From assembly GCA_903945195.1 (NCBI GenBank), contig CAJAUT010000025.1:1-55460 (forward strand): a stretch of DNA of 55,460 bases, written 5' to 3'. The notes beneath the pieces are model-generated. The model was not told where the DNA came from and ran no database searches. It worked only from the letters and a program-made list of their open reading frames with translations. Source of the stretch: an uncultured bacterium. Its GTDB lineage: Bacteria > Patescibacteriota > Microgenomatia > UBA1400 > UBA12108. The translations under genes and the position numbers were made by a program. Position 1 is the stretch's first letter; each line of letters begins with the position of its first letter. Of this stretch, positions 1 through 55,460 are shown in pieces.

Positions 1-6
1 AGAACA

Positions 7-59
7 GGCGTGTACCACCGATTTTATCGGTGCGACGGCGTGCACCACTTTCAAGGTGA
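7..59. repeat. Tandem REP-like units: GGCGTGYACCAC followed by a short hairpin, twice
   Basis: ggcgtgtaccac (7-18) and ggcgtgcaccac (37-48); CACCGAT-ttt-ATCGGTG stem at 16-32. Confidence 0.5.
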
Positions 60-180
60 TGTTCATACAATTTTTGTGATTTTGCTGGTTTATGAGAATT
101 TGGTGATAAAATGAGTCCGAGCAGAGTCATATATCTGCACCTACGTCAAGACTTCGGCGGGCTAGCCCACTTGATGTCAT

Positions 181-252
181 GGCCCTATCGTCCAGTGGTT
201 AGGACACTTGGTTTTCATCCAAGTAACTAGAGTTCGATTCTCTATAGGGTCA
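181..252 (+). tRNA. tRNA-Glu(TTC)
   Basis: Acceptor GGCCCTA/TAGGGTC, anticodon loop with TTC, T-loop GTTCGATTC. Confidence 0.93.
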
Positions 253-263
253 CAAATAATAAA

Positions 264-286
264 AACCACCGCAAGGTGGTCTTTTT
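264..286 (+). terminator. Rho-independent-type terminator after tRNA-Glu
   Basis: ACCACC-gcaa-GGTGGT followed by ctttttg. Confidence 0.75.
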
Positions 287-391
287 GTATCTATTAACTC
301 GTTAGAGTCGTACCTGCCCGAGCAGCGCTCGAGCATCCGACGGAGAGTGCTATGCACCCGCCTAGTGCAATTTCACGAAGTGAATTGCTGA

Positions 392-410
392 ATTCTCTAT
401 AGGGTCACAA
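392..410 (+). repeat. 19-bp direct repeat of the tRNA-Glu 3' end (att-like)
   Basis: ATTCTCTATAGGGTCACAA identical to 237-255. Confidence 0.85.
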
Positions 411-414
411 GTAA

Positions 415-690
415 CTATTTAGAAAATATATTCCGTCCAAATTTAGTCAAAGTCTGTGCTTTGGCTATGCCATTTGCTTCGGTTCGATGTACAACAAGAG
501 TACCAAGTTCGCTACCATTAGGGGAAATTCTTAATAAGCCGATATTATGACCGGTACCAATAGTGTATTGAAGGTGATGATTAATCAGATCTAAAAAAAC
601 CTGACAGTTCAGATCAAAAACAGCTGTAAAAATAATATCTTTTCTCCAATTAAGTAGCGAATAGCATCCAAGATCACACTCCGGTTCCAA
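415..690 (-). CDS. hypothetical protein (orphan beside tRNA-Glu repeat)
   Basis: 91-aa ORF, no family recognised. Confidence 0.45.
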   Translation of the reverse strand: MEPECDLGCYSLLNWRKDIIFTAVFDLNCQVFLDLINHHLQYTIGTGHNIGLLRISPNGSELGTLVVHRTEANGIAKAQTLTKFGRNIFSK

Positions 691-866
691 TCATTCCATC
701 CATACATCTCTACTATTCATGGGAAGATTTTATCTCAATCTCTTCTACATTCAATACAGATATAACAGCTTAATGATATATACGGTAGTAATTATTGAAT
801 TTCTACATAGCAAATGCGTAAAAATCGTTGACGGAAATAACTGTGTCTGTTAACATAAAGTTCCAT

Positions 867-1625
867 ATGGCACTAAATATATCAATCAGCGCAGAGCCGA
901 TTGCTCATTTATTTGGGTTAACGGTTACAAACTCACTTTTAACAGGATGGATTGTCACCGCTATACTCGCAATTTCAGTCTATCTATTTAGCCGCAAAAT
1001 CAATTTCAAAAAAGCTCCAGGTAGATTACAGTCTTTTGTCGAGATGATTGTTGAAGCACTATTTAATCTAGTAGAATCCATCGCAGGCCGCGAAAAAGCC
1101 AAGGTTTTCTTCCCCCTAGTTGGCACATTGTTTGTATTTATCATCTTCTCCAACTGGTCTGGACTTCTTCCAGGATTAGCCTCTATTGGTATTCGCGAAG
1201 AACTCCACGGTGCATCTGTCCTGATCCCATTCTGGCGCGCACCTACAGCCGATATCAACACGACCCTAGCTCTAGGCTTAATTACCATGATCATGGTACA
1301 AGTTTATGGATACAAATATTTAGGTCTTAAATATTTCAAAAAATTCTTCGACTTTAGCAACCCCATCAAATTCTTTGTCGGCATCCTCGAACTTATTTCT
1401 GATTTCTCCAAAATCATCTCATTTACATTCCGTCTATTTGGCAATATCATTGCCGGCGAAATTCTCCTCCTAGTTATGGGCATGCTTGTGCCAGTGCTAG
1501 GTACCACTCCATTTATAGCCCTTGAAATCTTCGTAGGCTTTGTTCAAGCCCTCGTCTTTATGATGCTCGCGTCAGTCTTTATCAACATGGCCACACTTGG
1601 TCATGGAGACGAACATCACGAGTAA
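867..1625 (+). CDS. atpB: F0F1 ATP synthase subunit a
   Basis: Start set at ATG 867 (MALNISISAEPIAHLFG...); FRLFGNIIAGE motif; operon position. Confidence 0.93.
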   Translation: MALNISISAEPIAHLFGLTVTNSLLTGWIVTAILAISVYLFSRKINFKKAPGRLQSFVEMIVEALFNLVESIAGREKAKVFFPLVGTLFVFIIFSNWSGLLPGLASIGIREELHGASVLIPFWRAPTADINTTLALGLITMIMVQVYGYKYLGLKYFKKFFDFSNPIKFFVGILELISDFSKIISFTFRLFGNIIAGEILLLVMGMLVPVLGTTPFIALEIFVGFVQALVFMMLASVFINMATLGHGDEHHE

Positions 1626-1637
1626 TTAATTATTTAA

Positions 1638-1892
<255 letters not shown>

Positions 1893-1901
1893 AGGAGCCA
1901 T

Positions 1902-2378
1902 ATGGAAATAGACATCAAGCAAGTTTTGCTTCAGCTATTAAATTTTGGCATCTTGGTTGCGCTCTTTAGTAAATTTGCGTTCAAACCACTGACAAAAATT
2001 CTAGACGATCGTTCTAAAAAGATCGCAGAAGGTCAAGCTGCGGCAGAAAAAAGTCTTAAAGAATTAGCAAACACTGAAAAGAAGCAAGCAGAAAAGCTCG
2101 CAGAAGCCAGTAAAAAAGCAGCCGCAATTATCGCCGAAGCTAAAGCCGAAAGCAAAAAGCTAGGAGTAGAGCTCATAGCCGAAGCCAAAAATGTAGCAGC
2201 CGTAGAACTAGCCAAGCAAAAGGAATCCTTCCAAAAAGAACTAGAAGGCGAAGAGCTCAAGCTCAAAGCCCGCATAGCCGATTTGGTTGTAGAAACCACA
2301 AAGACTGTCTTGTCAGCTAGTTTATCTGCCAGCGAACTAAAATCAATTACAGCCAAGGAGCTCTCAAAGCTAAAATAA
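1902..2378 (+). CDS. atpF: F0F1 ATP synthase subunit b
   Basis: N-terminal TM plus Ala/Lys/Glu-rich helix; operon context. Confidence 0.93.
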   Translation: MEIDIKQVLLQLLNFGILVALFSKFAFKPLTKILDDRSKKIAEGQAAAEKSLKELANTEKKQAEKLAEASKKAAAIIAEAKAESKKLGVELIAEAKNVAAVELAKQKESFQKELEGEELKLKARIADLVVETTKTVLSASLSASELKSITAKELSKLK

Positions 2379-2379
2379 T

Positions 2380-2727
2380 ATGACAAATGCATCTGATCTT
2401 ATTGTCAAAACACTTCTAGCTCATCTAAAACAGTCTGGTCAAATGGATCAAATAGGAGCGGTTGTTGATGCTCTTAAAGCAACCACTGAGTACAAAAACT
2501 CTAAATCCAAAGCAGTAGTTACATCAGCTACCAAACTAGAAGCATCTGAGCTAAAGACTATCAAGTCGTATTTAACCAAATCTATTGGCGATGATTACGA
2601 GCTTGAGCAACAAGTTGATCCATCGCTTGTGGGTGGTTTTACCCTCCAGATCAACGATACCTTTATAGATGCATCTGTCTTAGGCAAGATTAATATGGTC
2701 CAAAATAAACTTACAGCAAAGGAATAG
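2380..2727 (+). CDS. atpH: F0F1 ATP synthase subunit delta (short)
   Basis: Position between atpF and atpA; C-terminal [26 protein letters not shown]. Confidence 0.88.
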
Positions 2728-2729
2728 CT

Positions 2730-4274
2730 ATGAAAACCAGTACAAAAATACTAGGTAAAGATCTAGAAAAAGAACTTCTCAAACAACTAGAAGGACTAGA
2801 TACTAGTACTATAGTTAGCAATGTCGGATCCATCTTGAGTGTTGGAGATGGCGTGGCTACTATATCTGGTTTATCCGGAGTGATGATGAACGAAATCATC
2901 ACTTTGCCTGGCGGCACAATGGGTCTTGCTCTCTCACTTCTTAAAGACACTGTCTCAGTGGTGCTACTTGGCGAATACACTCATCTCAAGCAAGGAGACA
3001 GAGCTACAGCTACAGGCAAAGTATTATCAGTTCCAGTAGGTCCAGCTTTCCAGGGTCGCGTAGTAAATGCACTCAACCAGCCAATCGATGGCAAACCAGC
3101 ACCAAAAGCAGAGATGATGTTGCCTGTTGAACGCATCGCCCAAGGTGTCATCACACGTCAACACGTCTCCCAGCCTGTCCAGACAGGTATCATCGCCATA
3201 GACGCCATGATTCCAGTCGGTCGTGGACAGCGCGAGCTCATCATAGGTGATCGTGGAATAGGTAAATCATCTATCGCCATCACCACCATCATGAATCAAA
3301 AAGATCAAAATCTAAAATGTATCTACGTCACTATCGGCCAGAAACGTTCCTTTGTGGCCCAACTAGAAGCCACCCTCGAAAAATACGGAGCTATGGAGTA
3401 CACGACGATCGTAGCTGCAACAGCTTCTGATCCAGCCGCTATGCAGTTCCTAGCTCCTTACTCTGCCACATGTCTAGGTGAATACTACGCCGAGCACGGC
3501 CAAGATGCCCTCATCATCTATGATGATCTATCTAAACACGCTTGGGCTTACCGCGAGATCTCACTTCTACTTCGTCGCCCCTCAGGCCGCGAAGCCTACC
3601 CAGGTGACGTCTTCTATCTACACTCACGTCTACTCGAGCGTTCATGCCGTCTCAATAAAGAATACGGTGGTGGCTCTTTGACAGCTTTACCTATCATCGA
3701 GACTCAAGCAGGTGATGTATCTGCCTATATCCCCACAAACGTCATCTCTATCACCGATGGTCAGATTTATCTAGAAACCGATCTCTTCAACTCTGGATTT
3801 AAACCAGCAATCAACTCAGGTCTTTCAGTCTCTCGTGTAGGAGGCGATGCTCAAATCAAAGCTATGAAAAAAGTCGCCGGACGTTTACGTCTAGATTTAG
3901 CTCAATATCGCGAGCTAGCAGCTTTTTCACAGTTTGCTTCGGATTTAGATGCCAAAACCAAAGCTCAACTCGACAAAGGCGCACGTGTCTCAGAGATCCT
4001 CAAGCAAGGTTGGGATGAGCCACTGGCCGTGGAAAAACAAGTAGTGCTCATCTGGGCAGTCACAGAAGGTCATGCCTCTACTATCGAACTCAAGCACATG
4101 AGTGCCTGGAAAAAGATTGTCCTTGAGTATCTGGATGGCAAAGCCGGTCAAAAACTCTGTGATCTACTCAAAAAAGAAGGCGCTTTGTCTGATGAAATCA
4201 TCAAACAAATGAAAAAAACTGTCGAAGAATGCCTTTTACTATCACAGCACTTAACCATCAAAACAGATAACTAA
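2730..4274 (+). CDS. atpA: F0F1 ATP synthase subunit alpha
   Basis: GDRGIGKSS Walker A, operon context. Confidence 0.97.
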
Positions 4275-4276
4275 CT

Positions 4277-7015
<2,739 letters not shown>

Positions 7016-7054
7016 GCATTTGCCTTTCGTTCGGGAAGTAGGTAGTATAGACTC

Positions 7055-7528
7055 ATGACAAGAGTTTTAGGCATCGATCCAGGCACACATCGAATCGGTT
7101 GGGGAGTAGTAGATGGTACACCTTCAAGGTGTAACCTTGTAGCCTGTGGTTGTATCGAATTTCCTGCGGGCACGCAAAAATCTCAGTATCTGTTGAAGAT
7201 TCAATCGGAAATAGAGGGTTTGATTCTCAAATATAGTCCTGAAAAAGTAGGTATTGAAGCATTATTCGTCCAGAAAAACCTAAAGACCGTGACCAGCGTG
7301 GCCGAAGCTCGCGGTGTCATCCTTTACACCTTTGCCAAGCACGATTTATCCTGGACCGAGCTTTCTCCAAACACTATCAAATCTGTAGTCGCTGGCGCAG
7401 GCAATGCCGTCAAGCAAGATGTGCAGCGTATGGTAGGATTACTTCTGCATATAGATACCAAGAAATTACTAGATGATACAACGGATGCACTAGCTATTGC
7501 CCTAGCCGTGCAAGCTACCAAACTATGA
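7055..7528 (+). CDS. ruvC: Holliday junction endodeoxyribonuclease RuvC
   Basis: LGIDPGTHRIGWGVV, GIEALFVQKNLKT, followed by ruvA. Confidence 0.96.
   Translation: MTRVLGIDPGTHRIGWGVVDGTPSRCNLVACGCIEFPAGTQKSQYLLKIQSEIEGLILKYSPEKVGIEALFVQKNLKTVTSVAEARGVILYTFAKHDLSWTELSPNTIKSVVAGAGNAVKQDVQRMVGLLLHIDTKKLLDDTTDALAIALAVQATKL
7118..7142. repeat. REP-like element inside ruvC (RAYT-family palindrome)
   Basis: ACACCTTCAAGGTGTAACCTTGTAG; same unit as at 14778 and 15294. Confidence 0.75.
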
Positions 7529-8076
7529 TTAGCTACTTGTCGGGCCAGATACTTCACCATACAAAAGATGGGGCAGTCATAGTAGTCTCTGGAGTCGGCT
7601 ACGAAGTTATCGGACTTTGGTTGGGACGACTTGCTTTAGGCACGCAGATAACGCTTTACACTTATAACTATATAGAAAACGAAAGCATCCCTCGCCTCAT
7701 CGGTTGCCAGTCTAAAGAAGCTCGCGATCTTTTGATAGAGCTCATCTCGGTAAATGGCGTAGGTCCCAAGATGGCGGGTCGTATTCTAGACGCAGCCAGC
7801 CCTCAGTCCATCAAATCAGCCATCACTACAGGCGATCTAGATTTCTTGACTCATATCAAAGGTCTAGGCAAAAAAACCGCCCAAAAGATCATCCTCGATC
7901 TAGGCAAGACCTTGGTCGAAGCCGTCAGCTCTGCCAATAGTTATATCTACGACGCGCTCTCTGCTCTATCTTTTGATAAACGCGAAATAGACAAAGTCTT
8001 AGAGTCAACCGATCTCACCGGTCTTTCAGAGTCACAAGCGTTATCCGTAGTACTTAAAAAATTGGGTAAAAAATGA
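7525..8076 (+). CDS. ruvA: Holliday junction DNA helicase RuvA
   Basis: HhH motifs VNGVGPKMAGRIL, IKGLGKKTAQKIILDL. Confidence 0.95.
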   Translation: MISYLSGQILHHTKDGAVIVVSGVGYEVIGLWLGRLALGTQITLYTYNYIENESIPRLIGCQSKEARDLLIELISVNGVGPKMAGRILDAASPQSIKSAITTGDLDFLTHIKGLGKKTAQKIILDLGKTLVEAVSSANSYIYDALSALSFDKREIDKVLESTDLTGLSESQALSVVLKKLGKK

Positions 8077-9068
8077 CAGACACAATTTTAGAACCAAATG
8101 TCATCGCCGAAGAAGTGCAGATCGACGTCACTCTGCGTCCTAGGTCACTTTCAGATTTTGTCGGACAACCTCGCCTTAAGCAGTCACTTGAATTAGCTCT
8201 TTCTGCAGCCAAAAAAAGGGGAGAGCCCATCGACCATGTATTGCTATATGGCCCTCCAGGATTAGGCAAGACCACGCTTTCTCATATCATCGCCAGTGAA
8301 CAAGGTGGCAGTATCCACGTGACTACAGGCCCAGCTTTAACAAGAGCTGGTGACCTAGCAGCACTGCTGACTAATTTAGAAGAAGGTGATGTCCTCTTTA
8401 TCGACGAGATTCATAGACTCAGCAAAGTAGTAGAAGAGACGCTATATTCAGGCATGGAAGACGGTAGACTAGATCTAGTCTTGGGTAAAGGGCCAGCTGC
8501 CCGCACCGTGACAGTGGACTTGAAGCCATTTACTCTCGTTGGTGCCACTACCATGTACGGTTCATTGTCCGGTCCTTTGCGTTCTCGTTTTGGCATCATC
8601 AACAAACTAGAATATTACAGTGACGTAGATTTATCCGCAGTCCTAACCCGCTCCGCCAGTATCCTAAAGATCACGCTCGATAAAGATGCTGTAGTTGCCC
8701 TAGCCAAGAGATCGCGTGGCACACCTCGTATCGCCAATAGACTCCTCAGGCGCGCCCGCGATACGGCAGAGATCCACTATGCTAGCCATTTAAGTAAAAA
8801 AGCCGTCGAAGAAACAGTCAAACTCCTAGAGATAGACGAGCTTGGACTAGACGCTTCCGACCGCGAACTGCTAACTCGTATCATCAAGCACCATAAAGGT
8901 GGGCCAGTCGGTGTAGAGACACTAGCTAGCGCCCTCTCAGAAGACTCAGGCACCATAGAAGAGGTCTACGAGCCATATCTCATCCAGCTAGGACTCCTAG
9001 CTCGTACCAAAGCTGGTCGAATAGTCACAGACAAAGCCTACACTCACCTGGGACTAAAAAGAGTATGA
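8073..9068 (+). CDS. ruvB: Holliday junction DNA helicase RuvB
   Basis: RPRSLSDFVGQ, LLYGPPGLGKTTLSHIIA. Confidence 0.97.
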   Translation: MTDTILEPNVIAEEVQIDVTLRPRSLSDFVGQPRLKQSLELALSAAKKRGEPIDHVLLYGPPGLGKTTLSHIIASEQGGSIHVTTGPALTRAGDLAALLTNLEEGDVLFIDEIHRLSKVVEETLYSGMEDGRLDLVLGKGPAARTVTVDLKPFTLVGATTMYGSLSGPLRSRFGIINKLEYYSDVDLSAVLTRSASILKITLDKDAVVALAKRSRGTPRIANRLLRRARDTAEIHYASHLSKKAVEETVKLLEIDELGLDASDRELLTRIIKHHKGGPVGVETLASALSEDSGTIEEVYEPYLIQLGLLARTKAGRIVTDKAYTHLGLKRV

Positions 9069-10564
9069 GATTTGTATTTAAGTTACGATCCTTGCGCGAT
9101 TGTAGGCGAGTGATCGTAACTTTTGTGCTTATGATGCTACTTTTCTCCACTCCCGCCCGTGCTCTCTACGATCCCCGCACGGTCCCTACAAACAAAGCTG
9201 GTGTACATATTTTAAGTACTAGCGAATTATCTGACGCAGCCAAACTCGTAAACAGTAATGGTGGCGACTGGGGCTATGTCATCATCCCTATCCAGCCAAC
9301 CGATCGCGATAAAGCCAAATGGCAATCATTCATGGCTGAGGCCAAGGAAAAGCACGTGATCCCAATCATTAGGATCACTACCATTCCAAGAGGTGGCACT
9401 TGGGCGACCGGCCACGACACCGATCTAGTCGACTTTGCCAATTTCCTAGGAGAGCTCAACTGGCCGATCGAAAACAGATATATTGTGCTGTTCAACGAAG
9501 TAAATAGGTCGACCGAGTGGGGAGGTACAGTAGACCCCGAAAAATACGCAAGCATCGTCAAAAATGCCTACGCCATTTTCAAAGAAAGGTCTGAAGGTTT
9601 CTTTATGTTAGGCCCTTCGCTAGATCTGGCCTTACCTAACTCGAGTACTTCCTTATCAGCCCAAAATTATCTCTCCCGCATGCGCTCGTTTGATCCGCTA
9701 GTATTTACCTTTTTTGATGGTTGGTCTAGTCATAGCTACCCAAATCCAGCATTCTCAGCCCCAGTCAAAAAAACGGGTCTACAAAGTATTGTTGGGTACA
9801 AAAGTGAGCTAAGTTATCTAAAGCTCGCCCCCAAGCCCGTCTTTATCACCGAAACAGGTTGGGATCAAACTAAAATTAAAGACTCTGTATTAGCTGGGTA
9901 CTGGAGCAGCGCTTGGGAGATCTGGCAAAGCGATATTAATGTAGTGGCAGTCACCCCATTTGTCCTACAAGGTGGAGAACAATTTAAGATCTTCTCACTA
10001 GTCAAAGATGACGGAAACTATAGCGCCTCAGGTCAATCGGTTTACAATCTCCCAAAGTCGAAAGGGTCACCAAAGATTGTCGAATCAGCTGCAAAAACAA
10101 GCGTAGGTACTTCCCCCAAACAACCCAAATGGACTATGCCATTTTTCAAAAACTCAAAAGCAGTCTATAAACTAGAAAATATTTTTAGGGTGTTACTTGG
10201 GCTACCAGTAAAACAATCAGCCACTCTCAAAGACATAAATATCTCGGTCGAGCTATCCCAAAATGCCAAGCAATGGGAAAAGGGATTATCTGGCAGAGTA
10301 GATCTAGGGGACACCGACGGTATGCTGTTTGTCTTTCCTCAATATCACATCCCAGTTTTTTGGATGAAAGACATGAACTTCCCAATCGACATGATCTGGA
10401 TCGCAGGGGGAAAAGTAGTCGATATCACGAGTGATGCCAAAGTTGAGACCTCGGACAAACTCCCTACCTACTCACCAGTCGTTCCAGTCAACATGATCCT
10501 AGAGACACGTGCTGGCTGGGCACAAGAAAACAATATCGCTATCGGTGATGAGTTATATCTATGA
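9065..10564 (+). CDS. Secreted GH-like domain protein fused to C-terminal DUF192 domain
   Basis: Signal peptide; TIM-barrel-like hydrolase features (FNEVNRS, FITETGWDQ); C-terminal GMLFVFPQYHIPVFWMKDMNFPIDMIWI DUF192 signature. Confidence 0.7.
   Translation: MRFVFKLRSLRDCRRVIVTFVLMMLLFSTPARALYDPRTVPTNKAGVHILSTSELSDAAKLVNSNGGDWGYVIIPIQPTDRDKAKWQSFMAEAKEKHVIPIIRITTIPRGGTWATGHDTDLVDFANFLGELNWPIENRYIVLFNEVNRSTEWGGTVDPEKYASIVKNAYAIFKERSEGFFMLGPSLDLALPNSSTSLSAQNYLSRMRSFDPLVFTFFDGWSSHSYPNPAFSAPVKKTGLQSIVGYKSELSYLKLAPKPVFITETGWDQTKIKDSVLAGYWSSAWEIWQSDINVVAVTPFVLQGGEQFKIFSLVKDDGNYSASGQSVYNLPKSKGSPKIVESAAKTSVGTSPKQPKWTMPFFKNSKAVYKLENIFRVLLGLPVKQSATLKDINISVELSQNAKQWEKGLSGRVDLGDTDGMLFVFPQYHIPVFWMKDMNFPIDMIWIAGGKVVDITSDAKVETSDKLPTYSPVVPVNMILETRAGWAQENNIAIGDELYL
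9080..9122. repeat. 11-bp inverted repeat over the start of the GH/DUF192 gene
   Basis: AAGTTACGATC (9080-9090) and GATCGTAACTT (9112-9122). Confidence 0.65.
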
Positions 10565-11247
10565 TTTACATCTTCCACGGTGACGGCTCAGGCACATCTC
10601 GCAAATTACTAGCTGATGCAGTCGCAAAGGACAAATCAAACGGTCATGAGATCAGGACGCTAGAAGGGGACAAGCTCGCTCCTCGCGATCTAGAGTCAGT
10701 ACTCTCTACAGCTAGTCTCTTTTCTATCGAGTCTATCGTCATCGAAAACTTACTTTCAAGGTTGCGATCAAAAGACAAAGATGCCTGTATAGATCTAGTC
10801 TCGACGTACAAAGGTGACAAAAATATTTATCTCTGGGACAAAAAAGAAGTCACCCCAGCAAATCTTAAAAAGTTTACAACTGCCAAGATCTCAAACTCCA
10901 AAGCTCCCACCGAGATGTTCTCATTTTTAGAATCTATTGAACCAGGTAATGTCAAAAACTCTCTAACTCTTTTGCATAAACTAGTTTTAGAAACCGAAGA
11001 CATCATAGTCTTTACCATGTTAGCCCGTCAGATTGCATATCTGATCATGATGAAAAGTGGTTCAAGCCCCAAATTTTCCCCCTGGCAGGTCGGAAAACTT
11101 CGCGCTCAGGCAGTACTTTGGACTGGCCCTCAACTTGAGATATTTATCAAAGAACTCACTCGGATTGATTTATCCATCAAAACAGGCATGTCCAAACTTA
11201 GTTACACCGACCACCTTGACTTATTGCTATCAGATTTACTAAGATAA
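10561..11247 (+). CDS. holA: DNA polymerase III subunit delta-like (HolA family)
   Basis: MIYIFHGDGSGTSRKLL start, HolA-like architecture. Confidence 0.65.
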   Translation: MIYIFHGDGSGTSRKLLADAVAKDKSNGHEIRTLEGDKLAPRDLESVLSTASLFSIESIVIENLLSRLRSKDKDACIDLVSTYKGDKNIYLWDKKEVTPANLKKFTTAKISNSKAPTEMFSFLESIEPGNVKNSLTLLHKLVLETEDIIVFTMLARQIAYLIMMKSGSSPKFSPWQVGKLRAQAVLWTGPQLEIFIKELTRIDLSIKTGMSKLSYTDHLDLLLSDLLR

Positions 11248-11274
11248 AGCCCTTATAGGGATACAAGGAGATTT

Positions 11275-12693
11275 ATGCAAATTGTAAAAACGATTAATCC
11301 TGAAATCTTCCGAGGTTATGATCTTAGAGGAGTAGTAGATGTAGATTTAAATGTAGATGTAATGTATACCCTAGGTCGCGCATACGCCACTTTTCTTAGC
11401 GAGAGACGAATCTCAGAATCAACTGTGGGTAGAGACAATCGCTTAACGGGCGAAGAGTATAGTAAGGCATTCATTCAAGGATTAAACGATGGTGGTATCA
11501 ACACAATCGATATAGGACTATCTTTATCTCAGATTGTATATTTTTCTTCGTACTATTTCCAAATTAAAGGCTCTGTTATGGTTTCCGCTTCCCACAATCC
11601 CGCTAATTTTAATGGACTTAAATTAGGTGTAGGTTTTTCGGATACAATGATCACTGAAGAAATCCAATATCTCAGGCAGGTAGTCGAAAAAGGTAAATAT
11701 TCTGAAGGAAAAGGTATAAACAGATCCGAAGATATTTTTGAAGCATACAAGAATGACATAATCAAAAGATTTAATTTAAAAAAGAAATGGAAAATTGTAA
11801 TTGATGGTTGTAATACAGGATCTGGAGTATTTTATCCAGCCATATTTAAAGCTGCGGGTTGCGAAGTAATTGAACAAAATTGTGTACCAGATGGCAATTT
11901 TCCACTAGGCGTTCCAGATCCTACAGAAGTGGAAGTATTAGAAAGAGTATCAAAAACTGTCAAATCAGAAAAAGCGGACATTGGTTTCGCTTACGACACG
12001 GATGGAGATCGCATGTCAGTAGTCGATGATAAAGGGAATATTTTATGGATGGATTCTATAGTCGCTCTATTTGCGCAAGATGTCTTAGACTTCATGCCAG
12101 GGGCAAACATTGTCTACAACACCCTATGTTCACGTCAAGTGACAGAAGCCATAGAAAAAGCAGGTGGCAAACCAGTTATGTGGCTCACAGGTCATTCATT
12201 TATTAAAGCCAAAGTAAAAGAAGCTAGATCACCTTTTGGTGGTGAATTATCTGGGCATATTTTCTTTATGGACAATTTCTACGGTCATGATGATGGTGCT
12301 AATGCTTCGCTTAGATTACTACAATATTTAGAGCGAAAAAATGAAACTCTTAGTCAGGCATTCTCTAAACTAAATGTCTATGTAAGCTCTCCAGAAATCA
12401 AATTTGGCTTAGCAGATGCTATCAAATTCCAGCTGATAGATAATGAAATCAAAGCCGAATTTAAGCAAGCTTGGCCTTTCGCTAAGTTTACTGAAATTGA
12501 AGGAATTAGAATGGACAACGAAGAAGAGATGGCTATAGTCAGAGCATCCCAAAATGGTCCATATATCACCGTCAAGTTTGAAGGTAAGACTCAAGAGATC
12601 TACGACAATGTCAAAGTGCATGTCAGAGAGATCCTCAAAAAATATCCTCAAATCGACTGGAGCAAGGGCGTAAATACCCACGCTTTGGATTGA
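11275..12693 (+). CDS. phosphomannomutase/phosphoglucomutase
   Basis: FRGYDLRGV, SASHNPANFNGLKLG, DTDGDRMSVVD. Confidence 0.94.
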   Translation: MQIVKTINPEIFRGYDLRGVVDVDLNVDVMYTLGRAYATFLSERRISESTVGRDNRLTGEEYSKAFIQGLNDGGINTIDIGLSLSQIVYFSSYYFQIKGSVMVSASHNPANFNGLKLGVGFSDTMITEEIQYLRQVVEKGKYSEGKGINRSEDIFEAYKNDIIKRFNLKKKWKIVIDGCNTGSGVFYPAIFKAAGCEVIEQNCVPDGNFPLGVPDPTEVEVLERVSKTVKSEKADIGFAYDTDGDRMSVVDDKGNILWMDSIVALFAQDVLDFMPGANIVYNTLCSRQVTEAIEKAGGKPVMWLTGHSFIKAKVKEARSPFGGELSGHIFFMDNFYGHDDGANASLRLLQYLERKNETLSQAFSKLNVYVSSPEIKFGLADAIKFQLIDNEIKAEFKQAWPFAKFTEIEGIRMDNEEEMAIVRASQNGPYITVKFEGKTQEIYDNVKVHVREILKKYPQIDWSKGVNTHALD

Positions 12694-12696
12694 TCT

Positions 12697-13497
12697 ATGA
12701 ATGAATACAAAGAGATCAGGGAAACAGCCGCAAGGCTTGCCAAAAAAGCTGGCGATTATGTTGTTGCTGTAAAAGGTGATATCCAAATTACTAAGCAAAA
12801 AGACCTTGTCGATATTTGTACCACCGCCGATCTAGGTTCTGAAAAAATACTCATAGATGGTATTAAAGAAAAATACCCAGAGCATAGTATCTACAGCGAA
12901 GAAGCAGGACAAGACAATTCAGCAAGCGAATATCGATGGATTATTGACCCAATTGATGGGACAAAAGAATATATTAGGGCAATACCATTATTCAACATTT
13001 CAATTGCCATAGAACACAAAGGTTCTCTAGTTGCTGCCGTAGTATATAGACCTACGGATAACTCACTTTATTCAGCTAGTTTTGGGGATGGGGCATATTT
13101 AAATGGTCAAAAGATCTCAGTTTCATCTGTTAATGATCTATCCAAAGCATTTGTATATACATATATGCCGTCGTTTTTTAGAAATCCAAAGATTTACAAA
13201 GAGAGTTGGGACAGACTAGGTAAACTAGGAGAATCAGTCTATAGACTTCGTAGCCTAGCAGATGAAAACACTATGCTTTGCTGGCTTGCTCAAGGTGGGC
13301 ATGAAGCGTATATAAATATAAGTAATCCTCCCAAATGGTACGATGTTGCGCCTGGATTATTTATCGCAAAAGAAGCTGGTGCATACATTCCTGAGATGGA
13401 CATGGAAAACATTAAAAAAGGTGCATGCAACTCGATAATAATTACAAATCAAGATACAATATATGATCAGATCAAATCAATTATTCATAGGAGCTAA
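12697..13497 (+). CDS. inositol monophosphatase / 3'(2'),5'-bisphosphate nucleotidase family protein
   Basis: YSEEAG, WIIDPIDGTKEYIRAIPLFNISIA. Confidence 0.9.
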   Translation: MNEYKEIRETAARLAKKAGDYVVAVKGDIQITKQKDLVDICTTADLGSEKILIDGIKEKYPEHSIYSEEAGQDNSASEYRWIIDPIDGTKEYIRAIPLFNISIAIEHKGSLVAAVVYRPTDNSLYSASFGDGAYLNGQKISVSSVNDLSKAFVYTYMPSFFRNPKIYKESWDRLGKLGESVYRLRSLADENTMLCWLAQGGHEAYINISNPPKWYDVAPGLFIAKEAGAYIPEMDMENIKKGACNSIIITNQDTIYDQIKSIIHRS

Positions 13498-13500
13498 TAT

Positions 13501-14568
13501 ATGTCATCGATTCTAGACTCACGCCAAAAAATCAAAGCAATCGACCAGCACAACCTCTTAGGTAGTGTTGAAACCTTGCCAGATCAAATCCAAGATGCTT
13601 GGGAAGCTACCAAATCTCTAGTATTTCCAGATACTTTCCACAATGTCTCAAACATAATCGTTTCTGGTATGGGAGGCTCCTCACTTGGAGCACTAGTGAT
13701 CAAGCGATTATTCAAAGACGAGCTCCAGGTCCCTCTAGAGATCTATCCTCACTACCACTTGCCAGGTTACACCAGTAAAGACAGTCTAGTTATCCTCTCT
13801 AGCTACTCAGGTAGCACCGAAGAGACTCTAGCTGCCGCAGAGCATGCTGAGAAAGTCGGTGCCAAAATCGCCGTGATTACAGGCGGAGGCAAACTAGCAG
13901 AGCTCGCAAAGTCAAAAGGTTGGCCGATGTACGTGATAGACCCAAAATTCAATCCTTGTGGTCAGCCACGTATGGCTATCGGCTACGCAGTCTTTGGCAT
14001 GCTTTCCATGTTCGCCAAGATGGGTCTTATAAATATTGCAGAGTCCGACGTTCTTAAAATCGTAGACAATCTCAAAGAGCAAGTATCTCAATTATCCCCA
14101 GATGGCTCAAACGATCTAGCCAAACTTATGGCCTTTGCCTGTTACGACAAGCACGTAGTCTTTGTAGCAGCCGAGCATTTGATCGGCGCAGCTCATGTGA
14201 TGAACAATCAGTTCAACGAAAACGCCAAATCCCTTACTAGCGAGTGGCATCTACCAGAATTCAACCACCACTATATGGAAGCACTTAGCTACCCCAAACT
14301 AGCCAAAGAGACCACAGTATTCTTCTTCTTCAACTCAGCCCTTTATCATGAGCGCGTGCAAAAGAGAGTCTTGCTAACCAAGAGCCTAATAGAACAAAAA
14401 GGCTACGAGACACAGATGATTCTTGCAACAACCGAAACCAAGCTTGAGCAAGTCTTTGAAGTTATCCAAATTGCCGAGTTTGTAGCCGCCTATCTGCCTG
14501 TCCTTTATGGCATCGACGCTTCAGCCATCCCAAATGTCGACTGGTTCAAATCCGAGATGGCAAAGTAA
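13501..14568 (+). CDS. bifunctional phosphoglucose/phosphomannose isomerase (SIS family)
   Basis: GMGGSSLGA, SYSGSTEETLAA, EFNHHYMEAL. Confidence 0.88.
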   Translation: MSSILDSRQKIKAIDQHNLLGSVETLPDQIQDAWEATKSLVFPDTFHNVSNIIVSGMGGSSLGALVIKRLFKDELQVPLEIYPHYHLPGYTSKDSLVILSSYSGSTEETLAAAEHAEKVGAKIAVITGGGKLAELAKSKGWPMYVIDPKFNPCGQPRMAIGYAVFGMLSMFAKMGLINIAESDVLKIVDNLKEQVSQLSPDGSNDLAKLMAFACYDKHVVFVAAEHLIGAAHVMNNQFNENAKSLTSEWHLPEFNHHYMEALSYPKLAKETTVFFFFNSALYHERVQKRVLLTKSLIEQKGYETQMILATTETKLEQVFEVIQIAEFVAAYLPVLYGIDASAIPNVDWFKSEMAK

Positions 14569-14591
14569 CCTTCAAGGTGAGACCTCGTAGG
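14567..14591. repeat. RAYT-associated REP copy
   Basis: ACCTTCAAGGTGAGACCTCGTAGGC, at 3' end of RAYT gene. Confidence 0.7.
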
Positions 14592-14777
14592 CTACTCATC
14601 CAAATCGATCATCTCTTTATAAACTGTCGCGATATCACCAGATTCCTCGACGAACGACTGGTAGTTATTTTTTGGATTAGTTTTCGAAAAATATGACAAG
14701 ATATCATCAGTCTTGACCCAGCTCTGCCTAAACAGTCCCAGATAATTCCCATAGCTTGAATATTTATACTCTCTTAG

Positions 14778-14802
14778 ACCTTCAAGGTGTAACCTTGTAG
14801 GG
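14778..14802. repeat. REP copy inside the RAYT coding sequence
   Basis: ACCTTCAAGGTGTAACCTTGTAGGG, read antisense as YPTRLHLEGL. Confidence 0.75.
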
Positions 14803-15100
14803 TACGATGGCAAAGGATTTCTGTGAATATATTTAGTTATGTAAGTAAACTGCTCTTCACCAAGTATCTTCACGGTCTTGTATGTACTCTGGAATAACCC
14901 GCCAACTCTCTTATACTTCTTATTAAAATAAATGACATATTTTGTGAGCAGTGATTGCATCAGTCCAACCATTCCACGTTCTGTAAATTGCCGAATCAAC
15001 AAATGAAAGTGGTTCGGCATCAAACAATATGCAAGTAGATTTACCTCTTCAGCATAATTATTTAGAGCTCTTGACGGTGAAATAGTATGATTATTATCGT

Positions 15101-15123
15101 CCTTCAAGGTTACACCCTGTAGG
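15101..15123. repeat. Divergent REP copy inside the RAYT coding sequence
   Basis: CCTTCAAGGTTACACCCTGTAGG, translates as LQGVTLKD. Confidence 0.65.
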
Positions 15124-15293
15124 TCAGGTTTTACTAGATATGTTTTGAGTAATCCGAGAAATTTTACGTAGTCTTCATGATCGAGGAAAATATCACGCTT
15201 TTCCACGCCACGGTTATATATGTGATAAAACGCACCCGCCTCATATTCTTTAATCAAATTCTTTGCTGGCATATATAGTTTCAAGACCTTCAA

Positions 15294-15319
15294 ACCTTCA
15301 AGGTGTAACCTTGTAGGGG
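15294..15319. repeat. REP copy at the 5' side of the RAYT gene
   Basis: ACCTTCAAGGTGTAACCTTGTAGGGG. Confidence 0.75.
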
Positions 15320-15354
15320 TTTACTAGTTCCAATATACACCGTATATTAATTGT

Positions 15355-17643
15355 ATGCCCACAAACAAATTTGTACTTTGGTTCCATGAGATAGATAAAG
15401 ACGATGTGGCTACAGTTGGTGGCAAAGGTGCCAATCTAGGCGAGATGACTAAATCTGGTTTCCCAGTCCCCAATGGATTTGTGGTCACCTCAGCAGCTTA
15501 TGTCCACATGATCGATGTAAATAATCTCCAAGACAAAATCAAAGCCGTTCTCAAAGGTCTCAATGTCGAAGACGCGGATGCACTAAATAGAGCTAGTAAA
15601 CAAGTCCAAAAGCTCATCGTGAATTCTCCATTTCCAAAAGACATCGAGGAACAAGTCTATAAAGCCTACGACAAACTTGGCGACAATCCCTGGGTCGCTG
15701 TCCGCAGTAGCGCTACGGCCGAGGATCTTCCAGAAGCTAGTTTTGCCGGCCAACAAGAAACCTACCTAAATGTCCGAGGAGATGCATCCGTGATCGTACA
15801 TGTCCGCAAAGCTTGGGCTAGTCTTTTTGAGCCACGTGCCATCTACTACCGCGTCCAGCAGGGTTTTGATCACTTCAAAGTAGCCCTTGCCGTCCCAGTG
15901 CAAAAGATGGTCCAGTCCGATGTCTCTGGGATTATGTTCTCAATCAACCCAGTCACCAACGACAAAACTAGGATCGTGATTGAAGCCGTCTGGGGACTAG
16001 GAGAAAATATCGTCCAAGGAGCCGTGACTCCAGACCATTATGAAGTAGACAAAACAGAGCTCAAACTTTTAGAACACAAGATGGTGCATCAAGATATCGA
16101 GATGGTGAGATCTGGCGAAGGCAATATCCAGCGCAAAGTACCTGTCTCACGCCAAGACAAACGCAAACTAACAGATGCTCAAGCCGAAGAAGTAGCAGAA
16201 CTTGGTAAAAAACTCCAAAAACATTACTTCTTCCCCCAAGACTCAGAGTGGGCCATCGAAAACGGCAAACTCTACGTCGTCCAAACTAGACCTATCACCA
16301 CAGTAAATGCCACAACTACTAAAAATAACGAAGTTAAAGCCCAAAAACCAATCAGCGGCAAACTGATCCTCACAGGTCAGCCCGCAAGTCCTGGTGTAGT
16401 TACCGGCATAGTCAACATCTTAAAGTCAGCTAAAGAGATTAATAAAATCAAACGTGGAGATATCTTGGTTACCGACATGACCACACCTGATTTTGTCCCA
16501 GCTATGAAACGCGCCGTCGCCATCGTCACCAACAAAGGTGGCCAAACTAGTCATGCCGCTATTGTCTCCCGTGAGCTCGGTGTCCCCTGCGTCGTAGGCA
16601 CAAAAACAGCCACGACCATCCTCAAGCAAGGCCGTGTTATCACGGTCGATGGTGCCGCCGGCAAAGTTTACGAATCTCTTCTTAAAGCTTCCTCTATAAA
16701 CTTCAACCCAGCCTCTCCAGCAGTTCACATCCAAGAAGGTCCAATTTTAAAGACCGCGACCAAAGTCTACGTAAATCTAGGTGAGCCAGAACTTGCAGAA
16801 GAAATCGCCAAAAGAAATGTCGACGGTGTTGGACTACTACGCGCCGAGTTTATGATGGCCGGCATTGGCATCCATCCCAAAAAACTTATTCACGAAAAAA
16901 AGAGCAAGATCTTTGTCGACAAACTAGCTGACGGAATCGGCAAAATCTGCGCGGCCTTTGGCGAGCGTCCTGTGGTCTATCGCGCCTCAGACTTTAAAAC
17001 CAACGAGTACTCACATCTTAGAGGCGGCGAGCAGTACGAGCCATCAGAACCAAATCCTATGCTTGGCTATCGCGGTGCTTATCGCTATATCCACGACGCC
17101 GATGTCTTTGATCTAGAGCTAGAAGCCATCAAGCAAGTGCGAAATAAAATGGGCTACAAAAATCTACATCTTATGATTCCTTTTGTCCGCAACGTAAATG
17201 AGCTCAAAGAAGTCAAAAAAATCGTGATCGCCAGTGGTCTCTCTCGCACAGCTACTTTTAAACTCTGGATGATGGTCGAGATCCCAGTCAACGTGATCCT
17301 ACTAGATGACTTTATCGATGTAGGAATCGATGGCATCTCCGTAGGCACAAATGATCTGACCATGCTTATGCTAGGCACCGATCGCGACAACGAGACGGTA
17401 GCAGCCGACTACGACGAAAGAAATCCAGCAGTACTTTGGGCACTTGAACACATCATCAAAACGGCGCACAAAAGGGGGATCACTGTCTCAGTCTGCGGCC
17501 AAGCTCCTAGCTCACACCCAGACGTCGCCGAGTTCTTGTGCAAAAATGGCGTCACTAGCGTTTCTGTGACCCCAGATGTCATCGAAAAAACCCGCCAAGT
17601 TCTATATGATACCGAAAAAAAATTAGTCAATCGTCATAAATAA
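15355..17643 (+). CDS. ppsA: phosphoenolpyruvate synthase
   Basis: VGGKGANLGEMTKSGFPVPNGFVVT, GGQTSHAAIVSRELGVPCVVGT. Confidence 0.96.
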   Translation: MPTNKFVLWFHEIDKDDVATVGGKGANLGEMTKSGFPVPNGFVVTSAAYVHMIDVNNLQDKIKAVLKGLNVEDADALNRASKQVQKLIVNSPFPKDIEEQVYKAYDKLGDNPWVAVRSSATAEDLPEASFAGQQETYLNVRGDASVIVHVRKAWASLFEPRAIYYRVQQGFDHFKVALAVPVQKMVQSDVSGIMFSINPVTNDKTRIVIEAVWGLGENIVQGAVTPDHYEVDKTELKLLEHKMVHQDIEMVRSGEGNIQRKVPVSRQDKRKLTDAQAEEVAELGKKLQKHYFFPQDSEWAIENGKLYVVQTRPITTVNATTTKNNEVKAQKPISGKLILTGQPASPGVVTGIVNILKSAKEINKIKRGDILVTDMTTPDFVPAMKRAVAIVTNKGGQTSHAAIVSRELGVPCVVGTKTATTILKQGRVITVDGAAGKVYESLLKASSINFNPASPAVHIQEGPILKTATKVYVNLGEPELAEEIAKRNVDGVGLLRAEFMMAGIGIHPKKLIHEKKSKIFVDKLADGIGKICAAFGERPVVYRASDFKTNEYSHLRGGEQYEPSEPNPMLGYRGAYRYIHDADVFDLELEAIKQVRNKMGYKNLHLMIPFVRNVNELKEVKKIVIASGLSRTATFKLWMMVEIPVNVILLDDFIDVGIDGISVGTNDLTMLMLGTDRDNETVAADYDERNPAVLWALEHIIKTAHKRGITVSVCGQAPSSHPDVAEFLCKNGVTSVSVTPDVIEKTRQVLYDTEKKLVNRHK

Positions 17644-17645
17644 AC

Positions 17646-18914
17646 ATGACCAAAATTACACGTGTAATCGCCAGAGAAATCTTAGATTCTAGGGCTACAC
17701 CCACTATCGAGGTATCGGTCCTTACCGATTCAGGATCTTTTGGTACTGCCTCCATTCCCTCAGGTGCAAGTACTGGCAAAAACGAAGATGTAGAACTACG
17801 CGATGGTGATCCTTCGCGCTACATGGGACTAGGCGTACTTAAAGCCGTAAACAATGTAAATACTATCATTGGGCCCAAGCTTGTCGGGATGGAAATAGGT
17901 GAGCAAGAAAAACTTGATCAATTTATGATCAATCTAGACGGCACTCCAAACGAAAGCAAACTCGGAGCCAATGCGATTCTCGGCATCTCCATCGCTTGTC
18001 TTAAAGCCAGCGCCAATAGCTACAAAATGCCACTATTTCAATATATCGGTTCTCGCTACCGTCCTAACGTACAACTTTCAATTCCTGGCCCCTTATTCAA
18101 TCTAATCAATGGTGGCAAACATGGCGCAGGAAACTTAGATTTCCAGGAATTCCATGTGATCCCAAGTACCAGGATGCCATATAGCGATGCGCTCCGCGCT
18201 GGCACCGAGATCTGGCTCAGTCTCAAGCAAGAGCTCATTCACAGAAACGCTGTACACTCAGTCGGGGACGAAGGCGGCTTTGCCCCAAATTTATTTACCA
18301 ATGCCGATGCTCTAGAGCTCATGGCTCTCGTCATCAAAAACTCTACTTATCGCCTAGGGGTAGATCTTTATCTAGGACTAGATGTAGCAGCTGACGAAAT
18401 AGTCAAAAACGGTGTTTACAACATCAAGGATTCCCCAAAGCCGCTAGATCGCGATGGCATGATCGAGCTCTACAAATCCTTAGTTAAAGATTATGGTCTA
18501 CTTGGTATCGAAGATGGCTTGGATCAAGACGATTGGACTGGCTGGACCAAGCTTATGCAGGCCATTCCAGACGGTGTCATGATCATAGGCGACGATCTAG
18601 TTACGACAAACGCCAAACGTCTTCAGGAAGCTATTGATAAAAAAAGTTGCAACGCCGTGATCGTCAAACCCAATCAGATCGGCACTGTCACAGAAACCAT
18701 CGAGCTTATGAATTTAGCCGAAAAAAACAAAATTACCCAAATTGCTTCGCATCGCTCAGGCGAAACCAATGATAGTTTTATCGCTGACTTTGCCGTAGGC
18801 ATGGGTGCCCATTATGCTAAATTTGGTGCTCCAGATAGGGGAGAAAGAGTCGCCAAATACAATCGACTTCTAGAAATTGAATCATATTTAAATGCGACAA
18901 AACCCAAGCTTTAG
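17646..18914 (+). CDS. eno: enolase
   Basis: REILDSRATPTIEV, SVGDEGGFAPN, KPNQIGTVTET. Confidence 0.97.
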   Translation: MTKITRVIAREILDSRATPTIEVSVLTDSGSFGTASIPSGASTGKNEDVELRDGDPSRYMGLGVLKAVNNVNTIIGPKLVGMEIGEQEKLDQFMINLDGTPNESKLGANAILGISIACLKASANSYKMPLFQYIGSRYRPNVQLSIPGPLFNLINGGKHGAGNLDFQEFHVIPSTRMPYSDALRAGTEIWLSLKQELIHRNAVHSVGDEGGFAPNLFTNADALELMALVIKNSTYRLGVDLYLGLDVAADEIVKNGVYNIKDSPKPLDRDGMIELYKSLVKDYGLLGIEDGLDQDDWTGWTKLMQAIPDGVMIIGDDLVTTNAKRLQEAIDKKSCNAVIVKPNQIGTVTETIELMNLAEKNKITQIASHRSGETNDSFIADFAVGMGAHYAKFGAPDRGERVAKYNRLLEIESYLNATKPKL

Positions 18915-18929
18915 CGGTAAGATAGATTC

Positions 18930-20543
18930 ATGCAAAAATCACGTGTAGTATTAGTAATTTTAGATGGCTGGGGCATCGGACCTGACTATGCTGGCAATGC
19001 AATTAAGCTAGCCAAGACTCCTACCATGACCATGCTGTCACACACCTATCCTCACACAGAGCTCATTGCCTCTGGTGAAAGTGTAGGTTTGCCAAAGGGT
19101 GAAGATGGTAACACTGAAACAGGACATTTAAATATTGGAGCAGGTAGGATCGTATACCAAGATCTTCCACGTATCAACATGTCTATTTCCTCAGGTTCAT
19201 TTATTCAAAATAAAGCTTTTTTAAAAGCTGCTGAACATGTCAAAAAAAACAACTCCAATCTGCATTTGCTAGGGCTGATTGGTCAGGGCGGCGTACACTC
19301 TAGCAATGAGCACTTATATGCTTTACTTCGATTTTGCAAAGAACAAAAAATAGACAAAGTATTTTTACATCTGATCACTGATGGTCGCGATTCTGGTCCT
19401 GTTTCTTCTCCCATGTATCTAGCTCAAGTGGACTCCGAGCTCAGGGAGCAAGGTGTAGGTAAAATTGCCACCATTGTGGGTAGATACTATGCCATGGACC
19501 GTGATCACAGATGGGAACGAATCCAGGTAGCTTATGAAGCACTCATTTCAGGAACTGGGGAGGTTGTCAAAGATTATCAATCATGCATTTCTATCAGGCA
19601 CGCTAAAAAAGAAAATGATGAATTTATCAAACCAATTATCATCGAAGGTACTCCACGTATTACTTCAAATGACGCAGTCATATTCTTCAATTATCGTATC
19701 GATAGACCCAGGGAACTTACCCGGGCAATTACTATGTCAGATGCTGATTTTGTTCATCATTCTGAGTCATTTGATCCATACAGCGTCAAATATCACAAAT
19801 CTCATATCAAAGAAAATGTAGAGGAACCAAAGATATTTACACGTCCAAACAGACCAGAAAATCTTTGCTTTGTCTCCATGACAGAGTACGAGAAAAATCT
19901 CCCCGTGGATGTAGCCTTTCCACCAGAGTTTGTCGAGATGCCCTTGTCACGGGTGATAGCATTGGCTGGCCATCGTCAACTCAAACTAGCAGAAAGTGAA
20001 AAAGAGCGTTTTGTGACTTACTATTTCAATGGTCAAAGAGAACTAAAATTTCCCGGAGAGGACATAAACATCACCCCTTCTCCTAAAGTATCTACCTACG
20101 ATCTCAAGCCAGAAATGTCCGGAAGCGAGCAAACCGACAAATTATGCCAAGCGATAAATAGTGAGCTATATGATCTGATTGTCATCAATTATCCAAATCC
20201 AGATATGGTCGCCCACACAGGCAATCTAGAAGCTTCTATTAAAGCCTGTGAATACACAGATGGATTTATCAAAAGAGTGTACGAACAAATTATGAAAAAA
20301 GAAGATGTGTCCATGCTCATTACCGCCGATCATGGCAATGTAGAAGAACTCATAAACCTAGAAAATGGAGGGGTCGACACCGAACATTCAGGCTTTCCCG
20401 TGCCACTTCTTATTGTCGGAAGACCATATTTAAATCAAGCTAAATCAATCAGTAGAGGTATCCTAGCAGACGTCGCGCCCACTATCCTCAAGATCTTGGG
20501 GATTAGCAAACCCAGCTCTATGTCCGGTCGCTCGCTCCTATAA
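18930..20543 (+). CDS. gpmI: 2,3-bisphosphoglycerate-independent phosphoglycerate mutase
   Basis: VILDGWGIG, EDGNTETGHLNIGAGR, TADHGNVEEL. Confidence 0.97.
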   Translation: MQKSRVVLVILDGWGIGPDYAGNAIKLAKTPTMTMLSHTYPHTELIASGESVGLPKGEDGNTETGHLNIGAGRIVYQDLPRINMSISSGSFIQNKAFLKAAEHVKKNNSNLHLLGLIGQGGVHSSNEHLYALLRFCKEQKIDKVFLHLITDGRDSGPVSSPMYLAQVDSELREQGVGKIATIVGRYYAMDRDHRWERIQVAYEALISGTGEVVKDYQSCISIRHAKKENDEFIKPIIIEGTPRITSNDAVIFFNYRIDRPRELTRAITMSDADFVHHSESFDPYSVKYHKSHIKENVEEPKIFTRPNRPENLCFVSMTEYEKNLPVDVAFPPEFVEMPLSRVIALAGHRQLKLAESEKERFVTYYFNGQRELKFPGEDINITPSPKVSTYDLKPEMSGSEQTDKLCQAINSELYDLIVINYPNPDMVAHTGNLEASIKACEYTDGFIKRVYEQIMKKEDVSMLITADHGNVEELINLENGGVDTEHSGFPVPLLIVGRPYLNQAKSISRGILADVAPTILKILGISKPSSMSGRSLL

Positions 20544-21246
20544 CTAGCACCAACTCTCCTCGTACCTTGTTCTTGGTATATTTTTCAATGAGCTCTGACG
20601 TAGTACCCTCTATTCTCTCCTCAAACTGTTTGGTCAGTTCACGCATGAGTACACAGTGGACCTCGCCCATCACAGTTTTGATATGCTCTAGGTCTTTAAG
20701 TAGTCTATGAGGCGATACATATAAAACAACTCGGGTAGATGAGACCTCATCCATCATGTGTTTCGCACCTGTCAGGATCCGGATAGCTTTGCCACTAGTT
20801 TTAGGCAAAAATCCAAGATATGTCATGACCTCTCCACCTATTCCAGACCACGGTAGAGCCGTAGTGAGTGCCGTTGGCCCTGGTATGACTTGTACAAAGA
20901 GACCTGCTTCTAAACAGCCATGGATGGCCCGGTAACCAGGGTCAGAGATAGCTGGCATCCCAGCATCACTAACTAGTCCCACCTGTTCTCCGTTTTGGAC
21001 CATGGTAACTATCTGAGAAAAAATCCTGTCTTCATTGAACTCGTTGTACGGTACATATCTTGGCTTATTTTTGATTAACTCTTTAGCTAGTAAATGATTG
21101 ATTAGCTTCGAGCTCACGCGGCTATCTTCACAAAACAAGACACTAATCTTGTCTAGCGTCTCTATCGCGCGCAAAGTGATGTCACCTAGATTGCCGATAG
21201 GGGTACCTATCACATATAGTATACCGTCGCTCATTTTTTGATCCAT
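20518..21246 (-). CDS. rsmI: 16S rRNA (cytidine1402-2'-O)-methyltransferase RsmI
   Basis: LYVIGTPIGNLGDITLRAIETL, VSDAGMPAISDPG. Confidence 0.95.
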   Translation of the reverse strand: MDQKMSDGILYVIGTPIGNLGDITLRAIETLDKISVLFCEDSRVSSKLINHLLAKELIKNKPRYVPYNEFNEDRIFSQIVTMVQNGEQVGLVSDAGMPAISDPGYRAIHGCLEAGLFVQVIPGPTALTTALPWSGIGGEVMTYLGFLPKTSGKAIRILTGAKHMMDEVSSTRVVLYVSPHRLLKDLEHIKTVMGEVHCVLMRELTKQFEERIEGTTSELIEKYTKNKVRGELVLVIGASDRT

Positions 21247-21866
21247 TTTTTAACTAGAGGTACAATCATAGGCACTATCGACACAAATACGATTCCTAGT
21301 ACCACGAGTGAAAAGTTTTCTTTTACAAATGGGATATTGCCAAAGAAAAATCCAGCAAGCGTAGCAACCAGTACCCAGGCTAGTCCACCAATGACATTGT
21401 AAGAAAGAAACTGAGTGTAATGCATCTTCCCTATACCTGCCACAAATGGTGCAAATGTACGCACAATTGGTACAAATCTGGCTAGAATGATTGTCTTGCC
21501 ACCATACTTTTCAAAAAATTTCTGAGTTTCTTCGATATGTTCTTTGTTGATAGGTACTTTGGGATTGTCCACTAGTTTCTGGCCAAAAAAATGTCCTATC
21601 CAGTAATTTACAGTGTCGCCTAGAATCGCCGCCACAATCATGAGGCCAATCGTAAGATATAGATTCAAAGATCCAAGCGCCGCAAAAGCACCAGCTGCAA
21701 ACAGTAGGGAGTCGCCAGGTAAAAATGGTACAAACACAAACCCAGTTTCTATAAAGATGATGCCAAACAGAATGGCATAAGTCAAAGTACCATAGTCTAA
21801 GATAATTTGTCCTAGATGGACATCTATATGCAATATAAAATCAAAAACTAGTTTAATAAACTCCAT
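21231..21866 (-). CDS. DedA family membrane protein
   Basis: FLPGDSLLFAAGAFA, FARFVPIVRTFAPFVAG-type signature. Confidence 0.93.
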   Translation of the reverse strand: MEFIKLVFDFILHIDVHLGQIILDYGTLTYAILFGIIFIETGFVFVPFLPGDSLLFAAGAFAALGSLNLYLTIGLMIVAAILGDTVNYWIGHFFGQKLVDNPKVPINKEHIEETQKFFEKYGGKTIILARFVPIVRTFAPFVAGIGKMHYTQFLSYNVIGGLAWVLVATLAGFFFGNIPFVKENFSLVVLGIVFVSIVPMIVPLVKKWIKK

Positions 21867-21875
21867 AACTAGCTA

Positions 21876-22496
21876 TTATTGCCCAAAACGTCTCACAAGT
21901 CCAACGACAGCTCCTTGGATTGTTACATTCGAGGCATAGATAGGCTTCATGCTAGAGTTTGCGGGTTCTAATCTGATCCTAGTAGCTTCTTTGAAGAATT
22001 TTTTTAATGTAGCTAGTCCATTGTCTAGTAGTGCAACTACTATCTCTCCGTCTCGAGCTTCTTTCTTTTCTTCTATTACCACAAAGTCGCCGTCCAGTAT
22101 CCCTTCCTCTATCATCGAGTCACCTCGTACTTGTAGGACATAAGATCTCTTTTTTCCAGAGAGCATAGACGATGCAACGCGTAGTGATGCATTTGGGTCG
22201 GTCATTGGTTGTATAGGAGATCCAGCGGCGATATACCCAAGTATTGGTAGCTCAATACCTTCGATAACAGAGCCAATCTTGGAATCAATCAACTCGATAC
22301 CACGTACTGCCCCCTCAAATCTACGGATCACTCCTTTTTTTGAAAGAGTTTGTAAATGTTCATGCACAGTGGCAAGTGATGATACTCCCAAAGAATCAGC
22401 GATTTCTTGGAGGGTAGGGGATGTCCCAAACTTTTGGATGTATTGGCCTATAAAATCCAGTATTTGTTTCTGACGCTTGTACAATGTGATTGGCAT
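21876..22496 (-). CDS. lexA: LexA repressor
   Basis: wHTH plus S24 peptidase (VRGDSMIEEGILDGDFVVIE). Confidence 0.95.
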   Translation of the reverse strand: MPITLYKRQKQILDFIGQYIQKFGTSPTLQEIADSLGVSSLATVHEHLQTLSKKGVIRRFEGAVRGIELIDSKIGSVIEGIELPILGYIAAGSPIQPMTDPNASLRVASSMLSGKKRSYVLQVRGDSMIEEGILDGDFVVIEEKKEARDGEIVVALLDNGLATLKKFFKEATRIRLEPANSSMKPIYASNVTIQGAVVGLVRRFGQ

Positions 22497-22507
22497 ACAA
22501 TCCTCCT

Positions 22508-22525
22508 ACTTTATAAACTTTATAA
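22508..22525. promoter_or_regulatory. Tandem 9-bp repeat just upstream of lexA (possible operator)
   Basis: ACTTTATAA-ACTTTATAA. Confidence 0.3.
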
Positions 22526-22600
22526 CTTGACGGACTAACAACTTAACAATACCCAAATATATACCGCATGTCAATAGGCGGGTATGATATTCTATCTATT

Positions 22601-24169
22601 ATGAGGTTTGTACTACTAGCATTAATCTTGATGTTTCCCACAACTGTCTTTGCAGCCTCAGAATTTTCCACAAGTTTTGAATCAATCTATACCATTCAAG
22701 AATCAGGTGAAACCAGTGTCACTCACAATATCGACCTCAAAAATAATCTTGCTCACATCTATGCCACAGAATACACAATTCAGACAAATGGAGAGGATCT
22801 AAAAAATATCTCAGCCATAGATGAAACCGGAGATATTACGACAGAAACAATATCTCAAAATGGAATAACTTCAATCCACATGCTTATCACTAGGCCATCT
22901 ATCGGTAAAGATCAGGTCAAAAACATTAAACTGAGCTATCAAACGAGTGATGTATTGGAGCAAATAGGGTCTACTAAAACTGTCAATATTCCTCGTCTAG
23001 AAAAGGCAAATGAATCAGAAAATTATAAGAGGATTGTGAAGATTAAAGGTGTGCAGGACGTTCCAGAATACATCTACCCCCCCGCCAATTCAAAAATTGC
23101 CGAAGATGGGTACTCAGTTTATTTTTTTGATGGTCACCAAGGAGATTCTCTTACGCTATTATTTGGTGAGTCTGTCACATATAAATTGAATCTGATATAC
23201 GAACTAAAAAATAATGAAATAAGTTCATCCGATACAGAAATGGCATTGCCTAGCGATACAAGTTACCAACATATAATATTGGACTCAATTGATCCAAAAC
23301 CAAAAAGTATTAAAGTAGATAGTGATGGAAATTGGTTGGCCAGATACAATTTAGAATCTCAAAGCAAAATCCTAGTCAAAGTTACTATGTTTGCGACCAT
23401 CTATCCGATCCCAAAACTAATAGATCCAAGTAGCGCTCAGACTACATCCTCCCTCAAATCAAAATATTGGCAAACAAACACTATGGTTGCAGATTTAGGT
23501 GCAAAGTTAAAAACTCCAGAAAATATATACAAATATCTGGTAGATAATTTTGCCTACAACTATACAGACAACACGACTCGCAGAGATAGGTTAGGTGCAA
23601 TTGCCGCCCTCACTTCGCCAAGTAATGTTCTTTGTACGGAGTTTACCGATTCATTTGTAGCTCTGACTAGGACTCAAAATATTGCTTCAAGAGAAATTAA
23701 TGGTTTTGGTTACACAAAAAATGGCAAGTTACTACCACAAAATTCCAATACAGATATCCTGCATGCCTGGCCAGAATACTACGATGCAGATAAAAAGGTC
23801 TGGATTTCAGTAGATCCAACTTGGGGAAATACTACTGGAGGGGTAAACTACTTTAGTAAACTAGATTACAGTCACATAGCTTTCGTCAGGCATGGACTAG
23901 AAGATAGCTATCCACTAGCTGCAGGTGCATATAAATCAAACGTAGCAGACAAATCAATCATCGTCGAAGTAGCCTCAACTATTCCAGAAGAAATAAGCAA
24001 TACAGAAAACATCAATAACGTCATTACAAATACGGGAAATGTAGCGATCTCAAATTCGGAAATAGGATATCTGCCTCCATATGGTTCAATTCAAATAAAT
24101 AGCTCGAAACGATCTTCTCTTTATGATAAGATCATGCTCATATGCGCAAAATTATTATCAATATTCTAG
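22601..24169 (+). CDS. secreted transglutaminase-like domain protein
   Basis: Signal peptide; Cys/His/Asp triad context (VLCTEFTDSFVALTR, HAWPEYY, SVDPTWGN). Confidence 0.85.
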   Translation: MRFVLLALILMFPTTVFAASEFSTSFESIYTIQESGETSVTHNIDLKNNLAHIYATEYTIQTNGEDLKNISAIDETGDITTETISQNGITSIHMLITRPSIGKDQVKNIKLSYQTSDVLEQIGSTKTVNIPRLEKANESENYKRIVKIKGVQDVPEYIYPPANSKIAEDGYSVYFFDGHQGDSLTLLFGESVTYKLNLIYELKNNEISSSDTEMALPSDTSYQHIILDSIDPKPKSIKVDSDGNWLARYNLESQSKILVKVTMFATIYPIPKLIDPSSAQTTSSLKSKYWQTNTMVADLGAKLKTPENIYKYLVDNFAYNYTDNTTRRDRLGAIAALTSPSNVLCTEFTDSFVALTRTQNIASREINGFGYTKNGKLLPQNSNTDILHAWPEYYDADKKVWISVDPTWGNTTGGVNYFSKLDYSHIAFVRHGLEDSYPLAAGAYKSNVADKSIIVEVASTIPEEISNTENINNVITNTGNVAISNSEIGYLPPYGSIQINSSKRSSLYDKIMLICAKLLSIF

Positions 24170-24552
24170 CTACAGCTGCTAGTTTTTATGCAGCACAATA
24201 TTTTCTTTCAGGCATTCATCTAGATTCTAACTGGTCAGCATATCTTATTGCCTCTCTAGTTTTTGTCATCTTCAATTTTATTTTAAGTCCCATTATCAAG
24301 CTATTATTATTGCCTATCAATTTACTTACGCTAGGCCTATTTAGATGGCTTTCCAATGTCTTGATTCTTTATCTCTTTGATCTTGTCTATGACGGGATAA
24401 ATATAGTAGGGTTTAACTTTTCCGGTTACAACTCCTCCATTATTTCCATCCCCACAGGCTACCTAGGTTTATTCTGGGTATTAGTTATTGCCTCGTTTAT
24501 TATGAGCATCACTTACTCACTTATCACGACTCTACTGGGCTCAGGAGAATAA
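24142..24552 (+). CDS. phage holin family / DUF-type small membrane protein
   Basis: Four TM segments, NFILSPIIKLLLLPINLLTLGLFRW. Confidence 0.75.
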   Translation: MRKIIINILATAASFYAAQYFLSGIHLDSNWSAYLIASLVFVIFNFILSPIIKLLLLPINLLTLGLFRWLSNVLILYLFDLVYDGINIVGFNFSGYNSSIISIPTGYLGLFWVLVIASFIMSITYSLITTLLGSGE

Positions 24553-24553
24553 T

Positions 24554-24757
24554 ATGCTTATCTTAATTGCTCAGATAGTTGTTTCAGTTATCTTGATTGT
24601 ATTTATCATTCTTCAATCAAAAGGGACTGGTTTGTCAGGTGTATTTGGTGGTTCTACCAACTATCACGCCAAAAGAGGCGCCGAGAAAACTTTGTTTTAT
24701 GCCACCATAGTGCTCAGCGTAATCTTTGTCATGTTGGCTATAGCCAACGCAATTTAA
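24554..24757 (+). CDS. secG: preprotein translocase subunit SecG
   Basis: VILIVFIILQSKGTGLSGVFGG. Confidence 0.92.
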   Translation: MLILIAQIVVSVILIVFIILQSKGTGLSGVFGGSTNYHAKRGAEKTLFYATIVLSVIFVMLAIANAI

Positions 24758-24763
24758 TACATT

Positions 24764-26098
24764 ATGTTCAAGACAATTCGCAGATATTATTGGGTTACCC
24801 AGGGTTTCCTTGCAAGACATAATAAAATTATTATACAAACTACAGGTATTGTTCTCTCGCTAATATTAATTTTTTTCTTGTTTGCCAGATATATCCCCAC
24901 ACCTAAAAATACAGTTCGTATAGGCAGAATAGGTAAATACAATTACGAAACATTCCCTCTAGATATCCAAGCAATGATGAGTAGGGGACTAGTAGCCATA
25001 TCAGCAGATGGCAAGATCTCGGGAGATCTGGCAGATACCTGGGAAATCAAAGATGACGGTAAAACCTACGTTTTTACCATTAACAACAATATTTACTGGC
25101 ACGATGGCTCCAAACTTACCCCGCAAGATATCTCATACAACTTTAAAGACGTAATTGTAGAACGAACAGACTCTACTATCACCTACAAATTAAAAGAGCC
25201 ATTCTCTCCATTTCTCAGCGCAGTAAATAGGCCAATCATCAAGAAAAACAAATATGGGACTGGAGATTATCGCTTGGTTAAAACCGAGGTATACGCTGGA
25301 GTTTTACAGTCTATGACTCTAGAAACAGATTCAGAGCGTCGTATTTACAAATTCTACCCTACAGAAACAAGTAGTCTCACTGCCTACAATCTAGGAGAAA
25401 TTGACTCTATCGAAAAACTTTCATTTATCAATGACACTCTATCAAAAGATAAAACTACGATTTTAGAAGACAACAACAAAGATTCCGATACCCAAAGCGT
25501 AGTCTTTTTCAACAACAACGATACTGTTTTAACCAGTAAATCTGCCAGACAAGCTTTGGCCTACGCTATCGAGGACAAATCATTTGGCAAAGAGCGCACA
25601 ATTTCTTCAATCAAAAAATCTTCTTGGGCCTACAACAATCTAGTCAAAACGTATGATTACGACAAGGAAAAAGCAAGAGCTTTATTTTCTCAAGATGTAA
25701 AAGATCCAGGGAGTGTCAAGCTCGAGCTAAAAACAATGTTGCAATATCTAGACATAGCCGAAAACATTGCTGTGTCATGGAGAAACGTACTAGGAGTGCA
25801 GGTTGATGTAAAAGTAGTCTCAAACGTCACAAGTGATTATCAAATACTCATAACCGACTTTACGCCTCCTACAGACCCTGATCAGTACTCTATCTGGCAC
25901 TCTACCCAGAATACCAACTTTACTCACTTTAGTAATCTAAAGATCGACAAACTCCTCGAAGATGGTCGCCGTACTTCCGACCAAAAGCTGCGTAAAGAGA
26001 TCTACCAAGACTTCCAGCGCTTCCTACTCGAAGACTGCCCGGCCATATTCCTCTTCAAATCAGGTTCCTACACCATCTCCCGCAAAACATTGATTTAG
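24764..26098 (+). CDS. ABC transporter peptide-binding protein (SBP_bac_5)
   Basis: LADTWEIKDDGKTYVFTINNNIYWHDGSKLTPQDISYNFK. Confidence 0.92.
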   Translation: MFKTIRRYYWVTQGFLARHNKIIIQTTGIVLSLILIFFLFARYIPTPKNTVRIGRIGKYNYETFPLDIQAMMSRGLVAISADGKISGDLADTWEIKDDGKTYVFTINNNIYWHDGSKLTPQDISYNFKDVIVERTDSTITYKLKEPFSPFLSAVNRPIIKKNKYGTGDYRLVKTEVYAGVLQSMTLETDSERRIYKFYPTETSSLTAYNLGEIDSIEKLSFINDTLSKDKTTILEDNNKDSDTQSVVFFNNNDTVLTSKSARQALAYAIEDKSFGKERTISSIKKSSWAYNNLVKTYDYDKEKARALFSQDVKDPGSVKLELKTMLQYLDIAENIAVSWRNVLGVQVDVKVVSNVTSDYQILITDFTPPTDPDQYSIWHSTQNTNFTHFSNLKIDKLLEDGRRTSDQKLRKEIYQDFQRFLLEDCPAIFLFKSGSYTISRKTLI

Positions 26099-26124
26099 CC
26101 TACTAAAAGTGGTTTACTAAAATT

Positions 26125-26436
26125 ATGATGAAACAACAAGGAATGCTAACAGAAGCTGATTTAATCAAACTAGGAAATCTTATAGATGCGAGGTTAGAAG
26201 TAAAGTTAGATCAAAAGCTTGATCAAAAAATGGCAAACTATCCAACTAAAGCAGAGGCTATGGCTGATAAAACCGAAATCTTAAAAGCTATAAGTGATTT
26301 TAAAAATGAAGATATGGCACACAAACAGCTTCACAACGAACTGGGAGAAGACATTCCAAAAATCAAAAAACAAATACGTCACATCTTCAAAACCTTCGAA
26401 ATACAAGATCCCACCGAAGTAGTCGCAACCATATAA
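26125..26436 (+). CDS. hypothetical coiled-coil protein
   Basis: 103-aa ORF, heptad-like. Confidence 0.6.
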   Translation: MMKQQGMLTEADLIKLGNLIDARLEVKLDQKLDQKMANYPTKAEAMADKTEILKAISDFKNEDMAHKQLHNELGEDIPKIKKQIRHIFKTFEIQDPTEVVATI

Positions 26437-26475
26437 CATTCCAGCAACAAGTACCACTGAACTAAAAAACTGAGG

Positions 26476-26546
26476 AGCGGGTAACGGGAATCGGACCCGT
26501 ATCTGCTACTTGGCAAGCAGCCGTTCTACCACTGAACTATACCCGC
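26476..26546 (-). tRNA. tRNA-Gly(GCC)
   Basis: GCGGGTA/TACCCGC acceptor, anticodon loop TTGCCAA. Confidence 0.94.
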
Positions 26547-26588
26547 AATATTTACTTTTCAACTAACTATATCCTATCTCGGATACAA

Positions 26589-26666
26589 GTTTACCACTGG
26601 ACTCCCAGATTACTTCGTATCTGGAGTCAATTCTCTGGCTTCGCCAGAAGTGCAACTATACCCGCT
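26589..26666 (-). repeat. Partial tRNA-Gly 5' copy carrying a double-hairpin insertion
   Basis: ACCACTG | G-ACTCCCAGAT-tacttcgt-ATCTGGAGT-CAATTC-TCTGGC-ttc-GCCAGA-AGTGC | AACTATACCCGC. Confidence 0.8.
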
Positions 26667-26706
26667 ATGGTTTCGCAATCGCGAACTGTTCTATTTTAAC
26701 ATTAAA

Positions 26707-26735
26707 CTCTGTCTTCGCCAAAGCGCTAGACAGAG
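26707..26735. repeat. Hairpin between tRNA-Pro and the tRNA-Gly fragment
   Basis: CTCTGTC...GACAGAG. Confidence 0.6.
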
Positions 26736-26741
26736 GTTGTG

Positions 26742-26814
26742 TCGGGGTGCCCAGACTCGAACTGGGGACCTCCTCGTCCCAAACGAGGCGCTCTACCATC
26801 TAAGCCACACCCCG
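26742..26814 (-). tRNA. tRNA-Pro(TGG)
   Basis: CGGGGTG/CACCCCG acceptor, anticodon loop TTTGGGA. Confidence 0.94.
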
Positions 26815-26816
26815 TG

Positions 26817-26919
26817 GCTCTACCAAATCACTGCGGAGCAGTATCCTTGGATGGAAAGTTTACCCTGTTGCCTCGATATTTCATATCGAGGATAAACTTA
26901 CCATCTAAGCCACACCCCG
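26817..26919 (-). repeat. Partial tRNA-Pro 5' copy interrupted by a hairpin-rich insertion
   Basis: GCTCTACCA (26817-26825) ... CCTCGATAT-ttc-ATATCGAGG ... TACCATCTAAGCCACACCCCG (26899-26919, identical to 26794-26814). Confidence 0.75.
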
Positions 26920-26942
26920 GTAGATCAATGTATTATATCTTA

Positions 26943-26957
26943 TTTTGTGCCCCAAAG
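26943..26957 (-). repeat. Copy of the tRNA-Arg(TCT) 3' end (att-like)
   Basis: TTTTGTGCCCCAAAG versus tRNA 3' end TTTTGTGCCCCAAGG at 27798-27812. Confidence 0.75.
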
Positions 26958-27004
26958 ACATTTATGTTACAAACTTTAGTTTAGGAATTACAAGAGTGTA
27001 ATAT

Positions 27005-27769
27005 CTATACTCTTACTGAAACTAGTTCAGAGATCTTCTCAAATCCTGCTTCTATCGGGAGCACCAGATCAAACATCTCAGTAAAATCTGATGATAGTGT
27101 ATCTCCAAATCCTACATTAGTCACTGATTTAAAGTTAATACCTTCTGACATTTTTAGGTCGTCAATATTATCTCCAATCAAAATACACTCAGTATCGTCT
27201 TGATCGGGTGCTATAAAGTCATTCTTAATTAAAGTTTCTCCAATTTTATTCGCAGAGTGAATAATTGGTTGTTTTGTAGATGTATATTGCCCATTAGCTT
27301 CAAAATATAAAGTATTTGCACATATTCTGACATTAGTAAGGGAGATATCGTTCTTTTTTAAAATATATTCAATGGTGTTATATCCTATACCATTAGCGGA
27401 AAAAATAATTACTGAAATATCCGAATTTTTACACTGATCAAAAAATTCCTTAACTCCAGATCTCAGCTGTAACAGCGGAGAGTCACATGATTTCATGATC
27501 ATTGTTTCAGTAACTTTATATTTCTTCAGAACTGAATAAACTTCTAACCACCATTTGAGCATAAATCCTTGCTTCTGGACTAAGGTTAAATTTGTACTCT
27601 GTTCATATGGGTGATATTTGTTGAATAACTCCTCGTATTCGACTAGGCAGTTTTTATCAATTCCAGGTTCGCTCATAAGCACAGACATAAGTCCTGGCAC
27701 TTTTTGTCCATTAACAACTTTCTCTGTAAGAGTTCCATCAAAATCTGTTATTACCAGATGTTTATACAT
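27005..27769 (-). CDS. HAD-superfamily phosphatase, UMPH-1/pyrimidine 5'-nucleotidase-like (paralog 1)
   Basis: ITDFDGTLTEK, IIFSANGIGYNTIEYIL, IHSANKIGETL, LIGDNIDDLKM. Confidence 0.8.
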   Translation of the reverse strand: MYKHLVITDFDGTLTEKVVNGQKVPGLMSVLMSEPGIDKNCLVEYEELFNKYHPYEQSTNLTLVQKQGFMLKWWLEVYSVLKKYKVTETMIMKSCDSPLLQLRSGVKEFFDQCKNSDISVIIFSANGIGYNTIEYILKKNDISLTNVRICANTLYFEANGQYTSTKQPIIHSANKIGETLIKNDFIAPDQDDTECILIGDNIDDLKMSEGINFKSVTNVGFGDTLSSDFTEMFDLVLPIEAGFEKISELVSVRV

Positions 27770-27802
27770 TCTTTAGAGTTTTACAAAATACTATATATTT
27801 TG

Positions 27803-27876
<74 letters not shown>

Positions 27877-27881
27877 AATAA

Positions 27882-27968
27882 ATTGCTCTATCCAACTGGC
27901 ATCCCAGACTATTTCATGTCTGGATGCAATTCTCAAGTATTTCATACTTGAAGTGCAGCCATTGGAGC
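27882..27968 (-). repeat. Partial tRNA-Arg(TCT) 5' copy carrying the double-hairpin insertion
   Basis: TTGCTCTATCCAACTG | G-CATCCCAGAC-tatttcat-GTCTGGATG-CAATTC-TCAAGTAT-ttc-ATACTTGA-AGTGC | AGCCATTGGAGC. Confidence 0.8.
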
Positions 27969-28022
27969 CCTAATTAAGACCTCGTTTATTATACCAGGGT
28001 GTGATGTATAATTTGTATTAGT

Positions 28023-28105
28023 GCCGAGGTGGCGAAATGGTATACGCAAGAGACTTAAAATCTCTCGGCCTTAAAACCATGCGGGTTCGAGCCCCGCCCT
28101 CGGCA
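28023..28105 (+). tRNA. tRNA-Leu(TAA)
   Basis: GCCGAGG/CCTCGGC acceptor, loop CTTAAAA, long variable arm. Confidence 0.94.
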
Positions 28106-28128
28106 CCCCAGTTTTTTGGACTTTCCAC

Positions 28129-29310
28129 ATGAACATCATTAAAACCGCAAACAAAAACATCAAGCTTTTTGTGTTCATCCGCATCTTCGCCAAACGCGTC
28201 TTTTTGCCTCTCTCAGCCATCTTTTTTATCGAAAACGCAGGCTTTACCATCCGCGATGTTGGCTTACTTGCCGCCTTTTACTCCTTTACCCAGCTTCTAG
28301 TCGAGATCCCAACAGGCTACTTCGCCGACAAAGTAGGTAGAGTGGCTAGTATCCGCATGGGAGCTATATCTTGTGCCATCGCAACCATCCTCTATGTTGT
28401 ATTTACCAATAAATTTGGGATATTTGCTGGTGCCATGTTCGAAGCTATCGGTTACTCATTCCTCGGCGGAGCAGGGGAAGCTCTAATCCACGATTCGCTC
28501 GTCGCCAAAAAACAAACTCACGATTACACGCGGATTATGAGCAAAACCATGTCTATCTCCTTAGTTGCCAATGCAATCCTAGTCTCTCTCGTCCCCATGA
28601 CCTATTACTTGGATCCCCGCTATCCATTTATGCTAGGCACTCTAGCATATCTATCACTACTATTTGTGACCTTCTTTATGCATGATCTACCTCGCACCAT
28701 TATTACAACCAAATTTGTCATCCCCCAGTTCAAGCAAATCGTAGGCAAACGCTACATCCTCATGTTTGGACTAACCTTTGGTATCATCTCTGGTCTATAC
28801 GGTAGTGGCACAGATACCTTTAACGTAGCACTTAAACAATTTGGTGTCCGCCCAGACCTAATGGGTTGGATCTTTGGGATCTCCTCAGTCGTTGGAGCTG
28901 CCATGGGCCCACTCATCAAACATCTAAGTCACATCAAACTTTCATATTATTTGATGATAGATGTATTAGTCCTTTCACTCACATATCTTGCAGCATTCAC
29001 TCGCTCTCCTTACATCCTTGGGTTCTTTATGATCACAGCCATTAGTTTCTTTAGATATCGCAAGATTATCTATCAAAACTACCTCCTTACCATCTATCCT
29101 TCAAACTACAAAGCCACACTCGTCTCCACCATGAACAATCTCGAGCAGCTCAACTCTGTCTGGCTTCCCATCTTTATCACTTATCTAGCTACGCGTACGT
29201 CACTTTCCCTGGGTCTAGGCATCACAGGTCTCCTTATACTATTCATCTTTCCTTTCTTTCACTACTCCACGCTTAGATTTTTTGCCAAAAAAGAGCAACT
29301 CGTAGTATAG
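28129..29310 (+). CDS. MFS transporter
   Basis: 12-TM pattern; EIPTGYFADKVGRVASIRMG. Confidence 0.9.
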   Translation: MNIIKTANKNIKLFVFIRIFAKRVFLPLSAIFFIENAGFTIRDVGLLAAFYSFTQLLVEIPTGYFADKVGRVASIRMGAISCAIATILYVVFTNKFGIFAGAMFEAIGYSFLGGAGEALIHDSLVAKKQTHDYTRIMSKTMSISLVANAILVSLVPMTYYLDPRYPFMLGTLAYLSLLFVTFFMHDLPRTIITTKFVIPQFKQIVGKRYILMFGLTFGIISGLYGSGTDTFNVALKQFGVRPDLMGWIFGISSVVGAAMGPLIKHLSHIKLSYYLMIDVLVLSLTYLAAFTRSPYILGFFMITAISFFRYRKIIYQNYLLTIYPSNYKATLVSTMNNLEQLNSVWLPIFITYLATRTSLSLGLGITGLLILFIFPFFHYSTLRFFAKKEQLVV

Positions 29311-29317
29311 TCACTAT

Positions 29318-29974
29318 ATGCAAAAATCACTAAACATAATCCTCATCATCATTATCGCAGTCCTCGTAGGTTGGACCCTAGTCAAACCTAGTGTGCAATC
29401 AGATATAGTTGCAAGCCCAAGCCCTAGCCCAGAAGTTATAAATAATAATCAACCACAGGAGAATAGTCCCATGCCAAAAAAACAATATCAAAAAGCCGAA
29501 CAAGTGATAAAAACAGGCAAGTCATATACAGCGGTTCTAAAAACTACAGCCGGCGACATCACCGTAGAGCTAGCCAAAAACATGCCTATCACAGTCAACA
29601 ACTTTGTCTTTTTAGCCAAAGACAAGTTTTATGATGGCGTCATCTTCCATCGCACTATCTCTGGTTTTATGATCCAAGGTGGCGACCCCACGGGTACAGG
29701 TATGGGTGGACCAGGGTACAAATTTGCCGACGAAAAATTCACAGGTGAGTACAAGCGTGGCACCATCGCCATGGCCAACTCAGGCCCAAACACAAATGGT
29801 AGCCAGTTCTTTATCATGCACGCCGACTATCCACTACCTCCTAGTTACACCATCTTTGGCATGACTACAGCAGGACTGGACGTAGTAGACAAGATAGCCA
29901 CCGCCAAAACTGGACCAAGCGATCGCCCAGTTGAGCCTGTTGTCATAAATACTATCGAGATCCAAGAAAAATAA
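29318..29974 (+). CDS. peptidyl-prolyl cis-trans isomerase (cyclophilin), membrane-anchored
   Basis: FHRTISGFMIQGGDPTGTGMGGPGYKF, NGSQFFIMHADYP. Confidence 0.95.
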   Translation: MQKSLNIILIIIIAVLVGWTLVKPSVQSDIVASPSPSPEVINNNQPQENSPMPKKQYQKAEQVIKTGKSYTAVLKTTAGDITVELAKNMPITVNNFVFLAKDKFYDGVIFHRTISGFMIQGGDPTGTGMGGPGYKFADEKFTGEYKRGTIAMANSGPNTNGSQFFIMHADYPLPPSYTIFGMTTAGLDVVDKIATAKTGPSDRPVEPVVINTIEIQEK

Positions 29975-30643
29975 ATGGTCACGATCACAGGTAGTCTACT
30001 AGACAAGCTTGCTCTCAAAAACAAAGCTCTCTATGACTGGTTTGTGACTCGCTCCATAGACTTAGACAATCTCTCTAAATATGTCTCTGGCATGGCCCTA
30101 GCCATCTCGCTAGCCACTTCTCAGCCACTTTTAGCAGTAGATACAACTACAAACACAGAGATCGTAGAATCAGTAGCTCCCCTCACAGTCAAAGAGCTAC
30201 GTGGCAAAAACGATGTCGAGCGAGCCAATTTAGTCTGGTCACGTTATGGTAGCCTGATCCGCACCTCAGCCGAAAAATACGACCTAGATCCAGATTTAAT
30301 TTTTGCTACTATCATGATCGAGTCAGGTGGCAATACCTACGCCGTACGCCAGGAGCCTCGCATCCACGATGCCAGTTACGGCCTAGGCCAGCTCTTGTAT
30401 GGTACAGCCCGCGGGATAGGGTATAGAGGCACTCCAGAAGGATTATTTGACCCTAGTGTAAACATTGACCTGATCGCCAAATACCACAAAAGAAACTTTG
30501 ATCATTACAAAGATCTAAATCCGTCAGAGCTCACGATCGCCTACAACACCGGCTCACCCTACAAACGCCCAACAGCAGGTCACCTAACCAAGTTTGATAA
30601 ATGGTACAACTCATTATCCAACTTGGAGGTAGACATCTCATGA
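29975..30643 (+). CDS. lytic transglycosylase (SLT domain)
   Basis: DPDLIFATIMIESGGNTYAVR, YGLGQLLYGTARGIGY, AYNTG. Confidence 0.88.
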   Translation: MVTITGSLLDKLALKNKALYDWFVTRSIDLDNLSKYVSGMALAISLATSQPLLAVDTTTNTEIVESVAPLTVKELRGKNDVERANLVWSRYGSLIRTSAEKYDLDPDLIFATIMIESGGNTYAVRQEPRIHDASYGLGQLLYGTARGIGYRGTPEGLFDPSVNIDLIAKYHKRNFDHYKDLNPSELTIAYNTGSPYKRPTAGHLTKFDKWYNSLSNLEVDIS

Positions 30644-30786
30644 AAGATCAAAAAGATTCGCTAGCAAAGCCAGAAGCAAAGTCATTTTTTGAAAAACTAG
30701 AGACAGCTACTCCCACTGCAGTTTCCCAGTCCATCATCGCCAAAATCCTACAAGAGCTAAAAAAGTTAAAAAATAGTAAATTATGA
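30640..30786 (+). CDS. small hypothetical protein
   Basis: ATGA overlap with upstream stop, MKDQKDSLAKPEAKSFFEKL. Confidence 0.5.
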   Translation: MKDQKDSLAKPEAKSFFEKLETATPTAVSQSIIAKILQELKKLKNSKL

Positions 30787-32165
30787 TTTCTACTACTAAA
30801 CGGATTGGCACTCTATTGCCAATAAGTGCTTTGATCTCAAATAGCGCAACTCGCGGTAGCTTTCAGGCAGGTCTCAAATTTGTAGATTGGTTAGCAAGAT
30901 CCAAACAATCAGTTTGGCAACTATTGCCACTATCTGAAACCCAGTTACAAAATGGATCAGCCACTATACACGTGCCTTCTCCTTACAAGGGGTATTGCAT
31001 AGGTCTTGACCCAAAGTATTTAAGTCCTAGCGATATCACACCAACCAAGAGGCAACTAGCTAGTTTTATTAAAAATAATGATTATTGGTTAGGAAATTAT
31101 GCATTGTTTTGTGCATTAAGAGATTATTTCAAGACCGACAAATGGAGTAAGTGGCCAAATGATATTAGACATCACAACGAGAAAGTAATGATTGAATGGA
31201 AAGCAAAACTAGCTACCGAAATTTCAAATAATATCTCAATGCAAGCAAAGTTATATTATAGTTACAAAAAAATTATAAACTCTGCCAAAAAACATAAGAT
31301 ATTATTGATAGGTGACATGCCATTTTATATTGGATTAAACAGCCCATTAGTATGGCAAAATCAGCAATTATTTGATCTAGATAACATGAGTATTCCTAGA
31401 TATGTAAGTGGGGTACTAGATAGTACTAAAGCCCATTTTGGCAGACAAGTATGGGGACATCCTCTATATCAATGGCAAGATAAGAGATTAATTCCCGAAC
31501 TTAAAATATTATTTGAAATACGGCTAAAATATCTAGCCAGTCTTTTTAATTATATTAGATTAGATCATGCTAAAGGCTTTTATACCTATGCAGCCATAGA
31601 TATCTCAAACACAAAAGGTGACTGCAATCTAAATGGCCCAGGCGATATATTTTTAACAAATCTCATACATTATTCTCAGCATATTAGACTAAAAATGTAT
31701 GCAGAAGATTCTGGAGCAAATTTAGCAGAACTACGTAAGTGTTTGCACTCACATCATTTACCTGGCATAAAAATATTTCGCTTTGCATACAACGAGAAAA
31801 GACACATATTTTCTGAACAGTATATACACATCGATAGTTATCCGACCAATTCTGTGGCGTATACCACAACACACGACACAGAAACTTTGATAGGTTATCT
31901 ACAAAATTTATCAATTTCAGAAAGAAGCAATTTATGTGCAAAATTAAAGATAAACCCATCAAAAAATATATATGATCTAGCTAAAGAAATTAGAAATCAG
32001 ATAATCAATTCACCTGCAAAAATAGTAATTCTTCCTTTACAAGATTGGCTTTTGACAACAGATCGAATAAATATTCCTGGCACAGAAAAAGAGATAGGGG
32101 ACACCAATTGGCAATATCAAATGGATATACCCATAGAAGATCTACCTATAAAATTTCAAAACTAA
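30783..32165 (+). CDS. malQ: 4-alpha-glucanotransferase
   Basis: WQLLPLSETQ, LIGDMPFYIGLNSPLVW, RLDHAKGF, AEDSGANLAELR. Confidence 0.93.
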   Translation: MISTTKRIGTLLPISALISNSATRGSFQAGLKFVDWLARSKQSVWQLLPLSETQLQNGSATIHVPSPYKGYCIGLDPKYLSPSDITPTKRQLASFIKNNDYWLGNYALFCALRDYFKTDKWSKWPNDIRHHNEKVMIEWKAKLATEISNNISMQAKLYYSYKKIINSAKKHKILLIGDMPFYIGLNSPLVWQNQQLFDLDNMSIPRYVSGVLDSTKAHFGRQVWGHPLYQWQDKRLIPELKILFEIRLKYLASLFNYIRLDHAKGFYTYAAIDISNTKGDCNLNGPGDIFLTNLIHYSQHIRLKMYAEDSGANLAELRKCLHSHHLPGIKIFRFAYNEKRHIFSEQYIHIDSYPTNSVAYTTTHDTETLIGYLQNLSISERSNLCAKLKINPSKNIYDLAKEIRNQIINSPAKIVILPLQDWLLTTDRINIPGTEKEIGDTNWQYQMDIPIEDLPIKFQN

Positions 32166-32167
32166 TT

Positions 32168-32187
32168 TATCAAGATATATCTTGATA
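32168..32187. repeat. 20-bp perfect palindrome after malQ
   Basis: TATCAAGATATATCTTGATA. Confidence 0.7.
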
Positions 32188-32189
32188 GA

Positions 32190-32217
32190 ATCAGGGAGTG
32201 TGTTCGAACCTTGCTTG
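32190..32217. repeat. 28-bp boundary repeat type a, copy 1
   Basis: ATCAGGGAGTGTGTTCGAACCTTGCTTG identical to 36124-36151. Confidence 0.9.
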
Positions 32218-32335
32218 TAGAGAAAGAAATGTTGGTATATTAATTTGGATTATGTATATTTGGCATATTCCTTCTGCTTTAGTAGTGTTAACAATACTTT
32301 GAACATGTTCCAATTTGGAACAGATTGGTTGTCAT

Positions 32336-32950
32336 CTACCCTAGGGATTCATCAAGAGCTTGCTCAATTAGTTTTTCTAATTTCGAGTAGTCTCCTTCGT
32401 CTGCCGAGTACATGGCTTGCAGGTAGTTTTCTCTATCCTCCTTGGTATCTGCTTTGATTTCGATTGGAGGTAGACCTAACTGAAGAAGAATAGTTGTTGT
32501 GAGCATGCGTGCAAGTCGACCGTTGTAATCTTGAAATGGGTGGATCCAGACGAATTGATGTTGGAACCAAGCTAGTAACTCGATAATCTTTTCGACAGTA
32601 TCCCTGTCTAAGTGTTTTAGTCTTTCTGGTAAATCAGCGCAAAGATTTGCAATAAGGGTAGGAACCAGGTGAGGAAGGGGAGCTTCTTTTCCCGAATACT
32701 CTACTCTGATAGTGCGATATTTGCCTGCCCAATCAGGAAATATCCAAGCGAAGGCTAACTCGTGTATTCTGAGTATCAGTTGTGGAGTTAGCTGGTCTAG
32801 ATAATGAGTCGCTATAAACTCAAGGCCTTTCTTGGTGCCTTCTATCTCTAGTTGAAGAAGTTTCGTTCTGGGCATAATGCCGAATGCAGTTTGCTTGTAG
32901 CATGTAGCACCTTTAGGTTGGTAGACGATTTTTTCATTTAAATATTGCAT
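32336..32950 (-). CDS. Fic/DOC family protein
   Basis: WIHPFQDYNGRLARML (HPFxxGNGR-like, HPFQDYNGR). Confidence 0.92.
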   Translation of the reverse strand: MQYLNEKIVYQPKGATCYKQTAFGIMPRTKLLQLEIEGTKKGLEFIATHYLDQLTPQLILRIHELAFAWIFPDWAGKYRTIRVEYSGKEAPLPHLVPTLIANLCADLPERLKHLDRDTVEKIIELLAWFQHQFVWIHPFQDYNGRLARMLTTTILLQLGLPPIEIKADTKEDRENYLQAMYSADEGDYSKLEKLIEQALDESLG

Positions 32951-33144
32951 TGACCATTCGTCGAGTAATGCTCTCGCCTTCTAATTTGGTAGTGCGAAAA
33001 ATCATTTCAGGCATAAAACTTCGCAATAGGGAGCTTCCAGATTTTTTGTTAGATTTGGACTTACGATATTTGTCGTATTTAGCCTGAATTTTTGATTTCA
33101 TGGATAAATTGTAGCATGTGTGAGTAGCTGTGACTAGAAACCAG

Positions 33145-33193
33145 TATATCTAACTATATCATGGGGTCAACTAGTGGACTCATTCGTGAACAG
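33145..33193. repeat. Boundary repeat type b, copy 1
   Basis: TATATCTAACTATATCATGGGGTCAACTAGTGGACTCATTCGTGAACAG; two mismatches with 33605-33653. Confidence 0.9.
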
Positions 33194-33251
33194 GAAAGTA
33201 GAGATAACCTTTACTGTCAGAGAATTAGAGAGTCTCTTTATTAAAGCTAGG

Positions 33252-33563
33252 TTAGCTTCTAGCATTGCTACTTGCTAATTGGCTTTTGGCCTTTACTTGT
33301 TCACCGATTTCAAAGCATTGATTATCATACCTATTCATTTGTATTGCGTGATTAGATGCACCAGATAAACCCAATATAGTTCCAACAAAGACTAATCCTC
33401 CGACTACGTAATCCCATCCATTAATTCCTGGTGGCGTGTGATTAAAATATATTGCAGCTTCGGCAAGAATAACTGATAATCCAGTTAGATCTGCAACCGT
33501 CATGATTCCTTCGAACATTGATAGTCTAACTGTTTCGTCGAGCTGTTTCTGTAATTCACTCAT
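33252..33563 (-). CDS. small hypothetical membrane protein
   Basis: Two predicted TM segments; sits between type b repeats. Confidence 0.6.
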   Translation of the reverse strand: MSELQKQLDETVRLSMFEGIMTVADLTGLSVILAEAAIYFNHTPPGINGWDYVVGGLVFVGTILGLSGASNHAIQMNRYDNQCFEIGEQVKAKSQLASSNARS

Positions 33564-33604
33564 GGCGACAATTATACACTATAGGTCAATAGCGTCTTTA
33601 TAAA

Positions 33605-33653
33605 TATATCAAACTATATCATTGGGTCAACTAGTGGACTCATTCGTGAACAG
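33605..33653. repeat. Boundary repeat type b, copy 2
   Basis: TATATCAAACTATATCATTGGGTCAACTAGTGGACTCATTCGTGAACAG. Confidence 0.9.
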
Positions 33654-33752
33654 AAGAGTTGAGATAAACATATCGGTCCCAGAGATCAAATTATTATTTG
33701 ATGGTTTGAATATGCCCCACCCTGCAATGGCTGAATGGTAGAATATCTGGCT

Positions 33753-34043
33753 ATGGCAGAGAAAATCACTGGGCAAATATTTTTGTTAAATGAGGACGGC
33801 GACGCTGATCGACAAATTTTAGTCATGGCAGGTGCATCTGAAATTATCGGTGGGACATTTGGGTCCCTCGTGATTGATATGACCGCAAATCCACCTAAGG
33901 TGCAAGGTAAAGGCAACGTATGGGTCGAGGTAGGAGGTGCACTGATTCGGACTACACGAATGAACGAGGGAGATAATCTGGCAGTATTCACATCTGCTGA
34001 TGGGATAAGACGAAACCCAATCGGGTCAATTGTTTGTTGTTAA
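33753..34043 (+). CDS. hypothetical protein
   Basis: ORF MAEKITGQIFLLNEDGDADRQILV...; no family recognised. Confidence 0.55.
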   Translation: MAEKITGQIFLLNEDGDADRQILVMAGASEIIGGTFGSLVIDMTANPPKVQGKGNVWVEVGGALIRTTRMNEGDNLAVFTSADGIRRNPIGSIVCC

Positions 34044-34057
34044 AACTATTCCTATAG

Positions 34058-34366
34058 TTACTTCGCTTCCCCTGTAAATTTACCCGCTTCGACAAACTTA
34101 GTTTTGTAGATGTCTTGCTCATCTTTCGTAAAAACGGTTAGTACCTCGACTTGTAGATGAGTCTTGCCTTCTTTTTGAGTGAGAGATAGAACTCGACAGT
34201 AGCCAAGGAAGTTCCAGTCTGTATGAAAATAGAGCAAAGCAATTCTCATGGGTAGGACCCGCTCTCGCTCCAGTACCAAATCAACTATTAGACCATGCTT
34301 GAGTTTTGATAGATCAAAATCTCCTGGGAACCTTACAATTGAGTTGATTTCTGTCATTGCGCCCAT
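34058..34366 (-). CDS. hypothetical protein
   Basis: 102-aa ORF directly downstream of the frameshifted gene, same strand. Confidence 0.6.
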   Translation of the reverse strand: MGAMTEINSIVRFPGDFDLSKLKHGLIVDLVLERERVLPMRIALLYFHTDWNFLGYCRVLSLTQKEGKTHLQVEVLTVFTKDEQDIYKTKFVEAGKFTGEAK

Positions 34367-34374
34367 ATGACTCC

Positions 34375-35402
34375 TTATTTATATTTTTCAAATACCAGGG
34401 GTTCGTGATAGAGGTCTATCGATTCAAAGTTCTTGCCTAGTCCAAGCGAGACTGGCAATGTGTCATGTTTGTATGATTTTGCTTTTTCGTATTGTGATGG
34501 CGTAAGGATGCGTGGGATATACGAGTCCTTGTGGTCCTGTAGCACGCCTGTACCGACCCAATACTTGCCATTGAGGTATAGGTGCTCCCGATGCCGATAA
34601 AAATAGGCGAGGCCTTAGTGAAGAGTAGGACCGTATCAGGAGATTTGACTAGATCCATGACTTTGGGTAAATTGCTGGTGGCGGCTTGTTCATAAAGTGC
34701 GGCGAGGTGGATTTTCTCTTGCTTATCTTCCTCTGATAGTTTGGTCCAGTCTTCTTTGCCATTCCATTTGATATTGAGAGTAGCCATTCGCTCAAAGTCT
34801 TTTACTTTAGCATCTGGCCAAGCCTCTATGTCTTGCTCGGCTTTGACCTTACCCTCTTCGAGAGCTTTGAAGTATTCGTCACGAGTGTATATGTCGGCAT
34901 CTCGCAGGATACTCAGTTTTATGTTCTTAGGTAGATGTTCTTGAAATTTGGCTTGTAGATGAGCAAAGCTATCCATGTAGATTTTGATTTCCTCGGTTGT
35001 GAGATTGTCGTGAGTCTCCATGAGTAGTGTGTGGCAGTAGTAAGTTAGTTCGACGCCAGGCTTGTAGACGGTCGCTAAAGGGGCAATGTAGTTGAGAACA
35101 TAGGCGAGATTGAAGAACTCTGCCCAATCCGATTCAGGTGAGGTAGGAAAGCGCCAAAGCTTGTATCCGCCTTGGAAAAATATCACTTTTATTGGCTCAT
35201 TTTTCTCAATTTTGATGTCGATGGCTTTTTGAGTTCGTTCGATACAGCCAGGGTCCAGTTTCCATTTACGGAACTTCTTGGACATGAGTTTCGCCATGGC
35301 AAACTTTGAAACGTCTTGATTGAGGAGTTTTTGATCGTCAGAAGTGAGCTGGTAGTTGCCAGCGTTCTTGAGTTGGTTATCTAGATAGCCTTGTACGTCC
35401 AT
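34375..35402 (-). pseudogene. hypothetical protein gene with an apparent frameshift
   Basis: ORF reads MDVQGYLDNQL... to about LLFTKASPIF; the next frame continues YRHREHLYLNGKYWVGTGVLQDHKDSYIPRILTPSQYEKAKSYKHDTLPVSLGLGKNFESIDLYHEPLVFEKYK*; A5/T5 homopolymer at 34599-34603. Confidence 0.75.
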
Positions 35403-35405
35403 AGA

Positions 35406-35420
35406 GATGTGGGAAGGAAT
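35406..35420 (-). pseudogene. 3' part of interrupted tRNA-Cys-like gene
   Basis: Minus-strand ATTCCTTCCCACATC, pairs with GATGTGG at the 36044 end. Confidence 0.65.
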
Positions 35421-35986
35421 CAAGCACCCCGCGGCAGAGACCGCGGGGTATGGTGGGATGGGAGCATGACCCTAGGTGAGTAATCTGAGTTGGACCTCTT
35501 CTTTTGTTTTTCCCTGGTTGGCTATGTATTTCTCTACTACCTTCCAGTTTCCCCGCTCGCTGACCGTAGCCATGTAGAATCCGTCACTCCAGAATTCCCC
35601 ACCCCAGAGTTCTTTCTTTAGTTGAGGAAATCGGATAAATAGTTGTTTAGTCGTAATGCTTTTGAAAATTCGCACAATGGCACTCCCACCATACTTGGGA
35701 AGGAATGAAACGAGCAGGTGAACATGGTTTAGGTCGTACCCGATGCGTTCGAAGTCAATATCGTATCGCTGTCCGATTTCCTCAGCTATGGCAGAGATGG
35801 CTCGCGGGATCTCCTCGGTCAAGAGAGCTTTTCTGTATTTAACGGGAAAAACAATATGGTAGTGAGCGTCATAGACATTGTGAAAAGTACGGTTGAGGGT
35901 CATGCTCCTATTTTATACCGCCTCTTCCTGATCTACTACCCGCCACAATAAGGAGCTCGCGGCAGAGCCGACGAGGTAATAGTTAA
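35421..35986 (-). mobile_element. IS200/IS605-family insertion sequence with TnpA only
   Basis: End hairpins CCCCGCGG-cagaga-CCGCGGGG (35427-35448) and CTCGCGGC-aga-GCCGACGAG (35956-35975) around a Y1 transposase. Confidence 0.8.
35472..35903 (-). CDS. tnpA: IS200/IS605 family transposase TnpA
   Basis: YHIVFPVKYRKALL, LNHVHLLVSF (HUH), VVEKYIANQG. Confidence 0.95.
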   Translation of the reverse strand: MTLNRTFHNVYDAHYHIVFPVKYRKALLTEEIPRAISAIAEEIGQRYDIDFERIGYDLNHVHLLVSFLPKYGGSAIVRIFKSITTKQLFIRFPQLKKELWGGEFWSDGFYMATVSERGNWKVVEKYIANQGKTKEEVQLRLLT

Positions 35987-36044
35987 TTGAACCTCCGTCT
36001 TCTGATCTTGCGGACCAGACGCCTTAACACTTGGCCACCACATC
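35987..36044 (-). pseudogene. 5' part of interrupted tRNA-Cys-like gene (anticodon GCA)
   Basis: Minus-strand GATGTGGTGGCCAAGTGTTAAGGCGTCTGGTCCGCAAGATCAGAAGACGGAGGTTCAA. Confidence 0.7.
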
Positions 36045-36123
36045 AAATTTAGAATAATTGTACTACACTGATATTTGTTTAGATTTCAGATATTTTGAGC
36101 TACTTTGATATACTTGGGGTGGG

Positions 36124-36151
36124 ATCAGGGAGTGTGTTCGAACCTTGCTTG
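36124..36151. repeat. 28-bp boundary repeat type a, copy 2
   Basis: Identical to 32190-32217. Confidence 0.9.
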
Positions 36152-36170
36152 CCGAGTATAATCCTGCATT

Positions 36171-36509
36171 ATGAATAATAGTGAACTTTGTAAATCTTGT
36201 GAAAACGTCGACGGATGTAGTCAATATTTGAGACCGACAAACATTGGTGGTGGGTGTCCTTTGACTACAATTTCCTGTCGACACTATACTTGTCCCTTAG
36301 GGATGCGAGAGGCTCGCAATGCTGTTAAATCACATTTGTCAAAGAACTGGAAAATGTTGCATCCTGTAGCTTTTGGTTCATCGCATAAGCCGATAGGGAC
36401 TAGATTGGTAGATGTGGATGGCGATATTCTGTCAGAGCAAGATGGAAAAATGTATCCAACAGGTCAGTTCGTACCAGTTTCAATGATAATGTTGATGATC
36501 GAACAATAA
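36171..36509 (+). CDS. hypothetical Cys-rich protein
   Basis: CKSCENVDGCSQYLRPTNIGGGCPLTTISCRHYTC; sits between type a and type b repeats. Confidence 0.6.
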   Translation: MNNSELCKSCENVDGCSQYLRPTNIGGGCPLTTISCRHYTCPLGMREARNAVKSHLSKNWKMLHPVAFGSSHKPIGTRLVDVDGDILSEQDGKMYPTGQFVPVSMIMLMIEQ

Positions 36510-36552
36510 TTACCAATTAGAATTTATGATCTACTTTGATGTACTTGGGGTT

Positions 36553-36577
36553 AACTAGTGGACTCATTCGTGAACAG
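36553..36577. repeat. Boundary repeat type b, copy 3
   Basis: AACTAGTGGACTCATTCGTGAACAG; similarity with copy 2 continues into GTTGAGATAA-CATATCG. Confidence 0.88.
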
Positions 36578-36776
36578 GAAGGTTGAGATAAGCATATCGA
36601 TCATAATCATAAAACGGGTGCTAGATAATTTTGGAATCGTACTTGTAAAAGATAAGGAAGTTGTTTCGTTGTTTAAAGCGATCTGAGCAGGAAGTGTGTA
36701 ATGATGTTCAAATAATCATCCAAAAATTTTCACAAATACTACGAATTATAGTACCTTAAACTGCTGAATACTGTAT

Positions 36777-37301
36777 TTATTGTTCAAGATGGTGTAAGTA
36801 GTCATTATGAAAAGCATAGACAGTTTGATCAGTAGAAGGGTTATACCCTAAACATGCATATTCAAATTCTTCTGGGAAAGTAATCCAATTCAATGGGTAT
36901 TTAGAAAGCATTAGTTTGTGTCTTTCGTAGAACTCAGTTCTCGGGTTAACGATTGCGATACCATTCGTTATACCTGTTCCTGTATTGAAACCATGTAATG
37001 GTGAATTACGAAGAGTACCATCCCTATCTAGTGCCTCAGAAGGTAAAAGATGGAAAAGTTTAACACCTTCGGTAGAGTCTTTAACTAAGCCTATCGAACA
37101 GTTATAGGCTTCATCGGTGTAGTGAGATGGCGATCGACTAGTCAACCAATCTGTGACATTCCCAGGTTTTCCCCTGAAGTCTACATATCTTGCTTCATTT
37201 TCTCTAACAAAAATATTAAAATCATTTCGAGATACTCTCTCTATTTTAATATTAGGCGTGAGTATTTCTGGCTTTAAACTAACGAATCTATCAAAAATCA
37301 T
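36777..37301 (-). CDS. hypothetical protein
   Basis: 174-aa ORF between type b repeat and tRNA-His. Confidence 0.6.
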   Translation of the reverse strand: MIFDRFVSLKPEILTPNIKIERVSRNDFNIFVRENEARYVDFRGKPGNVTDWLTSRSPSHYTDEAYNCSIGLVKDSTEGVKLFHLLPSEALDRDGTLRNSPLHGFNTGTGITNGIAIVNPRTEFYERHKLMLSKYPLNWITFPEEFEYACLGYNPSTDQTVYAFHNDYLHHLEQ

Positions 37302-37438
37302 ATATTTATATTAAATTGTCTCTTCAAATTTCAAGTTAATTATAGAACAATAAATCTATAAAAAACAAAGATTGACAAATTCAGAAGCTAATTAGAATAT
37401 CGTTTGCATGATAGTTTGATATATTAAGATATACTTGG

Positions 37439-37513
37439 GGTGGACGAGCGGACTCGAACCGCCGACATCCTCCTTCACAGGGAGGCACTCTAACCAACTG
37501 AGCTACGTCCACC
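37439..37513 (-). tRNA. tRNA-His(GTG)
   Basis: GTGGACG/CGTCCAC acceptor with G-1:C73, loop CTGTGAA. Confidence 0.94.
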
Positions 37514-37611
37514 AAGATGTACAAATGTATTATAACCTAAAGATGAAATATTGACGCGACCCAGCTAACGACATATTGACTTCGCCAATTGTTAGGGTAT
37601 AGCATAGAGTT

Positions 37612-38424
37612 ATGACTCCTCAATTAAGTTTGCTAAACCTAAATCAAAATTTAGATGAGATTAAGCACGTAGAACAAGATCTCGAGTACTGGTCTGCCAG
37701 AGAACTCATGCCACTTTTAGGATATACAACCTGGAGAATGTTTAACAATGCTTTAGAGCGTGCAAGAGAATCATGTAAAAAGAGCGATCAGTCAATCAAT
37801 TATCATTTTGTCGACGCCGACAAAATGATCCGAACTGGTAAAGGTGCTACAAGGATTGTCAAAGATTACTTTCTTACTCGCTATGCCTGCTATCTTGTTG
37901 CGCAAAATGGAGATCCCCGCAAGATAGAGATAGCTCAGGCTCAAACCTACTTTGCTATCCAAACTCGCAAGCAGGAGCTCAGCCAACAGTACCTCGAAGA
38001 AAACAATAGACTAGAATCTCGCGAAAAGCTCAAAGAAACAGAACGAAAAATAGAGTCGACAGTATACAAAAGAGGCATCAAACTCCCGTCTGAATTTGGC
38101 ATTTTCAAAGACAATCATATCAAAGCACTCTATGGCGGTATTTCTACTGCACAATTAAAAAAGAAACGAAACATTCCAAGTAGTCGCGCGCTTGCCGATT
38201 TTGACACTACAGTTGAACTCAAAGCCAAAGATTTTGCTCTAGCCATGACAGATCACAACATCAAAGAAAAGAATCTGCATGGTTCATTTAAACTAAATGA
38301 AGAAGTCATCAAAAACAGCAAAGCAACCAGGAAAACACTCTTGTCTAGAGGTATTCGCCCCGAATCCCTCAAACCACAGGAAGATTTAAAAAAAATCTCC
38401 TCACGTCACAAAGAGATAACATAA
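37612..38424 (+). CDS. dinD: DinD-like DNA damage-inducible protein
   Basis: YWSARELMPLLGYTTWRMFNNALERA, DYFLTRYACYLVAQNGDPRK. Confidence 0.85.
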   Translation: MTPQLSLLNLNQNLDEIKHVEQDLEYWSARELMPLLGYTTWRMFNNALERARESCKKSDQSINYHFVDADKMIRTGKGATRIVKDYFLTRYACYLVAQNGDPRKIEIAQAQTYFAIQTRKQELSQQYLEENNRLESREKLKETERKIESTVYKRGIKLPSEFGIFKDNHIKALYGGISTAQLKKKRNIPSSRALADFDTTVELKAKDFALAMTDHNIKEKNLHGSFKLNEEVIKNSKATRKTLLSRGIRPESLKPQEDLKKISSRHKEIT

Positions 38425-38461
38425 ATTTGTACAAATCATCCATCCTTGATATCGTGGATAC

Positions 38462-40438
38462 ATGCAGCTAGATAATCTTTTTGATGCCAAATCATTTGCA
38501 GTCATAGGAGCTTCCACTGACGAGTCAAAAGTCGGCCATCAAATACTCAAAAATCTTACTTTAAATAAACATTTGACTTTATATCCAGTCAATCTCAAGG
38601 GTGGCACGATCTTAGGACACCAGGCATATTCACATCTCTCAAAGACGCCCACAGTCCCAGATGTCGTGATCATTTCTATCCCTGCACAGTTTGTAGAAAG
38701 TGTAGTGGATGAATGTATCAAGATCAAAACCAAAACGGTTGTCTTGATCAGCTCAGGCTTCGCCGAGATGGGAGAGGCGGGGGTTGCTCTACAATCCACA
38801 ATCATCGCCAAACTAAAAGAGGCAAATATCTTGCTCCTTGGCCCCAACTCCATGGGTTACTTGAATCCTCACAAACAAATCTTTGCTAGCTTTGGCCAGA
38901 GCGAAGTAAATCCAGGCTCCATCTCTGTCATCTCTCAGTCAGGCGCTATGCTGTCTGCACTATTTGATGAATACAACTCTTCAGGTGTGGGAATCTCTAC
39001 CGCTTTTTCGCTCGGCAACAGGGTAGGTATAGCCGAACATGATTGTCTAGAATATGCCCTAGCCGATGACCAGACCAAAGTCATCGCCATCTACCTAGAA
39101 TCGGTTTCTGATCCAAAAAAACTCTTAAATATTTTAGTTTCTGCCAAACACAAAAAACCAATTTTTTTACTCAAAGGTGGCACCACACAAGAGGGTAGAG
39201 TAGCCGCCCTCAGCCATACCGCCGCCCTTGCCACTTCCGAAGTCCTACTTTCTAGCCTCTGCCACCAAACAGGCATAGTCCAAGTAGCCAATTTTGAACA
39301 GTTGGTCAGGGCTAGCATCGCCGCCTCTCTTTCTCACTACCTCCCAGAAAATGTCATGATCATCACCAATGCCGGAGGCCCTGCCGTAGTGCTAACTGAC
39401 GAGATCGCAAGTGCTGGCATCCCTTTACATACCATCTCACCTGGCACTGGAGCAAGTCTTAAAGTAGCTCTCCCTGGGCTCAAGCTCGGCAATCCACTAG
39501 ATTTACTTGGGGATGCCACGTCAGACAGTTTCAAACATGCTCTAAACACTTTATATGCAGACAATGAGATAGATGTCATAGCTGTCATCATCACCAAACA
39601 AGCAGTCACAGATTTAGATGCTATTACCGCCGTACTATCTCGCAAAAGAGGTAAACACATAGTATTTGCCTGTATCGCAGGAGGAGATGATCTAGAGATC
39701 TATCGCACTAAATTAAAATCAGCCGGCCTCATCGTCACTCGCTATCCAAACGAAATCGCAGAAACTTTAAACCTACTCTACCGGGCCAAAAAATTTCACT
39801 CACAATATATTTATGATTACACACTACCCAATTTAGATTTTAGTTTCCCCGTCTCATATCTAGATACTTTAAAACTAATCGAAAGTTGTGGTTTTAAAAC
39901 TCCAGCATCCAAAATCATCACCTCAGAATCAGAGCTCAGCACTTTATCTACTCTTGGTTATCCTCTGATCGCCAAGACTACAAACCTCGAGATCAAACAC
40001 AAAGCCAAAATCGGGGCAATTATGGTAGATCTAATCGGCCAATCAGAATGTCTTGCAGCCTACACCAAACTGAAACAATGGGGCAGCAGTGTAGTTTTTC
40101 AAGAAAAAATCAAATCAGGGCTCGAAGTACTTCTAGGTGCTCATCATGATCCCATTTGGGGGTGGTATATTGCCCTAGGACTAGGCGGCTCCCTATCTGA
40201 TACCTACGACGATCGCGTCTATATATTTTTGCCAGCTGCAAAAGATATGTTCAAATCTGCCTTAGCTCGCACCAAATTGTACAGTTTATTAAAACCTACT
40301 CAAACAAACATGCTTATATCTGGCATACTCAAATTTCAAGATACCGTACTATCAGTACCCAAGCTCACCGAGATCGAGATCAACCCTCTCTTTATCACAG
40401 AAAATGCACTCATATCCGCCGATCTCAAACGCGCCTAA
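38462..40438 (+). CDS. acetate/acyl-CoA ligase (ADP-forming), fused subunits
   Basis: FAVIGASTDESKVGHQILKNL, SQSGAMLSALFDE, NAGGPAVVLTDEI, ATP-grasp C-terminus. Confidence 0.9.
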   Translation: MQLDNLFDAKSFAVIGASTDESKVGHQILKNLTLNKHLTLYPVNLKGGTILGHQAYSHLSKTPTVPDVVIISIPAQFVESVVDECIKIKTKTVVLISSGFAEMGEAGVALQSTIIAKLKEANILLLGPNSMGYLNPHKQIFASFGQSEVNPGSISVISQSGAMLSALFDEYNSSGVGISTAFSLGNRVGIAEHDCLEYALADDQTKVIAIYLESVSDPKKLLNILVSAKHKKPIFLLKGGTTQEGRVAALSHTAALATSEVLLSSLCHQTGIVQVANFEQLVRASIAASLSHYLPENVMIITNAGGPAVVLTDEIASAGIPLHTISPGTGASLKVALPGLKLGNPLDLLGDATSDSFKHALNTLYADNEIDVIAVIITKQAVTDLDAITAVLSRKRGKHIVFACIAGGDDLEIYRTKLKSAGLIVTRYPNEIAETLNLLYRAKKFHSQYIYDYTLPNLDFSFPVSYLDTLKLIESCGFKTPASKIITSESELSTLSTLGYPLIAKTTNLEIKHKAKIGAIMVDLIGQSECLAAYTKLKQWGSSVVFQEKIKSGLEVLLGAHHDPIWGWYIALGLGGSLSDTYDDRVYIFLPAAKDMFKSALARTKLYSLLKPTQTNMLISGILKFQDTVLSVPKLTEIEINPLFITENALISADLKRA

Positions 40439-40470
40439 CAAATTTTGTATAAATATGTCATTATATACAT

Positions 40471-42186
40471 ATGAACAATTGGAAAATTGCAGGGCTAGCT
40501 GGTGCAGGCATCGCTGTCACGGGGACACTCTATGGCAAGCTCGCCATGCATCATGGACTACACGTCTTTAGCTACGGCGAATACCCCTCACTCATCCGCG
40601 GTGGCCACAATACCATGCAGGTCACAACAGGAGAACATGACATCACCACTCAGCAAAAAATCCTCGATGTACTTATTGCCCTAAACGCCGATGGCATCAC
40701 CCTACACAAAGACGAGCTCGACGACAAATCAGTCATCCTAGTCGATAAATCGCAGGTCAAACTAGACTGGGATAAAGAAAAGTTGTCAGGCACTCTCATC
40801 GATCTACCTATGTACCCCATCTCGCTCGAAGTCACGGGCTCAGGATTATCAGCCAACATGGTTGCCCTAGGTGCTAGTTGCTATCTCATGGGCTTTGATA
40901 TCACTATTTTGCATCACTTGATCAAAGAAACTTTTGGTAAAAAGGGTGAAGAAATTGTAACAAAAAACGAGCTAGCTGCAACCAAGGGTTATGAATATGT
41001 CAAAGCTAGGCATCTAACCGCCAAACAAAATGTAAAAGTACAGCAGGTTGACCAGATCTATCTCTCAGGCAACGAAGCCGTCGGACTGGGTGCCCTAGCC
41101 GGCGGTATCCAGTTTTATGCGGCCTATCCTATGACTCCAGCTTCATCACTCTTAGAATTTTTAGCAGATGCACAAAAAAAATATCCAATTTTAGTCAAAC
41201 ATAGCGAGGATGAAATAGGAGCCATCAACCAAGTTATCGGTGCTTCCTACGCTGGAGCTCGTGCCATGACAGGCACTTCAGGCGGAGGTTTTGCGCTCAT
41301 GGTCGAAGGTTTATCTCTTGCAGCTATCACCGAGCTTCCACTCGTCATCATGGACGGTCAGCGCCCTGGCCCAGCCACCGGCCTTCCCACCTGGACTACC
41401 CAAGCAGATCTCCAGTTTGTTCTCCACGCAGGTCATGGTGAGTTTAAAAAAATTGTCCTAGCTCCAGGGGACATAGAGGAATGCTTTACCATGACCAAGT
41501 TAGCCTTTATCCTAGCCGAGCAGTGGCAGACCCAAGTTTATTTACTTACCGACAAATACCTGATCGAATCATCCATGTCAGTACCCACATTCAAAGACAA
41601 ATACTCAAATATTCGCTACAACATAGGCGTTGATTTGCCAGAAGACGACACCTACAAACGTTATGTTTTGACCGATTCTGGTCACTCACTGCGTTCTGTA
41701 CCAGGTACTCCCCATGGCTTATCTCTCACAAATAGCTACGAACACGATGAGTATGGTTACGCCACAGAAGAAGCCGCCATGTCTATGGCTCAAATAGATA
41801 AACGACTCAAAAAACTAGACAATATTTCCTCATATCTACCAAAATCTATCTTGTACGGCCCACAAACTGCAGATATCACTTTTGTTTGTTGGGGTTCTAC
41901 CAAGTTGGTCATGCAACACGCCATAAATCTACTCAATCAAACCAAAAAAGACACCGCCAATTTTATCCAACTCGGTTGTCTTGCTCCCTTTGATAGCTCT
42001 GAATTTATGGAACTCGCCCAAAAAGCCAAGCGTCTTGTCATGATCGAAGGCAACGCTCTACATCAAGCAGAGAGCTTGATTCGCGAACATACTGGCTTGG
42101 AGTTTAAAGAACGATTAAATAGATACGATGGTCGTCCATTTTATGCCGAAGATATTGTGAGTTATATCACTGGAGGTACCAAATGA
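40471..42186 (+). CDS. 2-oxoacid:acceptor oxidoreductase subunit alpha (gamma-alpha fusion)
   Basis: GAGIAVTGTLYGKLAMHHGLHVFSYGEYPSLIRGGHNTMQV, YPMTPASSLLEFLA, GTSGGGFALM. Confidence 0.92.
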   Translation: MNNWKIAGLAGAGIAVTGTLYGKLAMHHGLHVFSYGEYPSLIRGGHNTMQVTTGEHDITTQQKILDVLIALNADGITLHKDELDDKSVILVDKSQVKLDWDKEKLSGTLIDLPMYPISLEVTGSGLSANMVALGASCYLMGFDITILHHLIKETFGKKGEEIVTKNELAATKGYEYVKARHLTAKQNVKVQQVDQIYLSGNEAVGLGALAGGIQFYAAYPMTPASSLLEFLADAQKKYPILVKHSEDEIGAINQVIGASYAGARAMTGTSGGGFALMVEGLSLAAITELPLVIMDGQRPGPATGLPTWTTQADLQFVLHAGHGEFKKIVLAPGDIEECFTMTKLAFILAEQWQTQVYLLTDKYLIESSMSVPTFKDKYSNIRYNIGVDLPEDDTYKRYVLTDSGHSLRSVPGTPHGLSLTNSYEHDEYGYATEEAAMSMAQIDKRLKKLDNISSYLPKSILYGPQTADITFVCWGSTKLVMQHAINLLNQTKKDTANFIQLGCLAPFDSSEFMELAQKAKRLVMIEGNALHQAESLIREHTGLEFKERLNRYDGRPFYAEDIVSYITGGTK

Positions 42187-43025
42187 ACTTACGCACACCA
42201 ATATTTCCTACTTGGTGCCCAGGATGTGGCGACTTTGGTATCTGGGGAGCTTTAAAAATGGCCATTACCGAACTAAATATTCCCGAGGAAAAGCTCGTAG
42301 TCGTCTTTGATGTCGGCTGCAGTGGCAACATGGCCGATTTCATTCGGGTCTACGGTTTCCATGCACTACACGGCAGATCGATTCCCGTAGCCGAGGGTAT
42401 CGCCATGGCCAATCATGATCTCACAGTCATCGTGGTGGGAGGGGATGGTGGACTCTACGGCGAAGGTATGGGCCACTTTATCGCCGCCGCCAAAACCAAT
42501 GTAAACATCACTGTCCTAGTCCACAATAATCAAACCTACGGCCTGACCAAAGGGCAGGCTTCACCCACCACCATGGAAGGCGTCATAACTGGCTCAACTC
42601 CATTTGGAGTGATCGAGCATCCAGTCAATCCTCTAGGTATTGCTTTGACCGCAGGAGCTACTTGGGTAGGTCGCAGCTACGCAGCAAATATTCCCCTCAC
42701 CAAAGATCTCATTGTCAAAGCCGTCAAACACGATGGTTTTTCGCATCTAGACATTTTCCAACCTTGTACCACCTTCAACAAACTCAACACTCAGGCTTGG
42801 TTTATCGAACATCTAGGACAGTTGCCAACAGATTATGTGCCAAATAGCAAATTAAAAGCTTGGGAACAGTCAGAACGTGAAGACAAATACCCAATCGGGA
42901 TATTTTATGAAACAAATAAGGTCTTACCATTTCACAAAAGATTGCCAAATCTAGACAAAGGCACACTCATTTCGCAGTTTCCTACCTCCGTCGACCTCAC
43001 CGCAGCCATGTCCGAGTTCAAATAG
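42183..43025 (+). CDS. 2-oxoacid:ferredoxin oxidoreductase subunit beta
   Basis: TWCPGCGDFGIWGALK, GGDGGLYGEGMGHFIAAAKTNVNI, NNQTYGLTKGQASPTT. Confidence 0.95.
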   Translation: MNLRTPIFPTWCPGCGDFGIWGALKMAITELNIPEEKLVVVFDVGCSGNMADFIRVYGFHALHGRSIPVAEGIAMANHDLTVIVVGGDGGLYGEGMGHFIAAAKTNVNITVLVHNNQTYGLTKGQASPTTMEGVITGSTPFGVIEHPVNPLGIALTAGATWVGRSYAANIPLTKDLIVKAVKHDGFSHLDIFQPCTTFNKLNTQAWFIEHLGQLPTDYVPNSKLKAWEQSEREDKYPIGIFYETNKVLPFHKRLPNLDKGTLISQFPTSVDLTAAMSEFK

Positions 43026-43070
43026 TATCCCCTAGAAACAATACCCGAAGTAGTGATATACTGATTAGTC

Positions 43071-45092
43071 ATGCAATTTACACTAAAATCCAATTTTCAG
43101 CCTTCAGGCGACCAGCCTGAGGCCATCAAATCCTTAGAATCAGGCATTCAAAACGGAGCTCGTGACCAAGTGCTTCTTGGTGTCACGGGATCTGGTAAAA
43201 CTTTCACCATGGCCAATGTGATCAAAGATCTAAACATGCCCACCCTCATCATCTCCCACAACAAAACCCTCGCCGGCCAGCTCTACCAGGAAATGCGCGA
43301 TTTTTTCCCAGACAATGCCGTCTCCTATTTTGTCAGTTACTACGACTACTACCAGCCGGAAGCCTACATGCCCAGTAGCGATACCTATATCGAAAAAGAG
43401 GCAACAATCAATGAGCGCATCGACAAGCTCCGCCTCCAGAGCACGACCAACATCATGACCAGAAATGACGTGATTGTCGTAGCCTCAGTCTCATGTATTT
43501 ACAACATCGGGGACCCCAAAGAATACGGCAAATACGAGCTTCCAATTTTTGTAGGTTTAAAGACTGGCTGGAAAGATCTAGCCACCAAACTCATCGACAT
43601 GCAGTACGACCGCTCCGACTACGAATTTAGCCGTGGCTCTTTCCGCGTCCGCGGCTACACCATGGATATCTATCCTGCCTACCAAGACATTGCCTATCGC
43701 CTAGAGTTTGGCATCGACGATGTGACCTCTATCACTCCTTTTGACCCAGTTTCTGGCAAATCTGTCGACGAAAAAATTGGCAAAGAGGGGATCGTCATCT
43801 TCCCCACCAAACTTTACCTAGTCAATCAAGAAAGATATCAAAATAGTGAAGCCCAAATTCGCAGCGATTTAGAAAAAGAAGTAAACGCACTCAAGGCCAA
43901 AAACAAACTAGTCGAGGCTCAGCGTCTCATGCAACGCACAAATTACGATCTAGAAACATTAAAAGAACTAGGCAGCGTCAACGGCATCGAAAACTATTCA
44001 CGCTACTTCGACGGCCGCAAAAGTGGCGAGCGTCCATTTTGTCTCCCAGATTTCTTTAGCCATGCCTACGGTAATGAGTGGCTATGTATTATTGATGAAT
44101 CTCACATGACAGTGCCTCAAATCCGCGGCATGTTCAATGGCGACCAAGCCCGTAAACGCACCCTCATCGACTATGGTTTCCGTCTCGAAGCCGCCATCGA
44201 CAACAGACCACTTAAATGGAACGAGTTTTATGATCTTATTCCTCGCACTGTCTATGTCTCTGCCACCCCAAATGAGTTTGAGCTAGACAAATCAGAAGGA
44301 CACATAGTTGAGCAGTTAGTCCGTCCTACAGGTATCGTCGACCCAGAGATCGAAATCAGACCATCTAAAAATGAGATCGAAGATGTCATCAAAGAAATCA
44401 AAGTCCGTGCAGCCAAAGATGAAAGAGTACTCGTCACCACCCTCACCAAAAAGACCGCCGAAGATTTAGCAGGTTATCTGACCGAACAAGGTATCCGCGC
44501 CAAATATCTCCACTCCGACGTCAAGACTCTAGAGCGTACCGATATCCTAGATTCGCTACGCAAAAACGAGTTTGATTGTCTAATTGGTGTCAATTTACTT
44601 CGTGAAGGACTAGATCTACCAGAAGTGACCCTAGTGGCCATCCTAGATGCCGACCGCGAAGGGTTCCTGCGTTCCCGCGTCTCCCTGATCCAGACCATGG
44701 GCAGAGCTGCCCGCAATATCAAAGGTGAAGTAATCCTTTATGCAGAAACCATCACTGGCTCCATGAAAGCAGCCATCGAAGAAATCAGAAGGCGCAGGGA
44801 TTATCAGTTAGAGTACAACAAGAAAAATAATATTGACCCCGCCACCATCATCAAACCCCTTCGCGAAAAAATTATCGAAAATGACGCCGAAGATCTAGCC
44901 TGGCAAGGATTAGGGGACAAATCCACCAGCACTTTGATGAAATTAAATGCCGAGTCACTTACTCCCACCGACCGTGAGAAATGGATCAAAAAACTCGAGC
45001 GTGATATGAAAAAATTGGCAGGTGATATGCAATTTGAGATGGCCATCCAAGTGCGTGATAAAATTCGTGAACTAAAAGAGGAGAATACTTAA
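43071..45092 (+). CDS. uvrB: excinuclease ABC subunit B
   Basis: GVTGSGKTFTMANVI, YYDYYQPEAY, UVR motif at C-terminus. Confidence 0.98.
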   Translation: MQFTLKSNFQPSGDQPEAIKSLESGIQNGARDQVLLGVTGSGKTFTMANVIKDLNMPTLIISHNKTLAGQLYQEMRDFFPDNAVSYFVSYYDYYQPEAYMPSSDTYIEKEATINERIDKLRLQSTTNIMTRNDVIVVASVSCIYNIGDPKEYGKYELPIFVGLKTGWKDLATKLIDMQYDRSDYEFSRGSFRVRGYTMDIYPAYQDIAYRLEFGIDDVTSITPFDPVSGKSVDEKIGKEGIVIFPTKLYLVNQERYQNSEAQIRSDLEKEVNALKAKNKLVEAQRLMQRTNYDLETLKELGSVNGIENYSRYFDGRKSGERPFCLPDFFSHAYGNEWLCIIDESHMTVPQIRGMFNGDQARKRTLIDYGFRLEAAIDNRPLKWNEFYDLIPRTVYVSATPNEFELDKSEGHIVEQLVRPTGIVDPEIEIRPSKNEIEDVIKEIKVRAAKDERVLVTTLTKKTAEDLAGYLTEQGIRAKYLHSDVKTLERTDILDSLRKNEFDCLIGVNLLREGLDLPEVTLVAILDADREGFLRSRVSLIQTMGRAARNIKGEVILYAETITGSMKAAIEEIRRRRDYQLEYNKKNNIDPATIIKPLREKIIENDAEDLAWQGLGDKSTSTLMKLNAESLTPTDREKWIKKLERDMKKLAGDMQFEMAIQVRDKIRELKEENT

Positions 45093-45146
45093 AGGGTCCG
45101 ACCCTTAAAGAATATTCTTGCTACTTTAAGGGTCGGACCCTCAAAG
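45088..45146. repeat. Inverted pair of REP-like palindromes between uvrB and uvrA
   Basis: CTTAAAGGGTCCGACCCTTAAAG and CTTTAAGGGTCGGACCCTCAAAG. Confidence 0.75.
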
Positions 45147-45159
45147 CAACCCAAACACT

Positions 45160-48039
45160 ATGCAACAATACATTCAAATCAGAGGTGCGCGCCAGCACAA
45201 CCTCAAAAACATCGATCTAGACATCCCCAAAAATCAATTTGTGGTCATGACCGGGGTATCTGGTAGTGGCAAATCATCTCTGGCATTCGACACCATCTAC
45301 GCCGAAGGTCAACGTCGCTACGTCGAGTCACTCTCTAGTTATGCGCGCCAGTTCCTCGGCCTCATGGACAAGCCAGATGTAGATAGAATCGATGGTTTGT
45401 CCCCCAGCATCTCGATAGACCAAAAGACCGTCTCCCACAACCCTCGTTCAACAGTAGGTACAACCACCGAGATCTACGACTATCTACGTCTACTTTTTGC
45501 CCGTATCGGTCACCCCAAATGTCCAAATGACGGTACCGAAATCAAAAAACTCTCGCTCGACGAGATCACCAAAATTGTCCTTGACGAGATTTGCAAAGTT
45601 ACGATCCTTGTAAAAAAAGTCCCGCATGTCTTTACGATTTTATCTCCCATAGTACGTGGCAAAAAAGGTGAGTTTCGAGATCTTTTTGACAATCTCCGCT
45701 CCAAAGGTTTTAGTGAGGTCATAGTCGACGGCAAAAGCTTCAACCTATCAGAAGACTTTGATTTGTTAAAAACCAATCCCCACACCATCTCTGCCATCAT
45801 CGACAAAGTCAGCGTGACCTATGACAATTTTAAAGACCAGGTATTTGTTAGCAACCTAAAAACTAGATTAAACAATAGTATCGAACAAGCCACAAAGTTA
45901 TCGGTCGGCTTAGTCATCCTCAAATCAAAAGACAGCGAAAATCTCTACTCCGAAAACTACGCCTGTCCAGTCTGCGGTCACTCTCTTCCAGAGATCGAGC
46001 CCCGCATGTTCAGTTTCAACTCACCTCTTGGTGCATGTGAAACCTGCAAAGGTCTAGGGTCAATTCAAAAGATCGATCCAGCCCGTATCATCAATCCTCG
46101 GCTTTCCTACAGCGAAGGTGGTATCTTGCCGCTCAATAGACTCCTTATGGTCGATACTTGGTATACCCGCCTGATCCAGACCGTAGCCGATGAGGAAGTT
46201 ATCAGGCTTACTGTGCCACTAGGCGATTTATCGGCTAGGGAGATGCACGACCTCCTCTTTGGTACTGGCAAAAAATACGAGGTAGTAGGTACCAACAAAC
46301 AGGGTAGACCCACTAAAATCGTCGAGACTTGGGACGGCATTATCCCTCGTCTTGAACAAAAATATTTTGAGACTGCTAGTGAGTGGTCACGTCTAGACCT
46401 CAATCAGTACATGAAAGAAGAGCTCTGTCCTACCTGTATGGGTGCCAAGTTAAAAAAAGAAGTGCTCTCCATCACAGTAGATGGTTTAAATATCAACGAG
46501 ATGACTCATCAGTCAGTTTCAGAGCTTCAAAAATACTTTGCAAACGAGCTAAACAACAAGCTAAACCCCTACGAGCAACAAGTCGGCGAGGGTATTTTAA
46601 AAGAAGTCACCAGTCGTCTTACGTTCCTCCACAATGTAGGTTTAGGTTACCTAGATCTCGCCCGTCAAAGCAAGACTTTGTCCGGCGGCGAGCAGCAGCG
46701 TATCCGCTTAGCCAGTCAGATAGGCACAGGTCTCACAGGCGTGCTTTATGTGTTAGACGAGCCTAGTATTGGGCTGCATAGCCGCGACGTAGATGCTCTC
46801 ATCGACTCCCTCAAACGATTGGTAGATCTAGGAAACACTCTCATTGTTGTCGAGCACGACGAAGAAACCATTCGCGCTGCCGATTATCTCATCGAGCTAG
46901 GCCCAGCTGCTGGTATCCATGGCGGCAAACTCACAGCCCAGGGCACAGTGGCAGAGATCTCAAAAGATAAAAATTCTGTCACTGGAGCCTATCTCTCAGG
47001 AGCCAAAGCGATTCCCGGCAACATCGAAAAACTTGTTACAACCGCAGGAACTCTTAAACTAGTAGGGGCGAGAGAGCACAATCTCAAAAATATCACCCTC
47101 GAGCTTCCACTTGGCAACCTGATCGGAGTCACAGGAGTCTCAGGTGGCGGCAAGTCCACACTCATCACAGAGACCCTCTATCCAGCCCTCAAGTACTACA
47201 TTGACGGCACTTTTAGCGATGGTATGGGCACCTACGATCGCCTAGACGGCTTTCACTATCTAAAGTCCACCTATCTCGTGGACCAGTCTCCAATCGGACG
47301 CACCCCCAGGTCAAATCCAGCTACCTACGTGGGCTTCTTTGATGATATTCGCGATCTCTTTGCCGCTACACCAGATGCACGTCTCAAAGGTTTTGATAAA
47401 GGTAGATTTAGTTTCAATATCAAAGGTGGTAGATGTGAGAAATGTCAGGGAGGGGGAGTCATCAAGATCGAGATGCAGTTTTTACCAGATGTTTACGTCA
47501 CTTGCGATGTCTGCCACGGCGAACGCTACAACGAAGAGACTTTGACAGTCAAATACAAGGGTATGTCCATCTTTAATATCTTAAACATGACCCTCACCGA
47601 CGGGGTCGCATTCTTCAAAAATTATCCTCGCATCTACCGCAAACTCCAGCTCCTTGTAGACGTAGGCCTAGGCTATCTAAAGATTGGCCAGCCAGCCCCG
47701 ACGCTATCTGGTGGTGAAGCCCAGCGTATCAAGCTAGCTCACGAGCTAGGCAAACGCGAAGGCAACAATGCACTCTACATCCTCGATGAACCTACCACTG
47801 GCCTACACTTTGATGATATCAACAAGCTAATGGTCACGCTCAAGAGATTAGTACAAAAAGGCAATACCGTGGTCGTAATCGAACACAACATGGACGTCAT
47901 CAAAAACTGTCAGTATCTCGTAGACCTCGGACCAGAAGGTGGTATGGGCGGCGGCAATCTCGTCTTCCAGGGCCCAACCGAAGATATTTTAAATGTCAAA
48001 GAGTCCTACACCGCCAAGTATTTGAGAAAATATCTATAA
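45160..48039 (+). CDS. uvrA: excinuclease ABC subunit A
   Basis: GVSGSGKSSLAFDTIYAEGQRRYVESLSSYARQFL, two ABC signatures, zinc-finger Cys pairs. Confidence 0.98.
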   Translation: MQQYIQIRGARQHNLKNIDLDIPKNQFVVMTGVSGSGKSSLAFDTIYAEGQRRYVESLSSYARQFLGLMDKPDVDRIDGLSPSISIDQKTVSHNPRSTVGTTTEIYDYLRLLFARIGHPKCPNDGTEIKKLSLDEITKIVLDEICKVTILVKKVPHVFTILSPIVRGKKGEFRDLFDNLRSKGFSEVIVDGKSFNLSEDFDLLKTNPHTISAIIDKVSVTYDNFKDQVFVSNLKTRLNNSIEQATKLSVGLVILKSKDSENLYSENYACPVCGHSLPEIEPRMFSFNSPLGACETCKGLGSIQKIDPARIINPRLSYSEGGILPLNRLLMVDTWYTRLIQTVADEEVIRLTVPLGDLSAREMHDLLFGTGKKYEVVGTNKQGRPTKIVETWDGIIPRLEQKYFETASEWSRLDLNQYMKEELCPTCMGAKLKKEVLSITVDGLNINEMTHQSVSELQKYFANELNNKLNPYEQQVGEGILKEVTSRLTFLHNVGLGYLDLARQSKTLSGGEQQRIRLASQIGTGLTGVLYVLDEPSIGLHSRDVDALIDSLKRLVDLGNTLIVVEHDEETIRAADYLIELGPAAGIHGGKLTAQGTVAEISKDKNSVTGAYLSGAKAIPGNIEKLVTTAGTLKLVGAREHNLKNITLELPLGNLIGVTGVSGGGKSTLITETLYPALKYYIDGTFSDGMGTYDRLDGFHYLKSTYLVDQSPIGRTPRSNPATYVGFFDDIRDLFAATPDARLKGFDKGRFSFNIKGGRCEKCQGGGVIKIEMQFLPDVYVTCDVCHGERYNEETLTVKYKGMSIFNILNMTLTDGVAFFKNYPRIYRKLQLLVDVGLGYLKIGQPAPTLSGGEAQRIKLAHELGKREGNNALYILDEPTTGLHFDDINKLMVTLKRLVQKGNTVVVIEHNMDVIKNCQYLVDLGPEGGMGGGNLVFQGPTEDILNVKESYTAKYLRKYL

Positions 48040-48040
48040 T

Positions 48041-48061
48041 TACAAAGAACGGTTCTTTGTA
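48041..48061. repeat. Perfect 10-bp-stem hairpin between uvrA and uvrC
   Basis: TACAAAGAAC-g-GTTCTTTGTA. Confidence 0.75.
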
Positions 48062-48065
48062 AAAT

Positions 48066-49400
48066 ATGAACACAATATTCTGGCAAACAATCACAGATTT
48101 CCACGACGCCCCTGGCACTTGCGGGGTGTATCAGTACTGGCAAAATGACGAGCTTTTGTACGTAGGCAAAGCCATAAACCTAAAAGCTAGATTATCTAGT
48201 CACGCCCAAAACGCCAAAATGGACATGAAAGAAGCCGCCATCGTGAGCGGGGATACTATCAGATACACCCTTTGCGACACCGAGTTTAAAGCTCTCATGC
48301 TCGAAGCCGAACTGATCAGAACCCTAAAGCCTCCCCACAACAGGGCCTGGAAAGACGACAAAACCTATCTCTACATCGTGATCGATCTCAAAGATCCTTT
48401 TCCTCGTCCTTACTATGGTCGTGCCCACGATCTCAAAGAAAATCCTAGATTTGTCGATAATGACCCAAAATTCAAAGTTTTTGGCCCATTCCCAAATTCA
48501 TTTATCGCCGAAGAGGTTCTTCGCGCCATTCGCCGCCTTATCCCATTTTGTATGGCCAAAAAAGTAGGCAAGCACGCTTGCTTCTACTCTCGCATCGGCC
48601 TATGCAACCCATGTCCAGCCAATATTATCAAACTCCCGGAGTTTGATATTCAAACACGACAGTATCGCACACAAATCCGCCAAGTTGTCAAAATCCTAGA
48701 AGGGGAGATATCTCCAGTTATCAAAGATCTCACTATCAAAATGAAATCATATTCAGAAGCACAAGATTTTGAAAATGCTCTCCTCATTCGCAAAAATATC
48801 GAAAGATTTGAAAGGTTTACCAAGACGCACAATTTTTCCGATCGCCAGTTTTCCTACAATGACAGCTCCAAAAAACTAGAGAGCCTCCAACAATTGTTTA
48901 TTGATTATTGTAATTTGAATATTACATTCCACAGAGTGGAATGTTATGACGCCTCAAACTCGGCTATGCACGACTCCGTAGTCTCCATGACTGTCATGAC
49001 GGACGGCTTACTAGACAACGGTCAGTACCGCCGGTTCAAGATTAAAAATCCACGAGCCGTCTCCGACTTTGATCGACTCGACGAAGCCATCACCAGGAGA
49101 CTCAAAAACACTACCTGGGACAAACCAGATCTCATCGTGATAGATGGGGGAATACCTCAACTGCGTAGGCTGCAGCGCATCTTTGACAAGCAATCAGAGC
49201 CACCCCTCTACATAGGCCTAGCCAAACACCCAGATCGCCTAATCCTTCCGGGAGACTCCCGGAAGGCATCAAAGTGGATCATAATTAAACTAGCCACTGA
49301 TTACCCAGCCCTCTTACTTCTAGAGCAACTTCGCGACGAAGCACATAGATTTGCCAATGCTTATCGCAAGATACTCGAAAAGAAACGTACTGCGCTATAA
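48066..49400 (+). CDS. uvrC: excinuclease ABC subunit C
   Basis: GIY-YIG domain (GVYQYWQNDELLYVGKAINLKARLSSH), UVR motif, RVECYDAS, IDGGIPQL. Confidence 0.95.
   Translation: MNTIFWQTITDFHDAPGTCGVYQYWQNDELLYVGKAINLKARLSSHAQNAKMDMKEAAIVSGDTIRYTLCDTEFKALMLEAELIRTLKPPHNRAWKDDKTYLYIVIDLKDPFPRPYYGRAHDLKENPRFVDNDPKFKVFGPFPNSFIAEEVLRAIRRLIPFCMAKKVGKHACFYSRIGLCNPCPANIIKLPEFDIQTRQYRTQIRQVVKILEGEISPVIKDLTIKMKSYSEAQDFENALLIRKNIERFERFTKTHNFSDRQFSYNDSSKKLESLQQLFIDYCNLNITFHRVECYDASNSAMHDSVVSMTVMTDGLLDNGQYRRFKIKNPRAVSDFDRLDEAITRRLKNTTWDKPDLIVIDGGIPQLRRLQRIFDKQSEPPLYIGLAKHPDRLILPGDSRKASKWIIIKLATDYPALLLLEQLRDEAHRFANAYRKILEKKRTAL
48924..48944. repeat. Hairpin inside uvrC
   Basis: ACATTCCAC-aga-GTGGAATGT. Confidence 0.7.
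49244..49266. repeat. Hairpin inside uvrC
   Basis: CCTTCCGGGA-gac-TCCCGGAAGG. Confidence 0.75.
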
Positions 49401-49411
49401 TTACACCACTC

Positions 49412-49483
49412 GCGCCTATCGTCCAAAGGATAGGACTCCGGTCTTCGGAACCGTTAATGGGGGTTCGATTCCCTCTAGGCGCA
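49412..49483 (+). tRNA. tRNA-Arg(TCG)
   Basis: GCGCCTA/TAGGCGC acceptor, loop CTTCGGA, T-loop GTTCGATTC. Confidence 0.93.
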
Positions 49484-49486
49484 CAA

Positions 49487-50281
49487 ATGCATCATAATAT
49501 GTCTAATAACATCAAAAACAAACACAGCAAAATAGTTATTACCGATTTTGATGGCACGCTTAGCGAAAAATTGGTAAACGGACAAAAAGTACCTGGATTA
49601 ATCTCTGTACTCATGAGCGAACCCGGAATTGATAAAAACTGCCTAGTCGAGTACGAGGAGTTATTCAACAAATATCACCCATATGAGCAAGATATAAATT
49701 TAACCCTAGATCAGAAACAAGGGTTTATGCTCAAATGGTGGGTAGAGGTGTATTCAGTTCTGAAGAAGTATAAAGTCACAGAAAAAATGATCATGGCCTC
49801 ATGTGACTCACCACTGGTACAACTAAGATCTGGTGTTAAACAATTTTTTGATTACTGTAATAATTTGTGCATTCCAATAATAATTTTCTCAGCGAATGGA
49901 ATTGGATATAACACTATTGAATATATTTTAAAAAAGAACGATATCTCCCTTACCAATGTCAGAATATGTGCAAATATTTTACATTTTGATGCTAATGGAC
50001 AATACGCATCTACAAAACTACCAATTATTCACTCTGCGAATAAAATTGGAGAAACTCTAATTAAGAATGACTTTGTAGCGCCAGATCAAGACCAGACTGA
50101 TTGCGTCTTGATTGGAGATAATATTGACGACCTAAAAATGTCAGAAGGTATTAATTTTAATAATGTGATTAGAGTTGGATTTGGAGACCATGCGTCGGTA
50201 GAATTCACTCAAAACTTTGATTATGTCCTACCTATAGATGCAGGATTCGAGGAAATAACTGGTAAACTTAATAGTCAATAA
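49487..50281 (+). CDS. HAD-superfamily phosphatase, UMPH-1-like (paralog 2)
   Basis: Near-identical to the 27005-27769 product, including NGIGYNTIEYILKKNDISLTNVRICAN; ORF start 49457 lies within the tRNA and is rejected. Confidence 0.8.
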   Translation: MHHNMSNNIKNKHSKIVITDFDGTLSEKLVNGQKVPGLISVLMSEPGIDKNCLVEYEELFNKYHPYEQDINLTLDQKQGFMLKWWVEVYSVLKKYKVTEKMIMASCDSPLVQLRSGVKQFFDYCNNLCIPIIIFSANGIGYNTIEYILKKNDISLTNVRICANILHFDANGQYASTKLPIIHSANKIGETLIKNDFVAPDQDQTDCVLIGDNIDDLKMSEGINFNNVIRVGFGDHASVEFTQNFDYVLPIDAGFEEITGKLNSQ

Positions 50282-50338
50282 ATGCTACAAAGTCTTTTAG
50301 GACTTGAATAGACTCGGCAAAAGTCTCAAGCAAAAATA

Positions 50339-50353
50339 CTTTGGGGCACAAAA
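50339..50353 (+). repeat. Copy of the tRNA-Arg(TCT) 3' end downstream of HAD paralog 2
   Basis: CTTTGGGGCACAAAA, identical to the reverse complement of 26943-26957. Confidence 0.75.
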
Positions 50354-50364
50354 AAGTGAGAATC

Positions 50365-50433
50365 TGCACATCAAGCGCGTAGCGCCTGAGAAATGTATCC
50401 AGGCACAAAGTAGCCTGGGATGCCCTCTAGGCG
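50365..50433 (+). repeat. Double-hairpin element followed by a tRNA-Arg(TCG) 3'-end copy
   Basis: TGCACATCAAGCGC-gta-GCGCCTGA-GAAATG-TATCCAGGC-acaaagta-GCCTGGGATGC, then CCCTCTAGGCG (50423-50433) as in the tRNA. Confidence 0.78.
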
Positions 50434-50538
50434 AAAACTATATCTAAATAAGTATTATTTTAAAGAGATATTCTCTAGTTGACAAATTGTAGGCAAAACA
50501 GTTGACAGTTTATAGAGTTATCCGCTAAACTAATAATA

Positions 50539-51792
50539 ATGAAATACGTCACGCGCAATATAGAAAAACAACTGAAAGATGCTCTAGATTCTTCTGGTGC
50601 AGTTTTTTTACGAGGGATCAAAGCGTGTGGAAAAACCGAGACTGCTTTGCGTTTTGCAAAAAGTAGCATCAATCTTCAGGAGAACTCTAGGAACAAATTG
50701 CTAGCAGAAGTTTCCCCCAGCGATGCATTAGATGGTCCTACTCCTCGCTTGGTGGATGAATGGCAAGAGGTTCCAAATATCTGGAATAATATCAAAGTCG
50801 AGATTGACAAGCGCAAAATCTCCAAACAATTTATCTTGGCTGGTTCTAGTACTTTACAAGATGACATAAAAATTCATTCTGGAGCAGGTCGCATTATCAC
50901 TCTTGATATGAGTACGCTCTCATGGCAAGAACTTGGGTATTCTAATGGATCTGTAAGTCTAGCTACATTGCTAGACAGCAATACTATCAAGTCAACACAA
51001 AACCAAACTACATTAAAATCAATTTTGCGACGGTTGGTGGTGGGTGGTTGGCCGTCACTCATTGGTAAATCTGAGTCAAGTGCGATCACCATAAATCGCT
51101 CGTACATTGACTTACTATTAAGCGACGATATTAGTAGAGTCTCTGGAGTAAAACGCAACCGTCAAAAAGCTGAAAAAATACTGCAATCACTAGCGCGTAA
51201 CATTGCAACTACCGTAGATATCTCAACCATTGCCACAGACACAGTTGCAAATACCGACTCCAATGTTTCGCGTCAAGCCACTTATGATTATCTAGATGAC
51301 TTCAACAGGTTATTGATCCTCGTCAATCAACCAGCATGGAATGTACATATCCGTTCATCAGCAAGTTTACGTGTGACCCCAAAACGTCACTTGGCCGATC
51401 CTTCTTTATCATGTGCTACATTAGGACTTTCCTCAGACTCTTTGTTTCACGATCTAAACTTTGCCGGATTTTTGTTTGAATCACAAGTATTCCACGATCT
51501 ATCCGTTTATGCTTCTCAAAATGATTCGAGTTTATCCTACTATCGTGACTCATTCGGCAACGAAGTCGACATTATTGTAGAGAAAAGAGATGGATCATGG
51601 GCGGCCTTCGAAGTAAAATTAGGTGATGTAGAACTAGATTTGGCATCAAAAAAACTTCTAAATTTTGCAAATAACATAGACACCAAAAAATCTAAAGCTC
51701 CAAGTTCGCTCAACATTGTTACAGGGACTGGATTAGCATATACGCGCGCTGATGGTGTAAACGTACTAACACTAAGCGTTTTAGGAGCATAA
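50539..51792 (+). CDS. AAA ATPase with DUF4143
   Basis: GAVFLRGIKACGKTETALRFA, PRLVDEWQEVPNIWN, C-terminal nuclease-like fold FGNEVDIIVEKRDGSWAAFEVKLG. Confidence 0.93.
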   Translation: MKYVTRNIEKQLKDALDSSGAVFLRGIKACGKTETALRFAKSSINLQENSRNKLLAEVSPSDALDGPTPRLVDEWQEVPNIWNNIKVEIDKRKISKQFILAGSSTLQDDIKIHSGAGRIITLDMSTLSWQELGYSNGSVSLATLLDSNTIKSTQNQTTLKSILRRLVVGGWPSLIGKSESSAITINRSYIDLLLSDDISRVSGVKRNRQKAEKILQSLARNIATTVDISTIATDTVANTDSNVSRQATYDYLDDFNRLLILVNQPAWNVHIRSSASLRVTPKRHLADPSLSCATLGLSSDSLFHDLNFAGFLFESQVFHDLSVYASQNDSSLSYYRDSFGNEVDIIVEKRDGSWAAFEVKLGDVELDLASKKLLNFANNIDTKKSKAPSSLNIVTGTGLAYTRADGVNVLTLSVLGA

Positions 51793-51795
51793 AAA

Positions 51796-51836
51796 GGGGT
51801 TCTATCCGCAGTCCATCTGCATGTACAAACTATATC
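51796..51836 (+). repeat. Degenerate tRNA 3'-end-like boundary, copy 1
   Basis: GGGGTTCTATCCGCAGTCCATCTGCATGTACAAACTATATC. Confidence 0.6.
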
Positions 51837-51885
51837 TAAAGAAATATTAGTTTAGACAAACTTTATCACTTCATTTGTATGTCGA

Positions 51886-52941
51886 TTATACTTTTCGATA
51901 CCTAGTTGTAGCGCCTTGACCAATCCGCTCAATCATTTTTAAAGCCATTAATTTATTAATCACTTGATTAATCGTTGGTCTAGGGACACCTGTAACATTT
52001 GAAATTTCTCTGGGTGTTGTTTCTGGCACCTTCACAAGGTATTGCCACACAAGCAACTGTTTAGGTGAGAGAACCGTTTCAATATTCGTTGCTGTGAGAA
52101 GCTGTACTGCCATTTGAGACTGTTTTAGTAAGATATCTAAAAAGAAATTAAGCCACGGCGATATGTCAGGCTTCTTTGTGCGTAATGTTTTTTGGCTTTT
52201 CCTAAGTGCCAAATAGTAGTCTGGTTTATTATCCTCAATAAGTTTCTCATGAGAAACGTAAGGCATATAGGCGTAGCTTTGTTGGAGAAGTAATAAATTG
52301 GATATAATTCTGGACAATCGGCCGTTACCATCTTCAAATGGATGGATATTTAAAAACTCTACAAGAAAGTTCGCGATTATTAAGAGTGGATGGTAGGTAT
52401 TTTTTTGTAAAGCAGTCTTTGTCCAATCAATAAGCTCAAGCATTTCTTTGGGTGTTAACCAAGCTTTGGTTGTCTCAAAAAGAACGCCAACAGATTCTCC
52501 AACTTCATTAATCATCTCGACGGCATTTTCTTTTTTCTTGTAATCACCTCGGTGAAAAATATCCTTTTCAACATACTTGAGTAGTTCTTTATGAAAATGC
52601 TTGACCAAATTTTCGTTAAAGATGAGTGTCTCCCATGAATTAAAGACATTTTGCAAAAGTTCGTAGTATCCTTGAGCCTCCTGCGCGTCCCGATTACTAA
52701 ATTTCTGGATCGAGATACCCCGAAGCATTTTTTCAATATCTTCATCAGACAACTTTGACCCCTCAATTCGAGTCGAGGCACCAGTAGATATAACCAGCAC
52801 TGATTTTTTAAGTCGCCCTAATATTTGAGGACTTAGCTTCGTACTTCCCTCCCATTTACCCTTAATTGCATCGATCTGGGTGATCTTGATCCAGATGTCT
52901 TGAGATATGCTTTGTAAACGCAAATCGAATCTATTATTCAT
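51886..52941 (-). CDS. Fic family protein with C-terminal winged helix
   Basis: NIHPFEDGNGRLSRII; LSPKQLLVWQYLVKVPETTPREISNVTGVPRPTINQVINKL. Confidence 0.95.
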   Translation of the reverse strand: MNNRFDLRLQSISQDIWIKITQIDAIKGKWEGSTKLSPQILGRLKKSVLVISTGASTRIEGSKLSDEDIEKMLRGISIQKFSNRDAQEAQGYYELLQNVFNSWETLIFNENLVKHFHKELLKYVEKDIFHRGDYKKKENAVEMINEVGESVGVLFETTKAWLTPKEMLELIDWTKTALQKNTYHPLLIIANFLVEFLNIHPFEDGNGRLSRIISNLLLLQQSYAYMPYVSHEKLIEDNKPDYYLALRKSQKTLRTKKPDISPWLNFFLDILLKQSQMAVQLLTATNIETVLSPKQLLVWQYLVKVPETTPREISNVTGVPRPTINQVINKLMALKMIERIGQGATTRYRKV

Positions 52942-53140
52942 ATATATAAGATTATATAAGGTTATATAAGATCTGTCAATAATCTCATAGTGCGTAATAA
53001 TTATGAAAAGATTTTACCTCATCCAAGGGGTAGGGGTCATAGTTTTATCTTCTCCGTATCTAGATATATTACTTTACCATCCACTTCTATAAACCCAAGG
53101 AGTCTCAGGATATAATAGGTTTTGATAACACTCGAGGAAA

Positions 53141-53170
53141 GGGGTTCCATCCCCAGCCCACCTGGTGCAC
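53141..53170 (+). repeat. Degenerate tRNA 3'-end-like boundary, copy 2
   Basis: GGGGTTCCATCCCCAGCCCACCTGGTGCAC, clearly related to 51796. Confidence 0.6.
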
Positions 53171-53236
53171 AAGCGATTTGTACCATTTAAACCTATTTCA
53201 ATAAGAAAACGGATCTAGACTTGATAATATACAAAC

Positions 53237-54025
53237 ATGCCCTATAATATACATATGAGTGAAATTTTACACAAGTTTCGATCAGAAGTATTTAAACATG
53301 CTGCCATAGTTACAGTAATGGCACTTGCGGCATTTTGGCTCGCGAGTTGTAGTCCGTTTCCAGGTGAAAAACCCTCAGTTGGAGATGGAGGTGGTACGCC
53401 AACATTGCCATTGCCAAATACTGAAACTCCCACCGCAACCGCAACGTCTACCGAAACCCCTACTGCAACGATCACCCCTACTCCCACTGAGATTCCATTC
53501 TCTCCAGAAACATGGGCGGGGACGGACCAAGTGAGATTGGATTTTTTACAAAATTTGAAGGATTGGGGGGTGACTGATTTTACATGCGGAGATGATGGGA
53601 TATGTAGAGACGCTGAGAGAAAAATATTATTTGATAATGGTAGATATGATATTTTCAACGTTTTATCGATTTTTGAAAAATCTACAATTTTGAAATCGGC
53701 AAACCTAAAACCAAAAACTGGTAACGTTCCCATTAATTCACTTTATGCTAGTAACGAAGTACTCCAACATTATTTGCCAATTTTTGCTTTAACCAGAGAC
53801 GAATATACTAAGAAAAATGATGGGGTAGATGTTTTTACTGATCCTGGATTGGGATTCTTTTTGATCAACTTTGATACCTTGTCTTGGGTTATTGTGGCTG
53901 GGGAAGAAATGGAAAATCCAAAATCTCAAAAATATTTAGTTGGGGAAACTGTTGACAAGCCCTTCATACTTCCTCTAATGCCAGTTGAGTTTACTGATTT
54001 AGAATATTTGCGATACCTGAAATAA
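53237..54025 (+). CDS. secreted lipoprotein with Thr/Pro-rich linker
   Basis: Lipobox LASC; TETPTATATSTETPTATITPTPTEIP. Confidence 0.7.
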   Translation: MPYNIHMSEILHKFRSEVFKHAAIVTVMALAAFWLASCSPFPGEKPSVGDGGGTPTLPLPNTETPTATATSTETPTATITPTPTEIPFSPETWAGTDQVRLDFLQNLKDWGVTDFTCGDDGICRDAERKILFDNGRYDIFNVLSIFEKSTILKSANLKPKTGNVPINSLYASNEVLQHYLPIFALTRDEYTKKNDGVDVFTDPGLGFFLINFDTLSWVIVAGEEMENPKSQKYLVGETVDKPFILPLMPVEFTDLEYLRYLK

Positions 54026-54078
54026 TGATTATTGAGAATCTTGTTGTAGTTTTGAAGCTATTCTGATTAAATGGAGTA

Positions 54079-54606
54079 ATGAAGAGTTGGATATTGGGGA
54101 CTGTAATTGTAGTTGTTGTTTTTTGTATTGGCGGGATGTTATTCCTGTATAATTTTGCTGGATTGAGGCAATATATGCGAGCAAATAATTTAATGAATAA
54201 TATGCCCCCCGATGAAAAGAATAAAGCACAGTCAGAATTTTTTGGAACTAATCAAAGAGGGGCGCAAAACGGGATTTTGGCAGGATCATGGATGGGTAGG
54301 ATATGGATGTGGGGAGTGAGTGGTCTTCAATCGTTTACGATTGATGAATACTCAGTATTTTCCTTTTTTGACGGATGTAGTGATGATAAGATGGAGCGAC
54401 TAAATAAGGGTGAGAGAGATGTAATAACTAGAGCGGTGTATTCTGACATCGACGAATGGAGAGGGAAGTCAAAGATTGGAGACTATGTAGTGGTCTATGT
54501 AACTAAAGTTGAGAATGGGGGGAAAGTAGGTAATCTTAGAGAAATATATGATTATAATTTTTGGTTATTCTTAAGTAATGGAATAGATAACGAATGCGCA
54601 AAATAA
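54079..54606 (+). CDS. hypothetical membrane-anchored protein
   Basis: N-terminal TM (ILGTVIVVVVFCIGGMLFLYNFA). Confidence 0.6.
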   Translation: MKSWILGTVIVVVVFCIGGMLFLYNFAGLRQYMRANNLMNNMPPDEKNKAQSEFFGTNQRGAQNGILAGSWMGRIWMWGVSGLQSFTIDEYSVFSFFDGCSDDKMERLNKGERDVITRAVYSDIDEWRGKSKIGDYVVVYVTKVENGGKVGNLREIYDYNFWLFLSNGIDNECAK

Positions 54607-55460
54607 TAGGACTAGGTATATTTTTTGTGATGATTGGGCTATTTTTGGGAGCTAGCGTTGAAAGTGTAAAAGCATGCGTTAATTGGTGTGTCCCAGTGTG
54701 TATGAGTGGTTTTGTAAATCCTGATGGATCATGTAGACGATATGAAACTGCATGTTGTGATTCTAACCCCATAATAGGATCTATTCAATGTAATGCTGGG
54801 TATTATGCCTGTAATTTAGAATACTTTAGTGGGCAGAAATGCTGCAAGCTCGGGACGACGACTCCTACTTGCTTTGTCCCAGGCACGATCGTCAGTAGCC
54901 CTGGTGGTGACAAAAAGATAGAAGATATAAAGGTAGGGGATGAGGTGAGTTCTTTTGCAAATGACAAAATAGTAAACTCCAGCGTATCCCAGATCTATAA
55001 AGCACAGAGGGATTTTTATTTTGACCTTAAAGCGGGTGATTACGAAGTCAAGGCCACGGCAGAGCACCCATTTTATATAGGGAGTGGCAAGTTTGAGCAG
55101 GTACAAAATCTAAAAGTAGGAGACAGGGTATATGTCGAGGAAAATGGGGGACTGGTAGCTAAACAGGTCACCTCAAACACCAGGATCGATGAAAAAACCG
55201 ATGTGTACAACATGAGTGTCGACAATACGAACACTTATTTTGCAAATGGGTTTGGAGTGCACAACAAGGGGGGAGACCGGTGTAGAAATGGCACAACATT
55301 TGGACCAGATTGTCCTCCGGGTACTGAGATAGATCCAAATTCTGGAGTATATATAGATCCTAGAGCTGGTTTGGGCAACTTTGTTTGCTATGATCCTGGT
55401 ACTTCACAAGCAGATACAAGTGTTTGCGCTGACTGGTATTACCCGCCATCTGTGTGTGGC
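54594..55460 (+). CDS. secreted Cys-rich protein with Hint/intein-like domain (partial, runs off the window)
   Basis: Frame open to the window end; signal peptide; TCFVPGTIVSSPGGDKKIEDIKVGDEV ... HPFY ... VYNMSVDNTNTYFANGFGVHNKG. Confidence 0.85.
   Translation, partial: MRKIIGLGIFFVMIGLFLGASVESVKACVNWCVPVCMSGFVNPDGSCRRYETACCDSNPIIGSIQCNAGYYACNLEYFSGQKCCKLGTTTPTCFVPGTIVSSPGGDKKIEDIKVGDEVSSFANDKIVNSSVSQIYKAQRDFYFDLKAGDYEVKATAEHPFYIGSGKFEQVQNLKVGDRVYVEENGGLVAKQVTSNTRIDEKTDVYNMSVDNTNTYFANGFGVHNKGGDRCRNGTTFGPDCPPGTEIDPNSGVYIDPRAGLGNFVCYDPGTSQADTSVCADWYYPPSVCG

Follow-up and report, generated by a model that had tools for sequence, protein, structure and literature searches.

Single-gene islets stacked behind tRNA-Arg(TCG) in a CPR bacterium: a composite array of possible two-driver origin

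Background

How did a row of single genes, with no mobility gene among them, come to stand directly behind an intact tRNA gene? The question is raised by the stretch of DNA analysed here and called the window, 55,460 nucleotides from an uncultured CPR bacterium, in which tRNA-Arg(TCG) is followed by HAD, AAA/DUF4143 and Fic genes. An original prediction held that these genes form an array of single genes with boundaries derived from the tRNA. CPR bacteria have tiny genomes and, to our knowledge, the uptake and exchange of single genes by them, defence candidates included, is poorly known. If tRNA genes were stacking sites for one-gene modules, they would map where to look for such exchange. 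We likewise know of no explained function for single-domain GIY-YIG, a common gene family; the nesting of such genes in tRNA genes points to a function for the family and can be tested directly at the bench.

Our overall reading, to which we give a probability of about one half, is that of a composite tRNA-anchored array of single-gene islets with a two-driver origin. Its parts are not equally secure. That an array is present and was inserted we consider very probable, and the naming of the specific drivers is only tentative.

The inserted locus

The anchor of the array is an intact tRNA-Arg(TCG) on the plus strand (49412-49484; found by ARAGORN, 59.6 bits in Rfam), with uvrC upstream. On its 3' side come, in this order, a HAD/UMPH-1 gene, a gene for a DUF4143 + AAA_14 ATPase (50539-51792, plus strand) and a Fic gene with a C-terminal wHTH (51886-52941); between them lie sequences akin to the 3' end of the tRNA. 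Profile matches bore out all three genes as they had been named. Gene orientation is mixed, Fic being on the minus strand. Further inserted genes, for a lipoprotein-like protein, an unknown protein and a PT-HINT protein, fill positions 53237-55460 on the plus strand up to the contig end; the contig stops at 55460, before the array's own end.

In two relatives from the same family (G001 and G003), a cytidylate-kinase-like gene comes next after uvrC and tRNA-Arg(TCG), at a distance of about 35-115 bp. About 2.2 kb separates the tRNA from this gene in G004, and in the window's own genome (G000) the gene is on another contig, next to a different upstream gene. Since the cytidylate-kinase-like gene is the neighbour of the tRNA in G001 and G003, the comparison shows an inserted state here, and the simplest reading of all that lies 3' of tRNA-Arg(TCG) in the window is that it was inserted. 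No strains of the same species entered the comparison: the nearest relatives are other genera, the assembly is fragmented, and the genome data used were confined to stretches around tRNAs and around matches.

No mobility gene was found in the array, and the Phage_integrase and Recombinase profiles had no match on the window's contig. Among the array genes there was no tRNA-targeting tyrosine recombinase with replication or packaging genes, as a tycheposon would have, no GIY-YIG or recombinase gene and no serine-recombinase remnant. Because the array lacks a mobility gene, its driver is inferred to act in trans. We propose that small modules were acquired singly at the 3' half of tRNA-Arg(TCG), that every acquisition would restore an intact tRNA beside the newest module, and that the 3' end of the earlier tRNA copy, displaced and decaying, would stay behind as a boundary. 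This order of events is inferred.

Boundary sequences

When the tRNA 3' end was searched, with gaps, against both strands of 6 kb, the top three matches were at 50419, 53141 and 51796 (scores 26, 23 and 21), the next one scoring 19. The best is a displaced 3' fragment of tRNA-Arg(TCG), GATGCCCTCTAGGCG (50419-50433, plus strand), which agrees with the tRNA at 14 of 15 positions (E = 0.04 within 6 kb). A true 3'-end copy had been announced at 50423-50433 and is indeed present; a displaced tRNA 3' end thus lies at a far boundary, as in a tRNA-docked integrative island. The other two matches belong to T-arm-like boundaries on the plus strand, at 51793-51826 (the third-best match) and 53138-53173. 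In none of 100 dinucleotide shuffles per stretch was the score of that stretch reached. For 51796 and 53141 the shuffle maxima came within 1 point of the score, so that these two, taken alone, are only moderately tRNA-like. The Rfam tRNA model, run at a relaxed threshold, gave no tRNA-like match at the array boundaries.

Each boundary rests on a short sequence, and the boundaries are held together by their homology to one another. The stretches at 51793 and 53138 pair up as copies (46-nt alignment, score 46). So do two flanks on the plus strand, one beginning with AAACTATATCTAAATAAGTATTA behind the tRNA fragment (50435-50475) and the other behind the second boundary (51827-51867), which give a 41-nt alignment, again with score 46; shuffled sequence reached about 12-13 in the tRNA comparison. 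This recurrence of the flank after 50436 and 51828 had been noticed beforehand. Given these mutual copies, the array boundaries are, as judged from sequence, a single boundary family. The reading of the boundaries as tRNA-derived is supported, with two qualifications: those at 51796 and 53141, although among the three best matches in 6 kb and copies of each other, carry only a moderate likeness to tRNA-Arg of their own, and the first module bears an end of a different tRNA, that of Arg(TCT).

The HAD module and hairpin A

The HAD gene (UMPH-1/HAD-IE; 49487-50281, plus strand) begins immediately after the 3' end of the tRNA. It has a paralogue of 79% protein identity (27005-27769, minus strand) directly behind tRNA-Arg(TCT) (27802-27876, minus strand), and long identical stretches are common to both. 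The right end of the module is the tRNA-Arg(TCT) 3' end, TTTGGGGCACAAAA, at both loci (50340-50353, plus strand, in the array; 26941-26958, minus strand, behind tRNA-Arg(TCT)). One module has thus been used at two tRNA-Arg genes and, with TTTGGGGCACAAAA ending both copies, it seems that tRNA-Arg(TCG) received it from tRNA-Arg(TCT). The presence of an Arg(TCT) 3' end in the first module makes the tRNA-Arg(TCG) array composite.

A scan of the named genomes with the HAD protein found no relative. HAD relatives in G025 and G036 were considered as modules and rejected: they lie upstream of tRNA-Leu beside dnaB and look vertically inherited.

Behind the Arg(TCT) end stands a double hairpin, A (50356-50424, plus strand), which runs into the displaced fragment of tRNA-Arg(TCG). 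It is the same element that is found in pseudo-tRNAs linked to tRNAs at other places in this genome and in G005. Displaced tRNA pieces that contain copies of hairpin A occur in the window's genome at Arg(TCT), Gly, Thr and Tyr and in the Gln array, and there are copies at several places in G005. Among 11 copies compared, compensatory changes affect 11 of the 18 pairs, from which the structure appears to be under selection.

The Arg(TCT) 3' end, the second HAD gene, the double hairpin and the end of the contig before that of the array were not part of the original prediction.

Recurrence at other tRNAs

Displaced 3'-end copies (E<1e-3, at most 1.5 kb downstream of the tRNA) follow 10 of the 79 tRNAs of G000 and G005 taken together, as against 0-1 in controls; these statistics consist of BLAST E-values and swap controls, without a phylogenetic null. 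A first array, behind tRNA-His (32190-37512, minus strand), has an end R1 in three copies and an end R2 in two, a Fic gene (32336-32950) and an IS200-like insertion inside it. Gene content differs between the His, Asp, Gln and Glu(ctc) arrays, and array-specific repeated ends are also present in those of Asp (two to three copies) and Gln (three copies). The Gln module ends occur in the genus of G005 as well, with a SET-domain gene as cargo there. Through such repeated ends the arrays fit the description of tandem single-gene cassettes with common sites that applies to integrons, recombination between them being inferred.

The idea of an array of single genes with tRNA-derived boundaries is therefore supported by boundaries that cluster at tRNAs, lie between genes and are mutually homologous, and the idea that it shares its design with the other array by their recurrence in G005 and behind further tRNAs of this genome. 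Boundary sequences that proved to be unrelated promoters or terminators with no link to the tRNA would have refuted it, and they are not of that kind. Both the stacking of modules at tRNAs and the nesting of GIY-YIG genes in tRNA genes recur in related and in unrelated bacteria.

Candidate drivers

Neither a GIY-YIG endonuclease nor a recombinase has a shown direct link to these boundaries, and any assignment of drivers is an inference. We assign different ones to different modules. The HAD module, with its hairpin and fragment, shares the geometry of tRNA-nested GIY-YIG units, and its likeliest origin would therefore be break-induced repair at the tRNA, through homing of the SegB kind in which the HAD gene was carried along. 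It does not itself conform to the SegB-like arrangement, a GIY-YIG gene flanked by an intact tRNA on one side and by a displaced piece of that tRNA on the other, since its fragment is an Arg(TCT) end and its gene a HAD phosphatase. In the DUF4143 and Fic modules both boundary sequence and flank are repeated, which suits units shifted between tRNA-end sites by a site-specific recombinase better; the best candidate for that role would be an XerA/IntI-like enzyme encoded next to trmD.

The gene for this enzyme lies upstream of trmD in G000, G002, G004 and G005. Among 20 genomes of the order it was seen only in the window's family, in this one conserved place, and not in the other families searched. 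The nearest solved structures are XerA and IntI4; XerA-like scores best, whereas the matches of IntI models stay below the cut-off and are split over two stretches. The enzyme might have moved all the modules in trans, the array then being a sedentary integron docked at a tRNA 3' end, and we hold this to be possible though doubtful. The single-gene modules with array-specific repeated ends, the restriction of the enzyme to one family and one place, and its structural neighbours all speak for it, as does G003, which lacks the enzyme and has only gene-less displaced ends. The correlation comes from a handful of genomes, however, and G002, a fragmented assembly, has the recombinase yet almost no arrays. 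The IntI-specific insert is missing from the enzyme, which hence does not qualify as an integron integrase; the module ends gave no convincing attC-like folding and no strong common fold, no integron core boxes were recognised in them in a check made by eye only, and the DUF4143 module seems to have its own promoter. We found no such system described in the literature on tRNA cassettes with tyrosine recombinases and on integrons in Patescibacteria, although an earlier description is not excluded.

Alternatively, GIY-YIG homing could account for all modules and not for HAD alone, through cuts in the T-loop or D-arm and passengers taken up in the repair (collaborative homing), the endonuclease being elsewhere or lost. 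The association of these enzymes with tRNAs is very strong. Out of 90 single-domain GIY-YIG loci drawn from 53 genomes of the order (one locus being counted twice), 44 lie at most 150 bp from a tRNA, 43 of them on its strand, and a fragment of the same tRNA is found beyond the GIY-YIG ORF at 24 of 42 adjacent loci, versus 0-2 in controls. Among 65 relatives picked by sequence pattern in the named genomes, 51 are at most 200 bp from a tRNA (a tmRNA in one case), all on the same strand, with tRNA fragments at 26 loci versus 0-3 in controls. Three of the four single-domain GIY-YIG genes of the window's genome abut tRNAs, and the SegB-like arrangement is realised at loci other than the array. Genes nested in this way occur in CPR, Verrucomicrobia, Lentisphaerae, Elusimicrobia and others, many of the units having in common, across phyla, a conserved hairpin B of about 35 nt; hairpin A, for its part, ties the array to hairpin-interrupted pseudo-tRNAs. 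There is also a precedent in SegB, a phage enzyme of the GIY-YIG type, whose cleavage site within tRNA genes is RAWTSGAAC, the complement of a T-loop motif (PMC13096335). Against all this, the array genes include no endonuclease, and repeated module ends of 30-60 nt with a flank were not noticed in GIY-YIG units, which leaves homing as the origin of every module rather improbable. The literature on GIY-YIG with tRNA genes in CPR yielded no description of these units; an earlier one is not excluded.

Large serine recombinases also keep close to tRNAs: 23 of 30 genes examined in the order overlap or abut a tRNA 3' end on the opposite strand, one of them at tRNA-Arg(TCG) of G024, and all three of the window's genome are at tRNAs, one heading the Gln array. 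The modules could be satellites or deletion remnants of elements docking in this manner, but the elements examined contain no convincing displaced tRNA ends and no comparable boundary copies, and the tRNA-Arg(TCG) array has no remnant of such a gene, making this origin unlikely. Plain homologous recombination and duplication, without a dedicated enzyme, at tRNA loci that are repetitive and had received DNA by natural transformation, would find short homology in tRNA and module ends and could appeal to the long identical stretches between the HAD paralogues, but this origin is unlikely too, matches of 14-20 nt being short for RecA-dependent recombination and the precise single-gene modularity and tRNA-restricted placement remaining unexplained.

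Relation to known systems

The array with two drivers that we favour has points in common with several known systems. SegB of phages T4/T6 is a free-standing GIY-YIG homing endonuclease gene beside tRNA genes, which cuts inside them and accompanies tandem amplification of tRNA segments (PMC13096335). The GIY-YIG units described here differ in being chromosomal, in CPR and other phyla, and placed inside the tRNA, of which an intact copy is rebuilt and a fragment displaced; no GIY-YIG gene is part of the Arg(TCG) array. Sedentary chromosomal integrons share the tandem single-gene modules, the array-specific repeated ends and a recombinase of the XerA/IntI kind elsewhere, whereas the present arrays are docked at tRNAs, number several per genome, are of mixed orientation and have no adjacent integrase, their ends showing no convincing attC-like fold. 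Like tRNA-docked genomic islands and tycheposons, the modules are inserted at tRNA 3' ends and leave displaced tRNA ends; unlike them, they comprise about one gene, lack an integrase and are stacked at many different tRNAs. In the insertion sequences of CPR rRNA, too, homing endonucleases target RNA genes, but these insertions resemble introns, interrupt rRNA and have mostly LAGLIDADG enzymes, and the word tRNA is absent from the main text of the report (PMC11270868). Whether this amounts to a gene-capture system of a new kind, in which stacked cassettes of one gene each dock at tRNA 3' ends, served by a sedentary XerA-like recombinase in trans, by GIY-YIG endonucleases that cut and restore tRNA genes, or by both, must be considered doubtful.

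Cargo

The likely benefit of such an array would be a site for the turnover of single-gene functions, defence candidates included. The DUF4143 gene matches the phage-defence candidate PDC-S01 and the Fic gene matches SoFic/PDC-S04, so that by profile the cargo resembles single-gene defence candidates, the defence activity itself being inferred. As noticed beforehand, a Fic gene is present in both arrays, behind tRNA-His as well as behind tRNA-Arg(TCG).

Recombinase and endonuclease genes beside tRNA genes

The XerA/IntI-like tyrosine recombinase gene lies directly upstream of trmD (L002, L337, L338 and L341; L-numbers designate individual loci), and this trmD-linked recombinase was found only in the family of the window's organism (20 genomes searched). 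Of 30 genes for large serine recombinases (L291-L320), 23 overlap or adjoin a tRNA gene encoded on the other strand, so that the tRNA 3' end falls in or beside the recombinase reading frame.

Roughly half of the single-domain GIY-YIG endonuclease genes in the order adjoin a tRNA gene and share its strand, and the same holds for 51 of 65 relatives from named genomes (L130-L132 of G000, the window's own genome; L163-L219; L220-L284). The far side of the GIY-YIG gene often carries a displaced piece of that tRNA. At L249, the distance from a tmRNA gene to the GIY-YIG gene behind it is 169 bp.

Hairpins, partial tRNA copies and phased repeats

Displaced tRNA pieces next to GIY-YIG genes contain a hairpin, CTGCCCGCAATGCTACGCATAGCGTTGCAGGCGGG, that is roughly 35 nt long and conserved across phyla (L130, L200, L222, L223, L230, L238, L246, L270 and others). 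Intact tRNAs for Gly, Pro, Arg, Thr and Leu are preceded, at a distance of some 110 nt, by hairpin-interrupted copies of the tRNA 5' end: in the window at 26474-26665, 26741-26919 and 27802-27967, in L045 upstream of tRNA-Leu(gag) (3412-3493, minus strand), in L046 upstream of 1422 and in L042 upstream of 1562. For Leu(gag) such copies stand in tandem, roughly three times, and for Leu(tag) twice.

Some 155 bp downstream of tRNA-Glu(TTC), and without an intervening gene, there is a near-perfect 23-nt copy of its 3' end (window 181-414), and tRNA-Thr(TGT) of L043 has an exact 40-nt copy at +124 (L043 1900-2152).

Immediately after tRNA 3' ends and after module boundaries, 10-bp-phased repeats of the TANATC-AAAG-TAGATC type are seen in both orientations (window 33145-33683, 36096-36543 and 37418-37433; L038 14509, 13986 and 16147; L045 16235 and 16895). 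They are possibly a protein-binding site.

Transposase genes in the window

The tRNA-His array contains an IS200-like transposase gene (35472-35903). A RAYT-like Y1-transposase gene at 14568-15321 carries palindromic repeats (ACCTTCAAGGTGTAACCTTGTAGG) on its flanks.
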